Shown piece after piece: positions 1 to 61,040 of a DNA stretch of 61,040 nt. The stretch lies in assembly GCF_000311725.1 (NCBI RefSeq), contig NZ_HE978511.1, forward strand, positions 927,868 to 988,907, read 5' to 3'. Position numbers and translations under genes: made by a program. Source of the stretch: Robertmurraya massiliosenegalensis JC6 (GTDB taxonomy: Bacteria > Bacillota > Bacilli > Bacillales > Cytobacillaceae). How positions within the stretch are numbered: position 1 is the first letter of the stretch; each line of letters starts with the position of its first letter. The notes beneath the pieces were generated by a model that worked only from the letters and a program-made list of their open reading frames with translations, was not told the DNA's origin and did not search any database.

Positions 1-540
1 TCATGAACTCCTTCATGAAACATACTTTCCCTACAAATCCGCTCTTCTCTTGTCTCATGAACCCTTCATGAAACATATTTTCCCTACAAATCCGCTCTTC
101 TCTTGTTTCATGAACCCCTCATGAAACATACTTTCTCTACATAACCGCTCTTCTCTTGTCTCATGAACCCCTCATGAAACATACTTTTCCTACAAATCCA
201 CTCTTTTCTTGTCTCATGAACCCCTCATGAAACCTACTTTCTCTACAAATCCACTCTTCTCTTGTATCATGAACCCTTCATGAAACATATTTTCCCTACA
301 AATCCGCTCTTCTCTTGTCTCATGAACCCTTCATGAAACATATTTTCCCTACAAATCCGCTCTTCTCTTGTCTCATGAACTCCTCATGAAACATACTTTC
401 CTAGAAATCCGCTCTTCTCTTGTCTCATGAACCCTGCATGAAACATACTTTCCCTACAAATCCGCTCTTCTTTTGTCTCATGAACTCCTCATGAAACATA
501 CTTTCCCTACAAATCCGCTCTTCTCTTGTTTCATGAACCC
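1..540 (-). repeat. 53-bp tandem satellite array, left end
   Basis: Ten full units and a partial eleventh start at 1, 55, 108, 161, 214, 267, 320, 373, 425, 478 and 531, a period of 53 bp with single-base drift. Each unit carries two TCATGA palindromes separated by about five bases (ACCCC or ACCCT). With the flanking bases they form a hairpin such as TGTTTCATGA/TCATGAAACA. This is followed by a conserved segment containing CTACAAATCCGCTCTTCTC. The segment between hairpins is conserved from unit to unit, so this is a satellite and not a CRISPR array. The array runs off the start of the window, so its full length is unknown. The strand given is the one on which the hairpin loop reads AGGG, to match the array at the other end. 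No gene lies in it. Confidence 0.95.
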
Positions 541-573
541 TTCATCACCCCAAAAACTCAATCCACCAAAAAA

Positions 574-604
574 AGAACACCCACATTCCCACTGTGAGTG
601 TTCT
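574..604 (-). terminator. Intrinsic terminator of asnO
   Basis: A 12-bp inverted repeat (AGAACACCCACA pairing with TGTGAGTGTTCT, one G-T pair) is followed on the minus strand by a run of T. It lies 21 bp past the asnO stop codon. Confidence 0.85.
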
Positions 605-624
605 GTCCTCAAACATTCAACTTA

Positions 625-2475
625 CTATTCCACTATTTGAATATTGTACTCTTCAAACCAGAAGTGCAGCTGTACTAAATAAGCGAGTAGCTGCGGTCCT
701 GTCATTAACTGGCCAAACCATGGCTCTTTGAAGGCTGCACCCTCAGATTCAATAATGGCCTTTAGTTTTTCCTCATTGAAGAATTCGTAGAGGACGGAGC
801 TGCGATTTTGCATGATGTCTGCCAGCAGATTCTGAACCTCTTTCGTATATTTCGGATTGTGGGTTTTCGGATATGGGCTCTTTTTCCGGTAAAGAACATC
901 ATGAGGTAAGATTCCTTCCAGTGCTTTACGCAACAAGCCTTTTTCCCGGTTTCCGTACATTTTCATCTCCCACGGGATATTCCACACATATTCGACCAAA
1001 CGGTGATCGGCGAATGGCACCCGCACCTCGAGGCTTGCTCCCATGCTCATGCGATCCTTACGATCTAGTAAAGTCGTCATGAACCAAAGCATATTTAAGT
1101 AAAAAAGTTCTCTGCGGCCCGCTTCAAGTGGACTTTCCCCATCAAGCTTCGGCGTCTCCGCCACAGTCGAATTGAACGCATCCATCATATACTCTTTTAA
1201 GCTTAATTTTTGTTGCCATTTATCCTGCAACAGACTTTGGCGCTCATGGATGGAACGCATCCACGGGAAGCCTTCTCTTTTCAGATCGTCTGGACGATGA
1301 AACCATGGGTAGCCACCAAAAATTTCGTCTGCACATTCACCAGAGAGACCTACGACAAACTCTTTTTTGATCTCACGACAAAACCATAATAGCGATGAAT
1401 CAATGTCAGCCATCCCTGGTAAATCCCGAACCTGAACCGCTTCTTTTAAATGTTGTGCCAGTTCCTCTTGCGAAATGACAGAATCATGATGGATTGTTTT
1501 AAATTGCTCTGTCATCTGTTTAATATAGGCCGCATCTGAATTTGGTTGGAATTCATTTGCCTTGAAAAATTGGTCATTTCCCTCGTAGTCGATCGAATAA
1601 GTGTGAAGAGGCCCTTTACCTGTTTTTTCATATTCCATCGCGGCAATCGCCGTAATCGCACTTGAATCGACTCCCCCTGATAAAAACGTACAAAGGGGAA
1701 CATCGGATACAAGTTGGCGCTCAACCGCATCTGTAAATAAAAAGCGGACTTTTTCAACCGTTTCGTCGATTGAATCTTCGTGCTTTTCACTTTTCACATT
1801 CCAGTAACGCCAAATTTTTAATCCGTTACTAGCTGAAAGCGTTAATGCATGGGCTGGTCGTAATTCACGAACACCTTTAAATACGCCGTTCCCAGGTGAT
1901 CTTGAAGGTCCTAATGCAAAAATTTCAGATAAGCCCTCTCGATCAATTTCTGTCTTCATATCAGGATGTGCAAGCAATGCCTTTAGTTCCGATCCAAAGA
2001 TTAAACCTTTGTTTAATTCTGCAAAAAATAAGGGCTTGACGCCTAAGCGATCTCTGCCAATGAAGAGTTTCTGTTTTCGCTCATCCCAAACAGCAAAGGC
2101 GAATATCCCATTAAAAAAATCAACGCATTTTTCTTCCCATTCTATATAGGCAGTTAACAGAACTTCTGTATCAGAATGACCTTGAAACGAATATCCTTTT
2201 ATTAGGAGCTCTTTGCGAATATCCTCTGTATTATAGAGCTCACCATTGTAACAAAGAATGTAACGGTGACCATTTTTCGTACGTACCATCGGCTGTTTGC
2301 CGCCCTCTGCGTCGACAACGATTAGCCGCTTATGTCCGAAACCTACATGTGTGTCTGTCCATATATTTGTATCATCAGGACCGCGTTTTGCCAGAGTCTC
2401 CGTCATTTTTAGAACTGTTTCTTTTTCACTTGATATGTTTCGTTGAAAATCAACCCATCCGGTAATTCCACACAT
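625..2475 (-). CDS. asnO: Asparagine synthase, glutamine-hydrolysing (AsnO/AsnB type)
   Basis: Cytosolic enzyme of 616 residues that makes asparagine from aspartate, ATP and glutamine. The start is the ATG at 2475, which puts Cys2 (MCGITGW) at the N-terminus as the glutaminase nucleophile and leaves an AAAGGA ribosome site 8 bp upstream. The in-frame codons upstream would bury that cysteine. The N-terminal half is the class II amidotransferase domain. The C-terminal synthase domain has the pyrophosphate loop FLSGGVDSSAI near residue 265 and the GECADEIFGGYPWF motif. The length fits AsnO of B. subtilis (about 614 residues). The neighbours yisN, yisL and yisK match that locus, which is why I prefer asnO to asnB. 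In B. subtilis AsnO is tied to sporulation; I did not identify a promoter here. Confidence 0.9.
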   Translation of the reverse strand: MCGITGWVDFQRNISSEKETVLKMTETLAKRGPDDTNIWTDTHVGFGHKRLIVVDAEGGKQPMVRTKNGHRYILCYNGELYNTEDIRKELLIKGYSFQGHSDTEVLLTAYIEWEEKCVDFFNGIFAFAVWDERKQKLFIGRDRLGVKPLFFAELNKGLIFGSELKALLAHPDMKTEIDREGLSEIFALGPSRSPGNGVFKGVRELRPAHALTLSASNGLKIWRYWNVKSEKHEDSIDETVEKVRFLFTDAVERQLVSDVPLCTFLSGGVDSSAITAIAAMEYEKTGKGPLHTYSIDYEGNDQFFKANEFQPNSDAAYIKQMTEQFKTIHHDSVISQEELAQHLKEAVQVRDLPGMADIDSSLLWFCREIKKEFVVGLSGECADEIFGGYPWFHRPDDLKREGFPWMRSIHERQSLLQDKWQQKLSLKEYMMDAFNSTVAETPKLDGESPLEAGRRELFYLNMLWFMTTLLDRKDRMSMGASLEVRVPFADHRLVEYVWNIPWEMKMYGNREKGLLRKALEGILPHDVLYRKKSPYPKTHNPKYTKEVQNLLADIMQNRSSVLYEFFNEEKLKAIIESEGAAFKEPWFGQLMTGPQLLAYLVQLHFWFEEYNIQIVE

Positions 2476-2608
2476 TGTCATCATCCTTTCTAAGCTGAAC
2501 GTGTGTCTTTTGTTGATTCTTTAAGCAGCATTTCACCATGTACGTGTAAACATCATATGCTGGGCTCTTAAAATGGTTAATTGTCCTAATTAAGACAGTT
2601 TTGAAAAG

Positions 2609-2692
2609 AAGGGCCCTTTCAAGTTTAAAATAAATTGAAAATGTCTAGAAAGGATGTTGAGAAGATCCTTTTTGAACATATCAAAGGGCCTT
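2609..2692 (+). promoter_or_regulatory. Possible structured leader upstream of yisN
   Basis: An outer inverted repeat (AAGGGCCCTTT at 2609-2619, AAAGGGCCTT at 2683-2692) encloses an inner hairpin. The inner arms are AAAGGAT at 2649-2655 and ATCCTTT at 2665-2671, followed by a short T run. The inner hairpin looks like a weak intrinsic terminator on the plus strand, about 70 bp before yisN. It may be an attenuator or simply a terminator. No known riboswitch class was recognised. The rest of the 2476-2744 gap shows no gene. Confidence 0.3.
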
Positions 2693-2744
2693 ACCTTATT
2701 ACATCATATGAGCAGACTGCAGTTATTATCTTTGGAGGTTAACG

Positions 2745-3308
2745 ATGAATAGACAGCAACGATCTAAACTAATTGAGTTCCAAATTCGTGCCTATATTGA
2801 GGGGACAATTGAGTTTATTAATGACCAGTGGGTCTTTTTTGAAAATGAATCTGAAGAAGCTTCCTTACTAGAAGAATATTTGCATCAGGAACTCGAAGTG
2901 TTACGTCATTCTCGCTGGAGAAAAGGAGTATTGATTGAAGACGGAAAAATGACCTTAGCTGATGAGACTCTTCTTCTAAAAAGCAATGACACACTTCGGA
3001 TACGGAAAAACCTCATCTATTCATTAGAACGGTTATTAGAGGAGATCTCAGATGATGCCTTTTATCAATTCATCACCCATTTAAATTCTCTACACTTCTC
3101 AGTTTATGATTGTATTTACTGTTATAATCATCTTACTTTTCTCAAAGGAGAAGAACGTAAAGAGGGTGTCAATTTTATTATTTTCGACAATCAAGAAGAC
3201 ATTTGTAGCATCCAACACCACTTTTGCTATTATGAAAAGAAAAATGATCGCTTCGAATTTACTTTAAACAATGGCAAAAGAACGATTATCGAGAAATTAT
3301 CTTCGTAA
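2745..3308 (+). CDS. yisN: YisN-like protein (DUF2777 family, tentative)
   Basis: Soluble protein of 187 residues, rich in acidic and aromatic residues, with no signal peptide or membrane segment. A GGAGG site sits 6 bp before the ATG. Its place beside asnO, with yisL and yisK further on, matches yisN in B. subtilis. The general character (N-terminal RSKLIEFQIRAYIEG, a Cys pair in YDCIYCYNH near residue 124) agrees with my memory of the Bacillus-only DUF2777 family. Function is unknown. The assignment rests mainly on position, so the symbol is tentative. The gene converges with the EAL gene and shares its terminator. Confidence 0.6.
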   Translation: MNRQQRSKLIEFQIRAYIEGTIEFINDQWVFFENESEEASLLEEYLHQELEVLRHSRWRKGVLIEDGKMTLADETLLLKSNDTLRIRKNLIYSLERLLEEISDDAFYQFITHLNSLHFSVYDCIYCYNHLTFLKGEERKEGVNFIIFDNQEDICSIQHHFCYYEKKNDRFEFTLNNGKRTIIEKLSS

Positions 3309-3310
3309 AA

Positions 3311-3340
3311 AAAAAAGCGTCCGAATGAAGACGCTTTTTT
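3311..3340. terminator. Bidirectional terminator between yisN and the EAL gene
   Basis: The perfect arms AAAAAAGCGTC and GACGCTTTTTT enclose an 8-base loop. The A and T runs let it serve both converging genes. Confidence 0.9.
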
Positions 3341-3341
3341 C

Positions 3342-6242
3342 TTATGACGTTACTAACGCTTTTTCAAAATCATCAGTTGTCAGTGGTCGATGAAGATAGA
3401 AACCTTGGGCGTAATGACATTTTAAATCTTTAAGAAGCTTAATTTGTTCCTCCGTTTCAACGCCCTCAGCGACGACCTTCACGGCTAGTCCATGCCCCAT
3501 CGTAATAATGGCTTTGACAATGGCGATATCTGTTGTCTCAAGACTTAAGTTATTGATGAAGGAACGGTCAATTTTCAACGTGTTGATTGGAAGATCTTTT
3601 AAATAACTTAATGAGGAATAGCCCGTCCCAAAATCATCAACCGAGACACGAACACCTAGCTCCTGCAATGATTTCATCACTTCTATACTATGATCAATAT
3701 TGCGGAGCATTGTACTTTCCGTTAATTCAAGCGTTAAATACTTCGGTTCTAGCCGAGCATCCGCTAACGCCCTTTTTACTTCTTTAACAAATTTTGTTTG
3801 CTGAAACTGATTCGCCGACACATTGACAGAAACGGTTAACTCTTTTAATCCTAATTCCTGCCATTTTTTATTCTGTTTACAAGCTGTTTTTAAAACCCAA
3901 CTTCCGATTTCTTCAATTAAACCCGTTTCTTCTGCTAATGGGATAAAATCGCCTGGAGATACCAACCCAAGAACTGGATGGTTCCAACGAATAAGCGCCT
4001 CACTTCCAAATAACTTCCCTGTATTTAAATCGATTAATGGTTGATAACAAAGAAAAAATTCACCCTTTTGTAAGGCTTTTCGTAAATAGCTTTCTAATTC
4101 TAGGCGCTTAAAGGCTTCTTCATTCATTTTCTTAGAATAAAGGGTAATTCGGTTTCCACCTGGATATTTGCCACGATTCATTGCAATATCCGCATTTTTC
4201 AATAATGTAATTTCGTCTTTCCCGTCACTCGGATAAAGACTAATTCCGATGCTTGCCGTAATATAGAATTCCTTTTCAGAAAAATGAATAGGCTCTGTCA
4301 CCTTGCGAAGAATCGACTTAGCCACTTTAATAATTTGTTCCATGTCGACATTTTTGGAAAGTAGTAAATTAAATTTATCGCCGCTAAATCGACCTAAATA
4401 GGCACCACTTGGGATCGCTTCTTGAATTCTATCACTAATTTCTTTTAAAATTTCATCGCCCGCATCATGTCCTAAACTATCATTGATCATTTTGAAGCGG
4501 TCGAGATCAATTGCTAGCACTGCGATTTGACGTCTTTTCTTTTTTGCTCTTTGCAATGTTTCACCGAGCTTTTCCGTAAATTTTATTCGATTCGGAAGTC
4601 CGGTATCTTGATCATAATACGCAAGCTGAACAATTTTATCCTCAATTTTCTTTTGCTCTGTAATATTACGTCCAATCCCATATATTCCAACACATTCGCC
4701 ATTAATCGTGATCGGAATATTTTTTAAATGAAAAAGATTCTTGTCTCCATCTTTCGAGTTAATTTCAATATTGTAATATTGCTCTTTCCCTTTTATTGCT
4801 CGGAAAAAATGCATGCGAACGCGCGGAATATCTTCCCTATTAATATATTTTAGTGCTGGTTTTCCGAGAAGTTCTTCCTCCTTATAACCAAACATCATCT
4901 CAAAAGCTGGGTTCACACTGGTGAAATTCCCTGATAAATCGGTAGAATAAACAATATCTGCATTGTTATTAAACAGAGAACGATGGTATTGCTCAGAGAC
5001 CCGGAGTTCGCCATTTAATTGTTCGATATCCGCTTGTGAAGCTCTCATTAAATGCGTTAAAGTAGCCACCGTTTTTAATGGCTCAGAAATTCTGTACTGG
5101 ATGGGCCGAGTCTTTTTCTTTTTTTGAACCTTGTTTTCAGTTAGAGTCAAAAAAGTAAAGGATTGATGTGCTAATTTTGCTTTTCCATTTTCATAGGCAA
5201 TTTCTCCGTTTGCATAAAATCCACTTGTTGGTGCGAGTGAATGAAGAATTCGTAACTCTTCATCTGCAAATCCGTGTAAAACCCTTCTCCTCGAAAAACA
5301 ATTATATGTAAAAATCGCTTCTACATTTCGTCTCCCTAATTCGTTCATTTCTCGAACTGACTCTTCCACGCTTGCCCGTAAATCAGGATAGGCAAAAACA
5401 ATCGTGTCTCCTTGTGAAAGCGGATGATTCATTTCAATTGCACCATTATCAAGGATTTGCGAAATCCGAATCGGCTTTGTATCCCCTTTAGTATTTAACA
5501 TAAAGATAAATTCTTCTTTTAATCTATCAAAATCATTTATAAAGTCATGGCCTAAGTAATGTTTTAAAATTTGAAGTGGTTTTTTCTTATCAATAGCATA
5601 GATCGTATTTTTGCTTGCCTTTGTAATCGTAAAAGATTTGCCGATTTTTTGAAGCTTATCATTCACAAAAGTATCAATATGTAAATCTTCGTTGTTTAGT
5701 GAAATCGCCACAATCCCATCATCGCTTTGGTTTTCTCCATAAAAAACAAAGCCTTCACGACAAGTCGAATCCCCTTCTGCAACACCACCAGCAATTGCTA
5801 TGTCAGGGCTGCTATCATGAAGGCCATTTAAGAGGTCTGGTAAATAACCAGCATGATTAGTCGAGAACAAAATGACTGCTCTCGTATCAAAGCTGACGAT
5901 CTTATTGGAAATCATTCTTCCCAACTCTTCAATGTTGGAATAATCATCAAATCGAAATATTGAGGAATGAAGTTCAGTCTTCTCGAAAACAGTAAAACTG
6001 ATACTAATGTTTTCTTGAAGCGTTTCACCATGTACGATGGAAGCTGATGCCGAACATCCTAAAATATGGGCCAATGGAAGTTCCTCATGCAAGTATCTTT
6101 GAATAAATCCAACTTCTTCTCTGTCCTTTAAATTTGCAAAGACCTGTATAAAAATGTTGGGATATTCGTATAATCCGTTATATTCTATAAATCTTGTTAA
6201 TTCAGTTGCATTTTTATACACATACGAAAAAGTTTTTATCAT
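3342..6242 (-). CDS. FIST-PAS-GGDEF-EAL cyclic-di-GMP signalling protein
   Basis: Protein of 966 residues. The start is the ATG at 6242 with AGGTGG 5 bp upstream; an in-frame GTG three codons earlier lacks this spacing. Residues about 1-390 look like the FIST_N plus FIST_C ligand-sensing pair (ILGCSASASIVHGE, SGFYANGEIA). A PAS domain follows at about 405-530 (DIVYSTDLSGNFTSVNPAFE). A GGDEF domain has its signature altered to SGDKF (RFSGDKF, near residue 619). The C-terminal EAL domain keeps the residues expected for metal binding and catalysis: SEALIRWNHP, LELTESTM, DDFGTGYSS, LKIDRSFI, VVAEGVET. Inference: a c-di-GMP phosphodiesterase with a non-synthesising GGDEF domain, controlled by a small ligand through FIST. 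No transmembrane segment is seen, so it is probably cytosolic. It is an insertion relative to the B. subtilis gene order. Confidence 0.9.
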   Translation of the reverse strand: MIKTFSYVYKNATELTRFIEYNGLYEYPNIFIQVFANLKDREEVGFIQRYLHEELPLAHILGCSASASIVHGETLQENISISFTVFEKTELHSSIFRFDDYSNIEELGRMISNKIVSFDTRAVILFSTNHAGYLPDLLNGLHDSSPDIAIAGGVAEGDSTCREGFVFYGENQSDDGIVAISLNNEDLHIDTFVNDKLQKIGKSFTITKASKNTIYAIDKKKPLQILKHYLGHDFINDFDRLKEEFIFMLNTKGDTKPIRISQILDNGAIEMNHPLSQGDTIVFAYPDLRASVEESVREMNELGRRNVEAIFTYNCFSRRRVLHGFADEELRILHSLAPTSGFYANGEIAYENGKAKLAHQSFTFLTLTENKVQKKKKTRPIQYRISEPLKTVATLTHLMRASQADIEQLNGELRVSEQYHRSLFNNNADIVYSTDLSGNFTSVNPAFEMMFGYKEEELLGKPALKYINREDIPRVRMHFFRAIKGKEQYYNIEINSKDGDKNLFHLKNIPITINGECVGIYGIGRNITEQKKIEDKIVQLAYYDQDTGLPNRIKFTEKLGETLQRAKKKRRQIAVLAIDLDRFKMINDSLGHDAGDEILKEISDRIQEAIPSGAYLGRFSGDKFNLLLSKNVDMEQIIKVAKSILRKVTEPIHFSEKEFYITASIGISLYPSDGKDEITLLKNADIAMNRGKYPGGNRITLYSKKMNEEAFKRLELESYLRKALQKGEFFLCYQPLIDLNTGKLFGSEALIRWNHPVLGLVSPGDFIPLAEETGLIEEIGSWVLKTACKQNKKWQELGLKELTVSVNVSANQFQQTKFVKEVKRALADARLEPKYLTLELTESTMLRNIDHSIEVMKSLQELGVRVSVDDFGTGYSSLSYLKDLPINTLKIDRSFINNLSLETTDIAIVKAIITMGHGLAVKVVAEGVETEEQIKLLKDLKCHYAQGFYLHRPLTTDDFEKALVTS

Positions 6243-6335
6243 AGAAACCACCTGGGACGTTTTCTATACTACCTATAAATAAATAGTCCCTTTTAAAATA
6301 ACATATTTAAGAGGAAGGATAAATTAAAAATAAAG

Positions 6336-6363
6336 AAAAAGCTACCATTTTGGCAGCTTTTTT
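6336..6363 (-). terminator. Terminator downstream of yisL
   Basis: The arms AAAAAGCTACCA and TGGCAGCTTTTTT have one mismatch and are followed by T on the minus strand. It lies 37 bp beyond yisL. Confidence 0.8.
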
Positions 6364-6399
6364 CAGAATTTGTCGATAATTTGCTGTTTTTTCATTAAA

Positions 6400-6747
6400 T
6401 TACATTGGTAAGCTGTAGCCTAAATAAAGGACAGCCGCCACAGAGACGATTAATAATAGCCAGAAAATAGATGTTTTCTTGCCTTTTTTTGTTCGTACTA
6501 GAACCATTTCCATAAAACCAAGAACGAGAATTCCAAATACAATTTTCAAAATCGTCTCGACTAAATAGGATGAAATTAAATAATGAACGAACATTCCACC
6601 AGTCGCAAAGGTAATTAAATAAAACAGACGTAAAATCATATGGACAATTTTTTGTCCCTTTTCTTTCCCCGCTTTTTGAAGCCCAAACGCTACTAAAAAT
6701 AGGACTAATGTCAAAGCCCAAGCCGTAATATGCATATGTATGGACAT
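6400..6747 (-). CDS. yisL: YisL family small membrane protein
   Basis: Integral membrane protein of 115 residues with four predicted hydrophobic segments. The start is the ATG at 6747 (MSIHMHITAW) with GGAGG 7 bp upstream. The longer reading back to 6789 would add 14 residues without a ribosome site. The N-terminal His-rich start, the motif HMILRLFYLITFATGG and the GFMEMVLVRTKKGK loop match YisL (UPF0344/DUF1516) as I recall it. Function is unknown. It lies next to yisK, as in B. subtilis. An overlapping frame of 145 codons at 6395-6832 is a shadow. Confidence 0.85.
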   Translation of the reverse strand: MSIHMHITAWALTLVLFLVAFGLQKAGKEKGQKIVHMILRLFYLITFATGGMFVHYLISSYLVETILKIVFGILVLGFMEMVLVRTKKGKKTSIFWLLLIVSVAAVLYLGYSLPM

Positions 6748-6828
6748 GTACTTGCCTCCTAAAGGATAACTTCCAGAATATCTTAACATATTTATACTGG
6801 AAATTGTAAACGAGAAGGGTCCAAGTCA

Positions 6829-7689
6829 TCAATCTTCCTGTATTTGATTCACCAGTGTCCCAATTTTCTCGACAGTCACTTCCATTTTGTCTCCAGCTTT
6901 TAGAAAACGAGGTGGTTTAAAGCCCTTTCCAACACCAGAAGGCGTTCCGGTCGCAATAATATCCCCTGGTTCCAACGTTAATCCTTGCGAAAGAACAGAG
7001 ATGATTTCTTCAATTGGGAAAATAAAATTCTCTGTATTGGACTTCTGTCTCACTTCATCATTAATACGTGTTTCGATACTTAGTTGATTTGGATTATCAA
7101 TTGCGGATGAATGAACAATCCATGGGCCCATCGGACAAGAAGTATCCAAGCTTTTACCGATAAAAAATTGCTTATGTTTCGCTTGTAGATCTCGAGCTGT
7201 TACATCATTAACAATCGTATAACCAAATACATAGTTTAACGCATCTTCTTTCTTAATCTTTCTACCTTTTTTGCCGATTACAACCGCTAATTCACCCTCA
7301 TAATCAAGTTGAGAAGTAATATCTTCATGAGGTAACACGGACTCATTTGGTCCAATCACTGTTGTAGGGGCTTTTGTAAAAACCATGATATGTTCGGGAA
7401 TATCGTCCTTACTCCCCATTTCAATTGCATGTTCCTCATAGTTTTTCCCAACACAAAAAATATTTTTCTTCGGTCTCGGAATTGGAGCTAAAAGAGAGAC
7501 CTCTTCTATATTGATAAACTGTTCATCTGTAGATTCCTGAAATCTAACCATTGCCTGCTCAAAAAAGCCCTCTGTTGCAATGCATTCTTCAAGTGTTTCT
7601 TCACGATTTAATGGAAGAACACGACTCTCTCCTTCATCCATAACCCCTACGAAAATCCCTTGTGAATCTTGTGCTGTAACAAATTTCAT
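6829..7689 (-). CDS. yisK: Fumarylacetoacetate hydrolase family protein YisK
   Basis: Cytosolic metal-dependent enzyme of 286 residues. I chose the ATG at 7689 (MKFVTAQ) because GGAGATG precedes it at good spacing; the reading extends upstream into the neighbouring gene. The C-terminal FAH domain is complete: the metal-binding region SQLDYEGELAVVIGKKG, VNDVTARDLQ, and GDIIATGTPSGVG near the end. YisK of B. subtilis associates with the actin homologue Mbl and has been reported to decarboxylate oxaloacetate. Whether this copy does the same is inference from homology and position. It starts 17 bp after the DUF418 gene, so the two are probably co-transcribed. Confidence 0.88.
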   Translation of the reverse strand: MKFVTAQDSQGIFVGVMDEGESRVLPLNREETLEECIATEGFFEQAMVRFQESTDEQFINIEEVSLLAPIPRPKKNIFCVGKNYEEHAIEMGSKDDIPEHIMVFTKAPTTVIGPNESVLPHEDITSQLDYEGELAVVIGKKGRKIKKEDALNYVFGYTIVNDVTARDLQAKHKQFFIGKSLDTSCPMGPWIVHSSAIDNPNQLSIETRINDEVRQKSNTENFIFPIEEIISVLSQGLTLEPGDIIATGTPSGVGKGFKPPRFLKAGDKMEVTVEKIGTLVNQIQED

Positions 7690-7706
7690 ACCATCATCTC
7701 CTCTTA

Positions 7707-8879
7707 TTATGGTTTCTTCCATCTCTGTATTTTCTGATATGTGATGCTTCTCCATAACCATTCCACTGGACCAAACTGATGCGTTTTCAGCCAATACGAA
7801 CTAACAATAACTTGCAAGGCAAAAATGAAAAAGACGAGAACTGTCCCTGTAAAAGCGGATATTTGATTGTAAAATCCTAGTCCGTAAGAATAGAATAATA
7901 GCGTCGAGACGATAGATTGTAATAAGTAATTGCTCATTGACATTTTTCCGACAGGTGCTAAAAAGCCTAATAATTTTCTTCCTTTTATCGTATCTGCTAG
8001 TAACGCAATCCCTACTGCATAAGCAACCGCAAGCATTGGCCCACCAAAAGAATCCTGGATGTATTCAAAGGTGAGTCCACCATGAAACAAATATGGACTA
8101 ACTTTAAAAAACAGTCCGATTATGATAAAGAGGAAAAGGCTCTGCATGAATGGAGTCCGTAATTCTTTAGCCCGTTCTATCCATTTTAACTTGGCCGCAC
8201 CTCCTCCGATTAAAAAGAAGGCAAAAATCGAAAACAGCATAAATATTCCATTATCCACGTTATTGACCAAATACCAATCGTTCCATCTTTGTGTAAAAAT
8301 ATCTACAAAACTGCCAGTTTGATACACTGCGATAGATTGCTCAGCCATTGCTGTGTCATATATCGAAGAGCCATCTATTTCTGGAACAAGCAAGGTGGAA
8401 ATGATAAACAGAATTGATATAAGGAAATTGGGGATAACCCACAATAATCCCCCTATCATAAGCATCCATTTTCCTGATACTTTTAAGAAAAGAAGCAAGA
8501 AAAACCCAAAGATCGCATAATTGATCAAAATATCCCCATGCCAGATGAGAAAAGCATGGATCATTCCGATTAGAAGGAGCATCATTAACCGCCTTGTTAC
8601 AAGTGGGTAAAATGCCACTCCTTTTTTCAGCGTTCTCTCATATAATAAAACTAAACCATATCCAAATAGTAAGGAAAATAAAGGATAAAAACTTCCTTGT
8701 ACAAAAATATCAATCAAGACATATGTCCCTTTATCTAGCGGAGAATCCCACCAAGTTGCGGGGTCTAAATAAAGCATCGGGGAATGAAAGGATAGCATGT
8801 TAACAAGAAATATCCCTAATATAGAAAATCCCCTCATCATATCTAAAGATATAATTCTATCTTTTTCTAAAGTATACAT
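7707..8879 (-). CDS. DUF418 family membrane protein (YeiB-like)
   Basis: Polytopic membrane protein of 390 residues with about ten hydrophobic segments. The N-terminal signature RIISLDMMRGFSILGIFLVN and the region LFGYGLVLLYERTLKKG are typical of the DUF418/YeiB family. The C-terminal DUF418 part contains APVGKMSMSNYLLQS and GPVEWLWRSITY. A GGGAG site lies 5 bp before the ATG. The molecular function is not established; related acyltransferase-like membrane proteins suggest a role in envelope or transport. It is the first gene of a likely operon with yisK. Confidence 0.85.
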   Translation of the reverse strand: MYTLEKDRIISLDMMRGFSILGIFLVNMLSFHSPMLYLDPATWWDSPLDKGTYVLIDIFVQGSFYPLFSLLFGYGLVLLYERTLKKGVAFYPLVTRRLMMLLLIGMIHAFLIWHGDILINYAIFGFFLLLFLKVSGKWMLMIGGLLWVIPNFLISILFIISTLLVPEIDGSSIYDTAMAEQSIAVYQTGSFVDIFTQRWNDWYLVNNVDNGIFMLFSIFAFFLIGGGAAKLKWIERAKELRTPFMQSLFLFIIIGLFFKVSPYLFHGGLTFEYIQDSFGGPMLAVAYAVGIALLADTIKGRKLLGFLAPVGKMSMSNYLLQSIVSTLLFYSYGLGFYNQISAFTGTVLVFFIFALQVIVSSYWLKTHQFGPVEWLWRSITYQKIQRWKKP

Positions 8880-8992
8880 AATGGCTCCCTTTTATCTTCG
8901 TCATGTACTTCAAATTATAAATGGAAAGATATGGACATGCAATTATTCACGCGCTTTACTAGCTTAAAGGAGCCCATTAAATGATCATTCTA

Positions 8993-10588
8993 CTAGTTTA
9001 CAAATTTCCCACCTTTTCCTGTTGATTCCCAAAAATTATTTCGTAAAACGACTTTCTGGATTTTCCCTGATGCCGTCTTAGGCAATTCTGAAACAAAACT
9101 TACGCCTGTAATCGCTTTAAAATGGGCTAATTTCCCCCTTGAAAAAGCAATTAAATCTTCTTCAGATACACTTTTCCCATCTCTAAGAACGACAAAAGCA
9201 TGTGGAGTCTCACCCCATTTTTCATGAGGAACGGCAATGACAGCTGCTTCTAACACATCTGGATGATCGTACAGGACTCCTTCTACCTCAATCGAGGATA
9301 TATTTTCACCACCGCTAATAATGACATCTTTTTTCCGATCGACGATATCAATATGACCATATTCATCAACGGTCGCCATATCGCCTGTATGAAGCCACCC
9401 ATTTTTAATCGTTTCCATTGTCGCCTCTTCATTCTTCCAATATCCTAGCATGACTCCATTGCTTCTAACGATTACTTCACCAATTTCTTTGCTATTATGG
9501 GCGACTGCTTTTCCTTGCTCAGAGATGACTTTCACTTCATTGCCAATCATCGATATTCCCGCTTTCGATTTGAATCGGTATTGTTCTTGAAGTGGCTGCT
9601 CCTTTAAATGGGAACGGATCATCGATATTAAGCTGAGTGGAGACGATTCTGTCATTCCGTATACTTGAATAAATCCCCAGCCGAGTTCTTTTTCTACTCT
9701 TGTAACAAAGGCCGGCGGTGGAGCTGATCCAGCAATGACAACTCTAATCGACTGTTCCAATTTAGGTGAATGTTTTTCATAGTATTGAAGCAGTGAGTTT
9801 AACACTGTAGGAGCCATATGCATAACCGTTACCTTATGCTTTTCTAATGCGGCAAAAATCGTTTCTGGTGTCGTTTTTCGAGAGCAAACTTGGGTCGCCC
9901 CATTTGCCGTGTAGTAAAAAGGAGATCCCCATCCATTTACATGGAACATGGGCAAGACATGTAAGAGAACGTCCTCATCTGTCACCTTCAGATGATGCAT
10001 TGAGCTAAGAGCATGTAAATAATTATTACGATGGGTGAGCATAACCCCTTTTGGATTTCCAGTTGTGCCACTTGTATAGAGAAGGCTGCACACATCATTC
10101 TCATCAATTTCAACGCGGGAAAAACGAGCTGAATTTTGTTCAGAAAGCCAATCGTCATAGCCTAACTCTTCCGTTGTATCATCCTTATAATGAACAATAA
10201 TTTTCTCAACAGTTTGCAATTTGTCCTTAATTGGCACAATAAGGTCATATAAATTTTGATCAACAAACAACACTTTAGACTCACTGTGATTTAATATAAA
10301 TAAGTAATCATCTGGTTTTAAACGTATATTTAACGGGACCATAATTCCACCAAGCTGAAATACACCGTAAAACCCTTCGAGCATTTCAACAGAATTGGGA
10401 GCTAAATAAGCAACCCGGTCCCCTTTTTGAATTCCCAACTTCTGAAGACCATGTGATAATCTTTGGACCCTTTCATTTAGCTGTCGATATGTAAAAACTC
10501 TTTCATCACAAATGATCGCCTGTTTATCTCCATACAACTGAACGGCACGATCTAAAAATTGAGGCAACACTAATGGCACATACATCAT
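8993..10588 (-). CDS. AMP-forming acyl-CoA synthetase
   Basis: Acyl-CoA ligase of 531 residues in the ANL superfamily, which activates a carboxylic acid through an acyl-AMP. The P-loop [18 protein letters not shown] lies near residue 170, followed by VLPMFHVNGWG and VYGMTESSP. The hinge GWLHTGDMATVDEYGHIDIVDRKKD and the catalytic lysine region LPKTASGKIQK complete the fold. Chain-length preference cannot be read from sequence; a medium- or long-chain fatty acid is likely. A G-rich ribosome site (AAGGGG) precedes the tandem ATG codons at 10588 and 10585, so the start is uncertain by one codon. Divergent from gerPA. Confidence 0.88.
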   Translation of the reverse strand: MMYVPLVLPQFLDRAVQLYGDKQAIICDERVFTYRQLNERVQRLSHGLQKLGIQKGDRVAYLAPNSVEMLEGFYGVFQLGGIMVPLNIRLKPDDYLFILNHSESKVLFVDQNLYDLIVPIKDKLQTVEKIIVHYKDDTTEELGYDDWLSEQNSARFSRVEIDENDVCSLLYTSGTTGNPKGVMLTHRNNYLHALSSMHHLKVTDEDVLLHVLPMFHVNGWGSPFYYTANGATQVCSRKTTPETIFAALEKHKVTVMHMAPTVLNSLLQYYEKHSPKLEQSIRVVIAGSAPPPAFVTRVEKELGWGFIQVYGMTESSPLSLISMIRSHLKEQPLQEQYRFKSKAGISMIGNEVKVISEQGKAVAHNSKEIGEVIVRSNGVMLGYWKNEEATMETIKNGWLHTGDMATVDEYGHIDIVDRKKDVIISGGENISSIEVEGVLYDHPDVLEAAVIAVPHEKWGETPHAFVVLRDGKSVSEEDLIAFSRGKLAHFKAITGVSFVSELPKTASGKIQKVVLRNNFWESTGKGGKFVN

Positions 10589-10696
10589 TGAATCCCCTTT
10601 CCTTTTTCTAAATATTCTTAATTGATTTTATTTTAGCATGTTCTGTTGGATGAGACGACGTCTATTTTTATATTGGGCTTTTTTCTCACATTTGCC

Positions 10697-10705
10697 CATA
10701 AAGTA
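10697..10705 (+). promoter_or_regulatory. Candidate SigK-type -10 element upstream of gerPA
   Basis: CATAAAGTA matches the sigma-K -10 consensus CATANNNTA and lies 42 bp before the gerPA start. No convincing AC-containing -35 is present at the usual distance. The gerP operon is a late mother-cell operon in other bacilli, which makes this plausible. Confidence 0.4.
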
Positions 10706-10747
10706 CATAGGATAAGGAAGGAAACTTAATTACAAAGGATGTTGCAT

Positions 10748-10969
10748 ATGCCAGCTATTGTTGGGATTGCCCAAGTCAATGCTATCGGAACAAGCTCTGT
10801 CTTTAATATTGGGGATGTCTACAAAATCATGCCCATTGCCTCTGTAAAAACCTTTGCAGGTGCAGGCTCATTTAATACGGGAGATGTTTTAGAGGTTCAT
10901 AATAACTATAGCTCAACCAATACGTTCGATCAGGATGTTGCTGATCAAAGTATTCTTTTCAATAATTAG
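10748..10969 (+). CDS. gerPA: Spore germination protein GerPA
   Basis: Protein of 73 residues beginning MPAIVGIAQVNAIG, of the GerPA/GerPF family. The start at 10748 is chosen because AAAGGA lies 7 bp upstream; an ATG three codons earlier overlaps that site. The family feature FNIGDV, followed by FAGAGSFNTGD and an Asp-rich C-terminus (DQDVADQ), is present. GerP proteins are made in the mother cell, reside in the spore coat and are needed for small germinants to pass through it to the receptors. First gene of the operon. Confidence 0.93.
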   Translation: MPAIVGIAQVNAIGTSSVFNIGDVYKIMPIASVKTFAGAGSFNTGDVLEVHNNYSSTNTFDQDVADQSILFNN

Positions 10970-10994
10970 GAGAACTCTATTAAGGTGTGATTCT

Positions 10995-11237
10995 ATGAAT
11001 TTTTACATTCAACAATCGATTGTCATAAATAATTTTAGAGTAGGGAGTCTTGCTAATTCCTGTGTACTTCAAATTGGAAGTGCTGGGATTATTAAACCAT
11101 CCAGTCATTTGTATAATACTGGTGGCTTTACAGAACCTGCTCCAGAACCGCTTAAGCCAGAGGAAATTGAATCAGACTATCTACATGTTCCTTCCGTACC
11201 CTTAGCACCTCCAGCAGGAGGCGGTGGGACGATATGA
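10995..11237 (+). CDS. gerPB: Spore germination protein GerPB
   Basis: Protein of 80 residues starting MNFYIQQSIVINNFRVGSL. The ATG at 10995 has AAGGTG 7 bp upstream; the open frame extends 20 codons further but into gerPA. The conserved core SCVLQIGSAGIIKPSSHLYNTGGF matches GerPB. A proline-rich tail (EPAPEPLKPEE, SVPLAPPAGGGG) follows. Its stop overlaps the gerPC start in an ATGA, so translation is probably coupled. Confidence 0.93.
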   Translation: MNFYIQQSIVINNFRVGSLANSCVLQIGSAGIIKPSSHLYNTGGFTEPAPEPLKPEEIESDYLHVPSVPLAPPAGGGGTI

Positions 11238-11848
11238 ACAGCGAATTTTATTCGTATTTGGAGAAACTCCATCACTTTGTAGAGGCACAGGAAAAAAGAA
11301 TTGTTGCGTTAGAAAAAAAGGTCAAGAATTTAACAGATGAATTAAAGGACGTTCGCTCGAAACCCCCTATACATGTAGGAACAATCGAATATAAATTTGA
11401 TCAATTGAAGGTTGAAACATTAGAAGGCACTTTAAATATTGGCTTAAATCCATCTGACTTAGAAGGAATAGAGGATTTCGAAGTTCAGAACAAACAGCTT
11501 GCGACCAATCCTTCTATGAAAAAAAAGTGGAAGCCACTAAGAGATCTAGAACAACGAGTTGAAGAGTACTTGGATAAAGATTTACCTTCTCTAATTAAAG
11601 AATATGAAGAACAATTGCAAATAAAAGTAGATGATTCTTATCATGATTTTATTAAAAATGACCTAAAAAAACAGCTACCTGCTCGCATTGATCACTATCT
11701 TGCACAAATTCCTGAGAAAGAACGTAGCGACGAAGCTTCACAAAAAATGACTGATGGTATTTTTGAACAAATGAAAAAAGATATAGGGAACGCCGTTTTT
11801 GCCTTTTTAAGCAATCTCCCTAACGCTTCTACTCGAAAGGATGAATAA
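11234..11848 (+). CDS. gerPC: Spore germination protein GerPC
   Basis: Protein of 204 residues. An N-terminal coiled coil (about residues 8-42, EKLHHFVEAQEKRIVALEKKVKNL) is followed by the GerP-type strand VGTIEYKFDQLKVETLEGTL and LNIGLNPSDLEGIEDF. A long charged helical C-terminal half comes next. It is the largest GerP protein and probably organises the others in the coat; that role is inference. It is coupled to gerPB by a 4-bp overlap. Confidence 0.92.
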   Translation: MNSEFYSYLEKLHHFVEAQEKRIVALEKKVKNLTDELKDVRSKPPIHVGTIEYKFDQLKVETLEGTLNIGLNPSDLEGIEDFEVQNKQLATNPSMKKKWKPLRDLEQRVEEYLDKDLPSLIKEYEEQLQIKVDDSYHDFIKNDLKKQLPARIDHYLAQIPEKERSDEASQKMTDGIFEQMKKDIGNAVFAFLSNLPNASTRKDE

Positions 11849-11852
11849 TCAC

Positions 11853-12032
11853 ATGAATTTACAAGTTCATAATGGAGAATTTAAGATAGGTACTATGCAA
11901 GTGGAGGCCGTTTCAAGCTCCTCTCTTGTTTTAATTGGAGATGCCGAAACCATTCAACTTTCTTCTATTTTTGATACACCTGCAGAATCTCTCATTATCG
12001 GTCCCTATGTACCATTGAATCCTCAGGGGTAA
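11853..12032 (+). CDS. gerPD: Spore germination protein GerPD
   Basis: Protein of 59 residues, MNLQVHNGEFKIGTMQVEAV followed by SSSSLVLIGDAETIQLSSIFD and TPAESLIIGP, the GerPD signature. The ATG at 11853 is preferred because AAAGGATGA lies 9 bp upstream; the ATG at 11841 is part of that site. It begins 5 bp after the gerPC stop. Confidence 0.92.
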   Translation: MNLQVHNGEFKIGTMQVEAVSSSSLVLIGDAETIQLSSIFDTPAESLIIGPYVPLNPQG

Positions 12033-12039
12033 TGACGAC

Positions 12040-12417
12040 ATGTTGAACAAAAGGACCTCTTCTGTTGAGCGAATTACCATTAACTCCTTATCAATCGTTT
12101 CCACCCTTGAAATCGGAGACTCTTCTCAAATTCAGGCATTTTCTCGTGCCATTGCTGTTCAACGTGAACATGAAATTTTCTTTGGCAACGAAATGAAATT
12201 TACCAATTTTGATATTTTTACAGAAACGATCCCAATGGAACCTATATTCGAAGAGGTTTCCTTTGAAACTTTTACAATAAATCCAATCATCAAGGTGGGC
12301 TTTATTGATATAACCGGGGTTTCGACTTCTTCAATTGTTCATATTGGAAATACGAAAAATGTCTATATGGAATCAAGAATTAAGCATATTCGCCATCTTC
12401 ATGATCGTGGCCAGTAA
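12040..12417 (+). CDS. gerPE: Spore germination protein GerPE
   Basis: Protein of 125 residues (RTSSVERITINSLSIVSTLE at the N-terminus; VGFIDITGVSTSSIVHIGNT near the C-terminus). The repeated hydrophobic strand plus IGD/IGN pattern is typical of GerPE. The start has AGGGG about 10 bp upstream and lies 8 bp after gerPD. It is the last gene of the contiguous part of the operon; 219 bp follow before gerPF. Confidence 0.92.
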   Translation: MLNKRTSSVERITINSLSIVSTLEIGDSSQIQAFSRAIAVQREHEIFFGNEMKFTNFDIFTETIPMEPIFEEVSFETFTINPIIKVGFIDITGVSTSSIVHIGNTKNVYMESRIKHIRHLHDRGQ

Positions 12418-12466
12418 CATTATTGTTTAAAAAACATACTATTTTAATAGGCATTTAAATCGATTT

Positions 12467-12475
12467 CATAATATA
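12467..12475 (+). promoter_or_regulatory. Candidate SigK-type -10 element between gerPE and gerPF
   Basis: CATAATATA fits CATANNNTA exactly and lies in the 219-bp gap before gerPF. No clear -35 is seen, and the distance to the gerPF start (about 160 bp) is long. No terminator was recognised between gerPE and gerPF, so read-through from the operon is also possible. Confidence 0.35.
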
Positions 12476-12636
12476 CGACGATCCATTAAAAAACGAAAAA
12501 AATAACTTAAATGTGCTTGTTACTATATCGTGGGTGAATCAGCTCATTTATCTTGACTATGTTCGTTTTTCACCTTAACGTGCACCATTAAATTTGCAAA
12601 TGAAATGTTTATTCCATAAAGAAAAGGGTGTTTGGT

Positions 12637-12855
12637 ATGCCTGCAATTGTAGGACCTGTTCAAGTAATCAATTTAGGTGGGGGAGTCCTTCAATTTGGAG
12701 ATTCCCTCTTTATTTCTCCAAAAAGTGCCTCAAAATCAATGTCAGGCTCTGGAGCTGGGAACACGGGTGGTTTTATCATTACAAATAATCTGATTAGCGC
12801 TAGCAACACATTAGATACGAATCTTGTCGATCAGCCATTAGCCGGCAATAATTAA
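12637..12855 (+). CDS. gerPF: Spore germination protein GerPF
   Basis: Protein of 72 residues beginning MPAIVGPVQVINLGGGVLQF, with FGDSLFISPKSASKSMSGSG and AGNTGGF, the GerPF version of the GerPA/PF fold. The ATG at 12637 has AAGGGTG 6 bp upstream; a GTG three codons earlier coincides with that site. It is separated from gerPE by 219 bp, unlike the tight operon of B. subtilis, so it may have its own promoter. It is followed by a strong terminator. Confidence 0.92.
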   Translation: MPAIVGPVQVINLGGGVLQFGDSLFISPKSASKSMSGSGAGNTGGFIITNNLISASNTLDTNLVDQPLAGNN

Positions 12856-12895
12856 AGTTCTTTTCTCAAACATTGATTTGTACACCTCCAAATCG

Positions 12896-12934
12896 AAAAG
12901 TCCTCATGCTTGCTAATTGTGCATGAGGACTTTT
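12896..12934. terminator. Bidirectional terminator between gerPF and addA
   Basis: The perfect 14-bp arms AAAAGTCCTCATGC and GCATGAGGACTTTT enclose an 11-base loop. It serves gerPF on the plus strand and addA on the minus strand. Confidence 0.93.
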
Positions 12935-12942
12935 CATTCAAA

Positions 12943-15900
12943 TCATATCTTCAAAACATGCCCGCCATCAAAGAAAAATAAATAGCGCTCCACTACTTGC
13001 TTCTTCATAATTTGTTCTAATGCTTGTGTATAAAGATTGAGTTGGACGCGGTACCGTTCTTCAAGGATTGGCTTCGCTTGTTCAAAGCCGCCTTTGTAGC
13101 GATCATGAATTCTATCTGTTTTGTAATCGACTAGCACTAAACCTGCTTCATCCTCAAATACACAGTCGATAATCCCTTGAACAAGAATCGGTTCATTTCC
13201 ACTCTTCCAGTCGGAATAAACTGTGGAAGCTAAAAAAGCAGCACTGAACGGAACTTCTCGTTGCAGAGAATGTGCCTCTAGCATTCGCATCCCTAGCTCT
13301 GAATCAAAAAATTTCACAATTTGTTCTACATCGACTACTTGTTTCTGTTCTTCAGTGAGTAGCTCTTTTACCACCATCTCATCAAGTTGAGCAGAAACTG
13401 AATCTACTGTAATCGCTCTTTCCAGATTCACATGCTGCATGACCATATGCATTGCAGTTCCTCTTTCAGCTGGTGTAATCGTTTTTTCTTGCATAAAACG
13501 AGGTCGATTGAAAACAGGCTTTGAAAATGTGAGCAAATCTTTCCCACTTTCTTCGTCAATCATTTCCCATTGACGTTTCATCTCAGAAACCGATTGTTTG
13601 GAACGATGATCTGAGGCACTTTTAAATTCATATTGCCAACGTAACTGGTCTTCAATTCGCTCTTTCCAGTCGGACTGGACATCAACTGGCAGTCCTTTTT
13701 CAACACGCTCCATTAGATCGTCTTTTGCACCCGTTTGCTCTTCTTCATTTCCTATTAAGTCATTCGCCTTCCATACTTCTATTTTCCAAGAAGAAGGATG
13801 GCTACTAATTTCTGTGGGAACAAGGGAGTCAAGACTTACATCATCACGAAGCACTGCCCCATCTTGATGTCTAATTAAAGCAGGTCCGATCCAATCTAAA
13901 TAGCTTTTGGCTGAAGCTCGATCGTATTCCTTTAACAACCATTCTCGATTTGCTAACTCCTTAGACCACTCAACTAGCTTTTTATCTAATTCTTTCACAG
14001 ACGATAGTAAAAATAATTTTTCCTTAGCCCGGGTGAGTGCAACGTAGAGCACCCTCATTTCCTCGGCCAGCATTTCTAGTTTCTTTTTTCGCTTAAAAGC
14101 AAGCTGTGGAAGGGATGGATAGGAAATTCTCTTCTTTGCATTAATATACTTAGTCGCAAAACCGAGGTCCTTATCAAGCATCTGTGCCTTGCGCAAATCC
14201 ATCATATTAAATTGGCGTGCTGTTCCTGCAATAAATACAACGGGAAACTCCAAGCCTTTACTGCTATGAATCGTCATCATTCGAACAACATCTTCCTGTT
14301 CACCTAAAGCACGAGCGGCCCCGAGGTCATCTCCACGATCAGTCATTCTCTCAATAAAGCGTAGAAAACGGAACAACCCTCGAAACGAAGTACTTTCATA
14401 CTGTTTTGCTCGATCATACAAAGCACGCAAATTGGCTTGACGTTGCTTTCCACCTGGAAGTCCACCGACAAAATCGTAAAATTTCGTATCTCTGTACAAT
14501 TGCCAAATTAACTCAGCTAAGGCTCCTTGTCTCGCTTTCTTTCTCCAACTTAGAAGACCTTCCATAAAAGGCATTAGCTTACTTTGGATCGCTTCTGTTG
14601 CCTCTGCTGCTCGTTGCTGGCAAAAGAACTCCAACGCTTCATAGAAGGAACCATGTTTCTTTTGAATCCTTACTTGAGCAAGCTCTTCCTCATCCAAGCC
14701 TACGATAGGAGAGCGGAGGACAGCTGCCAATGGAATGTCTTGATACGGATTATCAATTATTTTCAAAAGAGACATCATAATGGAGACTTCTGTCGCCTCA
14801 AAGTATCCAGTTGAAAGATTCGCATAGATAGGAATCCCTGCTTCTTTAAACTCCTCCATAATTTGTGGTGCCCACGTCATTGAGCGAAGAAGAATTACGA
14901 CATCTCGATACATCATTGGTCGAGTCGATTTTGTTTTTCCGTTGTAAATTTCTTTTCTCTCGGCAATCATTTCTTTAATTTTTCTGGCCATCACTCGAGC
15001 TTCTAATTGCGATTTCTCAAGTTCAGCTGCATCAAATTGGAGCTCGCTCGACCCATCATCATCCGCATCGGAATCATCTTTACCCTCTTGCTCGATCAAG
15101 ATCCATTCGATCGGATGCTCCGTTTCTGGATAGCTGGCACCTTGTACGAGTTCTGCCGCTTCATCATAGTCAATTTCACCAACCGTTTTTCCCATCAGCT
15201 GTTTAAAAAGAAAGTTCGTCCCGTCTAATACTTCCTTGCGACTACGGAAATTCCGCGCCAGATCAATTTTCAATCCCGTACCTTCACCATCTGAAGTAAA
15301 GCGTAAGTATTTTCCTAAAAATAAATTCGGTTCAGCAAGACGAAAGCGGTAGATGGACTGCTTCACATCCCCTACCATGAACATATTTCCATGCTCTTCC
15401 CCTTCTTTCGTAACGAGCTGGAGAATGGCTTCCTGCACCATATTCGTATCCTGATATTCATCAACAAACACTTCTTTAAACTGATTGCGATACGAAAGCG
15501 CAGCATCGGAAGGAGTAAGTTTCCCCTCTTTATCTGACAAAATTTGCAAGCACAAATGCTCTAAATCGGCAAAATCGACTAATCCTTTTTCCTTTTTCAC
15601 TTCCGCAAAGCGGCCAGCAAAGCTTTCCACTAGCTGAACGAGGGTGTGAATATGGGGAGCCATTTCTTTTATATCACGGATAAAGCTTGCTGGCTTTCTA
15701 GAAAACAGCTCATCTTTAACGGTTTGAACGATTTTTTTCGCCTTATCACGTAGCTTTTGCCCTTTATCAAGAAGTTCTTTATCATACTCATCACCACGGC
15801 ACGTTTTTGCTCTTGAAAAGGATTCTGCCTGCATTCGTAAATAGAGCTCGTCCCACGATATTTGTTTTGCTTCAAGAAGGCTGTCAACGATTCGAATATC

Positions 15901-16683
15901 GTCAATGAAGTTCTCTGCTCTCGGGGCAGGTCCCCCTGGTAGCTTCGTTAATTGTAAGCCGCTTTCTAGTAAGTCCTTCGCCCCCTTTAATTGAAGCTCG
16001 ATATCAAACAGGAGCACATCGACAAACGGCAGTTCTTCAATCGTCATTTCTTCATTTACAGCGTACATTTCCTTCATCGATTGCAAATAGGCACTTGGAG
16101 CTGGATTCGATTGGGCAAAATCATAGATTTCACGAATGATGTCTTGAAGAGCGACATCACTCCGATCATTTGAAAACGTATCAACTAACTCGAAAAATGG
16201 CTCATTTCCCTTTTTGCCATACTCTTCTTCAAAAAGCTCCTCCATTACTTCATCCCTTAATAACTGCGCTTCCGTTTCATCAGCAATACGAAAGCCTGGA
16301 TCAACATCAATCTGATAATAATATTTACGAATCACCTCTAAGCAAAAAGAATGGAGTGTCGAAATCGATGCTCGATTCAACAGACTTAGCTGTTTGCGAA
16401 GATGCTTGGAGGAAGGATTGGCATTAATCGCTTTTTCTAATGCTTCTCCAATTCGATGTCTCATTTCTGCGGCAGAGGCGTTTGTAAAAGTGACGACTAA
16501 TAGTTGGTCCACATCTATCGGATCTTCCGTTGAAATAATCTTATTAATCATTCGTTCAACTAGAACGGCCGTCTTTCCTGAACCAGCAGCCGCTGCAACG
16601 AGGATATCCTGACCACTTGCCCATATCGCCTTCCACTGATCATCAGTCCAGGTTGCATCAAGCGGTTTAGTTGGTATCTTCAT
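12943..16683 (-). CDS. addA: ATP-dependent helicase/nuclease subunit A (AddA)
   Basis: Protein of 1246 residues, close to the 1232 of B. subtilis AddA. It is a UvrD-type 3'-5' helicase (Walker A AAAGSGKTA at residues 31-39; DEYQDTN near 420; MMTIHSSKGLEFPVVFIAGT; VALTRAKEKL). A C-terminal RecB-type nuclease domain carries LVDYKTDR near residue 1188. With AddB it processes double-strand breaks and stops at Chi-like sites, loading RecA. Its start lies inside the end of addB (17-bp overlap), so the subunits are translationally coupled. Confidence 0.97.
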   Translation of the reverse strand: MKIPTKPLDATWTDDQWKAIWASGQDILVAAAAGSGKTAVLVERMINKIISTEDPIDVDQLLVVTFTNASAAEMRHRIGEALEKAINANPSSKHLRKQLSLLNRASISTLHSFCLEVIRKYYYQIDVDPGFRIADETEAQLLRDEVMEELFEEEYGKKGNEPFFELVDTFSNDRSDVALQDIIREIYDFAQSNPAPSAYLQSMKEMYAVNEEMTIEELPFVDVLLFDIELQLKGAKDLLESGLQLTKLPGGPAPRAENFIDDIRIVDSLLEAKQISWDELYLRMQAESFSRAKTCRGDEYDKELLDKGQKLRDKAKKIVQTVKDELFSRKPASFIRDIKEMAPHIHTLVQLVESFAGRFAEVKKEKGLVDFADLEHLCLQILSDKEGKLTPSDAALSYRNQFKEVFVDEYQDTNMVQEAILQLVTKEGEEHGNMFMVGDVKQSIYRFRLAEPNLFLGKYLRFTSDGEGTGLKIDLARNFRSRKEVLDGTNFLFKQLMGKTVGEIDYDEAAELVQGASYPETEHPIEWILIEQEGKDDSDADDDGSSELQFDAAELEKSQLEARVMARKIKEMIAERKEIYNGKTKSTRPMMYRDVVILLRSMTWAPQIMEEFKEAGIPIYANLSTGYFEATEVSIMMSLLKIIDNPYQDIPLAAVLRSPIVGLDEEELAQVRIQKKHGSFYEALEFFCQQRAAEATEAIQSKLMPFMEGLLSWRKKARQGALAELIWQLYRDTKFYDFVGGLPGGKQRQANLRALYDRAKQYESTSFRGLFRFLRFIERMTDRGDDLGAARALGEQEDVVRMMTIHSSKGLEFPVVFIAGTARQFNMMDLRKAQMLDKDLGFATKYINAKKRISYPSLPQLAFKRKKKLEMLAEEMRVLYVALTRAKEKLFLLSSVKELDKKLVEWSKELANREWLLKEYDRASAKSYLDWIGPALIRHQDGAVLRDDVSLDSLVPTEISSHPSSWKIEVWKANDLIGNEEEQTGAKDDLMERVEKGLPVDVQSDWKERIEDQLRWQYEFKSASDHRSKQSVSEMKRQWEMIDEESGKDLLTFSKPVFNRPRFMQEKTITPAERGTAMHMVMQHVNLERAITVDSVSAQLDEMVVKELLTEEQKQVVDVEQIVKFFDSELGMRMLEAHSLQREVPFSAAFLASTVYSDWKSGNEPILVQGIIDCVFEDEAGLVLVDYKTDRIHDRYKGGFEQAKPILEERYRVQLNLYTQALEQIMKKQVVERYLFFFDGGHVLKI

Positions 16684-19600
16684 CGTTTCCCTCCTCCTTT
16701 CTCATCATCTGTAAAATGTCTTCTTTCGAATGGGCTGGAAGATTACGATAATCATTCGCTTCTAACGATTCATCAAATTGACAAACCGATTTAAAGGAGC
16801 AAAATGTACATGGCTTGCGATCTTTTAGCTTATATGGGGAAATTTGCACATCCCCACCTGCAATCGCATTTCCTGTTTTCACATAGAAATGACGAACATA
16901 ACGCCTTAACTGATCAAATTCATCAATACTTGCCACCTTTGAACGCTTCGTCAGTGTCCCATCCTTCTTAATTCCTGCTGCAATAATGGAAGAATCACCT
17001 GTTTCAATCGTTCTATCCATCATGCGGATTATCTTCTCTTCTCCTAACACTAAGCCGTTCATTTTAAATTTCTTAAACAACTGATCATCTAGCTCATCTA
17101 GAGTTAGCATCTTACTCGTATTGACAAGGGGATTGTGAACATGGAAGTAAAGTACTCCAGCGGGGTCTGCTTCTTTCCCAATCAACACTTTTGAGTTCGT
17201 TATCACAATATCGAGATAGGTTAGCATTTGCAAGGCTAATCCGTAATACACTTCATTTAAGTTCACATCTTTTGCACTCGACTTGTAATCCATAATTCTA
17301 AGGAATACACCTTTCTCATCCTCAGCCTTATCCACTCGGTCAATTCGACCGATGAGCTCCATCTTTGTTCCGTTTCGCAAGGAGAATTTTAAAGGTGGCA
17401 GCTTCTGCTTTGGTCCAAAACCAAGTTCAAGACCAACAGGGGCAAAGCCACTCGCCTTTGCATGCTCTTGCAAGACGAGCGATGCTCTTTTAATAATCTC
17501 TTCTAATTTTCTTTTTATATAATGATGACGATTCGAGCTTAACAAAATTTCATGCTGCAGTTTAGGTGCTAAAAGTTCAACCGCTTCCTTTGCTAGCTTT
17601 TCAATCTCCTTCTGTGTCATACTATCCCATGACTTTTCCCCAACCATCACCGTTTCCACGATGTATTTGAGGGCACCATGGAATAATTCCCCAATATCTG
17701 GTGCTTCTAAACGAAAAACTTGTCGTTCCCTCAGCTTCAAACCGTGTTGTGCAAAATGGGAAAATGGACAAGAGGAAAATAACTCCATTCGCGAAACACT
17801 GCCTTGAATGACGTCAGAATACAATTCTTTACTCGTATCCTCTGAAAGCTGGGTGGACTCATTTTTAAAATTCAAGCTTTGAAGAACTTTTTTTGCCCGC
17901 GCGCTCCAATTTGGATTGGTCACATAAAAATTGTACAGATCCCACCACATTTCATATATCGGGTAGTTTCTCTTTTTCAGCTGTAGTTGTGTGGTTAAAA
18001 GAGATAAGCCTGTTTCTTCATGGGAAATATATTCTAGTTGTTCCAGTTCAGAAAGCTCTGAGATTTCTTGAATATATTGCTGAGACTGAATTTGTGGGAA
18101 CATTTCTATGAGCCTATGAATATACAATGAAGGCATTAATGCTTTCCCATCATCATTCGCCAAAGGATAGCTCACATATATACGATCCGATGCGGTCGTA
18201 AAGGCATTATAAGCGAGAAATTCCTCATCTAATAATTTCTTTCGACTGCTAGGAGCAATCTCGATTCCTCGAGTCACTAATCTCTCCCGCTCCTCATCCG
18301 CAAAAAGGCCATCCTCAGAAAACTTCGCAGGAAGCACTCCTTCATTTAATCCAATCACAAACGCAATCTTAATATCTGTCAATCTTGATTTCTCTAAATC
18401 TGCTACTAGTACTTGATCGATAGCAGGTGGCACAAGCGAAAAACGGAGTGATTCCATCCCTGCATCAAGAATAGCAGCAAACTTTTTCAAGGGAATCTCC
18501 TCTTCTCCTAGCATTTCCACAAATTGATCAAGCAGATCAATGATTCCGTTCCAAGCTTGGTCATGCTCCCGTGCTTGAATTAAATTCCCTGCTTCTTCCT
18601 CTTTTAATTTCCAGTTTTCTAATTTTGCTGGAATATCAAGTTCTTCTAAAAATTGATATAAAGCTCCACAAAGCTCTCTTCCAGTCACTGCTTTTTTCAA
18701 TCGCCTAGTTAGGCGCAGAATGGGATCAGAGATCATCGTCCTCAATTGATGCAACTCATCTTCTCTTTCCTTTTCCACATCCGTCTGCGCAACGTTTTCT
18801 AACTCTAATCCTTTAAAGCGACGATACTTCCAACGTTCCTTTTTCGTCCACTTACCCCCTTGAATTCCATGTTCAAGCACATAATTTTCAAGCTGATCCA
18901 TTTTCGCTCGAAGCCTGTGGGGGTTTGCTTTTTCTGGAAAAAGAAGTTCGGTTTTGACAGCACGAAAAACAGGTTCATATCTCCAAAAGCCATTAATCAC
19001 TTCTAGACTTGAGCGAATCAATTCCACTAAAGGATGGTTCAGCATCGTTCTTTTTTGGTCGATGAACACGGGAATCTCATAATCAGTGAATATATTTTCG
19101 ATGAGATCGTGATACTCCTGACCATTCCTTAATAAAATGGCGATGTCACGATAGCGATAATCCTCTTCTCTCGCTAGCTTGCGGATTGTTCGAGCAATTC
19201 CTTCCACTTCCGCTCTTCGATTGACCGCTTGTGCTAAGTGCACCAGTGGTGTCCCTTCATAAGAAACTGAAGGACGATGGTCAAAAAAGGTTTCTACATG
19301 CTGCAGCGAATCGTGAGCTAATCTAAATTGTTCCTGAAATAAGATTTCTTCTACCTGTAGTCCTTCTACCTTAGCCATTTCGTATAAGGTCTGGCACGTT
19401 TCTCCCGACATACGAAAAAGATGAAGCTCATCTGGAGCTTCATGATGAAATGGCCTGTCTAAAGTTAAGGATACCGTAATCTCCTTGCAGTGCTTCATTA
19501 ACTGTTCGATAATCATGTACTCCTGTGGGGTAAAGCTATAGAATCCATCGATATATATACTAGCGTTTTGCAAATAAGTCGATGACGCTATTTGCTCCCC

Positions 19601-20158
19601 TAACAATTTCAAATAATCCTCTGAATCTATATATTTATCAAACATGGCATCTTCAAATGCTTGGTATATGATTTCTAAATCATGCAGCTTGTCCTGCAAT
19701 ACTTTTTCATTTGAGTCATTTGCGACTGCGTTTGTCGCTAATTCTTCCGGTTTAACAAGATATCGTTTAAACTCGGTTAACAACATCTCCATTTGCACAA
19801 TAAAACCGTTTTTATCTGCTGCTTTTTCGAATAGCTTTAATTCTTCCTTTTTATCTTCAATAATTTTTCGAATCAGCATGCTAACACCGACGCTATTGAT
19901 ATGATAACGGCTTATTCCACCAGTTTCCTGAAGGATTCTCCAGGCTAAGCGAGAAAAGCTATAAACTTGAGTTCGAATCATCCCACCTAAATCAGGGGTT
20001 GAAATTAATTTATATTCTGATAGAAATGTCATTTGCTCAGGGACTAAGTAAATGATCGGATCCCCATTTGGATCATGTTTCATTTTTTCCTGCATCTCAT
20101 TTATGCAAAAGGTTGTTTTCCCTGTACCTGATCTACCGATTAAAAGTCTTATAGACAT
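16667..20158 (-). CDS. addB: ATP-dependent helicase/nuclease subunit B (AddB)
   Basis: Protein of 1163 residues, matching the usual length. The N-terminal Walker A GRSGTGKTT (residues 8-16) belongs to the inactivated helicase fold that recognises Chi. The C-terminal nuclease domain has IMDYKSSAKDV. Four cysteines for the 4Fe-4S cluster are present: one in SSCPFSHFA near residue 797 and three in CTFCSFKSVC near 1117-1126. The nuclease and cluster therefore look intact. First gene of the addBA pair. In B. subtilis sbcDC follows addA; here the gerP operon does. Confidence 0.97.
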   Translation of the reverse strand: MSIRLLIGRSGTGKTTFCINEMQEKMKHDPNGDPIIYLVPEQMTFLSEYKLISTPDLGGMIRTQVYSFSRLAWRILQETGGISRYHINSVGVSMLIRKIIEDKKEELKLFEKAADKNGFIVQMEMLLTEFKRYLVKPEELATNAVANDSNEKVLQDKLHDLEIIYQAFEDAMFDKYIDSEDYLKLLGEQIASSTYLQNASIYIDGFYSFTPQEYMIIEQLMKHCKEITVSLTLDRPFHHEAPDELHLFRMSGETCQTLYEMAKVEGLQVEEILFQEQFRLAHDSLQHVETFFDHRPSVSYEGTPLVHLAQAVNRRAEVEGIARTIRKLAREEDYRYRDIAILLRNGQEYHDLIENIFTDYEIPVFIDQKRTMLNHPLVELIRSSLEVINGFWRYEPVFRAVKTELLFPEKANPHRLRAKMDQLENYVLEHGIQGGKWTKKERWKYRRFKGLELENVAQTDVEKEREDELHQLRTMISDPILRLTRRLKKAVTGRELCGALYQFLEELDIPAKLENWKLKEEEAGNLIQAREHDQAWNGIIDLLDQFVEMLGEEEIPLKKFAAILDAGMESLRFSLVPPAIDQVLVADLEKSRLTDIKIAFVIGLNEGVLPAKFSEDGLFADEERERLVTRGIEIAPSSRKKLLDEEFLAYNAFTTASDRIYVSYPLANDDGKALMPSLYIHRLIEMFPQIQSQQYIQEISELSELEQLEYISHEETGLSLLTTQLQLKKRNYPIYEMWWDLYNFYVTNPNWSARAKKVLQSLNFKNESTQLSEDTSKELYSDVIQGSVSRMELFSSCPFSHFAQHGLKLRERQVFRLEAPDIGELFHGALKYIVETVMVGEKSWDSMTQKEIEKLAKEAVELLAPKLQHEILLSSNRHHYIKRKLEEIIKRASLVLQEHAKASGFAPVGLELGFGPKQKLPPLKFSLRNGTKMELIGRIDRVDKAEDEKGVFLRIMDYKSSAKDVNLNEVYYGLALQMLTYLDIVITNSKVLIGKEADPAGVLYFHVHNPLVNTSKMLTLDELDDQLFKKFKMNGLVLGEEKIIRMMDRTIETGDSSIIAAGIKKDGTLTKRSKVASIDEFDQLRRYVRHFYVKTGNAIAGGDVQISPYKLKDRKPCTFCSFKSVCQFDESLEANDYRNLPAHSKEDILQMMRKEEGNDEDTN

Positions 20159-20337
20159 TTCTTACCCTCCCAAAAACCCCACTCTGCTATTTCACTTATG
20201 AAGTCTACTCACATCTTACCATAAATTTAAGGGGTTTTTCGTCTTTCAAAGACTGACACTTTTTACATATTTTTGGCTTGTCCTTTTAATACACTTTATT
20301 CATCCAGCACGGGGGTTATGAACAAAGCTCCTACAAA

Positions 20338-20633
20338 ATGTAGGAAGCTTCCGGTTTGTCAGTCGATCCAACCATCTCTCACCCTTAAGCGGAATTTTTC
20401 CTGTTATCTCCTCGATGGACTCCCTTTTAGGAGAAATAACGGAAGATTTTCCGCTTATGAAGGGCAAAAGCGTTGATTTTGGCATTTTTCGAGGGAATAG
20501 CAGGAATTTTTCCTGTTATTTTGGCTCTTTTTCATGATGGTTGCTCATTAAGCGGAATTTTTCCTGTTATTTTTTCATGCCGATATTCCTACCGTTTATT
20601 CGAACATGAAATCGAGGGAATTTATAAATTCCT
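20338..20633 (+). repeat. Dispersed intergenic repeat, copy 1
   Basis: About 300 bp closely similar, in the same orientation, to 50922-51227. It opens with a hairpin (CTCCTACA/TGTAGGAAG) and then GCTTCCGGTTTGTC. It contains four copies of a motif close to AAGCGGAATTTTTCCTGTTAT, the second of them inverted and the third beginning AGCAGGAA. It ends near GAGGGAATTTATAAATTCC. Together with the addB upstream region (20159-20337, where no promoter was recognised) it fills the gap between addB and ywbE. It probably belongs to a genome-wide family of non-coding repeats of the kind seen in many bacilli. Confidence 0.9.
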
Positions 20634-20659
20634 AAAAAACACAATAGAAGCTGAAACAT

Positions 20660-20854
20660 TTAGTTCAGCTTCTGCACTCTTCCCACTTGTCCATCCATCA
20701 ATCGCACCTTAATTCCATGGGGATGATAGGTGGAATTGGTCAATATGTCTTTCACAATTCCTTTTGTTAATTTTCCCGTTCGTTGGTCCTTTTTTAGGAC
20801 AATTTCAACTTCTAGTCCTGTATGAATATTCTTACGATAACTGCCTTCCGTCAT
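20660..20854 (-). CDS. ywbE: YwbE family protein (DUF2196)
   Basis: Protein of 64 residues. The ATG at 20854 has GAGGTG 6 bp upstream; the frame could start three codons earlier at a GTG, but that GTG is part of the ribosome site. The sequence IHTGLEVEIVLKKDQRTGKL, then GIVKDILTNSTYHPHGIKVR and DGQVGRVQ, is the complete YwbE motif. The role is unknown; it is a small basic protein with a KOW-like look. It diverges from the gene at 20946. An inverted repeat (AGAAGCTGAA/TTCAGCTTCT) overlaps its 3' end and may end transcription. Confidence 0.9.
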   Translation of the reverse strand: MTEGSYRKNIHTGLEVEIVLKKDQRTGKLTKGIVKDILTNSTYHPHGIKVRLMDGQVGRVQKLN

Positions 20855-20881
20855 GTTTTGCACCTCGTATTTCCACTGTCT

Positions 20882-20909
20882 TTGTTAACCATACTACTAA
20901 TGGTATAAT
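20882..20909 (+). promoter_or_regulatory. Probable SigA promoter of the gene at 20946
   Basis: TTGTTA, 16 bp, TATAAT. The -10 is perfect and lies 37 bp before the start codon. Confidence 0.65.
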
Positions 20910-20945
20910 GAATCGAATTCAAAATCCAATTTTAGTGGAGGCACC

Positions 20946-21419
20946 ATGTTATCATTTGAAGAAAAACTGCAGATTTGTGAATCCTTCCCTCAATTAACAC
21001 GTCACAATGTATCGCTTGGACGCGTTAATTTCCATTATGAAGAAAGTCTATTTGAGAAAAAGAGTGTGGTCTATCATTTACATCCTAACGGGAACGGTTT
21101 TGTTTATGCACAATTCCTTGAAGATTACAACCCAGACCATAAAGGAATGGTCAATATTCGTGATTTTTCAGCACAAGAGCTACGAAAGATTATCGAACAA
21201 GCGATTCAATCACTAGCTCCGAGATCAACGGTCGAATCAGCTATCGTTGGTGAATCGGAAGAAGAAGAGTATTGGATTAATGACGAGCATTTCACGCTCA
21301 TTCTCGTATATGAAGATGAGATGTGGAACGTCTATGCTGGATTAAATCTTGATGGAACCTTCCCTTCCTATAATGAAGCTGCACAATATTTAAAAGAAGA
21401 AGGATTTACATTAAAATAG
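20946..21419 (+). CDS. Hypothetical soluble acidic protein
   Basis: Protein of 157 residues with GGAGG 4 bp before the ATG and a good promoter upstream. It is acidic, without signal peptide or membrane segment. Recognisable stretches are VVYHLHPNGNGFVYAQFLED, GMVNIRDFSAQELRKIIEQA, and ILVYEDEMWNVYAGLNLDGTFPS near the C-terminus. I do not recognise a named family. The gene is clearly real from codon use and signals, and may be transcribed with the MFS gene 70 bp downstream. Confidence 0.8.
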   Translation: MLSFEEKLQICESFPQLTRHNVSLGRVNFHYEESLFEKKSVVYHLHPNGNGFVYAQFLEDYNPDHKGMVNIRDFSAQELRKIIEQAIQSLAPRSTVESAIVGESEEEEYWINDEHFTLILVYEDEMWNVYAGLNLDGTFPSYNEAAQYLKEEGFTLK

Positions 21420-21488
21420 CATCCCTCTCTTTGAAACAACCTACCTAATCCTTCAACATAGCATATTGTAGGGTAGGTGGTGATTGTA

Positions 21489-22649
21489 GTGGAAATTCGA
21501 TTAAAATTAACGGCTGTCTTACTGACCATCACCGGAATCTTTGTGGCCAGTAATATTTATACACTGATACCTATCTATGAAAACGTTTCTAAAAGTTTAC
21601 ACATTCATGAAAGTCATGTCGTCCTTGCAGGAAGTTTATTTTCCCTCTTTTATGCAATCGGTCTCCTTTATTTCGGACCGGCTTCCGATCGATTCGGGCG
21701 AAGAAACGTTATCATTGTCGGAATGATTGCAGCGACTTGTTCAACCCTAATGGTCGGATTGGTAGATGGGACGTTCAGCCTTTACTTTGCCCGTTGTCTT
21801 CAGGGCTTAACACTTGGCAGCTTTGCCCCAGCTGCCTTTGCTTTAGCGTTTGATCTTTATTCAGAAAGAAAAAGGACACTGCTTCTTGTCTTTATTAATA
21901 CCGGTTTTCTGGTGGCCGGAATCCTTGGTCAATTGCTTAGCTCGACAATTACAACTCTGTTCACATGGAATATGGTCTACTATTTTTTTGCAAGTTGTTA
22001 TTTTGTCCTTTCTGTTCTTAGTGTACTTATTTTACCAACGTCAAAATTGCCATTACGGGAAAATCGGTCTGTTGTTTCCATTATGACTTCCTTACTTATG
22101 AATAAGTCCATCATCAAATGCTACGGGATCACCTTCACTCTACTATTTTCCTTCGTTTCCCTATATGATGCTATTGGGCGTTTTTTGAATGGCGCATCTG
22201 AGCAACTTTTTAGTTTACGTGCAGTGGGGCTGACAGGAGCGATTCTTTCCTTGTTTACCGGAAAAATGATTGAGAAATTCGGCGTAGAACGCACGATGTT
22301 TACTGGGTTTATCATTGGCATCAGCAGCTTGATTTCGATGAGTATATTTCATAGCCTATTTGCGTTAATGCTTTTGTCAATTTTATTTGTCGCATCGATC
22401 TCCCTGCTCATTCCCACGATCATTACATTGATCGGTACTTTAGGAGGCGTTCATCGAGCAAAAGCACTCACACTGTATTCCTTTGTTCTTTTAGCAGGCG
22501 CAAGCATTGCTTCACCTGTTGTATTGCTCTTAAATTTCCAACTCGTGCTCCTACTACTTGTGGGACTATTTGTCATTAACTTTATTCTAGGAACGTTTCT
22601 AACGCAAGATTTAATACAAGAGAAAAAACAGGTTAAAATGAATGCATAA
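21489..22649 (+). CDS. MFS transporter, drug/metabolite exporter type (YhjO-like)
   Basis: Twelve-helix major facilitator of 386 residues. The start is taken as the GTG at 21489 (VEIRLKLT), with AGGTGG 8 bp upstream; earlier GTG codons at 21477 and 21480 overlap that site. The loop 2-3 signature DRFGRRNVIIVG near residue 75 and the cytoplasmic loop GKMIEKFGVERTM in the second half are typical. Position next to sipV and addBA agrees with yhjO of B. subtilis, but the substrate cannot be told. Ends at a strong terminator. Confidence 0.85.
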   Translation: MEIRLKLTAVLLTITGIFVASNIYTLIPIYENVSKSLHIHESHVVLAGSLFSLFYAIGLLYFGPASDRFGRRNVIIVGMIAATCSTLMVGLVDGTFSLYFARCLQGLTLGSFAPAAFALAFDLYSERKRTLLLVFINTGFLVAGILGQLLSSTITTLFTWNMVYYFFASCYFVLSVLSVLILPTSKLPLRENRSVVSIMTSLLMNKSIIKCYGITFTLLFSFVSLYDAIGRFLNGASEQLFSLRAVGLTGAILSLFTGKMIEKFGVERTMFTGFIIGISSLISMSIFHSLFALMLLSILFVASISLLIPTIITLIGTLGGVHRAKALTLYSFVLLAGASIASPVVLLLNFQLVLLLLVGLFVINFILGTFLTQDLIQEKKQVKMNA

Positions 22650-22682
22650 AAAAATCGAGCTGAAATGAAAGCTCGATTTTTT
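22648..22682. terminator. Bidirectional terminator between the MFS gene and sipV
   Basis: The perfect arms AAAAAATCGAGCT and AGCTCGATTTTTT enclose an 8-base loop and serve both converging genes. Confidence 0.93.
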
Positions 22683-22696
22683 ATGTAAGATTATGT

Positions 22697-23251
22697 TTAA
22701 AAAGAAACGTCCATATGATCAAGCGGCCAATAACGTAAATTCACCTTGCCTACTACTTGCTCGACTGAAATAAAGCCGAATTGGCGACTATCCCAACTTC
22801 CTAAACGATTATCCCCTAACACAAATAGCTTTCCTTCTGGGACAACTTCTTCACCAGTTTTTTCAAGTAACGTAAAATCTTCTGTAAGCCTTCTCGCTAG
22901 CCCTTGATAGCGATATTTATCTAAATACGGTTCATCTACCTTTTTCCCATTCACATAAAGCTGGTCATCCTTATACTCTAACGTGTCTCCAGGTAAACCA
23001 ATGATCCGCTTTACAAAGTCTTCTTCCTCGTTAGCATGAAAAACAATGACATCAAACCGGTCTAAATCTTCCATTTGAAAACCGATTTTGTTCACAATCA
23101 ACTTATTTCCATCCTGGAGAGTTGGCATCATGGATTCCCCTTCCACGACATAATTCGAAAAGAAAAAAGCACGTATGAAAACAAAAATAATTAAGCCGAT
23201 CCCGATTGCTTTCATCCATTCTAACCCTTCTTTTTTCACATCTTCTAACAA
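22697..23251 (-). CDS. sipV: Signal peptidase I (SipV-like)
   Basis: Type I signal peptidase of 184 residues that cleaves Sec and Tat signal peptides on the outer face of the membrane. One N-terminal membrane anchor (AIGIGLIIFVFIRAFFF) precedes the catalytic domain. The Ser is in VEGESMMPTL near residue 40 and the Lys in DFVKRIIGLPGD near residue 82; the C-terminal box is VLGDNRLGSWDSR. I prefer the TTG start at 23251 because GGGGGAG lies 6 bp upstream. ATG codons upstream at 23266 and 23281 lack a ribosome site. Third gene of the LCP-yhjE-sipV cluster; naming follows position in B. subtilis. Confidence 0.88.
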   Translation of the reverse strand: MLEDVKKEGLEWMKAIGIGLIIFVFIRAFFFSNYVVEGESMMPTLQDGNKLIVNKIGFQMEDLDRFDVIVFHANEEEDFVKRIIGLPGDTLEYKDDQLYVNGKKVDEPYLDKYRYQGLARRLTEDFTLLEKTGEEVVPEGKLFVLGDNRLGSWDSRQFGFISVEQVVGKVNLRYWPLDHMDVSF

Positions 23252-23289
23252 AGCGATCTCCCCCATCCCATTGTTTGTCATACACATTC

Positions 23290-23907
23290 TTATGTGCGTT
23301 GTCTTTCCTTTTTAACGCCATTGTTTAAGCGAATCTCTATTTGTTTTCCAACTAGCCAAAGGATAAAAATAACAACTCCTACTATCGCAGTTCTTGTAGG
23401 CTGTGTAATAAGGGAGCGGATATCATGACCGACAAAGCTGATCATAAAAACCATCACCATTTTCCCCGTAAATACTGCAAGCATGTATTGATAAATGCTT
23501 ATTTTCGATAAACCAGCGACGATATTGACAACAGCTGATGGGGTAAAAGGAAAGCATAATAACAAAAATAGTGGGCCAAACCCATGCCTTTCCACCCATG
23601 CTGTTAGCTTTTGCACCTTGGGGTTTCTCTTTAAAAAGGCAAAGAATCGTTTCTGTCCAAAACGCCTTATTAATAGAAATACAAGATATGCCCCCACTGA
23701 TGCTCCTATCCATGAGAATAGGAATCCAAACCACAATCCAAAAGCATTTGCATTTGCCATCACAAACAGAACTAATGGTAAGAAAGGAATAAATGCTTCG
23801 ACCATTGGTAATAAAATTCCTGGTATTGGCCCGAAGGATCGGTACTTTTCTATGATTTCCATAATATTTTCTAAGGTTATCCATTCTTTTAATACTTCGA
23901 CGTCCAT
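23290..23907 (-). CDS. yhjE: YhjE, TVP38/TMEM64 family membrane protein
   Basis: Membrane protein of 205 residues with about five hydrophobic segments, of the VTT (DedA-related, SNARE-associated) family. Typical stretches are GILLPMVEAFIPFLPLVLFV, FSWIGASVGAYLVFLLIRRF and LCFPFTPSAVVNIVAGLSKI. Family members are thought to move lipids across the membrane; the substrate is unknown here. AGGGAG lies 7 bp before the ATG. It follows the LCP gene by 15 bp and precedes sipV by 38 bp, so it is co-transcribed with envelope genes. The pairing with sipV is conserved in bacilli. Confidence 0.88.
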   Translation of the reverse strand: MDVEVLKEWITLENIMEIIEKYRSFGPIPGILLPMVEAFIPFLPLVLFVMANANAFGLWFGFLFSWIGASVGAYLVFLLIRRFGQKRFFAFLKRNPKVQKLTAWVERHGFGPLFLLLCFPFTPSAVVNIVAGLSKISIYQYMLAVFTGKMVMVFMISFVGHDIRSLITQPTRTAIVGVVIFILWLVGKQIEIRLNNGVKKERQRT

Positions 23908-23922
23908 TAAGTATCTCCCTTT

Positions 23923-24858
23923 TTATTCTGCAAGGAATTCGTGAATTGCTTCTTTATTTTTTTCTGTATCAATAGACAATACTTCCGCCCCGTTGACATT
24001 CGCATTTTCCCATGATTGATCAACTGGGATGGTGAGCGTATCAATGTTACGATTCTCTTTGGAGAGGAAGTCCTTTCCAATATACAACATATCTCCTGTA
24101 TCCATGTTCGTATTGATAAACGGTGTGACGACCCCAATTAGTTTTGGCAGCTTGGAGATCGTTTGAATGTTTGTAAGCTGTGAACCAATTTCCTTGACCA
24201 CTTTTTGCTGACGCTCTACTCTCCCAAAATCTCCTATAGCATCATGACGAAAACGAACATAGCCAAGTAAATGCTCTCCATCTAAGTGTTGAAGGCCTGG
24301 CTGTAGCGTCACGCCAATATTTTGTGACATTTTCTTTTCAACATCGACTTCGACACCGTTTGGAAAAGCTTCATCTATTAGTTGAACAAATCCTTCAAAA
24401 TCTACAATCGCATAGTATTGAATATCTATGTCGAAGTTTTCTTTGAGCGTTTCCCTGAGGAGTTCTGGACCCCCAAGGGCAAAGGCTGCATTTATTCTGT
24501 TTTTGCGATACCCAGGTATGTCAACAAAAGAATCTCTCATAACGGAGATTAGCTTATATGTACCTTTATCTGGATGGTATCTAGCAATCATAATCGTGTC
24601 GGTCCGCGCTTGTTCTTCTCCACGAGAATCACTCCCTAGTAAAAGGACATTCGTTCCACCATATTCGTCCTGTTTCCCATTAAACTCGTATTCCTCTTGT
24701 AAAATCGGATTCCCCTCGGCCTTTTCAGAAGACTGGGACACTCCTTGCTGATATTGAAAATAAGTGTATCCAAGTGGTACTGCAATTAATAATAAAAGGA
24801 GTAGCAGGATAACCCGCCATTTTCTTTTTTTCTTTTGCTTTTGTTTTTCATATCTCAT
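23923..24858 (-). CDS. LytR-CpsA-Psr family cell-wall polymer ligase
   Basis: Membrane protein of 311 residues. A basic N-terminus and one transmembrane helix (about 15-34) are followed by an extracytoplasmic LCP domain. The LCP core motifs are present: TNVLLLGSDSRGEEQARTDT, ISVMRDSFVDIPGY, KNRINAAFALGG and HLLGYVRFRHD with its arginines. Enzymes of this family attach teichoic acids or other glycopolymers to peptidoglycan; which polymer is not clear. The ribosome site is weak, which makes the exact start less certain. First gene of the LCP-yhjE-sipV operon. Confidence 0.88.
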   Translation of the reverse strand: MRYEKQKQKKKRKWRVILLLLLLLIAVPLGYTYFQYQQGVSQSSEKAEGNPILQEEYEFNGKQDEYGGTNVLLLGSDSRGEEQARTDTIMIARYHPDKGTYKLISVMRDSFVDIPGYRKNRINAAFALGGPELLRETLKENFDIDIQYYAIVDFEGFVQLIDEAFPNGVEVDVEKKMSQNIGVTLQPGLQHLDGEHLLGYVRFRHDAIGDFGRVERQQKVVKEIGSQLTNIQTISKLPKLIGVVTPFINTNMDTGDMLYIGKDFLSKENRNIDTLTIPVDQSWENANVNGAEVLSIDTEKNKEAIHEFLAE

Positions 24859-24957
24859 CTAATAAACCAGTCCCATCAATCAACAAATTTCTACTATATT
24901 AGACACTCTTTTCTTCTAAGAAGTTTCATAATTAAAATATGTTCTTTTCAGATTGCT

Positions 24958-24994
24958 GTTTTCGTATAGATTGTGGTGATTTGTAAAAACCCAG
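24958..24994 (+). repeat. Short intergenic repeat with CGTATAGATTGTGG core, copy 1
   Basis: A stretch of about 36 bp containing TTTTCGTATAGATTGTGG and TGTAAAAACC, matching 53972-54005 in inverted orientation. It sits in the 337-bp gap 24859-25195 between the S9 peptidase and LCP genes. The rest of that gap holds the peptidase terminator and a short palindrome (GAAAGGAGCCTTTC). I see no gene there. Confidence 0.6.
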
Positions 24995-25156
24995 ACAACA
25001 AGTTTTTTTCGAAAGAAAATAAACAATGTATGCGAAAGGAGCCTTTCAGATAGACCATGCTCCACTACCATCTTTATTTAAGAGTATCAAAAATCGGTAA
25101 TATTTTCTATTTTAATTAGCTAGGATGGTTGCAAGAATCGATAAAGAGAATGAAAG

Positions 25157-25183
25157 AACCGCAAAACATGATGCTTTGCGGTT
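25157..25183 (-). terminator. Terminator of the S9 peptidase gene
   Basis: AACCGCAAA pairs with TTTGCGGTT across the hairpin, followed on the minus strand by a T-rich stretch. The hairpin is strong and the T run modest. Confidence 0.7.
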
Positions 25184-25195
25184 AATTGTTCTTCA

Positions 25196-27175
25196 TTATT
25201 TAATATACTCTTTAAACCAATTTAAAATGTAATTTAATCGAGCAATTCTTAAACTTGGTTTTCCACTTCGCGATAATTCGTGATTAGATTCTGGGAAGCG
25301 AACAAATTTTGTTTCCTTCTTGCGATGTTTTAAGGCAATATATAATTGCTCAGCTTGTTCAATTGGGCACCGGAAATCTTTTTCACTATGCAAAATGAGA
25401 AGCGGTGTTTCTACGTTGCCAATGTATGCAAGTGGGGAATGCTTCCATAATGTTTCTACATCTTCAAGCTCACTCTTAATTTGCCATGCATTGAAATAGT
25501 AGCCGATATCGCTGACCCCATAAAAGCTAATCCAGTTGGAGATCGAACGTTGGGTGACTGCTGCTTTGAAGCGATTTGTATGGCCTACAATCCAGTTCGT
25601 CATGAAGCCACCATAGCTTCCACCTGTTACCCCTAATCGATTTTCATCAATAAAATTGTATTTTTCTAATGCATAATCGACTGCTTCCATTAAATCTGCG
25701 TAATCTCTGCCACCGTAATCTCCACGTACCGCATCGACAAATTTTTGTCCGTAACCATGGCTGCCTCTTGGATTGATGAAAAGGACGGCATATCCTTCTG
25801 CTGCAAGCATTTGAAATTCGTGGAAGTAGGAATTTGCGTACATCGCATGCGGCCCACCATGAATTTCAAGAATAAGTGGATATTTCTTCCCTTCTTCAAA
25901 ATGGGCCGGCTTCATTAACCAGCCATGAAGATCCCAATCATCCTTTGATTTGAATTCAATTTCCTCTACTTCTGCTAATGTTACTTCATTAGCATACTCG
26001 TTATTTACATTCGTTAATTGAGTAAGTTCTCCTGTTGGAACGTCGAGTAAAAATAATTCACCTTGTAATGTCGGCTTACTAATCGCCACAACTGCTCGAT
26101 TTATTGCTCCGCCAGTTGTTATACCGTAGACATGCTGTTTATCTAGTAATGCAGGATATATCTCTCCTTTTAAGGAGCCATAATAAACAACCGTATTCCC
26201 ATGATCAGAAGCTAGGAAATAGAAGCTCTCATTATCTTTTGCCCAAAGTAATCCTGGTGAAACCGCTCCTTGTTGAAAATCACCAATCGCAAAATCACCA
26301 ATTAATAAATCCGATTCCGCTGTGAGGCAAGTTAGTTCCTTTTGTTCTGTATCATACACCCAAATTTTCATTAATGTTGCATTCTCAAATTCCCTTTCAT
26401 GGCCAAGAAGTCCAATATACTTTCCATTTGGAGACCATGTAACCCCACCGAAGAATCCTGTGCTTGGTGTGATTTTTTCAAATTCCTTCGTATGTAAATC
26501 AAGTAAATATATATCATTTATAAAGGAGAAATCTAAATTCTCACTGAAGTCAGCTGATACCGCTAGCGATTTCCCATCTGGTGACCAGCCTTGTAGTTGA
26601 TAATCACGCTTACCTTCTGTTACTAGTTCCACTTTCCCTGTAGCTATATCAACAATGGCAATTTGTGAATATTTTCCGTTCCAAAAACCAGCAGAATCTG
26701 ATTTATATTTCATTTTATCCACTTCAAGTGGAACTAATTTTTTTTCTTCTTTCTTTTCCCCATCTTCTAATGTTCCATCTGCAGTTAAAGATATGTTGAA
26801 GGCGATTTTCTTTCCATCTGGTGACCAGACTGGATTAGATGCACCATAAATAGAATTTGTCATTTGGCGTGCTTCTCCGCCATCTACATGTATAACATAA
26901 ATTTGATTTTTTCCACTACGATTTGAAACAAAGGCAAGCTCATCCTCTGTAGGTGACCAGCGCGGCGAATGATTGCGATGATCTCCATAAGTCCATTGAA
27001 CTGGAGCTTTTTTTTCTTCAATATTTATGTAAAAAAGATTAGATACATACTCATCTTTTTCTTCTGAAATACTCGTCTCCACATATACAAGATCTTTTCC
27101 ATTTGTACTTAAGCGTGGGTCTGCAGCTGATTTCAATTCGTATAAGTCTTCCGCTTTTAAATACCTTTTCGACAT
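25196..27175 (-). CDS. S9 family prolyl oligopeptidase/acylaminoacyl-peptidase (YuxL-like)
   Basis: Cytosolic serine peptidase of 659 residues. I chose the ATG at 27175 (MSKRYLKAED), which has GGAGGGG 6 bp upstream. The N-terminal two thirds form a beta-propeller of TolB/WD40-like repeats (PRWSPTEDELAFVSNRSGKN, NPVWSPDGKKIAFN, WSPNGKYIGLLGHE). The C-terminal alpha/beta hydrolase has the nucleophile in TGGSYGGFMTNW near residue 520. The acid is in LHSEKDFRCP near 600 and the His in FPESNHELS near 632. All three catalytic residues are present. It acts on short peptides; the exact specificity is unknown. Monocistronic, inserted relative to B. subtilis order. Confidence 0.92.
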   Translation of the reverse strand: MSKRYLKAEDLYELKSAADPRLSTNGKDLVYVETSISEEKDEYVSNLFYINIEEKKAPVQWTYGDHRNHSPRWSPTEDELAFVSNRSGKNQIYVIHVDGGEARQMTNSIYGASNPVWSPDGKKIAFNISLTADGTLEDGEKKEEKKLVPLEVDKMKYKSDSAGFWNGKYSQIAIVDIATGKVELVTEGKRDYQLQGWSPDGKSLAVSADFSENLDFSFINDIYLLDLHTKEFEKITPSTGFFGGVTWSPNGKYIGLLGHEREFENATLMKIWVYDTEQKELTCLTAESDLLIGDFAIGDFQQGAVSPGLLWAKDNESFYFLASDHGNTVVYYGSLKGEIYPALLDKQHVYGITTGGAINRAVVAISKPTLQGELFLLDVPTGELTQLTNVNNEYANEVTLAEVEEIEFKSKDDWDLHGWLMKPAHFEEGKKYPLILEIHGGPHAMYANSYFHEFQMLAAEGYAVLFINPRGSHGYGQKFVDAVRGDYGGRDYADLMEAVDYALEKYNFIDENRLGVTGGSYGGFMTNWIVGHTNRFKAAVTQRSISNWISFYGVSDIGYYFNAWQIKSELEDVETLWKHSPLAYIGNVETPLLILHSEKDFRCPIEQAEQLYIALKHRKKETKFVRFPESNHELSRSGKPSLRIARLNYILNWFKEYIK

Positions 27176-27280
27176 TTTAATCCCCTCCATATTTCAATCT
27201 TTTATTTATTTCGATAATTGAAATAAATACTCCTTCTTTTTATCTTCATTTTTTTACAAATAATAAAAATAAACCAGATT

Positions 27281-27294
27281 CGTACATACGTTCT
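27281..27294. promoter_or_regulatory. LexA-like box upstream of the yhjD -35
   Basis: CGTACATACGTTCT matches 12 of 14 positions of the Bacillus LexA (DinR) consensus CGAACRNRYGTTYC. It abuts the -35 of the yhjD promoter. Confidence 0.5.
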
Positions 27295-27322
27295 TGCCAA
27301 ATGCATATACTTTATATAAAAT
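27294..27322 (+). promoter_or_regulatory. Probable SigA promoter of yhjD
   Basis: TTGCCA, 17 bp, TAAAAT. An overlapping TATAAA is two bases closer. It lies between two LexA-like boxes. Confidence 0.55.
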
Positions 27323-27327
27323 AAATA

Positions 27328-27341
27328 CGAACATACGTTTG
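27328..27341. promoter_or_regulatory. LexA-like box at the yhjD transcription start
   Basis: CGAACATACGTTTG matches 13 of 14 positions of CGAACRNRYGTTYC. It covers the expected +1 of the yhjD promoter, a position where a repressor would block transcription. Confidence 0.65.
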
Positions 27342-27358
27342 AAAAGGGTGATTGATGT

Positions 27359-27718
27359 ATGACTAGAATCCCTGAAGAAGATCGGGATATCATTGAGAAG
27401 GCGATATACTTGCCCATGGTCCTCACCATTTTAAATCGAGATTTAACGATTATTAATCAAGGTCCCTTTAAGCTTAAACAGCCCTATTTAAATCTCATTG
27501 AAAAATCGATGAAGACCATCCAAACGGAATTAGCGCAAGTAAAAAAATATATGAAACAAAACAATCTAAAAGTATTTGAATTAAAAAGAGATGAGGCGTT
27601 TACTATGTATACGTTTCTCTACAAAGGCTATGAGGAACAACATAATTATTTCAACCCAAGAATTCGTAACAAAGTTCAAGAACTACTAGAGTTCTATTTG
27701 ACGCATCTCAGTATCTAG
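27359..27718 (+). CDS. yhjD: YhjD-like protein
   Basis: Soluble, mostly helical protein of 119 residues, starting MTRIPEEDRDIIEKAIYLPM, with AAGGGTG 8 bp before the ATG. Sequence and position between comK and the sipV cluster agree with YhjD of B. subtilis. The function is unknown. The promoter is flanked by two LexA-like boxes, which suggests induction by DNA damage. It converges with comK, whose stop is only 13 bp away; no terminator separates them, so the two transcripts probably overlap. Confidence 0.75.
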   Translation: MTRIPEEDRDIIEKAIYLPMVLTILNRDLTIINQGPFKLKQPYLNLIEKSMKTIQTELAQVKKYMKQNNLKVFELKRDEAFTMYTFLYKGYEEQHNYFNPRIRNKVQELLEFYLTHLSI

Positions 27719-27731
27719 TATACAGTACGAC

Positions 27732-28286
27732 TTACCAGCTATACTGTTCAGAATCTTCAGCAGCGGCTCGCTGCTTTCGTAACTTGTTCGCATAAACCGC
27801 TCTCGGAATTAATTCATCATCGTTTTTTGAAAGCTTTGACTTTAACATCATCGTACGAATTAACTGATTTTCAAAAGAACGAGTTGAAATGTGGAGGAGA
27901 ATATAGCGATTGTTTTGAAATTTAACAATCGTTGTCCCGTTAATTTTTCCTTTTTTGTAATCAAGAACATGATCGTGTGCCACCCATGCACATTGAGGAT
28001 TTTCAGGCGATGCTGTTGGGAAAAGGTAGATAAGTGGGGAAATCGCTATGGGGACTTTATGAGTGGCCCCGATGAGTTTCTTGGTTGCTGCTTTCCTTCC
28101 TTCATAATTAGAACCAAAACCATAACAGCTTTCTTTTACCAGATCAAAGGGTTTAAATGGAGAAATCGTTTCCTCCTCAAGCTCGTAAACTCTCGAAAAA
28201 ATTTTCGTCCCGTATTCCATTGGCATCACAATCGCAGTGGAAGAGTTGATTTCATACTCCTCAATAATTAACCTTTCATTTTCCAT
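27732..28286 (-). CDS. comK: Competence transcription factor ComK
   Basis: Protein of 184 residues (192 in B. subtilis). The ATG at 28286 (MENERLIIEEYEINSSTA) has GGAG 9 bp upstream; the open frame continues 22 codons further without a site. Conserved ComK segments are SCYGFGSNYEGRKAATKKLI, KVPIAISPLIYLFPT, CAWVAHDHV and STRSFENQLIRT. ComK switches on DNA-uptake and recombination genes. The C-terminus is rich in Lys/Arg and differs from the B. subtilis tail recognised by MecA. I could not identify ComK boxes (paired AAAAN5TTTT) upstream. The 275-bp gap to the divergent IDEAL gene holds that gene's promoter. Confidence 0.92.
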   Translation of the reverse strand: MENERLIIEEYEINSSTAIVMPMEYGTKIFSRVYELEEETISPFKPFDLVKESCYGFGSNYEGRKAATKKLIGATHKVPIAISPLIYLFPTASPENPQCAWVAHDHVLDYKKGKINGTTIVKFQNNRYILLHISTRSFENQLIRTMMLKSKLSKNDDELIPRAVYANKLRKQRAAAEDSEQYSW

Positions 28287-28505
28287 TATTTCATCTCCTT
28301 CAATTAAATCTCTGGCACTAAAACGATATGCTAAGCTTGGAGCTAGGTCCAAATCCCTATCTCAGCAGGTGCATTCCAGTGCAAACAACCTATCCATTTT
28401 CATCATAACCTTCAATTCATCGCTTTTCTATAAATTACCAAAATGTTCAAAAATTAGTCATAATTTCCTGCGAGGAATATTTTTCTAAATTTTTAAAAAA
28501 TTCAG

Positions 28506-28534
28506 TTGATAACTATACAGAAATCCTATATAAT
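28506..28534 (+). promoter_or_regulatory. SigA promoter of the IDEAL-domain gene
   Basis: TTGATA, 17 bp, TATAAT: a near-consensus vegetative promoter 28 bp before the start codon. Confidence 0.8.
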
Positions 28535-28561
28535 ATCAAAAAGGCATCAGAGGTGATTTCG

Positions 28562-28798
28562 ATGAAAGAAAAATCTTACACAGAGTTAATGAAATCCGGT
28601 GCAATGAATCCCAAAAGGGCAAAAGAAGCATTCATGGTAAACTTATACGTCGATATGATTTTATCTGAAGCACTGTTAAAATCTGAAAAGGAAAAATTGT
28701 CCTTACAAATCGATCAGGCCATTGATAAGAAAGATAAAAAAACCTTCCTGAAGCTCTCTACACAGTATATAGAGCTCAACGAAAGGTTCGGAACTTAA
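28562..28798 (+). CDS. yhzC: IDEAL domain protein (YhzC-like)
   Basis: Protein of 78 residues. The ATG at 28562 has AGAGGTG 6 bp upstream; a GTG three codons earlier is part of that site. An IDEAL domain occupies residues about 30-72 (LYVDMILSEALLKSEKEKL, then LQIDQAIDKKDKKTFLKLS and YIELN). IDEAL domains are short helical hairpins that bind partner proteins. Adjacent to comK as in B. subtilis; whether it acts on ComK is unknown. Strong promoter and terminator make it monocistronic. Confidence 0.85.
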   Translation: MKEKSYTELMKSGAMNPKRAKEAFMVNLYVDMILSEALLKSEKEKLSLQIDQAIDKKDKKTFLKLSTQYIELNERFGT

Positions 28799-28815
28799 TA
28801 TTTATTTCAATTCCC

Positions 28816-28844
28816 CGCTAAAATGAGTAGCGGGTTTTTTTTGT
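28816..28844 (+). terminator. Terminator of the IDEAL-domain gene
   Basis: CCCGCTA and TAGCGGG enclose a 7-base loop, followed by eight T. Confidence 0.9.
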
Positions 28845-28900
28845 TTTCAAAAAGAAGTGCGCCTTTTTGGGTTTCACATCAAAAAAAATGTGCGGATTCG

Positions 28901-28990
28901 GACTCGTCAGAACCTTTCCTCACAAGACTGTCCGAATACGCAATAGATTTGAACTCATCAGATCCCTTACATTAAAAGGCTGTCCGAATA
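28901..28990. repeat. Imperfect tandem duplication ending in CTGTCCGAATA
   Basis: Two related units of about 40 bp (28901-28938 and 28951-28990). Each begins GA(A)CTCRTCAGA, continues C-rich, and ends CTGTCCGAATA. The second copy supplies one arm of the yhfN terminator. Function unknown. Confidence 0.6.
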
Positions 28991-29013
28991 AATACACCAC
29001 AATTCGGACAGCC
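28974..29013 (-). terminator. Terminator of yhfN
   Basis: The perfect 12-bp arms GGCTGTCCGAAT and ATTCGGACAGCC are followed on the minus strand by TTTT. It begins 7 bp after the yhfN stop. Confidence 0.85.
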
Positions 29014-29020
29014 CCATTCT

Positions 29021-30301
29021 TTAATCCTCGCTCTGATTTCGCTTCTTAAGCTCATACTCTTCAATCATCGTAATTCGTTCTAGCATCGTTGGATGGCCGT
29101 AGCGGAAGATTTTCACTAACAGCGGCGGATTCACTTGGCTAAGCCCTGCCCTGCTTAATTCCTGAAAAGTCCCAATCGCCGCCTCTGAGTTGCCTGTCAT
29201 TTCAATCGCATAACGATCGGCCCTCGTCTCCTGATACCTAGAAACAAGATTGGAGAATGGGCTTGAAACGAACATTAGCATCGACAACAGCATGAGAAAA
29301 AGTGGGAAAGAGCGGATATCATGCACAGAAGGAATTTTCAATGCCTCTCCCCATCTGTTCACAATCAAATGCATGAAGCGATGGACCAAATACAAACCTA
29401 GTAAAGATAACAGCATGTACCCTGCTATCCCGATATAAAGATGCTTTTCCACATAATGGGCCATTTCATGAGCCATAATAAATAAAATTTGGTCATCGTT
29501 TAAGCGATTTAAGGTTGTATCCCATAGTACAATACGAGAATTTGAACCAATTCCGGTCACATATGCATTTAGCGCATTCGTCTTCTCTGCCATATTCACT
29601 TCAAATACATGCTCTGAAGGAATATTTGCCTCACTTGCAAGCGCTAAAATTTTCTGTTCTAACGCTTTATCCTTTAGTGGATAAAAATCATTGTATAAAG
29701 GATCAATCACGACAGGCTGTAGGAACATCATGAAAAGAGTAAAAGGAACCGACATTAACCATGCATACAGCCACCATCTCTTTTGGCTTTTCTTCATAAG
29801 CCAATAAAGAACAGCAACAATAATGAACATCGTTCCAAAATTAATCCAGAAATCAATCAACTCGTCCTTCATCCATGACGAGAATGTTTGGGTTGAAATA
29901 TTATACGATTTTGACAAAGAATAGCTAATATAACTTAATGGAAAAGTAGCTACAAAAGCAAAAAAAGTTAACCAAATCGTATAGATGGCAGTCTGAACAA
30001 TTTTATACTTTGAAGACTGTCCTGCCCATTTCTTAATGGCACCAGAAAGTCCTGCCAAAAGAACAAATAAGTAAAAGAGCCATTCAAAAGGCGTGCTCAA
30101 GAAAAATAATAAGTTCCTTATTTTCGAATACTCTTCGCTTAACATGAGCTCTCGTCCATTTAAAAATGTTGCCGGATCCGCTTTTGTCCCTTCATATTCA
30201 AATGGCAAGCTCGCATCAGCAAAATAGAACAAATACCAATAAAAAAACAGGCCATAGAGAATATAGGCAATGATTCCATATAGACCGATTTTTCTCGCCA
30301 T
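29021..30301 (-). CDS. yhfN: M48 family metallopeptidase YhfN (Ste24-like)
   Basis: Integral membrane zinc protease of 426 residues with about seven hydrophobic segments. The zinc motif HEMAHYVEKH lies near residue 278. The third ligand is in the region YQETRADRYAIEMTG, and TNALNAYVTGIGSNSRIVLW upstream is typical of CAAX-protease-1/Ste24 relatives. It may degrade or process membrane proteins; natural substrates are not known. GGGGGAG lies 5 bp before the ATG. Position near comK and lcfB agrees with yhfN. Confidence 0.9.
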   Translation of the reverse strand: MARKIGLYGIIAYILYGLFFYWYLFYFADASLPFEYEGTKADPATFLNGRELMLSEEYSKIRNLLFFLSTPFEWLFYLFVLLAGLSGAIKKWAGQSSKYKIVQTAIYTIWLTFFAFVATFPLSYISYSLSKSYNISTQTFSSWMKDELIDFWINFGTMFIIVAVLYWLMKKSQKRWWLYAWLMSVPFTLFMMFLQPVVIDPLYNDFYPLKDKALEQKILALASEANIPSEHVFEVNMAEKTNALNAYVTGIGSNSRIVLWDTTLNRLNDDQILFIMAHEMAHYVEKHLYIGIAGYMLLSLLGLYLVHRFMHLIVNRWGEALKIPSVHDIRSFPLFLMLLSMLMFVSSPFSNLVSRYQETRADRYAIEMTGNSEAAIGTFQELSRAGLSQVNPPLLVKIFRYGHPTMLERITMIEEYELKKRNQSED

Positions 30302-30317
30302 GACACTCCCCCTTCAC

Positions 30318-30342
30318 GTTGTATAACCGTTATTAGTACAAC
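30318..30342. promoter_or_regulatory. Palindrome upstream of yhfN, possible operator
   Basis: The outer arms GTTGTA and TACAAC span 25 bp and enclose a second palindrome, ATAACCGTTAT. It ends about 17 bp before the yhfN start. The regulator is unknown. Confidence 0.4.
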
Positions 30343-30459
30343 CCCTCTATTATCATTTTAGTAGCAAAAATAACATTTAGAACCGAGACTTTCCTATTAT
30401 CATCTCAAAATTTTCAAATCATACGTTAAACAGCCTGTAAAGGAATAACATTTTTCCGC

Positions 30460-30765
30460 CTAAAAAAATAAAGAATAGAGCGATAGAACAGCAATCGAAC
30501 CTAAGACGACAACAATCACATTAGCACCGAGGAAGGCAATCCCAAACGCCACAACCGCTCCCAGCACTCCATACCAAATATCCTCTTGTATAAAAAGGAT
30601 TCCTGGAAAAATCAGTGCTCCTAATGTTGCATAAGGGACGTTTCTTAAAACGCCTTGTAAAAATTCAGGCAACTCCTTCCCACGAAAAAGGACAAATGGC
30701 AGCATCCTCGGAATGAAAGTGACAACTCCCATGCCAATAATCATCCATACGATCTCACTTTTCAT
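30460..30765 (-). CDS. azlD: Branched-chain amino acid transport protein AzlD
   Basis: Small membrane protein of 101 residues with three to four hydrophobic helices. The AzlD features IPRMLPFVLFRGKELPEFLQ and VLRNVPYATLGALIFPGILF are clear. It forms an exporter with AzlC for branched-chain amino acids or analogues. GGGGG lies 7 bp before the ATG, and it overlaps azlC by 11 bp. No clear terminator follows in the 158 bp to yhfN. Confidence 0.9.
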   Translation of the reverse strand: MKSEIVWMIIGMGVVTFIPRMLPFVLFRGKELPEFLQGVLRNVPYATLGALIFPGILFIQEDIWYGVLGAVVAFGIAFLGANVIVVVLGSIAVLSLYSLFF

Positions 30766-31486
30766 TCTTTATCCCCCTTTGTTTCCCCTTAACAAATACA
30801 ATCCATTCCACTATGACCGCAGACAGAAGCGTTGCGACAACAATCGCCCAGCCTGTTGATAAAGCATTTGTGACAGTAAAAATGGTATTAAATATAGCGG
30901 CTAAAACAGCCAAATAGACCACTTTCATTCCCTTTTTCATAGAAGGTACTAGCAGTCCAACAAACATGGCATAAAGAGCTACTGACATTCCTTCTTGAAA
31001 CGTTTTTGGTAGGCTTGAGCCTACGATAAAGCCAACTCCAGAAAAAACACCCCAGCTCAAATAGGCAATCATGTTGAGACCAAACATGTAGCCAGCTGAA
31101 ACAGTGCCTTCTTTTACAGCAGCAACCGAAAATGTCTCATCAGTAATCCCAAATGCATAGCCCGCCTTTATTAATGGTGGCTCCTCTTCACTTTTTTCAT
31201 TTAAGGAGGCAGACATCAAAAAATGACGGATGTTCACAATAAACGTCGTTAAAACAATTTCAAATGGACCAGTTCCTAAAGTTAATAGACTTAGAGATAT
31301 GTATTGAGCCGCTCCTGCATAAACGACTAGACTCATTAAAAGTGTCTCTCCAAGCGATAGCCCAGTCGTTTTCGCTAATAGACCAAATGTTAAAGCTACT
31401 GGAAAATAACCAATTGCAATCGTAATCCCTGCTTGAAAGCCTCTGCGGAATTCAGTTCCTGATTTATTTAACGCCATTTCTGACAT
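30755..31486 (-). CDS. azlC: Branched-chain amino acid transport protein AzlC
   Basis: Membrane protein of 243 residues. I chose the ATG at 31486 (MSEMALNKSG) with GGAGG 9 bp upstream over the codon at 31510. The AzlC core is present: GYFPVALTFGLLAKTTGLSL, YAGAAQYISLSLL and NIRHFLMSASL near residue 90. It is the large subunit of the AzlCD exporter. It diverges from an XRE-cupin regulator that probably controls it; in B. subtilis azlCD is instead controlled by AzlB and sits elsewhere. Confidence 0.92.
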   Translation of the reverse strand: MSEMALNKSGTEFRRGFQAGITIAIGYFPVALTFGLLAKTTGLSLGETLLMSLVVYAGAAQYISLSLLTLGTGPFEIVLTTFIVNIRHFLMSASLNEKSEEEPPLIKAGYAFGITDETFSVAAVKEGTVSAGYMFGLNMIAYLSWGVFSGVGFIVGSSLPKTFQEGMSVALYAMFVGLLVPSMKKGMKVVYLAVLAAIFNTIFTVTNALSTGWAIVVATLLSAVIVEWIVFVKGKQRGIKNEK

Positions 31487-31542
31487 ACTTTCCAACCTCC
31501 TGCTCTCCAATTTGTTGCATAAAATCTTCGAAATTGATAAAG

Positions 31543-31572
31543 TATATTATACATACGTGCGTTATATTATAC
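31543..31572. promoter_or_regulatory. Direct repeat in the azlC/XRE divergent promoter region
   Basis: TATATTATAC occurs at 31543-31552 and again at 31563-31572, 20 bp apart (about two helical turns). It lies between the divergent starts and is a candidate operator for the XRE regulator, though the sequence also resembles -10 elements. Confidence 0.45.
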
Positions 31573-31590
31573 AATAGCATAGGAGGAAAA

Positions 31591-32142
31591 ATGGAAAATA
31601 TTCAAAAAAATATTGGAGATAATTTAAGGAGTATCCGAAAAAATCGTGGTTACAGTTTAGATCATGTTGCAGAATTAACAGGAGTTAGCAAGGCAATGCT
31701 CGGTCAAATTGAAAGAGGCGATTCGAACCCGACCGTTTCAACTTTATGGAAAATTGCGAGGGGGCTACAAATTTCCTTCTCTTCTTTAATTCAAGAGGAA
31801 TCCTCAAACATTATGGTCGTCAAACATGGGAGTATCATTCCCGTGACCGAGAGCGATGGCAACTATCGAGTCTATTCCATTTTCCCATTTGATCCCCGAA
31901 AAAAGTTTGAAATTTTCACCGTGGAGATTGAAGCTGGATGCACTCATGTGTCGGAGAAGCATAATGAAGGACTTGAAGAATATATCACAATAATCAATGG
32001 CGAACTCGAATTATCAATCGGCGAGGAAAGCCTCCATCTCGTACGAGGTGACTCCATTCGCTTCCTTGCCAATAAAACTCATACGTATAAAAACAACACA
32101 AACGAACTCACAACCTACCAATTGGTCATGCACTATCCATGA
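31591..32142 (+). CDS. XRE family transcriptional regulator with cupin domain
   Basis: DNA-binding protein of 183 residues. The ATG at 31591 follows AGGAGG directly at correct spacing; an earlier in-frame start at 31534 lies in the promoter region. The N-terminal helix-turn-helix (about 9-64) contains LDHVAELTGVSKAMLGQIER and NPTVSTLWKIARGL. A C-terminal cupin (about 100-180, HNEGLEEYITIINGELELSI) may bind a small molecule. Such regulators often stand beside AzlCD or other amino acid exporters. Regulation of azlCD and of itself is inference from the divergent layout. Confidence 0.88.
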   Translation: MENIQKNIGDNLRSIRKNRGYSLDHVAELTGVSKAMLGQIERGDSNPTVSTLWKIARGLQISFSSLIQEESSNIMVVKHGSIIPVTESDGNYRVYSIFPFDPRKKFEIFTVEIEAGCTHVSEKHNEGLEEYITIINGELELSIGEESLHLVRGDSIRFLANKTHTYKNNTNELTTYQLVMHYP

Positions 32143-32148
32143 CGTAAC

Positions 32149-32181
32149 GAAGTGCTGTCACAAGAGTCTTAACAGCACTTC
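32149..32181. terminator. Stem-loop between the XRE regulator and the ABC ATPase gene
   Basis: The perfect arms GAAGTGCTGT and ACAGCACTTC enclose a 13-base loop. It sits between converging genes but lacks a T run on either strand, so termination there is uncertain. Confidence 0.5.
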
Positions 32182-32192
32182 ATCTCATGAGA

Positions 32193-32987
32193 TTAAATTA
32201 ATACCGCTCTATCATTGCTCATTTTTTCTCCGCGAATACGCTGGAACTCCTCAAGCAGTTTTTCAACCGTTAACTGCTGCTTTTGCCCTTCATTCGCTTG
32301 AAAAATAATTTGTCCCTTATCCATCATAATGAGTCGATTTCCAAGCTCCAATGCTTGCTCCATATTATGCGTAACCATTAAAGTCGTCAGCTTAAACTCT
32401 GCAACAATTTCCTTCGTTAAGTTCGTAATCAGCTCTGCCCGAGATGGATCAAGCGCTGCAGTATGTTCATCTAATAGTAAAATTTTCGGTTCGGTAAAAG
32501 TAGCCATTAATAAAGATAGAGCTTGGCGTTCCCCACCTGAAAGAAGGCCGACCTTTGCCTCAAGACGATTTTCTAATCCTAGGTGTAGAATCTCGAGCTT
32601 TTCTTTAAAAAATCCCCTTGTCTTTTTCGATACACCACTACGTAGACCACGTGTTCTTGTTCGTGCATAGGCAAGTGCTAAGTTTTCTTCAATCGTCATC
32701 GATGGGGCTGTACCTGCCATTGGATCCTGAAAGACACGACCGATTAATTTTGAACGCCTATGTTCTTTTTCCGTCGTGACATCTTTGCCATCAATTTTCA
32801 CGAGTCCAAGATCAGGTATAAGCTTACCAGAGATCATATTCATTAACGTCGATTTGCCAGCGCCATTGCTTCCGATCACGGTTACGAAATCGCCTTGCTC
32901 AAGGACGAGATTGACATGGTCGAGAGCCTTCTTTTCATCAGGCGTTCCTTCATTAAATACTTTATAAATCTGATTTAATTGCAGCAA
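32193..32987 (-). CDS. ABC transporter ATP-binding protein (TrpZ-like)
   Basis: ATPase of 264 residues from the TTG at 32987. That start reads as LLQLNQIYKVFNEGT, the usual N-terminus of the family, with GGTG 6 bp upstream; GTG codons slightly upstream (to 32999) are alternatives. Walker A GSNGAGKST, signature LLSGGERQALS, Walker B ILLLDEHTAALD and the switch His in VTHNM are all intact. It energises the permease encoded just upstream, overlapping it by 26 bp. It belongs to the family of importers with a PF04392-type binding protein; ligands in that group include tryptophan. The substrate here is not known. Confidence 0.88.
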   Translation of the reverse strand: MLQLNQIYKVFNEGTPDEKKALDHVNLVLEQGDFVTVIGSNGAGKSTLMNMISGKLIPDLGLVKIDGKDVTTEKEHRRSKLIGRVFQDPMAGTAPSMTIEENLALAYARTRTRGLRSGVSKKTRGFFKEKLEILHLGLENRLEAKVGLLSGGERQALSLLMATFTEPKILLLDEHTAALDPSRAELITNLTKEIVAEFKLTTLMVTHNMEQALELGNRLIMMDKGQIIFQANEGQKQQLTVEKLLEEFQRIRGEKMSNDRAVLI

Positions 32988-33990
32988 GGCTTTCACCACT
33001 CTTCTCTTTCGCATTTATTTTTTGTTTTGATGCTAGTAAACGTCTTTTCTTTTTTTGCTTTTCTCTTTGTAAGTCGATGAGTTTCGGAATGACGAGGGCA
33101 GCCACCACAATAAAGGCTGTAATGAGCTTCATATCCCCTGTCTCCAAAAACTCAACCCTTAAAGCGAGGGAGACAATGATTCGGTATAAAATCGCTCCAC
33201 CGATGACAGCGAATGTGGCTCTCACAATCGTCTTCGCCCCAAAAACAGCCTCCCCGATAATAACAGATGCGAGTCCGATCACGATCATTCCAATTCCCAT
33301 CCCTACATCACTGAAACCGCTATACTGACCGACTAAGGCACCAGATAACGCAACGAGTGCATTTGAAAGACCTAGGCCAAGAACCTTCAAATGATCCGTA
33401 TTTGCCGAAAAGCTACGAATCATCGTTTCATTATCACCAGTTGCGCGAATGGCTAAGCCAATATCAGTTTTTAAGAAGCGGTCGATTAATACCTTCACGA
33501 CAAACGCAAGAATAAGCATAATGATTAGGATGCCCCATGTTTTTGGAATAAAGTTTGAAAGTCCGATAGAATGAAATAATGATTGCATCGCATCATCGAT
33601 TTTTAAACTCTTCCAAAAATCGGTCATTTGTGTGATAAGTGTATCTTGATTCAACATGGAGATATTCGATTTCCCCATAATTCTCAGATTAATTGAATAT
33701 AAAGCAATCATCATTAAAATTCCTGAAAGCAAAGGATTAATTTTCCCCTTTGTATGGAGAAGACCTGTTATACATCCAGCAAAAAAGCCTGCAATCGTCG
33801 CCAATAATGTTGCGAGAAGAGGATTTGTTCCTCCAATAATGAGAACAGCCGCTACTGAAGCTCCCGTTACAAAGCTTCCATCCACCGTCAGATCAGGAAA
33901 ATCTAGTATTCTAAATGATAGATAAACTCCCAAAGCCATAAGGGCATACATTGCACCGGCTTCAACAGAACCAAAGATAGCAGTAAACAT
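32962..33990 (-). CDS. ABC transporter permease (TrpY-like)
   Basis: Membrane protein of 342 residues with about eight to nine helices and a basic C-terminal tail. SVEAGAMYALMALGVYLSFR and LDFPDLTVDGSFVTGASVAA are typical of the BPD_transp_2 permeases that pair with PF04392-type binding proteins. GGAAG lies 6 bp before the ATG. It is placed between the binding-protein gene (86 bp upstream, across a hairpin) and the ATPase gene (overlapping). Confidence 0.9.
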   Translation of the reverse strand: MFTAIFGSVEAGAMYALMALGVYLSFRILDFPDLTVDGSFVTGASVAAVLIIGGTNPLLATLLATIAGFFAGCITGLLHTKGKINPLLSGILMMIALYSINLRIMGKSNISMLNQDTLITQMTDFWKSLKIDDAMQSLFHSIGLSNFIPKTWGILIIMLILAFVVKVLIDRFLKTDIGLAIRATGDNETMIRSFSANTDHLKVLGLGLSNALVALSGALVGQYSGFSDVGMGIGMIVIGLASVIIGEAVFGAKTIVRATFAVIGGAILYRIIVSLALRVEFLETGDMKLITAFIVVAALVIPKLIDLQREKQKKKRRLLASKQKINAKEKSGESLAAIKSDL

Positions 33991-34021
33991 AAAATCTTCC
34001 TTTCAATGAGTGCTCTACATG

Positions 34022-34058
34022 AAAAAACTTCAGGGCTTCTCCAATTTATAGAAGCCCT
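34022..34058 (-). terminator. Intercistronic terminator-like hairpin after the binding-protein gene
   Basis: AGGGCTTCT and AGAAGCCCT enclose a 9-base loop, followed on the minus strand by GAAGTTTTTTC. It lies between the binding-protein gene and its permease, and may make the binding protein more abundant than the membrane parts. Confidence 0.75.
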
Positions 34059-34075
34059 TCAAGTTACTGACTTAC

Positions 34076-35077
34076 TTACTCTAAAAATTGAGCAATATCA
34101 TTCCATTCTTCTTTCAATTCAACGTTCATTTCTTCTGCAGCTTTCTTGTTGATCACAAGATTAACCTCTGTTGGATATTGTGCAGGTATTTCAGCTGCAG
34201 TCTTTTCACCTTTTAAAATTTGAACCGCCATTTTTCCAGCTTCATAGCCAATTGCTTCATAAGAGATACCAAATGCAGCAAATGCTCCTTTTTCAACGGA
34301 GTCTGTTTCACCGACGAATAGTGGAATATCATGTTCATTTGATACTTGGATGACAGCATCAAGCGCCGATACTACAGTATTATCGGTAATGATGTAAATA
34401 GCATCTACCTTTCCAATTAAAGACTCCGCTGCTTGTTTTACATCTGCTGAAGTCGCCACCGATCTTTCCACTAATTCAACATCTGTACCTTCTAATGCCG
34501 TTTTCATTTCTTCAATCTGTACAGTTGAATTTTGTTCACCTGTGTTATAAATCGTTCCAATTGATTTTGCTCCGTAATCTTCAACAATGAACTTAACCGT
34601 ACTTGGAATAGCATCTGGATACATATCACTTGTTCCTGTCACATTGCCTCCTGGCTCTTCAAAAGATGCAATTAACTCTGCTCCAATCGGATCTGTGACA
34701 GATGTAAACACAATCGGAATATCAGTCGTTGCATTTAAAGCACTTTGTGCCGTTGGTGTTGCATTAGCAAAAATCAAATCCACTTGATCGCCCACAAAGT
34801 TTGTGGCAATTGTTTGTGCATTTGTAATTTCTCCTTGTGCATTTTGATCATCATATTCAACTTTTAATCCCGCTTCCTCAATTGCTTTTTTAAATCCAGC
34901 CGTTGCAGCATCAAGAGAAGGATGAGCGACAATTTGGGTAACTCCAATTTTATATGTTTTTTCAGAATCCCCACTTCCTCCTTCTCCCCCATTAGATTCT
35001 TCTGAAGAACCACATCCACTCAAAATAAGTGCTCCGAGCATGCCAACAGCAGCTACCGATTTCAACTTTTTCAACAT
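34076..35077 (-). CDS. ABC transporter substrate-binding lipoprotein (TrpX-like)
   Basis: Protein of 333 residues with a lipoprotein signal peptide. The lipobox LILSGC puts the lipidated Cys at residue 22, followed by a Gly/Ser/Glu linker. The body is a type I periplasmic-binding fold of the PF04392 family (KIGVTQIVAHPSLDAATAGF, FANATPTAQSALNATTDIPI, VFTSVTDPIGAELI). GGGGGAA precedes the ATG. It captures the substrate outside the membrane. The ligand is unknown; relatives bind tryptophan or tyrosine. No T-box or other riboswitch was found upstream. Confidence 0.9.
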   Translation of the reverse strand: MLKKLKSVAAVGMLGALILSGCGSSEESNGGEGGSGDSEKTYKIGVTQIVAHPSLDAATAGFKKAIEEAGLKVEYDDQNAQGEITNAQTIATNFVGDQVDLIFANATPTAQSALNATTDIPIVFTSVTDPIGAELIASFEEPGGNVTGTSDMYPDAIPSTVKFIVEDYGAKSIGTIYNTGEQNSTVQIEEMKTALEGTDVELVERSVATSADVKQAAESLIGKVDAIYIITDNTVVSALDAVIQVSNEHDIPLFVGETDSVEKGAFAAFGISYEAIGYEAGKMAVQILKGEKTAAEIPAQYPTEVNLVINKKAAEEMNVELKEEWNDIAQFLE

Positions 35078-35252
35078 TGTAATGTTCCCCCATTTTCTTA
35101 TACTTTTGTGCTTTTTAGCTTTTATGCTTTTATGTGCTAAATAATAATATTTAACTAGAATTATATAATCACCTTCTATCGTATTTCAAGTCTTTTTCCA
35201 TAAAGTTAAAAATTTTTCGAAAATAATTTCTTCATTTATTTTATTAGCAAAG

Positions 35253-35287
35253 AAAAAGTCCAATCCACTTAGGGATTGAACTTTTTT
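35253..35287 (-). terminator. Terminator of lcfB
   Basis: AAAAAGTCCAATCC pairs with GGATTGAACTTTTTT with one mismatch and gives a T run on the minus strand. It begins 6 bp past the stop. Confidence 0.88.
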
Positions 35288-35292
35288 CCACT

Positions 35293-36846
35293 TTATCTAT
35301 TCAATACTTGCTCTTTAAGGGCTCTTCTTAAAATCTTCCCTGTTGTATTTTTCGGTAGCTCTTCGAGAAATTCAATCGAGGTTGGTGTCTTATACTTTGC
35401 TAAATGCTCTCGGGCATAGCTGATGATTGCCTCTTCCTTTAAAGCTGGATGATTCGTAACAACGTACGCCTTAACCGCTTCTCCTTGGTTCGGGTCAGGA
35501 ACACCGATGACGGCTACTTCGACAATTTCTGGATGATTATATAACACTTCTTCCACCTCACGTGGATAAACATTATAACCGCCTACGATGATTAAATCTT
35601 TTTTCCGGTCGACAATGTAAAAATAACCATCCTCATCCATCGTGGCCATATCCCCTGTATAGAGCCAGCCATCGCGAATCGTTGCTGCTGTTTCCTCTGG
35701 CATTTTGTAATAACCCTTCATAACATTTGGACCATGAACAATTAATTCTCCAGATTGTCCGGCAGGTACCTCTTCTCCAAGCTCATTCACTACTTTATTT
35801 TCCACATGAACGATCGATTGCCCGATGGAGCCAGCTTTTCTTGGTCGATCTAACGGATTAAAGCATGTGACAGGTGCTGCTTCAGAAAGACCATAGCCTT
35901 CAGAAATAACAACATTAAATCTTTCCTCGAAACTATTTAATAAAGCTACTGGCATCGCTGCTCCTCCAGAGATGCATAGTCTTAGAGACTGCAAATCTTT
36001 CGGATCTCCCTCTGTAAATTGATATAAGAAATTGTACATCGTTGGAACGCCAGCAAATACAGTCGGTTCATATTTTTTTGCCAATCTAAAAATTTCCTTT
36101 GGACTGAACTTTGGATCAATGAGAATGGTAGCACCACTTAGCAAAGGAGCGTTCAAACAAACGGTTAAGCAAAAAACATGGAACATTGGGAGTGTCGTAA
36201 TAACACGATCGTCTTCATTCATATGAAGATACATGCCCACATCTCTTGCATTTGAGTAAAGATTATGATGTGTTAACATAGCCCCTTTTGGTTTTCCTGT
36301 TGTTCCTGAGGTATATAGAATGATTGCTACATCTTCTTCGTCTAACTCAGGCCCTTGAAAGCTTAATTCTCCTAAAGCAACGACTTCTGTAAACGATTTC
36401 AATTTCGGATATACAGATAATTGAGTCACATCTACATCTGATGCTTTCCCCTGTGGAGTTTCGCAAACAATATAGTTTCTGACACTTGGAAGTGCAAGAT
36501 GCATTTTCTCTGCTAATGGCACTAACAAATCAAGGGCAATCACTGTTGTAACGTCCCCATTTTTTAAAATATAGCCGATTTCGTCAGGTGTATAAATTGG
36601 ATTGATCGGAATGACAGTTGCACCTAGTCGCAATGCTCCGTACATGCCAATGACAAAAAACGGTGAGTTCCCAAGTAACAGTCCTACATGATCTCCTTTT
36701 TTTACCCCTAGCTTTTCCAATCCCGATGCAAACTTTGTGATCGCTCCGTCTAGCTCAGCATATGTACTTGACTGATCCATAAAATAATAGGCTGGCTTTT
36801 GAGGCAATCTTTTCGCTGTTTCATGCAGTTGAGAAGATAAGTTCAT
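35293..36846 (-). CDS. lcfB: Long-chain fatty acid-CoA ligase LcfB (YhfL)
   Basis: AMP-forming acyl-CoA ligase of 517 residues (about 513 in B. subtilis). Motifs: [20 protein letters not shown] near residue 175; [77 protein letters not shown]; catalytic Lys in [12 protein letters not shown]. It activates long-chain fatty acids for beta-oxidation. Neighbours lplJ, yhfI and yhfH match the yhfL locus. A good promoter lies about 145 bp upstream; I did not find a clear FadR operator. Confidence 0.92.
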
Positions 36847-36989
36847 CTACTCCATCCCCTTTGTTTAATGTGAAGAATTTCCCGAAAAAAACTTCATAGA
36901 ATAACTAGGAGCAGTGTATCTTCATGTTGCTATCCATAAACCGTATCAATTTGAGAAATGTTCACAAATTTTTAATAAATCTCACATAT

Positions 36990-37018
36990 ATTATAGTAGA
37001 AGAAAATATTTCCTTCAA
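36990..37018 (-). promoter_or_regulatory. SigA promoter of lcfB
   Basis: On the minus strand TTGAAG, 17 bp, TATAAT. It leaves a leader of roughly 135 bases. The 301-bp gap 36847-37147 contains this promoter and the lplJ terminator and no gene. Confidence 0.75.
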
Positions 37019-37123
37019 TAGAAAACGCATACATTATCGAATTTTTAAAATATTAGAATAGAAATTTACTCTTTTATTTTACATATTTCCATATGTTAAA
37101 CAGTAAAAAATGTTTTTGCAGAA

Positions 37124-37147
37124 AAAAACGATGCCTGAAAGACATCG
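37124..37147 (-). terminator. Terminator of lplJ
   Basis: Arms close to ACGATG and CATCGT with an 8-base loop are followed on the minus strand by seven T. It abuts the lplJ stop codon. Confidence 0.8.
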
Positions 37148-38137
37148 TTAGTAAATTAATTGGCTAAATTCTTCTTTTGTTATATTCCCAAAATAATGCT
37201 TAATATCAACATCTTCTAATGCCTTTGCGATCTCCGCTTTTTCATAGCGAATTCCACTCAGTTTTTGTTCAATATCAGCGACATCCCCTACACCAAAGAA
37301 GTCACCAAAAATCTTGCAATTCTCGATCAACCCTTTATTGACCTCTAAGCGCACATCAATGCTTCCAACAGGGAAACGATGGGAATGTTGAAGATTAAAT
37401 TTAGGTGATTTCCCATAATTCCAGTCCCAATTTTGATAACGTTCCTTTGAAAGTTGATAGATGTTTTCCCAATCTGTCTCTGTTAATACGTACTCTTCTA
37501 TATTCTCTTTTCCGTCAAAAATATACTCAAGCAATAAAGCACGAAAATCCTCGATCGAAATTTTTTCAGTGAGAAACTCCGAGATATTTGCAACCCTACT
37601 ACGAATTGATTTAATCCCTTTTGATTCAATTTTATCCTTCTTCACCTTCAGTGCTGCGACGACATTGTCGATTTCCGAATCAAGCATAAGGGTTCCGTGA
37701 CTGAACATTCTTCCACGTGTAGAGAATTGTGCATTCCCAGATATTTTTCTTCCTTCTACCAAAATATCATTTCTTCCGCTAAGCTCCGCATTTACGCCAA
37801 GCTTATGTAATGCTTGTACAACCGGCTCCGTAAACTTTTTAAAGTTATGAAAGGATTGTCCGTCATCCTTCGTGATAAAACTGAAGTTTAAGTTTCCCAA
37901 ATCATGATAAACAGCTCCACCACCAGAAAGTCTTCGAACGACCTTAATGCCGTTTGCTTCAACATACTCTGTATTAATTTCTTCAATTGTGTTTTGATTT
38001 TTCCCAATGATAATGGATGGACCATTTATGTAAAAAAGCAAATACGTCTCATTAATGTCTAAATTTTTCAAAGCATATTCTTCAATAGCTAGGTTGATTT
38101 GAGGATCAGTAATCCCCTTGTTATCGATGAACAACAA
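37148..38137 (-). CDS. lplJ: Lipoate-protein ligase LplJ
   Basis: Ligase of 329 residues (about 331 in B. subtilis). It attaches free lipoate through lipoyl-AMP to 2-oxo acid dehydrogenase E2 subunits and glycine cleavage H protein. The lipoate-binding motif RRLSGGGAVYHDLGNLNFSF lies near residue 70. The catalytic Lys is in GRKISGNAQFSTRGRMFSHG near 130, and the C-terminal accessory domain is complete. It lies 15 bp after yhfI, so the two are co-transcribed. Confidence 0.93.
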   Translation of the reverse strand: MLFIDNKGITDPQINLAIEEYALKNLDINETYLLFYINGPSIIIGKNQNTIEEINTEYVEANGIKVVRRLSGGGAVYHDLGNLNFSFITKDDGQSFHNFKKFTEPVVQALHKLGVNAELSGRNDILVEGRKISGNAQFSTRGRMFSHGTLMLDSEIDNVVAALKVKKDKIESKGIKSIRSRVANISEFLTEKISIEDFRALLLEYIFDGKENIEEYVLTETDWENIYQLSKERYQNWDWNYGKSPKFNLQHSHRFPVGSIDVRLEVNKGLIENCKIFGDFFGVGDVADIEQKLSGIRYEKAEIAKALEDVDIKHYFGNITKEEFSQLIY

Positions 38138-38152
38138 TTTCTTGTCAACTCC

Positions 38153-38887
38153 TTATAAGGTTACCATCTTCCCGAATTCAGCTAATGAAACAGGTCCAGA
38201 ATAGATTTCTCCTGCTTCACTAACAAGTTTTTCTAGCTCTCCATATTGAGGCAAATGGGTCAGAATCACTTCCTTGACATTTGCAGCTTTCGCTAGATTT
38301 CCTACATCGATACTATTCATATGTCCTGCATTTTTTCCATCTTGCTCTTTAAAAAAGTTACATTCAGCAAGCAGCAAATCAGCATCCGCTGAAAAAGAAA
38401 TAAACTCGCTCTTATAGGAAGTATCAGCTGTATAAACAAGTGTCTTTCCGTCCGCTTCAATTCTCATCGCAAAGCATGGAACCGGGTGATTGGTCCTTAA
38501 AAATTGTACCTTAAAAGGTCCTACATTTAAAGTTTTTTGCGGGCCATAGACGATTCCTTCGGTAACTCCTGTATGGGTTAGTTTATTGAATTCCGCTTCG
38601 TCAAACTGGTGACCATAGATCGGAAGTGTTGCTGGTTTTTCTCCTAAAAATCCTTTAATTAAACGAGCATGCTGTAATACACCTATATCAGCAATGTGAT
38701 CAGCATGATAATGAGAAATAAGAACTGCATCAAGCTCCTCCGGTTCGATAACGTTTTGCAGTTTGGCTAAGACGCCACTCCCGCAATCGACCAATAATTT
38801 AAATCCATCGTGCTCCAATAAATAGCCTGTACTTGCTTCATTTACTTTTGGATAACCACCCCAAAAGCCAATAATCGTCAACTTCAT
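38153..38887 (-). CDS. yhfI: YhfI, MBL-fold metallohydrolase
   Basis: Metallo-beta-lactamase-fold hydrolase of 244 residues, RNase Z-like. The ATG at 38887 has AGGAGG 8 bp upstream; a TTG just before it is in frame but less likely. Metal motif SHYHADHIADIG (residues about 59-70), His in NHPVPCFAMRIE, Asp in VYTADTSYKSEF and His in GHMNSIDVGNLAKAA. The substrate is unknown. First gene of yhfI-lplJ, divergent from yhfH. Confidence 0.9.
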   Translation of the reverse strand: MKLTIIGFWGGYPKVNEASTGYLLEHDGFKLLVDCGSGVLAKLQNVIEPEELDAVLISHYHADHIADIGVLQHARLIKGFLGEKPATLPIYGHQFDEAEFNKLTHTGVTEGIVYGPQKTLNVGPFKVQFLRTNHPVPCFAMRIEADGKTLVYTADTSYKSEFISFSADADLLLAECNFFKEQDGKNAGHMNSIDVGNLAKAANVKEVILTHLPQYGELEKLVSEAGEIYSGPVSLAEFGKMVTL

Positions 38888-38948
38888 CAAATCTACCTCC
38901 TCTAACTGCCATTATATAAGATATTTTAAAAATAATAAAAAAACTGTA

Positions 38949-38977
38949 TTGACACGCACAAACTGTTATAATACACT
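38949..38977 (+). promoter_or_regulatory. Probable SigA promoter of yhfH
   Basis: Perfect -35 TTGACA with TACACT at 17 bp. A perfect TATAAT is also present but only 12 bp from that -35, so the exact pairing is uncertain. Confidence 0.55.
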
Positions 38978-39029
38978 TATATTAATAACAAACCTGTTTC
39001 AAACACCTAAATCCAAGGAGGCTATTAAC

Positions 39030-39164
39030 ATGATTGAAAGCATCGTTGAATTTTTCAGTAATTTGCCAGCCAAAGAGTGCAGTGACTGTGGAGCGAAAAT
39101 CGAGGAACAACACGAGTGTTATAGCAATAAATGTGATCATTGTCTAGGTGTTACAAATTTATAA
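39030..39164 (+). CDS. yhfH: YhfH family small zinc-ribbon-like protein
   Basis: Protein of 44 residues with AAGGAGG 8 bp before the ATG. Five cysteines (17, 20, 30, 35, 38) in the pattern CxxC...CxxxxCxxC and a His at 28 (CGAKIEEQHECYSNKCDHC) can form a zinc site. The amphipathic N-terminus MIESIVEFFSNLPAKEC is typical of YhfH. Function unknown. It has its own promoter and a strong terminator. The open frame starts upstream at 38949, but that part is promoter sequence. Confidence 0.88.
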   Translation: MIESIVEFFSNLPAKECSDCGAKIEEQHECYSNKCDHCLGVTNL

Positions 39165-39215
39165 GGTTTCTTTCAAAATGCACCCCGCATTTTGTTCCAT
39201 ATTCCCTTCCAAATT

Positions 39216-39254
39216 TAAAAGCCAGTTGTCTTTTTGACAACTGGCTCTTTTTTT
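39216..39254. terminator. Bidirectional terminator between yhfH and yhgE
   Basis: The perfect arms GCCAGTTGTC and GACAACTGGC enclose a 5-base loop, with T runs on both sides. The 3' edge touches the yhgE stop codon. Confidence 0.92.
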
Positions 39255-41409
39255 ACTCCGCTTTTGTAAGGATTTCAAATTGACGTTTATGCTTAAAGCG
39301 GAAATATCCAAGACTCCCAACAATAAATAACATCATAAATCCGATTAAAACAAATAAATTTTGCCACATAAATGCGTAATCTCCACTTGAGATGACCGCC
39401 TTCAAACCTTGAACTGTGTACGTCATTGGCAAGAAAGCATTAAAGTGTTGCAGGAACCCTGGAATTAGTTCTAACGGGAAAGTTCCAGCACTTGTTGTCA
39501 ATTGGAAAATTAAAATTAAAATGGCAATGAACCTTCCTGGATCGCCAAAAGCTGTTACAAAGAACTGGATTAAGGCAACAAAAGTTAGACTTGTCACGAT
39601 GACAAACAACAAGAATAACGGAATATTTTTCACCTCTAATCCTAATGCTCCCATTAATACGGCCGCCGCAATTAGCCCTTGAATAATACCAATTCCGGAA
39701 AGAATCGCAAATTTACTCGTAAACCAAGACCATGCATTTTTCGGAACAGCAGCTGGTTCTCGCAATGGGAAAACGATGGAGAGTAATAGGGCACCAACGA
39801 ATAACCCAAGTGATAAAAAGTATGGTGCAAACCCTGTACCATAATTTGGTACTTCATTGATTTTCTCATCTTGAATTTCCACTGGATTGGCCATCATATT
39901 AAACGTTTTATCATTGGCATTAACAGATGATGCTTCTAGAGCTCCTTCAGTTAATTTACCAGCTAATTCATCGCTTCCATCTGAAAGCTCCAATGTACCA
40001 TCTGCTAGCTCTTTAGCACCTTCTTCTAATTGTCCAGCACCTGTCGTAATTTTATCGGTTCCAGCGCTTAACTCATGAAGTCCACCAGATAAAGTCGATG
40101 CTCCATCGGCTAATTGATTCGCTCCCACTTTCGCTTCTGAGAATTTCTGGGCGAATGTGTCCATACCTGATTGGAATTGCTCATGTCCTTCAACAAGCTT
40201 AGTCGCACCTTCTTCGAGCGCATTACTTCCTTCAGCTAGTTTATGAACACCTGCTTGTAACTCTGTTTGCTTCTCCGTTAAGAGATTAAGGTTACTAGAA
40301 AGATCTCCAGCTCCAGTTGATATTTGACCTGCAGCCGCCGCCAATTCTGAGGTTCCTACTGTTAACTTATTTAAAAGTCCCTCTAATTCCTTCTGTTGAG
40401 TAGGGTCCATCATAGAGATAACTCCTTCAAGGTTCTGTTGGAGCAACATCATTCCACCACTCACAGTTTCTGCTTCTGTTTTCCATGCATCTAATGATCC
40501 TGATAAATTCTCTGCTCCAGAAGCAAGTTGTTTGGTACCTGTTGTTAGTTCAGGCAGTTTCTGATCCATTTCAGCAATTCCGGCTTTTGCTTCAGAAATT
40601 CCTTTGGCAAGCTCTTTATTGCCTGCTGTCAATTCCTCTGAGGCAGTCGATAACGTTGTATGACCTTTTTCTAATTCACCCAACCCTTTATTTAATGATT
40701 GGATACCCGTTGACAACTCAGCAGAACCAGAATCAGCACTTTTCATTCCTTCATTAAAAGTAATTGATTTACTAGCCAATTCTGCTAAGTGAGTGTACAA
40801 CTCGTTCGTACCATTTTTTAATTCAACTGAACCATCATAAATTTTCCCTGCACCATCACTTGCTTGCTCAAGACCAGATGCTAACTCATCAATGCTTGAA
40901 AACACAGTTTCTGCGTACGTCTCTGTGATTTTTTCCGATATAGAAGCTTTAATTTTCTCAATTGCTGTTCCACCAATTTGTGCAGCAAGGAAATTATAGC
41001 TTTCATTCGGAACATATTTTAGTTCTAGCTTTTGTGGATCATCATCCATCAAAGTTGTTGCATTTGTTGAAAAATCCGCAGGAATTTCTACAAGCAAATA
41101 ATAGTCTTGTTTCTCTAATCCTTTGTATGCCACTTCTTTGCCAAGAAAGTCAAACTTAAATTCTTCACTATCCTTTAACTTATCAACAAGCTCTTCCCCT
41201 AGCTTCAAATCCTTTTCCCCATAAATCGCTCCCGTATCTTCATTTACAATTGCGACAGGAAGATCAGCTAGATGTTCATATGGGTCCCAAAAAGCCCATA
41301 GAAACATTCCACTATATAAAATTGGAATAAATAATATTGCAATCACCGGAATTAAGAGCTTTTTATTTTTAAATAAAGAACTTAATTCTGCTTTCATTAA
41401 ATTTCTCAT
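39253..41409 (-). CDS. yhgE: YhgE/Pip domain membrane protein
   Basis: Protein of 718 residues. The ATG at 41409 (MRNLMKAELS) has GGAGG 6 bp upstream. One N-terminal helix (about 20-40) precedes an extracytoplasmic YhgE/Pip domain (WDPYEHLADLPVAIVNEDTG). A long coiled-coil region of short repeats built on LxxGxxxL follows (for example TTLSTASEELTAGNKELAKG). About five C-terminal helices resemble ABC-2 permeases. Relatives include the phage infection protein Pip and type VII secretion partners. The function here is unknown. A palindrome shared with the divided-off regulator yhgD lies 22 bp upstream. Confidence 0.9.
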   Translation of the reverse strand: MRNLMKAELSSLFKNKKLLIPVIAILFIPILYSGMFLWAFWDPYEHLADLPVAIVNEDTGAIYGEKDLKLGEELVDKLKDSEEFKFDFLGKEVAYKGLEKQDYYLLVEIPADFSTNATTLMDDDPQKLELKYVPNESYNFLAAQIGGTAIEKIKASISEKITETYAETVFSSIDELASGLEQASDGAGKIYDGSVELKNGTNELYTHLAELASKSITFNEGMKSADSGSAELSTGIQSLNKGLGELEKGHTTLSTASEELTAGNKELAKGISEAKAGIAEMDQKLPELTTGTKQLASGAENLSGSLDAWKTEAETVSGGMMLLQQNLEGVISMMDPTQQKELEGLLNKLTVGTSELAAAAGQISTGAGDLSSNLNLLTEKQTELQAGVHKLAEGSNALEEGATKLVEGHEQFQSGMDTFAQKFSEAKVGANQLADGASTLSGGLHELSAGTDKITTGAGQLEEGAKELADGTLELSDGSDELAGKLTEGALEASSVNANDKTFNMMANPVEIQDEKINEVPNYGTGFAPYFLSLGLFVGALLLSIVFPLREPAAVPKNAWSWFTSKFAILSGIGIIQGLIAAAVLMGALGLEVKNIPLFLLFVIVTSLTFVALIQFFVTAFGDPGRFIAILILIFQLTTSAGTFPLELIPGFLQHFNAFLPMTYTVQGLKAVISSGDYAFMWQNLFVLIGFMMLFIVGSLGYFRFKHKRQFEILTKAE

Positions 41410-41430
41410 CCCCAACCTCCAAAATAATTG

Positions 41431-41453
41431 ACCATTTTGTTCATTTAGTCATT
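41431..41453. promoter_or_regulatory. Probable YhgD operator in front of yhgE
   Basis: Inverted repeat of 23 bp with outer arms TGACCA and TTTAGTCA, very similar to the site at 42065-42087. It overlaps the likely yhgE promoter region. Confidence 0.75.
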
Positions 41454-41476
41454 TCTGTAAAAAAATCAAGGATTAT

Positions 41477-42049
41477 CTATTTGGATAACCCTTCAAAGAT
41501 ATATTGCTCTAAGACCTTCGCAATTCTTTCCTTTTCCAATGGCTCGTGATTTTTTTCCCAGTCAAAAATAAGAGCGATGTATAGCTTTAACATGACGAAA
41601 GAAGTCAGCTCAGGATCACATCGGTTTATTTCCCCTTTATCAATTGCCTTCTCAATTTTCTCTTTAATGAAATTCAAGATAGCTTTTTCGATTCGCTCCA
41701 TGACGTCCATGACAGCCGGGGTACGCATCTCTTTGCCTTCCTGAAAAAGCTTAATTGTGAGCTGATGCTCGAGGCGAAATTCCAAGATGCGATAAAGTGC
41801 CCGATGAACGTTTTCTTGAAAAGTTAACGAGCTGTCTATGGAATCCTGCGCAGCAATCTTCATCTCTTTAATTAGACTGTTTGTAATCTCATCAAAGAGC
41901 TCTTCCTTTGTTTTAAAGAAAGTATAGATCGTTCCCTTTCCAACATTGGCGATCTTCGCCACTTGATCCATCGTTGTCGCTTTAAAACCAAATTGTGAAA
42001 AGGATTTCGTTGCAGCATCAACAATCATTTTCCTTCTGTCTATGACCAT
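41477..42049 (-). CDS. yhgD: TetR family regulator YhgD
   Basis: Repressor of 190 residues. The ATG at 42049 (MVIDRRKMIV) has GGAG 7 bp upstream; the frame continues 16 codons through the operator without a ribosome site. The helix-turn-helix (about 25-45) is TTMDQVAKIANVGKGTIYTF followed by FKTKEELF. The C-terminal ligand domain is helical. Matching palindromes in front of this gene and of yhgE indicate autoregulation and control of yhgE. In B. subtilis yhgD and yhgE are likewise neighbours of hemEHY. Confidence 0.9.
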   Translation of the reverse strand: MVIDRRKMIVDAATKSFSQFGFKATTMDQVAKIANVGKGTIYTFFKTKEELFDEITNSLIKEMKIAAQDSIDSSLTFQENVHRALYRILEFRLEHQLTIKLFQEGKEMRTPAVMDVMERIEKAILNFIKEKIEKAIDKGEINRCDPELTSFVMLKLYIALIFDWEKNHEPLEKERIAKVLEQYIFEGLSK

Positions 42050-42064
42050 TTCATCACTCCTTTT

Positions 42065-42087
42065 TGACCAAATGTCCAATTTAGTCA
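42065..42087. promoter_or_regulatory. Probable YhgD autoregulatory operator
   Basis: Inverted repeat of 23 bp with arms TGACCAAAT and ATTTAGTCA, 15 bp before the yhgD start. It matches the site in front of yhgE at most positions. Confidence 0.75.
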
Positions 42088-42126
42088 TTAAGTACAATTG
42101 CTATTTTACTCCATTCAAATCATTTG

Positions 42127-43329
42127 TCAACGAAAAATTATAAATACCCGCAAGTATAGAAAGATACTTATGAGAGAAGAGAGTAGAAGGAGTAGTAATA
42201 TCATAATGGGACTTAGCCATGTAGATAAAAACAACGTGATCGGAGCAAGAAATCTCCCAATCGTAAACTGTAAACTATTGGCTGCCATATACTTTCCCAC
42301 TGATTCCGGTGGAGCATAGTGACTCACAAAACTCTCCATGACTGGTGAACGAACAATTTCACCAAAGGTAAACATAATGGTAACGATAAACAAATACCAA
42401 ATATTCGTATTCAATCCTAAGGCAAACATGCCAACACCTGATAAGAAAGAAGAAAGGATAAATACATCTCTTTCCCGCCAATTTTTCAACCATTTCGTAA
42501 CAGGTAAAATAAATAATACAAATAAGAGCCCGTTTAAGCCTAACATCCAGCCAAAAATGCTTTCACTTGTGAAAGAAAAATTCAGAAATGGTTGGCTAGG
42601 AACATAGTTGATCACATAGTATGGCAAATAAAGATCCAACTGCATGATCGTCACGATGGCAAAGACGCCCGCTGCTATGTAAAGTGCGAATATTTTATCA
42701 CGTAAAATCGTTCTGTAATCCCCCCATTGATTGTTCAATATTTCCCCAATCTTTGGATTCTCTTGCATATCCAATTTCGTTTCATTAACGATAAAATAAA
42801 TCACCACCGTGTAAGTAAGAAGGATGAAAGAGCATGTCCATAAGAGCTCGGAGCGGTATTGAAAAAAGAATATTGCTCCAAGAGCAGGACCGAGAACTGC
42901 ACCTATATTATTGGCTGTCGAAAATGTGGCAAAGACTTGACGTCGATCTCTTTCCGGAACTAAATCAGCGACCATCGCCGCACTAGGAGGTCGATAAATC
43001 GCCCCACCGATACTTATCCCAATAAAAGCTAGATAATCCACCCAAGGAGAAAAGGACAAAGCAAACATAATAAACATGACGCCTTGAATAGAAGAGCCCA
43101 TTAACATCACCGGTCTTCTCCCAAAATGATCTGCTAGGCTTCCACCGATAAGACTTCCTATTAAGCTAACAAGTGGAGGAATTGTCATTAATAAGCCAGC
43201 CACTGAATTTCCTAATTGCGAACTGAAATAAATCGCAACAAAAGGAAAATACATCCAATAGAGGAGATGAAACATTCCTTCTCCCAAAAGACGAATCTTC
43301 AAATTTACATCCCATTGAAATACCTTCAT
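42127..43329 (-). CDS. MFS transporter
   Basis: Twelve-helix major facilitator of 400 residues. The ATG at 43329 has AGGTG 5 bp upstream. The loop 2-3 motif GGSLADHFGRRPVMLMG near residue 60 and the conserved loop VPERDRRQVFATF are clear. It resembles drug-type exporters (MDR family); the substrate is unknown. It is an insertion between yhgD and hemY relative to B. subtilis. A LexA-like palindrome lies about 150 bp upstream. Confidence 0.87.
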   Translation of the reverse strand: MKVFQWDVNLKIRLLGEGMFHLLYWMYFPFVAIYFSSQLGNSVAGLLMTIPPLVSLIGSLIGGSLADHFGRRPVMLMGSSIQGVMFIMFALSFSPWVDYLAFIGISIGGAIYRPPSAAMVADLVPERDRRQVFATFSTANNIGAVLGPALGAIFFFQYRSELLWTCSFILLTYTVVIYFIVNETKLDMQENPKIGEILNNQWGDYRTILRDKIFALYIAAGVFAIVTIMQLDLYLPYYVINYVPSQPFLNFSFTSESIFGWMLGLNGLLFVLFILPVTKWLKNWRERDVFILSSFLSGVGMFALGLNTNIWYLFIVTIMFTFGEIVRSPVMESFVSHYAPPESVGKYMAANSLQFTIGRFLAPITLFLSTWLSPIMILLLLLLSSLISIFLYLRVFIIFR

Positions 43330-43477
43330 CAAGTCACCTTCTTCCCATCATTCCTGACCAGGTTCCTTAAATATAAGAGAATTTCCAGCTAAAATATAGA
43401 CTATTTTTTCATAATTCTGTATACTAATAATATGGAAGTCGAGAAATCCTGATTTTTACTTTGAGTGCACCACAAAT

Positions 43478-43491
43478 CGAACATTCGTTCC
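43478..43491. promoter_or_regulatory. LexA-like palindrome between hemY and the MFS gene
   Basis: CGAACATTCGTTCC matches 13 of 14 positions of CGAACRNRYGTTYC. It lies just past the hemY terminator and upstream of the MFS gene on the minus strand. I could not place a convincing promoter beside it. Confidence 0.4.
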
Positions 43492-43497
43492 ATACAA

Positions 43498-43542
43498 AAA
43501 GACCAAATCCATTTTTACAAAGGATTTGGTCTTTATTTTTTT
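43498..43542. terminator. Terminator downstream of hemY
   Basis: AAAGACCAAATCC and GGATTTGGTCTTT form a 13-bp perfect stem with an 11-base loop. A and T runs lie on both sides. It is 50 bp past hemY. Confidence 0.9.
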
Positions 43543-43593
43543 CACTATTTTCGCAATGATTGTGGTTATTCGCTTACGAAAATGGTCTTATTT

Positions 43594-45006
43594 TCAAAGT
43601 AAAAACTGTTTAACTTTCTCTACAGCCGCTTCTCCTTGATCAATACAGTCAGGTAGACCTAGACCTTCGAAGGAAGCACCTGCAATGAAGACACCTGGCA
43701 ACTCACGTTCGACTTGCTCTGTCACTTTAGATAGTCGCTCCTTATGCCCTACTGTATATTGAGGCATGGCGTTCTTCCACCTTGATACGACCGCAAATTC
43801 TGGTTCCATCGTAATATTCATGGTTTTATTCATATCTTCAAGGACGATATTAACGATCTCGTTATCTGACAGTTCAACGATCGTTTCATCACCAGCACGT
43901 CCAACAAAGCAACGTAATAGCACTTTATCTTCTGGACAAGAATGTGGCCATTTTTTATGTCCCCATGTACATGCGGTAATCGTGAAATCACTATTTCGCG
44001 AAACAACAAATCCTGTACCATCAATATCCTTCGCAATCGCTTCTTTTGGAAATGCTAATGCCACATTGGCAACAGATGTAGATGGAACTTCTTTAAATGA
44101 GTTGAAAAAGGCGTAATCAGAAAATATCGTTGGTAACACTAGATGAGGGACTGTAGAAACAATACTGTCTGCGAAAAGAATTTCGCCACTATTTAAGCTT
44201 AATTCATAGCCAGTAGATGTTTTCTTTACATTCTCCACCTTTTGTCCTTTTAAGACAGTACCTGACTCTAAACGCTCTTCAATTGCATCTACAAAGCTTT
44301 GCAGCCCACCTTTAGGTGTTACAAACATCCCTTTTTTACTCCCTTTAGACTGAGGACTCTTCTTTGGCGCAGGTGTTGCTTTTTTCATTCCAAGGACAAG
44401 ACTCCGATACTTCTGCTCCACCTCATAAAATTGTGGAAATGTTGACATCAAACTCATTTGGTCAATATCACCAGCATATATTCCTGATAATAATGGCTCA
44501 ATTAAGTTCTCTACCACTTCATCGCCAAGCCTACGTCTAAAGAAGTGACCAAGCGATTGATCCTGAGCAGGATCCGATTTTGGTAAAACAAAATCAGCCG
44601 CTGCTCGCATTTTTCCTGTAAGAGAAAACAAACCAGTTGTAATAAATGGTCCAACTTGGGTTGGAATTCCCATAATAGAACCACCAGGCATTGGATGGAG
44701 TTTTCCTTTTGCTAGTACATACGATTTCCCAGCTGTGTTGCTTACGAGTGTATCCCCAATTCCTACTTCCTCAGCAAGTCTGGAAGCACTCTTTTTCCGT
44801 CCTAAAAATGAATCTGGACCCCTTTCAATCACAAACCCATCTTTAACGACCGTCTGAATTTTCCCACCTAATCGATGTGCTGCTTCAATTAGTATAACTT
44901 CTAGTGGTAAGTTCTTCTCCCGTGCTTCTTTCTGTAAATAGAAAGCAGTTGTGAGTCCCGTAATACCTCCCCCAAGTATTACAACCCTTTTCTTTTTCTC
45001 TGACAC
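43594..45006 (-). CDS. hemY: Coproporphyrinogen III oxidase / protoporphyrinogen oxidase HemY (CgoX)
   Basis: FAD enzyme of 470 residues, the length of B. subtilis HemY. The dinucleotide-binding motif RVVILGGGITGLTTAFYL is at the N-terminus, and GVFIAGASFEGLGLPDCIDQ binds FAD near the C-terminus. In Firmicutes it oxidises coproporphyrinogen III to coproporphyrin III in the coproporphyrin-dependent haem pathway. The start is a GTG (VSEKKKR) with AAGG about 10 bp upstream. Third gene of hemEHY, 61 bp after hemH. Confidence 0.95.
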   Translation of the reverse strand: MSEKKKRVVILGGGITGLTTAFYLQKEAREKNLPLEVILIEAAHRLGGKIQTVVKDGFVIERGPDSFLGRKKSASRLAEEVGIGDTLVSNTAGKSYVLAKGKLHPMPGGSIMGIPTQVGPFITTGLFSLTGKMRAAADFVLPKSDPAQDQSLGHFFRRRLGDEVVENLIEPLLSGIYAGDIDQMSLMSTFPQFYEVEQKYRSLVLGMKKATPAPKKSPQSKGSKKGMFVTPKGGLQSFVDAIEERLESGTVLKGQKVENVKKTSTGYELSLNSGEILFADSIVSTVPHLVLPTIFSDYAFFNSFKEVPSTSVANVALAFPKEAIAKDIDGTGFVVSRNSDFTITACTWGHKKWPHSCPEDKVLLRCFVGRAGDETIVELSDNEIVNIVLEDMNKTMNITMEPEFAVVSRWKNAMPQYTVGHKERLSKVTEQVERELPGVFIAGASFEGLGLPDCIDQGEAAVEKVKQFLL

Positions 45007-45067
45007 AGTAAATCGCCTTCTTTTCTTTTGATTGATTACTCAGTTTGCTGTATCAATAATCATTGAT

Positions 45068-46000
45068 TTAAGACTTTAATAAATCAAGCATTGCCGTAGC
45101 CATTGCATCAATAAATAATGGATCAGTATTTGGCATTTCAGGGCGATAGTAGCTTACGCCAAGCTCTTCTGTAATGACCTTACACTCATAGTCGTTATCG
45201 TATAATACTTCCAAATGCTCAGCCACAAATCCCACAGGAGTGTAGACAAATGCTTTAAATTGATGTTCATTATACAAATCTCTCGTCAAATCTTGCACAT
45301 CAGGCCCTAACCAAGGCTCTGGTGTATTCCCTGCACTTTGCCAACCTACATAATAATTTTTTACTCCAGCACCTTTGGCAATTAAGTCGGCTGTTTCTTG
45401 TAGTTGGTGTGGATATGGGTCACCTAATTGAAGGATTTTTTCAGGTAAACTATGCGCTGAAACAATCAAAGCTGAATGGCTTCTCTCATCCTCTGACATG
45501 CTTTCAAATGTTGCTTTCACCTTATCCACCCAATATTGGATGAATTTAGGTTCCTTATACCAACTCTCCACTGATTTAATTGTAAGACCACCAAGCTTTT
45601 CCGCTTCTTCTTTAGCACGTCCATTGTAAGACTTGATGCTGAATGTTGAGAAGTGAGGAGCTAATACAATACTTAGCGCTTCTGTAATCCCATCCTCATG
45701 CATTTTTTTGACCGCATCCTCGATAAACGGCTCAATATGCTTTAAACCAATGTATAGCTTAAATTCCACTTCATCTTGAACTTCGTTTAAATGCTTTTGC
45801 AGTGCCGCAGCTTGATTATTAGTTGTTTGAGCTAGCGGAGATAATCCCCCAATTGCTTCATAACGCCCTTTTAAATCCTCTAGCATTTCATCTGCTGGTC
45901 TACGTCCATGACGAATATGTGTGTAGTAACGTTCAATATCTTCTTCTTTATATGGGGTTCCATATGCCATAACAAGCAAACCCATTTGTTTTTTTGTCAT
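45068..46000 (-). CDS. hemH: Coproporphyrin ferrochelatase HemH (CpfC)
   Basis: Soluble chelatase of 310 residues that inserts iron into coproporphyrin [23 protein letters not shown] at the N-terminus, [10 protein letters not shown] and the metal-site His in [11 protein letters not shown] near residue 184 are typical of the Bacillus enzyme. [18 protein letters not shown] follows. AGGTGA lies about 10 bp before the ATG. Middle gene of hemEHY, 36 bp after hemE. Confidence 0.96.
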
Positions 46001-46036
46001 TTCTTTTGTTCACCTCATGTTTTACGTCTCTAAATA

Positions 46037-47083
46037 TCAAATGTTTTGCTTACTTGCAGAGTATTCATGTATGAAAGTAGTAAGCTTTTTTAAAGTTTCT
46101 GGATTTACTTGTGGAAATACTCCATGCCCAAGATTAAAAATATAGCCTGGTTGCTTCATCCCTTGATCCAAAATTGCTTTTGCTTTTTCCTCAATCACTT
46201 CCCAAGGAGCTAAAAGGATCGCTGGATCTAAGTTCCCTTGAACAGTCTTATTAATTCCCAAGCTTCTTGCTTCTTCTATCGGTAAGCGCCAATCTAATCC
46301 CACTACATCTAATGGTAAATCATGCCATTCAAGTGCTAGATGGCTTGCTCCCACGCCAAACATAATCAACGGAACATTCTCTTTACGTAATTCTGCGAAG
46401 ATACGATTCATAACCGGTTTAATAAACGTACGATAATCAGCTACATTTAAAGCCCCCACCCAAGAGTCAAAAATTTGTATGGCTTTTGCTCCTGCTTTCA
46501 CTTGCGACTTTACGTATGTAATGGTTGTACTTCCAAGCTTTTCCATAAGAGCAAACCATGCATCTGGTTGAGAATACATAAATGCTTTCGTTTTATTATA
46601 ATTTTTAGAAGGTCCACCTTCGATCATATAACTTGCTAATGTAAAGGGAGCTCCAGCAAATCCAATTAACGGAACGGAAAGCTGTTCTTCTGTTAAAAGC
46701 TTAATTGTATCAAGTACATAAGGAACATCTCTCTCTGGATTGATTTCCCCTAGTTTTTCCACATCTGCAAAAGTTTGAATTGGATTTGAGATGACGGGCC
46801 CAATACCCGATTTTATTTCAACATCTACCCCAATCGCAGGTAGTGGTGTCATGATATCTTTATAAAGAATTGCAGCATCTACATTATACTGTTCAACAGG
46901 TAGCCTTGTTACATACGCACAAAGCTCTGGTTGATGTGTGATTTCAAATAGAGAGTACTTCTCCTTGATCGCCCGGTATTCTGGCTGTGAACGGCCTGCC
47001 TGCCTCATATACCACACAGGCACATAATCCGTTTTCTCTCCCCTTGCTGCTTTCAAAAATGTTTCATTGATTGCTTTGACCAT
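46037..47083 (-). CDS. hemE: Uroporphyrinogen decarboxylase HemE
   Basis: Enzyme of 348 residues that decarboxylates uroporphyrinogen III to coproporphyrinogen III. I chose the ATG at 47083 ([17 protein letters not shown]), preceded by AGGTGG; the frame runs nine codons further. Signature [16 protein letters not shown], catalytic-site [26 protein letters not shown] and FNLGHGVFP are intact. First gene of the hem operon, with a promoter about 90 bp upstream. Confidence 0.96.
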
Positions 47084-47172
47084 GAAATGAAGTCCACCTT
47101 TCAAACCCATCCATTCTTAAATAAGAGAATAGATTATTTTATACTCATTCTAATATAGCGTTTTCTACTACT

Positions 47173-47201
47173 GTTGTATACAATACCGTTCGAACTGTCA
47201 A
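47173..47201 (-). promoter_or_regulatory. Probable SigA promoter of hemEHY
   Basis: On the minus strand TTGACA, 17 bp, TACAAC (TATACA overlaps two bases closer). The spacer contains the palindrome GTTCGAAC. Confidence 0.65.
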
Positions 47202-47219
47202 AAAATAGACGTTTTTATC

Positions 47220-49034
47220 CTATATCACTTCAAATTGATTTCGATAGGACTCATAATAGAATCCTTTTTGAGAAAGAAGCTCTTCGTGCGTCCCTCTTTC
47301 TATAATCTCTCCATTCTGAATGACCAATATGACATCGGCATTCTCAATCGTTTTTAAACGATGGGCAATGACAAAACTTGTCCGACCACTCATTAAATTG
47401 ACAAGACCCGTTTGAATTTCAATTTCCGTTTTCGTATCAATGCTTGAGGTCGCCTCATCGAGTATTAAAATACTTGAATCCGCAAGAATAGCACGAGCAA
47501 TGGCAATAAGCTGCTTCTGTCCTTGACTTAAATTATTTCCTCCAGAAGATAAGAGTGTCTCATATTTCTTCGGTAAATGCTTAATAAAACGATGGGCAGA
47601 AGCTGTTTTAGCAGCACGAATAACCTCTTCATCCGTCGCTTTTAAATTTCCATAGCGAATATTTTCCATAATCGTTCCTGAAAAAAGAAAGGTGTCCTGT
47701 AGTACAAGGCCAATATTTCTGCGTAGATCTTTTAAACGATATTCTTTTATATTTCGCCCATCGATCATCACACTTCCCGCGTCAACATCATAAAAGCGTG
47801 CGAGCAGGTTGATCATTGTTGTTTTTCCGGAACCTGTAGGACCAACAATGGCAATCGTTTGTCCGGCTTTCGCATGAAGGGAAATCTCTTTTAAAATGAT
47901 TTTCTCTTTTACATATCCAAAAGAAACATGTGAAAATTGGACGTCCCCTTTAAAAGTTTTAACAGGAATCGCTTTTTCCTGTTCTCGCACTTCAGGCACT
48001 TCATCCAAAATCTCAAATGCTCTTTCAGCCCCTGCAATAGCAGCTTGAAATGTATTCAGTAGACTCGACATTTGGTTAATCGGACGGAAAAACTGCCGTG
48101 AATATGTCACAAAAGCAGCAATAATTCCAACGCTGGCCAAATCATTTAACGTTAATAGAGCACCAGAAGCAATAATAAAGACTAATCCAAGATTATTAAT
48201 GAAGTTATTAACCGGGCCTAAAAAGCCAGACACAATATCGGCTTTTGTTGATGACAGTCTTAGTTGTTCATTGACAGTCGAGAACTTGCTGTACACCTTT
48301 TCTTCTTTTCCGAAAAGTTGGATCACTTCAAGACCTGTGATCGATTCTTCAATGATTCCATTCAGCTCACCTAAATCACGCTGTCTTTTAATAAAATTTC
48401 TGCTGCTATACTTGATGATTCTTTTCGTGGAAAAAATCATCACAGGAATTACGCATAAAGTAATAATTGCCATCAACCAATTCAAGGACAGCATGGCAAT
48501 TAGAACTCCGGCAACGGTTAATATAGCTGACATGATTTGAATAACGCTCTGACTTAATGCGTTGTTCAGTTGATCAATATCATTTGTGACTCTGCTCATA
48601 AGCTCCCCTTGACTTTTCTTATCAAAAAATCTCAAGGACAAGCTTTGTAATTGATTAAATAAGTCCTGTCTTAATTTACGAATCGTCTTAAGTGAAATAT
48701 TAATCATTAAATAAGACTGGAACCAGGTTAAGATAGAAAAGACAATATACACTACAGCAAGAATCATGACCATTTTAATCGTACCACTAATATTTTTCGG
48801 AATGATATATTCATCAATAACGATTCCAATCATATACGGTCCAACTAGCCCTAAAAGAGTCGTTAAGATTACTAGTACAATTGCAAATAGAAGTGAAAGC
48901 TTCTCCTTCTTCATGTACATCCAAATTCTTTTTAATGTTCCTTTACGATCCTTTGCTTTTACGACAGGTCCTTTAAACTTCCCCCTGCCTCCTGGGTGCC
49001 CTCCTGGAGAAAACTTAGTCGCTTGTTGATTCAT
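47220..49034 (-). CDS. Heterodimeric ABC exporter, subunit with canonical catalytic Glu (YfiC/YheH-like)
   Basis: Half-transporter of 604 residues with six helices fused to an ATPase domain. The ATG at 49034 (MNQQATKFSPGG) has GGGGG 9 bp upstream. A Gly-rich basic N-terminal extension is present. Walker A VGPTGSGKTT, an altered signature NLSQGQKQ, and Walker B ILILDEATSSID with the catalytic Glu. It overlaps the partner gene by 20 bp. The pair resembles YfiB/YfiC, and by position YheI/YheH (BmrCD), which export drugs. The substrate is unknown. Confidence 0.9.
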   Translation of the reverse strand: MNQQATKFSPGGHPGGRGKFKGPVVKAKDRKGTLKRIWMYMKKEKLSLLFAIVLVILTTLLGLVGPYMIGIVIDEYIIPKNISGTIKMVMILAVVYIVFSILTWFQSYLMINISLKTIRKLRQDLFNQLQSLSLRFFDKKSQGELMSRVTNDIDQLNNALSQSVIQIMSAILTVAGVLIAMLSLNWLMAIITLCVIPVMIFSTKRIIKYSSRNFIKRQRDLGELNGIIEESITGLEVIQLFGKEEKVYSKFSTVNEQLRLSSTKADIVSGFLGPVNNFINNLGLVFIIASGALLTLNDLASVGIIAAFVTYSRQFFRPINQMSSLLNTFQAAIAGAERAFEILDEVPEVREQEKAIPVKTFKGDVQFSHVSFGYVKEKIILKEISLHAKAGQTIAIVGPTGSGKTTMINLLARFYDVDAGSVMIDGRNIKEYRLKDLRRNIGLVLQDTFLFSGTIMENIRYGNLKATDEEVIRAAKTASAHRFIKHLPKKYETLLSSGGNNLSQGQKQLIAIARAILADSSILILDEATSSIDTKTEIEIQTGLVNLMSGRTSFVIAHRLKTIENADVILVIQNGEIIERGTHEELLSQKGFYYESYRNQFEVI

Positions 49035-50766
49035 GGACGACATCCCCCTTTCCACCCTGTGTGAAATAAATCTCTTGGTAAACGGAATTTTCCTTTAATA
49101 ATTGATGATGTGTTCCATTTCCAACAATTTTTCCGTCTTCTAAGACTAAAATCCGATCTGCCTTCTTAATGGAAGAAATTTTAGAAGAAATAATAAAGAT
49201 CGTAGATTGAGCAAATTCATGATTTAACGCATGCAAAATGCTCTTTTCTGATAATGCATCGACTGCAGACGTTGAATCATCCAAAATGAGAATCGAAGGC
49301 TTTCGAATAAATGCCCTTGCAATTGATAGTCTTTGCTTCTGCCCTCCGGAAAGATTATTGCCCCCTTGGGATAATGGATGTTGATAATGGTCATCGAGTT
49401 TTTCAATAAATTCAGAGGCATTAGCAGCTACTGCTGCTTCAATTATATCTTGTTGCGATGCATCCTCTTTCCCATACTTTAGATTTTCTTCGATCGAACC
49501 TGAAAAGAGCATTGCCCTTTGAGGAATAAATCCGAAAGCTTGTCTCAACTGTTGAAGTGAATATTCTTTAATAGGTTTCTTATCGATAAAAATATCACCG
49601 GCATCAACATCATATAGACGAGGCAATAGTTTCATTAAGGTCGATTTGCCACTTCCGATCGATCCAATAATTCCAACCGTTTCTCCTTCCTTCACTTTAA
49701 AGGAGATATCTTTTAGAACATACTCACCATTTTTACTATAGCTAAATTGGACATCTCTAAACTCGACTGCCCCCTTTATCTTTATATGTCTACCAACTTC
49801 TTGGTCGGCAATCTCCAGCTCTGTATCCAGCACACTTTTGATTCTTTCTGCTGAAGGTACTGCTCTTGAGATCGACATTAATACATGACTACTGCTAATC
49901 AACGCATTTAATGTAATCGTTAAATAGTTGATAAAGGCAAGGATTACCCCTACATTTGTCGTCCCTTCCTCTACTTTAATTGCTCCCATCCATAGGGCTG
50001 CGACAATCCCGATATTCACAAGGAACAACATGACAGGCATAAGCCCCATCATCATTTGACTAGCAGACATATTCATCTTTGTTAGAGCTTCGTTTATATG
50101 AGAAAAATTATTTTTCTCATATTCCTGTCTCCCGAATGCTTTAACGACTCGTATCCCAGCGAGATTTTCTTGGAGCTTCGTATTAATTTTGTCGATTGCC
50201 TCTTGTACTTTTCGAAAAAGAAATCCCGCGTGCTTCATAAAATACCAATTAACAATGGCCAATAATGGAATTAAGACGAGAAGGATTGGAAAGAATTCTC
50301 TTGCTGATACAAAAACAATAAGAACACTTCCAATGAATAAAAGAGGACTTCTAACAAGAATTCTTAAAGTCATCATCGTGGCTGCTTGAACAGATGTGAC
50401 GTCGTTCGTAGCAATCGTGATTAACTTCCCTGTACCAAATTTATCTTTTTCTCCTGCAGAAAATTGTTCCACCTTTTTGAATAGATCTTGACGTATATCA
50501 GTAGCAAAGTTGACTGCTGCCCTTGTACTATAAATGGAGCAGCCAAGGCCACCGATCAAACCAACAACCGCTACAGCAAGCATGAGCAGGCTCATTTTGA
50601 TTACGTAGGATTGATTGTCTGCCGCAATTCCGTTATCGATAATATGCTGCATAATCATCGGTTGCAGTAAATCCATCGCCACCTCTATGCACATAAACAA
50701 CGGACCAATGATGGTAAAAAAAAGATAGGGTTTTAAGTATTTTAATAGATTCATTAATGCTCGCAT
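49015..50766 (-). CDS. Heterodimeric ABC exporter, subunit with degenerate Walker B (YfiB/YheI-like)
   Basis: Half-transporter of 583 residues: six transmembrane helices and an ATPase domain. Walker A IGSIGSGKST and signature NLSGGQKQRL are canonical, but Walker B reads ILILDDSTSAVD, with Asp in place of the catalytic Glu. With the partner that has LSQGQ, this gives one normal and one degenerate ATP site, as in BmrCD, LmrCD and TM287/288. First gene of the pair. The position next to hemE agrees with yheI of B. subtilis. Confidence 0.9.
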   Translation of the reverse strand: MRALMNLLKYLKPYLFFTIIGPLFMCIEVAMDLLQPMIMQHIIDNGIAADNQSYVIKMSLLMLAVAVVGLIGGLGCSIYSTRAAVNFATDIRQDLFKKVEQFSAGEKDKFGTGKLITIATNDVTSVQAATMMTLRILVRSPLLFIGSVLIVFVSAREFFPILLVLIPLLAIVNWYFMKHAGFLFRKVQEAIDKINTKLQENLAGIRVVKAFGRQEYEKNNFSHINEALTKMNMSASQMMMGLMPVMLFLVNIGIVAALWMGAIKVEEGTTNVGVILAFINYLTITLNALISSSHVLMSISRAVPSAERIKSVLDTELEIADQEVGRHIKIKGAVEFRDVQFSYSKNGEYVLKDISFKVKEGETVGIIGSIGSGKSTLMKLLPRLYDVDAGDIFIDKKPIKEYSLQQLRQAFGFIPQRAMLFSGSIEENLKYGKEDASQQDIIEAAVAANASEFIEKLDDHYQHPLSQGGNNLSGGQKQRLSIARAFIRKPSILILDDSTSAVDALSEKSILHALNHEFAQSTIFIISSKISSIKKADRILVLEDGKIVGNGTHHQLLKENSVYQEIYFTQGGKGDVVHESTSD

Positions 50767-50921
50767 ATGACTAGCCTCTTTTTTATATAATTAAAAATAA
50801 CACCTGATATATTATAAGCTTCATTTATTTGAAAAACAATTTAGGTACGTCGATTACGCAATGGACAAGTGCACATTTTAAAAAACACAGAACGTGATAA
50901 TAATTTGGGACACAAAAAAAA

Positions 50922-51227
50922 CTCCTACAAAATCTAGGAAGCTTCCGGTTTGTCTCATTCGCTCCAACCATCTCTCCCTCTTAAGCGGAATTTTTCCTGT
51001 TATCTCCGCATTGGAGTCCCTTTTAGGGAAAATAACGGAAGATTTTCCGCTTATGGAGAGCAAAATCGTTTATTTTGGCATTTTTTGAGGGATTAGCAGG
51101 AATTTCTCCTGTTATTTCGGCTCTTTTTCATGATGCTTGGACATTAAGCGGAATTTTTCCTGTTATTTTTTCATACCGATCCTTATACGAACATTTATCC
51201 ACAAGCCGAGGGAATGTATAAATTCCA
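50922..51227 (+). repeat. Dispersed intergenic repeat, copy 2
   Basis: About 306 bp closely matching 20338-20633 in the same orientation, including the opening CTCCTACAAAAT hairpin region and GCTTCCGGTTTGTC. The four AAGCGGAAT-type motifs (one inverted) and the closing GAGGGAATGTATAAATTCC are also shared. It fills most of the 525-bp gap 50767-51291. A weak hairpin at 51238-51264 (AAAGC.../GCTTT) may end the response-regulator transcript. I see no gene in the gap. Confidence 0.9.
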
Positions 51228-51291
51228 AGACAATGAAAAAGCACCCTATAAAGAGCGCTTTCTCGTCAAAAGTTCAAAATTTCGCCTTTTT

Positions 51292-51930
51292 CTATTGTTT
51301 ATTTTTAATAACTCCATTGCGATTGGCATAGACAGCAGCTTGGGTACGATCAGCGACATTTAGTTTACTTAAAATATTGCTAACATGGGTTTTAACCGTT
51401 TTTATGCCAATGAATAGTTCTGAGCTAATTTCTTGATTGTTCATCCCTTCACCGATACACATGAGCACTTCTAATTCTCTTTCGGTTAGCTCATCATGAG
51501 GCTTTTTCTCTTTTTGTCTTAGTCGGGTCTTCATCCGGTTCGCAACTTTTGGTTCAATCACTGATTCCCCTGAAACCGCCTTACGAATCGCTTTAACGAC
51601 TTCTTCTGCTGTTGCTGTTTTCAGCATATAGCTAAAGGCTCCAGCTTCAATGGCAGGGAAAACCTGTTCATCGTCATAAAAACTAGTAATGATAATAATT
51701 TTACAATGAGGGTCATGCTTTAATATTTCTTTTGTTGCGTCAATTCCTGTGCCATCTTCCATGAGTAAGTCCATCAACACGACCTCTGGTTTTTTTTCAC
51801 GTACAAGCTTAACAGCTTTATTTCCACTACATGCTTCTCCCACGATGTCTATCTCCGGTTCCGTTATTAAATAAGATATAATCCCTTTTCTAACCATTTC
51901 GTGATCGTCAACAACTGCTACTTTGATCAT
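51292..51930 (-). CDS. NarL family response regulator (LiaR/VraR-like)
   Basis: Protein of 212 residues. The receiver domain has the phospho-acceptor Asp in VLMDLLMEDGTG near residue 54, acidic pair DDHE at the N-terminus and the conserved Lys in YMLKTATAEE. The C-terminal LuxR-type helix-turn-helix is LTERELEVLMCIGEGMNNQE, ISSELFIGIKTVKTHVSNIL. It follows the kinase gene by 3 bp. By analogy with LiaR it answers to cell-envelope stress; the target genes are not in evidence here. Confidence 0.9.
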   Translation of the reverse strand: MIKVAVVDDHEMVRKGIISYLITEPEIDIVGEACSGNKAVKLVREKKPEVVLMDLLMEDGTGIDATKEILKHDPHCKIIIITSFYDDEQVFPAIEAGAFSYMLKTATAEEVVKAIRKAVSGESVIEPKVANRMKTRLRQKEKKPHDELTERELEVLMCIGEGMNNQEISSELFIGIKTVKTHVSNILSKLNVADRTQAAVYANRNGVIKNKQ

Positions 51931-51933
51931 TCC

Positions 51934-52980
51934 TTACCCCTCCCTAGTAGATGGTATGCGAATATCGATATATGTACCTTCATTTTCTTTTGAACGGATA
52001 TTAAAAACTCCACCAACCTCTTCACATCGTTCGCGCATCGTTTTGAGCCCATAGGTTGCTACTCGCTCAATCGTCGGATCAAATCCTTTGCCATTATCCG
52101 CAATATACAGATAGATATAATTCTCTTCCTCTGTTAAGGATATCGTGATTTTAGATGCTTCCGCATGACGTAAAATATTTGAAAGAGCTTCTTGAATAAT
52201 TCGGAATAAGTGTTCTTCCGTTGCCTTTGAAATATGGACGATTTCATCAATGCTAGCTTGAAATTCTAATTTCGTTTTCCCTTTTAAATCTTGAATCAGC
52301 TTAATCACTCCATCACAAAGACTATCATTGCTTAACTGAATTGGTCGCAAGTGTAGAAGCAATGCCCTCATCTCACCTTGTGCATTAGCGGCGATTTTTG
52401 AAATCTCTTCTAGCTGCACTTTTGCCTTATCACGATCATTCTCAAATAGTCGTAAAGTGGCCGATGACATCATACTTAAAGCAAACAACTGTTGACTAAC
52501 AACATCGTGGAGATCTCGAGCAAGTCTTTGTCTTTCTTCCATCACGACTGCAGCATGTGCTGACTGTGCCAATGATGTTTTCGTGTCTGCCAGCCTTTGC
52601 AATGAATGCCTTTGTTCTTCAATATAGTCGGCTAAATGGTTTAGTTCTTCTGAGATGACCCCGATTTCATCCTTTTCATGTTCGTTCCCTTTGATGCGTC
52701 CAGAAACCTTTCCACTTCTTAAAGAAGAAATAAAAAGAAGGATATCGGTCAATCTTTCTTTAAGAACAGAGCTTGAGCGAAAGGCGAAATAAGCACCAAC
52801 AAGTAAAAAGATGATAAAAGAAATGAACGAAAACCAAAAGGTCATTTCAATCGTTAACGTTACAAAGTCTTGATTAAACAGCAATATTTGAAATCCAACA
52901 AACAGAATTAATGTGTTTATAAAAGCCATCATCAAAAAACTTTGTAAAAATGAAAATCGAATACTCGTTAATTTTTTCAT
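51934..52980 (-). CDS. Sensor histidine kinase (LiaS/VraS-like)
   Basis: Membrane kinase of 348 residues. Two N-terminal helices with a very short outer loop (intramembrane-sensing type) are followed by a HAMP-like segment. The HisKA_3 helix has the phospho-acceptor His in EERQRLARDLHDVVSQQLFA near residue 155. HATPase_c shows YLYIADNGKGFDP and YGLKTMRERCEEVGG. The ATG at 52980 has AGGGG 8 bp upstream. It lies between the LiaF-like and LiaR-like genes, with 11 bp and 3 bp gaps. Confidence 0.9.
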   Translation of the reverse strand: MKKLTSIRFSFLQSFLMMAFINTLILFVGFQILLFNQDFVTLTIEMTFWFSFISFIIFLLVGAYFAFRSSSVLKERLTDILLFISSLRSGKVSGRIKGNEHEKDEIGVISEELNHLADYIEEQRHSLQRLADTKTSLAQSAHAAVVMEERQRLARDLHDVVSQQLFALSMMSSATLRLFENDRDKAKVQLEEISKIAANAQGEMRALLLHLRPIQLSNDSLCDGVIKLIQDLKGKTKLEFQASIDEIVHISKATEEHLFRIIQEALSNILRHAEASKITISLTEEENYIYLYIADNGKGFDPTIERVATYGLKTMRERCEEVGGVFNIRSKENEGTYIDIRIPSTREG

Positions 52981-52991
52981 CACTTTCGCCC

Positions 52992-53777
52992 CTACACCTT
53001 GTCAATTCGGATAGAACCAATCTGCACTTCGATTACGATCTTTAATTTTTTTATTGCTTCATCATAGTCATGTGATTTATAGTTCATTCCTCTATTTATT
53101 GAATCATCCTTTATATCAAAAATCCGAATGTCGCCAATAAAACAATCGACCTTAATATTTACTGGAATATTTTCAGGAATAATCATTTTCACATCCCCAA
53201 TCCATCCATTTATGATAATGGGAGTTTCCCGATCAGGGATGAATGCTTTACTAAAATCAATGAAGTAATCTCCAATTGAATTGCTAAGTTCAATTGGCTC
53301 TAATGACCAATTGCTCTCTTTATAGCTGATACTCCCGATCAAACTATTCGTTTTCCGTGTTTTTATAAATTCGATTCCACTGTCTTTCTTGAACTCCTTA
53401 TCTTTCGATGATAAGTCTATACCAATTTTCAATATACTTTTCTTAAATAATAGGGATAGGGAAACAAGAATGAGCAACACAGGCCATAGCTTCCAAACAT
53501 CCTTGAATGCAAAGGTAATGACTTCAAATCTATCCAAAATTAATAGGGAAGAGAATAATAGCAATAGCGTGCTAAAAGTGAATTTCTTTCTTCCTCTACG
53601 CAGGAGATTTTTTAATAACATGCTTAAACCAATGATAAAAAGAAAAAAAGGATAAAAAACGACAAAAATTTCTTTTATTTCCATGGAAATGACACCAATG
53701 TTGATTAATAGGAGAACAACTCCTAGCGCTAGTAAAAATAAGGCAAATAAAGTTTGATTGATGGATTTATACTTCAC
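52992..53777 (-). CDS. LiaF-like membrane inhibitor of the two-component system
   Basis: Protein of 261 residues. About four N-terminal hydrophobic helices (to about residue 112) are followed by a C-terminal LiaF-type beta domain containing SIGDYFIDFSKAFIPDRETP, NGWIGDVKMIIPENIPVNIK and VQIGSIRIDKV. In other Firmicutes LiaF keeps LiaS inactive without envelope stress. The start is a GTG after AAGGGA. First gene of a liaF-liaS-liaR cluster. No liaI or liaH is seen beside it, unlike B. subtilis. Confidence 0.85.
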   Translation of the reverse strand: MKYKSINQTLFALFLLALGVVLLLINIGVISMEIKEIFVVFYPFFLFIIGLSMLLKNLLRRGRKKFTFSTLLLLFSSLLILDRFEVITFAFKDVWKLWPVLLILVSLSLLFKKSILKIGIDLSSKDKEFKKDSGIEFIKTRKTNSLIGSISYKESNWSLEPIELSNSIGDYFIDFSKAFIPDRETPIIINGWIGDVKMIIPENIPVNIKVDCFIGDIRIFDIKDDSINRGMNYKSHDYDEAIKKLKIVIEVQIGSIRIDKV

Positions 53778-53956
53778 AAGTTTTCCCTTCCCCTTCTACC
53801 ATGTAATTCTCAAGTAATCTTAATTATTAGTTTACTATTTTTTTATAAATAAGGCTCCTTTCACAAACATTGTTGCTTTTGGAAAATAATTAAGAAACAA
53901 AATGCCTGATTTAAGAAGCGAAACTTCATGTATAGCCATAACCGTGATATAAGGGC

Positions 53957-53979
53957 AAAAACCGACCTCTCGGTTTTTA
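53957..53979. terminator. Terminator-like hairpin in the liaF-yhfA gap
   Basis: AAAAACCGA and TCGGTTTTT form a stem with a small loop and with A and T runs on both sides. No adjacent gene ends here on either strand. Confidence 0.5.
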
Positions 53980-54005
53980 CATATAACCACAATCTATACG
54001 AAAAC
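53972..54005 (-). repeat. Short intergenic repeat with CGTATAGATTGTGG core, copy 2
   Basis: On the minus strand it reads GTTTTCGTATAGATTGTGG, then TATATGTAAAAACC. It matches 24958-24994 in inverted orientation. The 380-bp gap 53778-54157 also holds two terminator-like hairpins and otherwise shows no gene. Confidence 0.6.
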
Positions 54006-54039
54006 TGGATTAATAAAAACAATCTATAGATGTTTTTTT

Positions 54040-54067
54040 CTCCGTCTAGAGGCGGAGTTCTTTTTTA
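54040..54067 (+). terminator. Orphan intrinsic terminator upstream of the YhfA-like gene
   Basis: CTCCG and CGGAG arms (with inner pairing around TCTAGAGG) are followed by TTCTTTTTT on the plus strand. No plus-strand gene lies upstream, so it may end a small RNA or a regulatory leader. Confidence 0.55.
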
Positions 54068-54157
54068 TGCTCCTTCGCACTCATTTCATTTTCCAACATA
54101 TTCTGTTAAGACATTCAGGGCAAATGCCCAATTAACTGATCATTAGGAGGAATGAAA

Positions 54158-55555
54158 ATGGGCGTTGAATTAACGGCGCTACATTGGATTTACGTCTTGG
54201 TCATATTCGTGATTATTGGATTTATGATCATGCGGCGTGATACAACACTCGTTTGTATTGTTGGAATCTTTCTTATTGCGATAACTGCTACAGGTTCTAT
54301 TAGCACTTCTGTCAGCAGTATTTTTACAAGCTTTATCTATGCGATAACTGAGCTTCTTCCCACCATTCTTGTCATCTCGATCATTGTCGCAATGAGCAAA
54401 ACGCTTACGTCCACAGGAATAAATGATGTCATGATTTCACCCTTTGCAAAATTCATCCGTACTCCTGCGCTTGCTTATTGGACGATCGGTATTTTAATGA
54501 TGGTGATTTCTTGGTTTTTTTGGCCTTCTCCAGCGGTCGCACTTTTAGGTGCTGTCTTACTTCCGGTTGCATTGAGGGTCGGCTTACCAGCTCTTGGCGT
54601 TGCCATGGCAATGAACTTATTTGGACACGGAATTGCTTTATCTGGAGACTTTATCATTCAAGCTGCACCAAAACTGACAGCAGATGCTGCTGGGTTACCT
54701 GTTAGCGAAGTGATCCAAGCCAGTATTCCTTTAGTTGCTGTCATGGGTGTGGTGACTACGATTGCTGCCTTTTTCTTTTTAAAAAGAGATATGAGAAGCG
54801 GAAAATTAACAGTTGAAACGGACACTAAAATTCAAGAACAAGCATCACAAGACGAAAAAGAAAACCTGTTGAGCACGAACCAAAAACGCTTTTTTGCCCT
54901 ATTTGTCCCTTTACTGTTTCTTTTGGATGTAGCAGCAATGTTTGCTCTTGACTTATCTGGAGGAGATGCGACAGCACTTGTAGGAGGAACTGCAATATTT
55001 ATCCTTCTCATGATCACCCTCGTTAGTCATAAAAATAAAGGCCTAGAGAAAACTACCGCTTTTTTAGTGGAAGGGTTTCAATTTGGGTTCAAAGTGTTCG
55101 TCCCAGTCATACCAATTGCTGCTTTCTTTTACTTAGGTGACGCTGGATTTTATACCATTATCGGCGAGTTTTTACCTAGTAGTTCAGAAGGAATTGTCAA
55201 TGATTTAGGGATAGCTCTCGCATCGATTGTCCCTTTAAGCAAAGAAATCGGAGCCATCACATTAGTAACCGTTGGTGCCATAACAGGATTAGATGGTTCA
55301 GGTTTTTCAGGCATCTCTCTCGCTGGCTCGATTGCCAATCTATTTGCCCATTCGATCGGTGCAGGTGCTGCCACCTTAACTGCGCTTGGCCAAATTGCCG
55401 CAATTTGGGTTGGCGGTGGAACTTTAGTTCCTTGGGCGCTGATTCCTGCAGCTGCCATCTGTAATGTTGACCCATTTGAACTAGCGCGAAGAAATTTATT
55501 ACCAGTCACCATCGGACTTGTTGTGACGACAATCGTAGCGATGTTTTTAATATAG
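54158..55555 (+). CDS. YhfA-like membrane transporter
   Basis: Membrane protein of 465 residues with about twelve helices. The ATG at 54158 (MGVELTALHW) has AGGAGG 7 bp upstream; the ATG two codons earlier is too close to it. Repeated motifs such as FFWPSPAVALLGAVLLPVAL, AMAMNLFGHGIALSGDFIIQ and LASIVPLSKEIGAITL suggest an ion- or organic-anion transporter of the IT superfamily type. Length (463 in B. subtilis) and character suggest YhfA, but I am not certain. The substrate is unknown. Confidence 0.75.
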   Translation: MGVELTALHWIYVLVIFVIIGFMIMRRDTTLVCIVGIFLIAITATGSISTSVSSIFTSFIYAITELLPTILVISIIVAMSKTLTSTGINDVMISPFAKFIRTPALAYWTIGILMMVISWFFWPSPAVALLGAVLLPVALRVGLPALGVAMAMNLFGHGIALSGDFIIQAAPKLTADAAGLPVSEVIQASIPLVAVMGVVTTIAAFFFLKRDMRSGKLTVETDTKIQEQASQDEKENLLSTNQKRFFALFVPLLFLLDVAAMFALDLSGGDATALVGGTAIFILLMITLVSHKNKGLEKTTAFLVEGFQFGFKVFVPVIPIAAFFYLGDAGFYTIIGEFLPSSSEGIVNDLGIALASIVPLSKEIGAITLVTVGAITGLDGSGFSGISLAGSIANLFAHSIGAGAATLTALGQIAAIWVGGGTLVPWALIPAAAICNVDPFELARRNLLPVTIGLVVTTIVAMFLI

Positions 55556-55563
55556 ACAAAAGG

Positions 55564-55590
55564 CAGGCCTCCAATAAAGTTGGAGGTCTG
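55564..55590 (+). terminator. Stem-loop after the YhfA-like gene
   Basis: CAGGCCTCCAA and TTGGAGGTCTG, one G-T pair, loop of 5. It lacks a clear T run, so it is probably a weak terminator or an mRNA-stabilising end. Confidence 0.55.
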
Positions 55591-55702
55591 TTACTGTACG
55601 GTTCGTTTGCAATTTAGTACACTAATGAGTAGCAAGCCGTATGTTATTTGTGGTGATGGTAAAAATAGTAAAGCGATGATTTCAGGAGATGGAGGAATAC
55701 AT

Positions 55703-56755
55703 ATGACAAAATATACTGGATTTGTTGGTACATATACGAAAGGTGATAGTAAAGGAATCTATTCTTTTACATTAGATACCTCCCTTTCTAAAATAATGGA
55801 TGTTCAAGTAGCTGCAGAATTGGAGAATCCCACTTATTTAACTGTAAGCGAAAATAATCAATTCATATACTCGGTTGTTAAAGATGGAGATGAAGGTGGA
55901 GTGGGTGCCCTTTCACTTGATCCCCAAACTGGAAAGCTTACTCATTTAAATAAAGTAACGACGGCAGGATCACCTCCATGTCATGTAAGTGTTGGTAAGG
56001 AAAATAGAAACGTCTTCTCAGCCAATTATCATAAAGGGACGATTGAATCCTATTTAATAAATGAAGATGGAACCATTCTTCCTGCTACTTCTGTTGTGGA
56101 ACACCATGGTTCTGGTCCAGATCCACGTCAGGACAAACCTCACACCCATTACTCTGCCTTCACTCCAGATGAAAAGTTTGTCATTGCAGTGGAGTTAGGG
56201 GCTGATAAAATCTTTAGCTATGAAGTTTCAAACGGTGTCTTAAAAGAAATCAATCAACTAACTGTAAAATCAGGAAGCGGTCCTCGTCACATTGTGTTCC
56301 ATCCGACTCAAAAGTTCGCTTATGTGATGACTGAATTCAGCTCAGAAGTGATCGTTCTAGCTTACAATGATATGGACGCCAGTTTTACTGAAATTGAGTA
56401 TAAATCTACACTACCTGAAAGCTTTTCTGAAAATAATCAAGGAAGTGCGATCCACATTTCCTCTGATGGAAAGTTTATATATGCAGGAAACCGCGGCCAT
56501 AATACGATAGCTATCTTCAAAGTAAATGAAGAAAATGGAACGCTCACCTTTGTTGAACATACAAGTACTGAGGGAAATTGGCCGAGAGATTTTGTCCTTG
56601 ATCCTTCTGAGAAGTTCATCGTTGCTTCGAATCAAGAATCAAGCAATCTCGTATTATTTTCTAGGGACGCCCAGACAGGAAAACTAACACTTATACAATC
56701 AGATATTAACGTTCCCGACCCTGTTTGTGTGAAGTTTTTAAATGATGTGGGATGA
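55703..56755 (+). CDS. Lactonase family protein (6-phosphogluconolactonase, YkgB/Pgl type)
   Basis: Seven-bladed beta-propeller enzyme of 350 residues. I chose the ATG at 55703 (MTKYTGFVGTYTKG) with GGAGG 7 bp upstream; the frame stays open 41 codons further, but without a site. Characteristic stretches are GTYTKGDSKGIYSFTLD, PCHVSVGKENRNVFSANYHK, GSGPRHIVFHPTQKFAYVM and FIYAGNRGHNTIAIFKV. The family hydrolyses 6-phosphogluconolactone in the pentose phosphate pathway. Monocistronic, with a strong terminator. Confidence 0.88.
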   Translation: MTKYTGFVGTYTKGDSKGIYSFTLDTSLSKIMDVQVAAELENPTYLTVSENNQFIYSVVKDGDEGGVGALSLDPQTGKLTHLNKVTTAGSPPCHVSVGKENRNVFSANYHKGTIESYLINEDGTILPATSVVEHHGSGPDPRQDKPHTHYSAFTPDEKFVIAVELGADKIFSYEVSNGVLKEINQLTVKSGSGPRHIVFHPTQKFAYVMTEFSSEVIVLAYNDMDASFTEIEYKSTLPESFSENNQGSAIHISSDGKFIYAGNRGHNTIAIFKVNEENGTLTFVEHTSTEGNWPRDFVLDPSEKFIVASNQESSNLVLFSRDAQTGKLTLIQSDINVPDPVCVKFLNDVG

Positions 56756-56778
56756 GCGATATCGCTCATCCTTTTTTT
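56750..56778 (+). terminator. Terminator of the lactonase gene
   Basis: A perfect palindrome of 11-bp arms GGATGAGCGAT and ATCGCTCATCC is followed by seven T. The stop codon lies inside the first arm. Confidence 0.92.
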
Positions 56779-57024
56779 ATTTTCAGTCATACGTTTCACC
56801 TCTGCTTAATTTAGTCATTTATTGGATACTTTATAAAGTGAATCAATTTCATAGTGTACTTCTCAAGTTAAAAAACAAACGATATACTCGAAACATTATA
56901 AATAGTAGCGTTTGCTAGGACTTTCGCTACGTAATGCTAAAATATTCGTTTTTTAATTTACCTTCGCACATTGTGAAATCGACTAAAAGTATAGAGATTA
57001 TATAAGATTGAGGTGTAAACATTC

Positions 57025-57486
57025 ATGACATCAAAACACAAAATATTTAACCTTGTTATCCTCATCATCCCATGGTTGTCTTTATTATTTTTTGGTAAGC
57101 GTGATTTTAAGCGGTATGCTGTTTCAGGAGTGACAATCGCGATTTTTGAGACGGTAAATCATTGGTATGGACATCATAAGAAATGGTGGAAATTCTACTC
57201 AAAACCGAGAAAATTTTTTAGAGACGAACTTCCCTTTGATCTTGGAATTTACATGCCCTTATCCATGTGGATATTTAAAATTTCACGAGGTAGCTTTGTA
57301 AAATTTGTCATGATTAATGCGGTAGCAAATGCTCTTTTTGCGTTTGTCGGTATGGGCTTGTTAAAAAAGTTTAAAATTGTCGGTCTCTATCACTTTAGCC
57401 GCACTCAATTCTTTCTCTACTTACACTACAAAGTTTATATCTTATATTTAGTGCAGTACTTCGTTGATAAATGGAGAAATAGATAA
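57025..57486 (+). CDS. Hypothetical membrane protein
   Basis: Protein of 153 residues with three to four hydrophobic segments and a basic, aromatic-rich middle (NHWYGHHKKWWKFYSKPRKF). I do not recognise a named family with confidence; CBO0543-like small membrane proteins have a similar look. GAGGTG lies about 10 bp before the ATG and TATATA about 20 bp before that. The gene stands alone between the lactonase and M20 genes and ends in a good terminator. The 269 bp upstream show no other gene. Confidence 0.75.
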   Translation: MTSKHKIFNLVILIIPWLSLLFFGKRDFKRYAVSGVTIAIFETVNHWYGHHKKWWKFYSKPRKFFRDELPFDLGIYMPLSMWIFKISRGSFVKFVMINAVANALFAFVGMGLLKKFKIVGLYHFSRTQFFLYLHYKVYILYLVQYFVDKWRNR

Positions 57487-57513
57487 GGAAGCAAAGCTAC
57501 GCTTCCTTTTTTT
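57487..57513 (+). terminator. Terminator of the hypothetical membrane protein gene
   Basis: GGAAGC and GCTTCC enclose an 8-base loop, followed by seven T. Confidence 0.88.
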
Positions 57514-57605
57514 CGTGCCCCAAAATAAATCGTAAGCCTTCTTTGAAAACTTCTGTTATAATTATCAAAATAGACAAAATTTTTATTTAACAAGGAGTGT
57601 TGAGA

Positions 57606-58799
57606 ATGATCAATGAGTTATTTTCAAAGCTAGAAGGTTATTATGACGAAATGGTCTCGATTAGACGCTATTTGCATCAAAATCCGGAACTCTCTTTTCA
57701 GGAAGTCAATACAGCCAATTACATTAAAAGCTTTTATGAAAATTTAGGAATTGAAGTAAAAGGCCATGTTGGTGGGAATGGTGTTGTAGCAAAAATTTAC
57801 GGTGGCAAGCCCGGACAAACGATCGCCCTTCGTGCCGATTTCGACGCTCTTCCAATCCAGGAAGAAAACGATGTACCATATAAATCTCTTAATCCTGGTG
57901 TCATGCATGCTTGCGGGCATGATGGTCATACGGCGACACTACTGGTGCTCGCAAAAGTCTTACATGAACTAAAGGATGAGTTGGAAGGTACATATGTCAT
58001 GATTCATCAACACGCTGAGGAGTATGCTCCAGGTGGCGCCATTTCCATGATTAAAGACGGATGCTTAGACGGTGTTGACGTCATTTTCGGAACCCACCTT
58101 TGGGCAAGTGAGCCAACTGGGAAAATTCAATACCGAACAGGCCCCATTATGGCTGCCGCTGACCGTTTTGAAATCCAGATCCAAGGTCAGGGTGGACACG
58201 GGGCACAACCGCATAGAACGAAGGATTCTGTCGTTATTGCTTCTCAACTCGTTCTTAATCTACAACAAATTGTTAGTCGACGAGTCAGTCCAGTTGATTC
58301 TGCTGTCGTAACGGTTGGTTCTTTTGTCGCAGAAAATGCCTTTAATGTCATCGCAGATAAAGCAAAGCTTGTCGGAACCGTAAGAACATTTAAGGAAGAT
58401 GTCCGTTCATTTATTGAAAATGAAATTGAAAGAATTGTAAAAGGTACTTGTCTTGCTGCGAACTGTGACTATTCTTATGAGTATGACAGAGGATATCCAG
58501 CTGTTGTGAACCATGAGGAAGAAACCGACTTTCTCGTCGAATGTGTCAAGAGTATCCCATCGGTTCAAACAGTCGAAGAAGCAGATCTACAAATGGGCGG
58601 AGAAGATTTTGCTTACTATTTACAGCATGTCAAAGGGAGCTTCTTCTTCACAGGGGCAAGACCTGAAGGCGTATCTATAGCCTATCCACATCATCACCCT
58701 AAATTTGATATCGATGAAAAAGCATTGCTAGTAGCAGCAAAAGCATTGGGGTCAGCTGCTTTAACGTATATGCCGCAGAAGGAAGAAGTTTCGTTATAA
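57606..58799 (+). CDS. M20 family amidohydrolase (YhaA-like)
   Basis: Di-metal hydrolase of 397 residues. The ATG at 57606 (MINELFSKLEGYY) has AAGGAG 8 bp upstream. Metal ligands appear in MHACGHDGHTATLL near residue 100, HQHAEEYAPGG near 137, and the HHHPKF segment near the C-terminus. The dimerisation domain contains GQGGHGAQPHRTKDSV. The family removes acyl groups from N-acyl amino acids or related amides (hippurate hydrolase, N-acyl-L-amino acid amidohydrolase). The substrate is not known; YhaA of B. subtilis is the closest that I recall. Confidence 0.9.
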   Translation: MINELFSKLEGYYDEMVSIRRYLHQNPELSFQEVNTANYIKSFYENLGIEVKGHVGGNGVVAKIYGGKPGQTIALRADFDALPIQEENDVPYKSLNPGVMHACGHDGHTATLLVLAKVLHELKDELEGTYVMIHQHAEEYAPGGAISMIKDGCLDGVDVIFGTHLWASEPTGKIQYRTGPIMAAADRFEIQIQGQGGHGAQPHRTKDSVVIASQLVLNLQQIVSRRVSPVDSAVVTVGSFVAENAFNVIADKAKLVGTVRTFKEDVRSFIENEIERIVKGTCLAANCDYSYEYDRGYPAVVNHEEETDFLVECVKSIPSVQTVEEADLQMGGEDFAYYLQHVKGSFFFTGARPEGVSIAYPHHHPKFDIDEKALLVAAKALGSAALTYMPQKEEVSL

Positions 58800-58802
58800 T
58801 AC

Positions 58803-58839
58803 AAACAAAGAAGAGAACATGGTGTTCTCTTCTTTGTTT
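58803..58839. terminator. Bidirectional terminator between the M20 and DUF4179 genes
   Basis: The perfect 17-bp arms AAACAAAGAAGAGAACA and TGTTCTCTTCTTTGTTT enclose a 3-base loop. It serves the two converging genes. Confidence 0.92.
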
Positions 58840-58850
58840 TATCTATTTAA

Positions 58851-59927
58851 TTATTTTTCAATCTCTACAATAATCGGTTCTAATTCAAAGATTTCTATTG
58901 GTGCTTTACTATTTTTGTGCCGATAAATTCCATACTCATCTCTACCATCTGCCATAGAAAGTTCTGCAATAGGTGTAATAATTAAACTTGATGCGTCTGG
59001 ATCAAGTTTTTTTACTGTAATGGAATGGTAAAGAATCCTATTGCTATCCCCTTTCACAGAGCTATCCAAATAAACATTTCCTAAGTTATCCCTAACCTCT
59101 TTAATATCTACAAATTCAAAATCCCATTTTCCATCAACTTCTTCTGTGAAAGATGTGTCGTAATTTATGATGAAAGACATAGGGGTGTAGGTTATCCTTT
59201 CGAGGCTGAAGGTAACTCCATCACGTTCACTTTTTAGTTCAACTACTTGCTCATGGTTTTTTATCGCCTCTAGATCAAATTCAAAATTCCAAGTTCCAGT
59301 GATTTCACTGCCACTTTCCCGATCCGGTGTGATAGCTTCAATCTCGAATCCAAAATTCCCCTTTTCTAATCCTTTACCTTGTAAATTTAACTCTCCAGTT
59401 GTCATACCAACGTATTTGTTTTCATCTGTCTTTTTAACTTCTTTTTTAAACCCTCCAAAGAAAGTATGACTAAAATTTATTTTAGGAACACCAATAATCT
59501 CAGGAGATGGACCAAGGTCTTTATCACTTTCAATCTCATAGGTTACGTACAATACTCGCCCATCAAAAACAGCCTCATTAATCGTTACTTTGATTCCCTG
59601 ATCTTCTTTTACAAGATTAAACTTATTCGCATTCGCATCATATTCTTCATATAAACCACTATCGTTAAAGAGCTTAAAAATTCCCCCTATTACAGGGATT
59701 TCTTCAGCAAAGGTGGTGAAGGATAGTCCAAAAAGGGAAGCTGCAGAAACTCCTATCGCAATTGAGGCAGCTGTCATTGTCTTTTTCCATACTGAAGGTT
59801 TTCTGCGTTTCATTCTTTTTTTCAATTCTTTTTTAACTTCTTCTCTTTCTTCTTGACTTACCTTTACATCCTCAAATTCACTTATATCTAGATCAATATC
59901 ATTTAAAAGTTCATAAATGTCCTTCAT
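58851..59927 (-). CDS. DUF4179 membrane protein, probable anti-sigma factor
   Basis: Protein of 358 residues. The ATG at 59927 (MKDIYELLNDID) has GGGAG 8 bp upstream and overlaps the sigma gene by 17 bp. Residues 1-45 are cytosolic and charged (EEREEVKKELKKRMKRRK). One helix (about 50-72) is followed by an extracytoplasmic DUF4179 domain (EEIPVIGGIFKLFNDSGLYE, GIKVTINEAVFDGRVLYVTY). In Firmicutes, DUF4179 proteins commonly follow a sigma factor and are thought to hold it inactive; that role is inference from the layout. Confidence 0.85.
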   Translation of the reverse strand: MKDIYELLNDIDLDISEFEDVKVSQEEREEVKKELKKRMKRRKPSVWKKTMTAASIAIGVSAASLFGLSFTTFAEEIPVIGGIFKLFNDSGLYEEYDANANKFNLVKEDQGIKVTINEAVFDGRVLYVTYEIESDKDLGPSPEIIGVPKINFSHTFFGGFKKEVKKTDENKYVGMTTGELNLQGKGLEKGNFGFEIEAITPDRESGSEITGTWNFEFDLEAIKNHEQVVELKSERDGVTFSLERITYTPMSFIINYDTSFTEEVDGKWDFEFVDIKEVRDNLGNVYLDSSVKGDSNRILYHSITVKKLDPDASSLIITPIAELSMADGRDEYGIYRHKNSKAPIEIFELEPIIVEIEK

Positions 59928-60474
59928 ATAAATATCTCCCATCTTTACTAGAGATTTCATTTTTCAGCTTCTTTTTTCCTCGATGAATTCGGTTATTAAC
60001 GGCTGATTTAGTCATCGTTAGCCTTTCAGCAATTTCTTCTGTGTTATAGTCCATCAAATATCTCATCATAAATATCTTTTGATCGGTTGGCTCTAACTGG
60101 CTGAGCAATTCCATTAGATCATCCTCGTGTTCCATTTCCATTGAAAGTGGAAGAGGGATTTTTATATGCTCTAATGAGAGTTCCTTTTTCTTTACTCCCC
60201 TTCTGTAATAATCAATCGCTCGATATTTGGCAATCGCACAAATCCACTTCTTAAAAGCAATAGGATCATTGCCACGAAATTTTTGTGCATTTTGCCAAAT
60301 TGATAGAAATATATCATTTACACATTCACCAATCATCTCTTCTTGATGAAGTGGTCCAAGCACTTTGTGCACCATCCCTTTTATAAGCGGGAGGTAAAGA
60401 TCAACGATATATTCAAGAGCGTCTTCCTTCCCAGCTTGGAGACGTATGATAAAATTGGATTGATTGGATTTCAT
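59911..60474 (-). CDS. ECF-type RNA polymerase sigma factor
   Basis: Sigma-70 family protein of 187 residues with regions 2 and 4 only. Region 2 contains EMIGECVNDIFLSIWQNAQK and FKKWICAIAKYRAIDYYRRG. Region 4 contains LLSQLEPTDQKIFMMRYLMD and TEEIAERLTMTKSAVNNRIH. It is followed with a 17-bp overlap by a DUF4179 membrane protein, its likely regulator. GGAGC lies 6 bp before the ATG. A perfect 16-bp palindrome lies just upstream. The stimulus and target genes are unknown. Confidence 0.9.
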   Translation of the reverse strand: MKSNQSNFIIRLQAGKEDALEYIVDLYLPLIKGMVHKVLGPLHQEEMIGECVNDIFLSIWQNAQKFRGNDPIAFKKWICAIAKYRAIDYYRRGVKKKELSLEHIKIPLPLSMEMEHEDDLMELLSQLEPTDQKIFMMRYLMDYNTEEIAERLTMTKSAVNNRIHRGKKKLKNEISSKDGRYLYEGHL

Positions 60475-60495
60475 AGATTTGCTCCTTCACCTTTT

Positions 60496-60511
60496 TGTAA
60501 AAGCTTTTACA
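60496..60511. promoter_or_regulatory. Perfect palindrome upstream of the sigma factor gene
   Basis: TGTAAAAGCTTTTACA, 16 bp, 21 bp before the start codon. It may be an operator. It resembles LacI-family sites but lacks the central CG of a catabolite-response element. Confidence 0.45.
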
Positions 60512-60647
60512 CTATTAATAACGAAAGGAATAAGGCTATTTTCTCATAGATTGAAAAGTTTTTATAAATTTCTCAATTATTTCGCATTACGAATTTTTTA
60601 TCCAAAGATAAGCAAAGAAGAAAAGGAAGAAACCAGGAGGAGAACCG

Positions 60648-60698
60648 ATGGCAGTGAGAGTATGTGCGCTCATCATCGAAAAGAAAAAAGACTGTTAA
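60648..60698 (+). CDS. Possible 16-codon small ORF
   Basis: MAVRVCALIIEKKKDC, with a strong AGGAGGAG ribosome site 5 bp before the ATG. A hairpin follows at 60754-60780. No family is recognised and no promoter was identified, so it may be chance. It lies in the 390-bp gap 60475-60864, where I see no other gene apart from a short frame running into the satellite. Confidence 0.25.
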   Translation: MAVRVCALIIEKKKDC

Positions 60699-60753
60699 CT
60701 ACATAGAGGGCCAGAGTTTAGAAGTATACAATACTGACGATTTAACTAGTAAA

Positions 60754-60780
60754 AGGGACATTACATAACGTAATGTCCCT
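60754..60780. terminator. Stem-loop in the right-hand intergenic region
   Basis: AGGGACATTAC and GTAATGTCCCT are perfect 11-bp arms with a 5-base loop. There is no T run, so termination is uncertain. Confidence 0.5.
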
Positions 60781-60864
60781 TCAGTTTATCGACAAAAGGC
60801 ATCGAGATTCGATTCCTTTTGTTCATGAGGAGAGATATTGATATGAGCAAAAGAAAAGTATGTC

Positions 60865-61040
60865 TCATGAAGATCTCATGCGACATAAGTTTGATGGGTA
60901 CAAGTGATAAGTTTGTCTCATGAAGGGCTCATGCGACATGAGTTTGATGGTTACTAGCGATAAGTTTGTCTCATGAAGGGCTCATGAGACATGAGTTTGA
61001 TGGTTACAAGTGATAAGTATGTCTCATGAAGGGCTCATGC
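60865..61040 (+). repeat. 53-bp tandem satellite array, right end
   Basis: Units start at 60865, 60918, 60971 and 61024 (partial), exactly 53 bp apart. Each has the core TCATGAAGGGCTCATG, then about 30 bp beginning MGACATGAGTTTGATGG. In the third unit TGTCTCATGA and TCATGAGACA form a perfect 10-bp hairpin with loop AGGGC. The core and period match the left-end array read on the opposite strand; the inter-hairpin segments differ. A degenerate TCATGA occurs at 60823. The array runs off the end of the window. Confidence 0.93.

Follow-up and report, generated by a model that had tools for sequence, protein, structure and literature searches.

The window analysed here, a stretch of 61,040 nucleotides from Robertmurraya massiliosenegalensis JC6, opens with a row of palindromic units. 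The locus raises the question of what such a row is: a site read on the DNA, a source of folded RNA, or a satellite that multiplies without a role. The features needed to follow the argument are these.

1..545, no strand assigned: tandem array of 53-bp units, 10.3 units shown, continuing to the left through a 345-base N-run
51..75, no strand assigned: example dyad core of one unit, TGTCTCATGAACCCTTCATGAAACA (from the sequence)
104..128, no strand assigned: the only complete unit whose 10-bp arms pair without a mismatch, separated by 5 bases
574..604, minus strand: intrinsic terminator-like stem-loop of asnB, 12 pairs and a T-run (consensus match)
625..2484, minus strand: asnB-like gene whose 3' end abuts the array
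60856..61040, no strand assigned: second 53-bp array, 3.5 units shown (Tandem Repeats Finder)

Tandem Repeats Finder assigns the array at 1-545 a period of 53 bp, 10.3 copies and 91% matches. The array described in the initial annotation is real, but its period is not strict, one interval measuring 52 among intervals of 53 bp. The core of the unit, TGTnTCATGA-N5-TCATGAnACA, is an imperfect palindrome of 25 bp, followed by a linker of about 28 bp. With at most one mismatch, CATGA-N5-TCATG occurs 15 times in the window (10 times in 1-545, four times at 60866-61039 and once at 1474), against a mean of 2.67 and a maximum of 6 in shuffled windows, none of 100 reaching 15. The shuffles and control patterns rule out the dyad as a coincidence and bear out the earlier observation that every unit carries it. 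The paired arms that had also been described are fully complementary (TGTTTCATGA with TCATGAAACA) in the complete unit at 104-128 alone; the other complete units hold at least one arm mismatch, mostly at the base adjoining TGT or ACA.

The array is non-coding, with no open reading frame of 100 amino acids or more, and lies between asnB, a putative asparagine synthetase gene, and a convergent open reading frame past the gap. This gap is the 345-base N-run directly adjoining the array (L007 5524-5868); a further unit fragment lies beyond it, and the whole array would measure about 0.9 kb provided that the N-run is drawn to scale. Terminator-like stem-loops matched twice in the 2.7 kb scanned, where 1.7 matches were expected, the other match being the unit at 104-128, and the call of an asnB terminator is consequently argued from its position and not from rarity. 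Since this terminator-like stem lies between asnB and the array, the array is not the gene's sole terminator.

The JC6 assembly (G000 in our set; 4.96 Mb in 24 contigs) holds 32 tandem pairs of the CATGA dyad and 61 tandem pairs of TGTC-N19-GACA. The second array of the window, at 60856-61040, is absent from the initial annotation; its core is that of 1-545, its linker is unrelated, its centre is G-rich on the plus strand, and it runs on through a 647-base N-run (L008 4909-5555) and further units to about G000:C1:989.8k. Tandem 53-bp CATGA arrays with array-specific linkers occur at other loci on contigs C1-C4, and the genome also carries 52-bp arrays, with cores TGTCCTCATGA and TGTCCGAAT among the 50 of 61 tandem matches listed. 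N-runs interrupt four more of these arrays (L009, L011, L015, L018), and they occur too in fetched stretches where no array is visible (L010, L019). The runs inside several arrays suggest that the arrays broke the assembly. Both ends of the window coincide with N-runs inside 53-bp arrays, and array lengths are therefore not readable from this assembly.

Tandem repeats (satellites) of 52 nt in Bacillus were reportedly the subject of earlier work by Subirana and Messeguer in 2020. The window array is a member of the class that Subirana and Messeguer published in 2021 (PMC8161180) as 52-nt tandem repeats of Bacillus, described as non-coding repeats of constant length (51-53 nt) that form several families per genome, differ in sequence between species and contain short signals together with their reverse within one unit. 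The authors of that study put forward two explanations: a protein that polymerises with a constant pitch, and small RNAs. The class comprises repeats of 51-53 nt in at least four copies; the window array, at 53 bp by 10.3 copies, is intergenic as well as non-coding, other arrays of the genome have periods of 52 or 53, and G000 harbours several families of the same length (CATGA arrays of 53 bp, and CCTCATGA and CCGAAT arrays of 52 bp).

The same authors describe the class as having no sequence conservation, and in this respect the arrays studied here differ, a point that bears on the description of the class and not on membership. They share a 27-bp dyad layout, TGTC-N19-GACA, often with CATGA-N5-TCATG inside. 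Table 1 of PMC8161180 lists 27 consensus repeats, of which five contain exact TGTC-N19-GACA, where 0.02 would be expected, and two further ones hold GTC-N19-GAC. In 12 of the 27 the best dyad beats shuffles at p<0.02, and 11 of these 12 are odd-centred like the arrays here; the other 15 show no dyad at that threshold, so that the layout is common in the class while its universality is not proven. Many seemingly unrelated repeats of 52-53 bases thus share one palindromic layout. As far as our searches show, in a literature that included few subscription papers, the dyad rule is new, as are the turnover at two loci, the lack of strand asymmetry in RNA and the polarity lead presented below.

How far the layout extends depends on which form of it is sought. 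The tandem CATGA form was found in four of seven genomes of the genus and in 45 of 193 genomes of the family, with no control matches, and in nine of 397 genomes of an order-wide sample (two inside the family and seven outside), which leads us to reject an order-wide spread of this form. TGTC-N19-GACA repeated every 51-53 bp, that is, with 24-26 bp between dyads, was present in 138 of the 193 family genomes and in 17 of 25 genera, with up to 632 matches per genome; the reversed control pattern gave two matches in total, and about 0.7 are expected from base frequency. The initial annotation had held that units found only at this locus would favour a slippage product, and the genome-wide and family-wide searches find many arrays. 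Presence varies sharply by genus, from none of 13 genomes in g21 through 22 of 36 in g11 to 20 of 21 in g15 and all eight in g8, with more than 100 tandem matches in 16 of the 21 g15 genomes. Origin from a phage or plasmid was rejected, the window array having no match in plasmids or phages at E 1e-5. The tandem TGTC pattern appears in 34 stretches of viral contigs, each a single two-unit match, a count that by a rough estimate, with the size of the collection assumed, is near chance.

The pitch of the arrays is narrow. Across the fetched loci, one exact dyad follows the next after 50 bp once, 51 bp 14 times, 52 bp 269 times and 53 bp 40 times, so that 309 of 324 were 52 or 53 bp; these were counted over 35-70 bp in loci that had been fetched with a spacing of 51-53 (TGTC) or 47-57 (CATGA). 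A period varying freely had been named beforehand as a sign of neutral slippage, and within these search ranges intervals stayed at 50-53 bp. One interval of 56 bp is listed in G068, outside the fetched loci.

The arms vary in a paired manner. Numbering positions outward from the innermost centre pair (d=1), we aligned 53 CATGA arrays on the dyad, a set in which CATGA/TCATG at d=3-7 is fixed by the search and which includes both N-run sides of a single G000 array and the mis-registered group L011_1. Strong paired variation appears at d=10-13 and no pairing above chance at d=8-9, a result that counts against the protein-site reading given below. In 54 distinct TGTC arrays (62 before removal of eight duplicates), with d=10-13 fixed by the search, positions d=4-9 pair well above shuffles that ignore relatedness (z 3.8-7.6), and each position shows more than one type of pair. 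Within single genomes pairing in the TGTC arrays exceeds shuffles at d=6 (p 0.0035) and d=7 (p 0.013) only and falls below them at d=3, in a test of 32 arrays from eight genomes (one with a single array) over d=1-9 whose p values are uncorrected for nine tests. Given that the shuffles ignore relatedness and that the within-genome signal is confined to d=6-7, a small number of arm types inherited in common could account for much of the pairing. The innermost centre pair of the CATGA arrays avoids complementarity (4 of 53, with 20.5 expected), which would look like selection against a perfect palindrome; the TGTC set, at 16 of 54 with 16.8 expected, shows no such avoidance.

We consider it an even call that the arrays are helically phased sites for a putative dimeric DNA-binding protein. 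The unit would be a DNA-level dyad: its two half-sites, inverted and each about 11 bp long, would flank a 5-bp centre that in most cases is not palindromic, and the linker would bring the pitch to 52-53 bp, or five turns of B-DNA, so that equivalent dyads would line up along the same side of the helix throughout an array. The protein that reads them would most likely be a homodimer or a higher-order assembly, making contact with TGTC/GACA and with the inner arm, its copies binding next to one another from unit to unit. A cooperative site for a dimeric protein had been proposed in the initial annotation from hairpins facing the same side of the DNA. That argument is geometry and not evidence; what speaks for the proposal is the recurrence of the dyad and of the 52/53-bp pitch among arrays with unrelated linkers. 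A row of dyad sites is the simplest account of the pitch, the symmetric arms, the free linkers, the siting of arrays and their presence by genus. Against a single protein of fixed specificity, at least two arm types, CCTCATGA and CCGAAT, coexist in G000.

A palindrome could also act after transcription. Transcribed units would then form hairpins serving as small RNAs, sponges or RNase barriers, a function proposed in print for B. coagulans. In keeping with this, single strands of the units are predicted to fold at -5.2 to -10 kcal/mol (DNA parameters), three units out of four having z of -5.3 to -5.6 and the fourth -2.0; an array occupies the gap between the co-directional genes purF and purM; and transcription of 52-nt repeats has been reported in PMC8161180 and PMC8625621. 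A hairpin selected in RNA is expected to show more G-T than A-C mismatches on the transcribed strand. Across 32 arrays between co-directional open reading frames, the sense strand holds 88 G-T and 91 A-C mismatches, G-T being in excess in 16 arrays and A-C in 14, with two ties, and we reject an RNA hairpin under selection on this lack of strand asymmetry. No Rfam family matched at the gathering threshold in the window, so that a known structured RNA family was likewise rejected, and a role in RNA would leave the five-turn pitch unexplained. The equal mismatch counts, together with the terminator-like stem that asnB has of its own before the array, point to a signal at the DNA level or to a mutational by-product; the counts match a DNA-level site, yet they fit any explanation that does not involve RNA. 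We therefore regard function at the RNA level as quite improbable.

Mobilised palindromes offer another comparison. REP/BIME elements with RAYT (REP-associated tyrosine) transposases are multicopy extragenic palindromes near gene ends, traits that the arrays share, and RAYT-like matches occur in 157 of the 193 family genomes, 52 of them over the cut-off. The arrays differ in their five-turn tandem pitch and in that G000 has no RAYT match (NF047646 at E 0.001). Four genomes of the genus, G000, G003, G005 and G006, carry 61, 110, 139 and 78 tandem TGTC matches without any RAYT match. TGTC-N19-GACA was found in two of 30 fetched RAYT loci, both times as the same sequence inside the RAYT match, and outside the gene in none of the 30. 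As array-rich JC6 has no RAYT match and the units do not stand beside 30 RAYT genes, mobilisation of REP-type palindromes by RAYT is rejected as highly improbable. Within the genus, none of the four genomes that carry CATGA arrays (G000, G003, G005, G006) has a RAYT match and all three without them (G001, G002, G004) do, an exclusion that may be chance or descent; G001 and G004 hold TGTC-type arrays despite their RAYT matches. CRISPR arrays also alternate a palindromic repeat with other sequence at constant pitch. The linkers here are near-identical within an array, unlike the unique spacers of CRISPR, and there are many arrays per genome. The CRISPR comparison was made in PMC8161180 as well.

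The arrays are not placed at random with respect to genes. From a collection of 98 arrays, we assigned 66 to pairs of neighbours called by a simple open reading frame finder in lieu of annotation (24 had unclear and eight distant neighbours); 26 lie between convergent, 32 between co-directional and eight between divergent gene pairs. Because a circular chromosome must contain equal numbers of convergent and divergent pairs, 26 against 8 (p=0.003) represents a bias away from divergent promoter regions. Read as protein sites, arrays located mainly where at least one gene ends could carry a complex that compacts or constrains DNA or blocks read-through while leaving promoters untouched; insulation would be a further candidate role.

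Orthologous slots reveal how arrays change. The anchor was asnB, the G000 gene having its nearest matches at 90% in R. siralis and DE0196 (filed as B. methanolicus) and at 85% in R. kyonggiensis and R. yapensis. Its 3' slot holds a 53-bp CATGA array in G000, and among 26 fetched loci those of R. siralis, R. kyonggiensis and R. yapensis contain 52-bp arrays there. These three have different sequences, two of them without CATGA and with TGTC-N19-GACA; DE0196 retains only decayed units, and no array is present in the other 22 loci. In the gap between purF and purM, for which 30 loci were examined, arrays occur in G000 (53 bp) and G003 (52 bp) and are absent from G001, G002, G004, G005 and G006, of which G004, G005 and G006 are at least as close to G000 as G003 is, judged by the gene used there. 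As purF and purM have the same direction, this array probably lies inside one operon. It measures about 1.1 kb with its N-run in G000 (L018 5669-6799; G000:C4:562.7-563.8k), and a terminator-like stem-loop was seen by eye directly after purF. The two comparisons together indicate that slots recur, that arrays come and go and that the units change in sequence without losing their pitch or the geometry of the dyad. Copies would multiply and be homogenised by local duplication and unequal exchange, so that the sequence of the unit turns over at a fixed address. Alternating unit types, forming higher-order repeats of 104 bp at G018:C4:30741-31379 (L048) and L079 5883-6184, are a sign of duplication in blocks.

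That one slot holds different units at a like pitch speaks for the protein-site reading; the gain and loss of slots at both loci weighs against it and gives substance to its main rival, a neutral or selfish satellite that spreads by slippage and unequal exchange, occasionally seeds new slots and is tolerated at gene ends. Template switching that corrects imperfect inverted repeats would maintain its palindromy, and its 52-bp pitch would simply be inherited. Patchy presence at orthologous slots, decayed copies and the alternating unit types all suit such a satellite, as does the window array, in which unit identity does not fall with distance, and tolerance by itself would leave few arrays between divergent genes. 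It accounts less readily for the constancy of the 52- or 53-bp interval among arrays with unrelated linkers (309 of 324 within the search ranges, beside the single 56 in G068) and for the 19-bp spacing of TGTC and GACA, kept in 17 of 25 genera and in five of 27 published repeats. The uneven presence among genera is easier to understand with a trans-acting factor, though descent also fits. On balance we hold a neutral origin to be rather unlikely, yet it stays a serious alternative to phased protein sites.

A wider form of the protein-site reading can be put forward tentatively, as possible though on the unlikely side: TGTC-N19-GACA at five-turn pitch would be a site code across many relatives of Bacillus, read by one candidate family of DNA-coating proteins, with the unit sequence drifting while both arms change together and array polarity following the fork. 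The last element derives from the observation that in many arrays the two arms differ (GGTC versus GGCTT type). All nine arrays of called polarity in two genomes point with the fork (p=0.004), five in G128, where replichores were estimated by GC skew of samples, and four in G054, where the estimate takes dnaA, at the start of the contig, as reference and assumes an opposite terminus. Polarity does not follow the local coding strand (13 against 8, not significant), and a polarity set by transcription was rejected.

Polar sites such as KOPS/SRS and replication-arrest sites provide systems for comparison, and the arrays could in principle be polar sites of chromosome architecture, read in replication or segregation, with unequal arms and units pointing with the fork. 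The agreement of the nine arrays favours this role, while the sample is small and the arm classes were chosen after G128 and G054 had been seen. Polarity was callable in only 24 of 49 arrays, many being symmetric, and the local GC-skew comparison (15 against 4) is partly circular, as arrays themselves add skew, and includes orthologous pairs. Inspection by eye of the array positions listed for five genomes whose contig begins with dnaA (the list for G153 being incomplete) showed no bias toward origin or terminus, and clustering at either site was rejected. We report fork-following polarity as a lead on which wider tests are mixed, and consider an architectural role of polar sites a long shot. 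Segregation sites of the parS or Noc type are marked by a consensus palindrome that a ParB-family protein binds, and the arms of some units resemble half of parS.

If the arrays are sites of a shared system, one system with a definable site would replace the published puzzle of repeats with the same length and no common sequence. The shared dyad and pitch make the enigma of the 52-nt satellites testable in the form of a 27-bp dyad at 52-bp pitch, a shift of phase, and array-rich versus array-free genera. A protein found in this way would add a nucleoid-associated or chromosome-organising factor to those of a large bacterial family, one whose sites can number in the hundreds in a single genome; should there be none, the arrays would strongly exemplify satellite DNA that evolves in bacteria without a function.

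Bacillus tandem repeats of 20-21 nt are described alongside the 52-nt class in PMC8161180. They resemble the 52-nt arrays in spanning a near-integer number of helical turns and differ from them as direct repeats without a visible dyad. A 21-bp array lies in the purF-purM gap of G202 (L125 1373-1474), its unit lacking GAGGACA, the sequence that forms a half-site of 52-bp dyads. Another, about 1.2 kb beyond purF in G073 (L120 4087-4386), repeats GAGGACA about every two helical turns.
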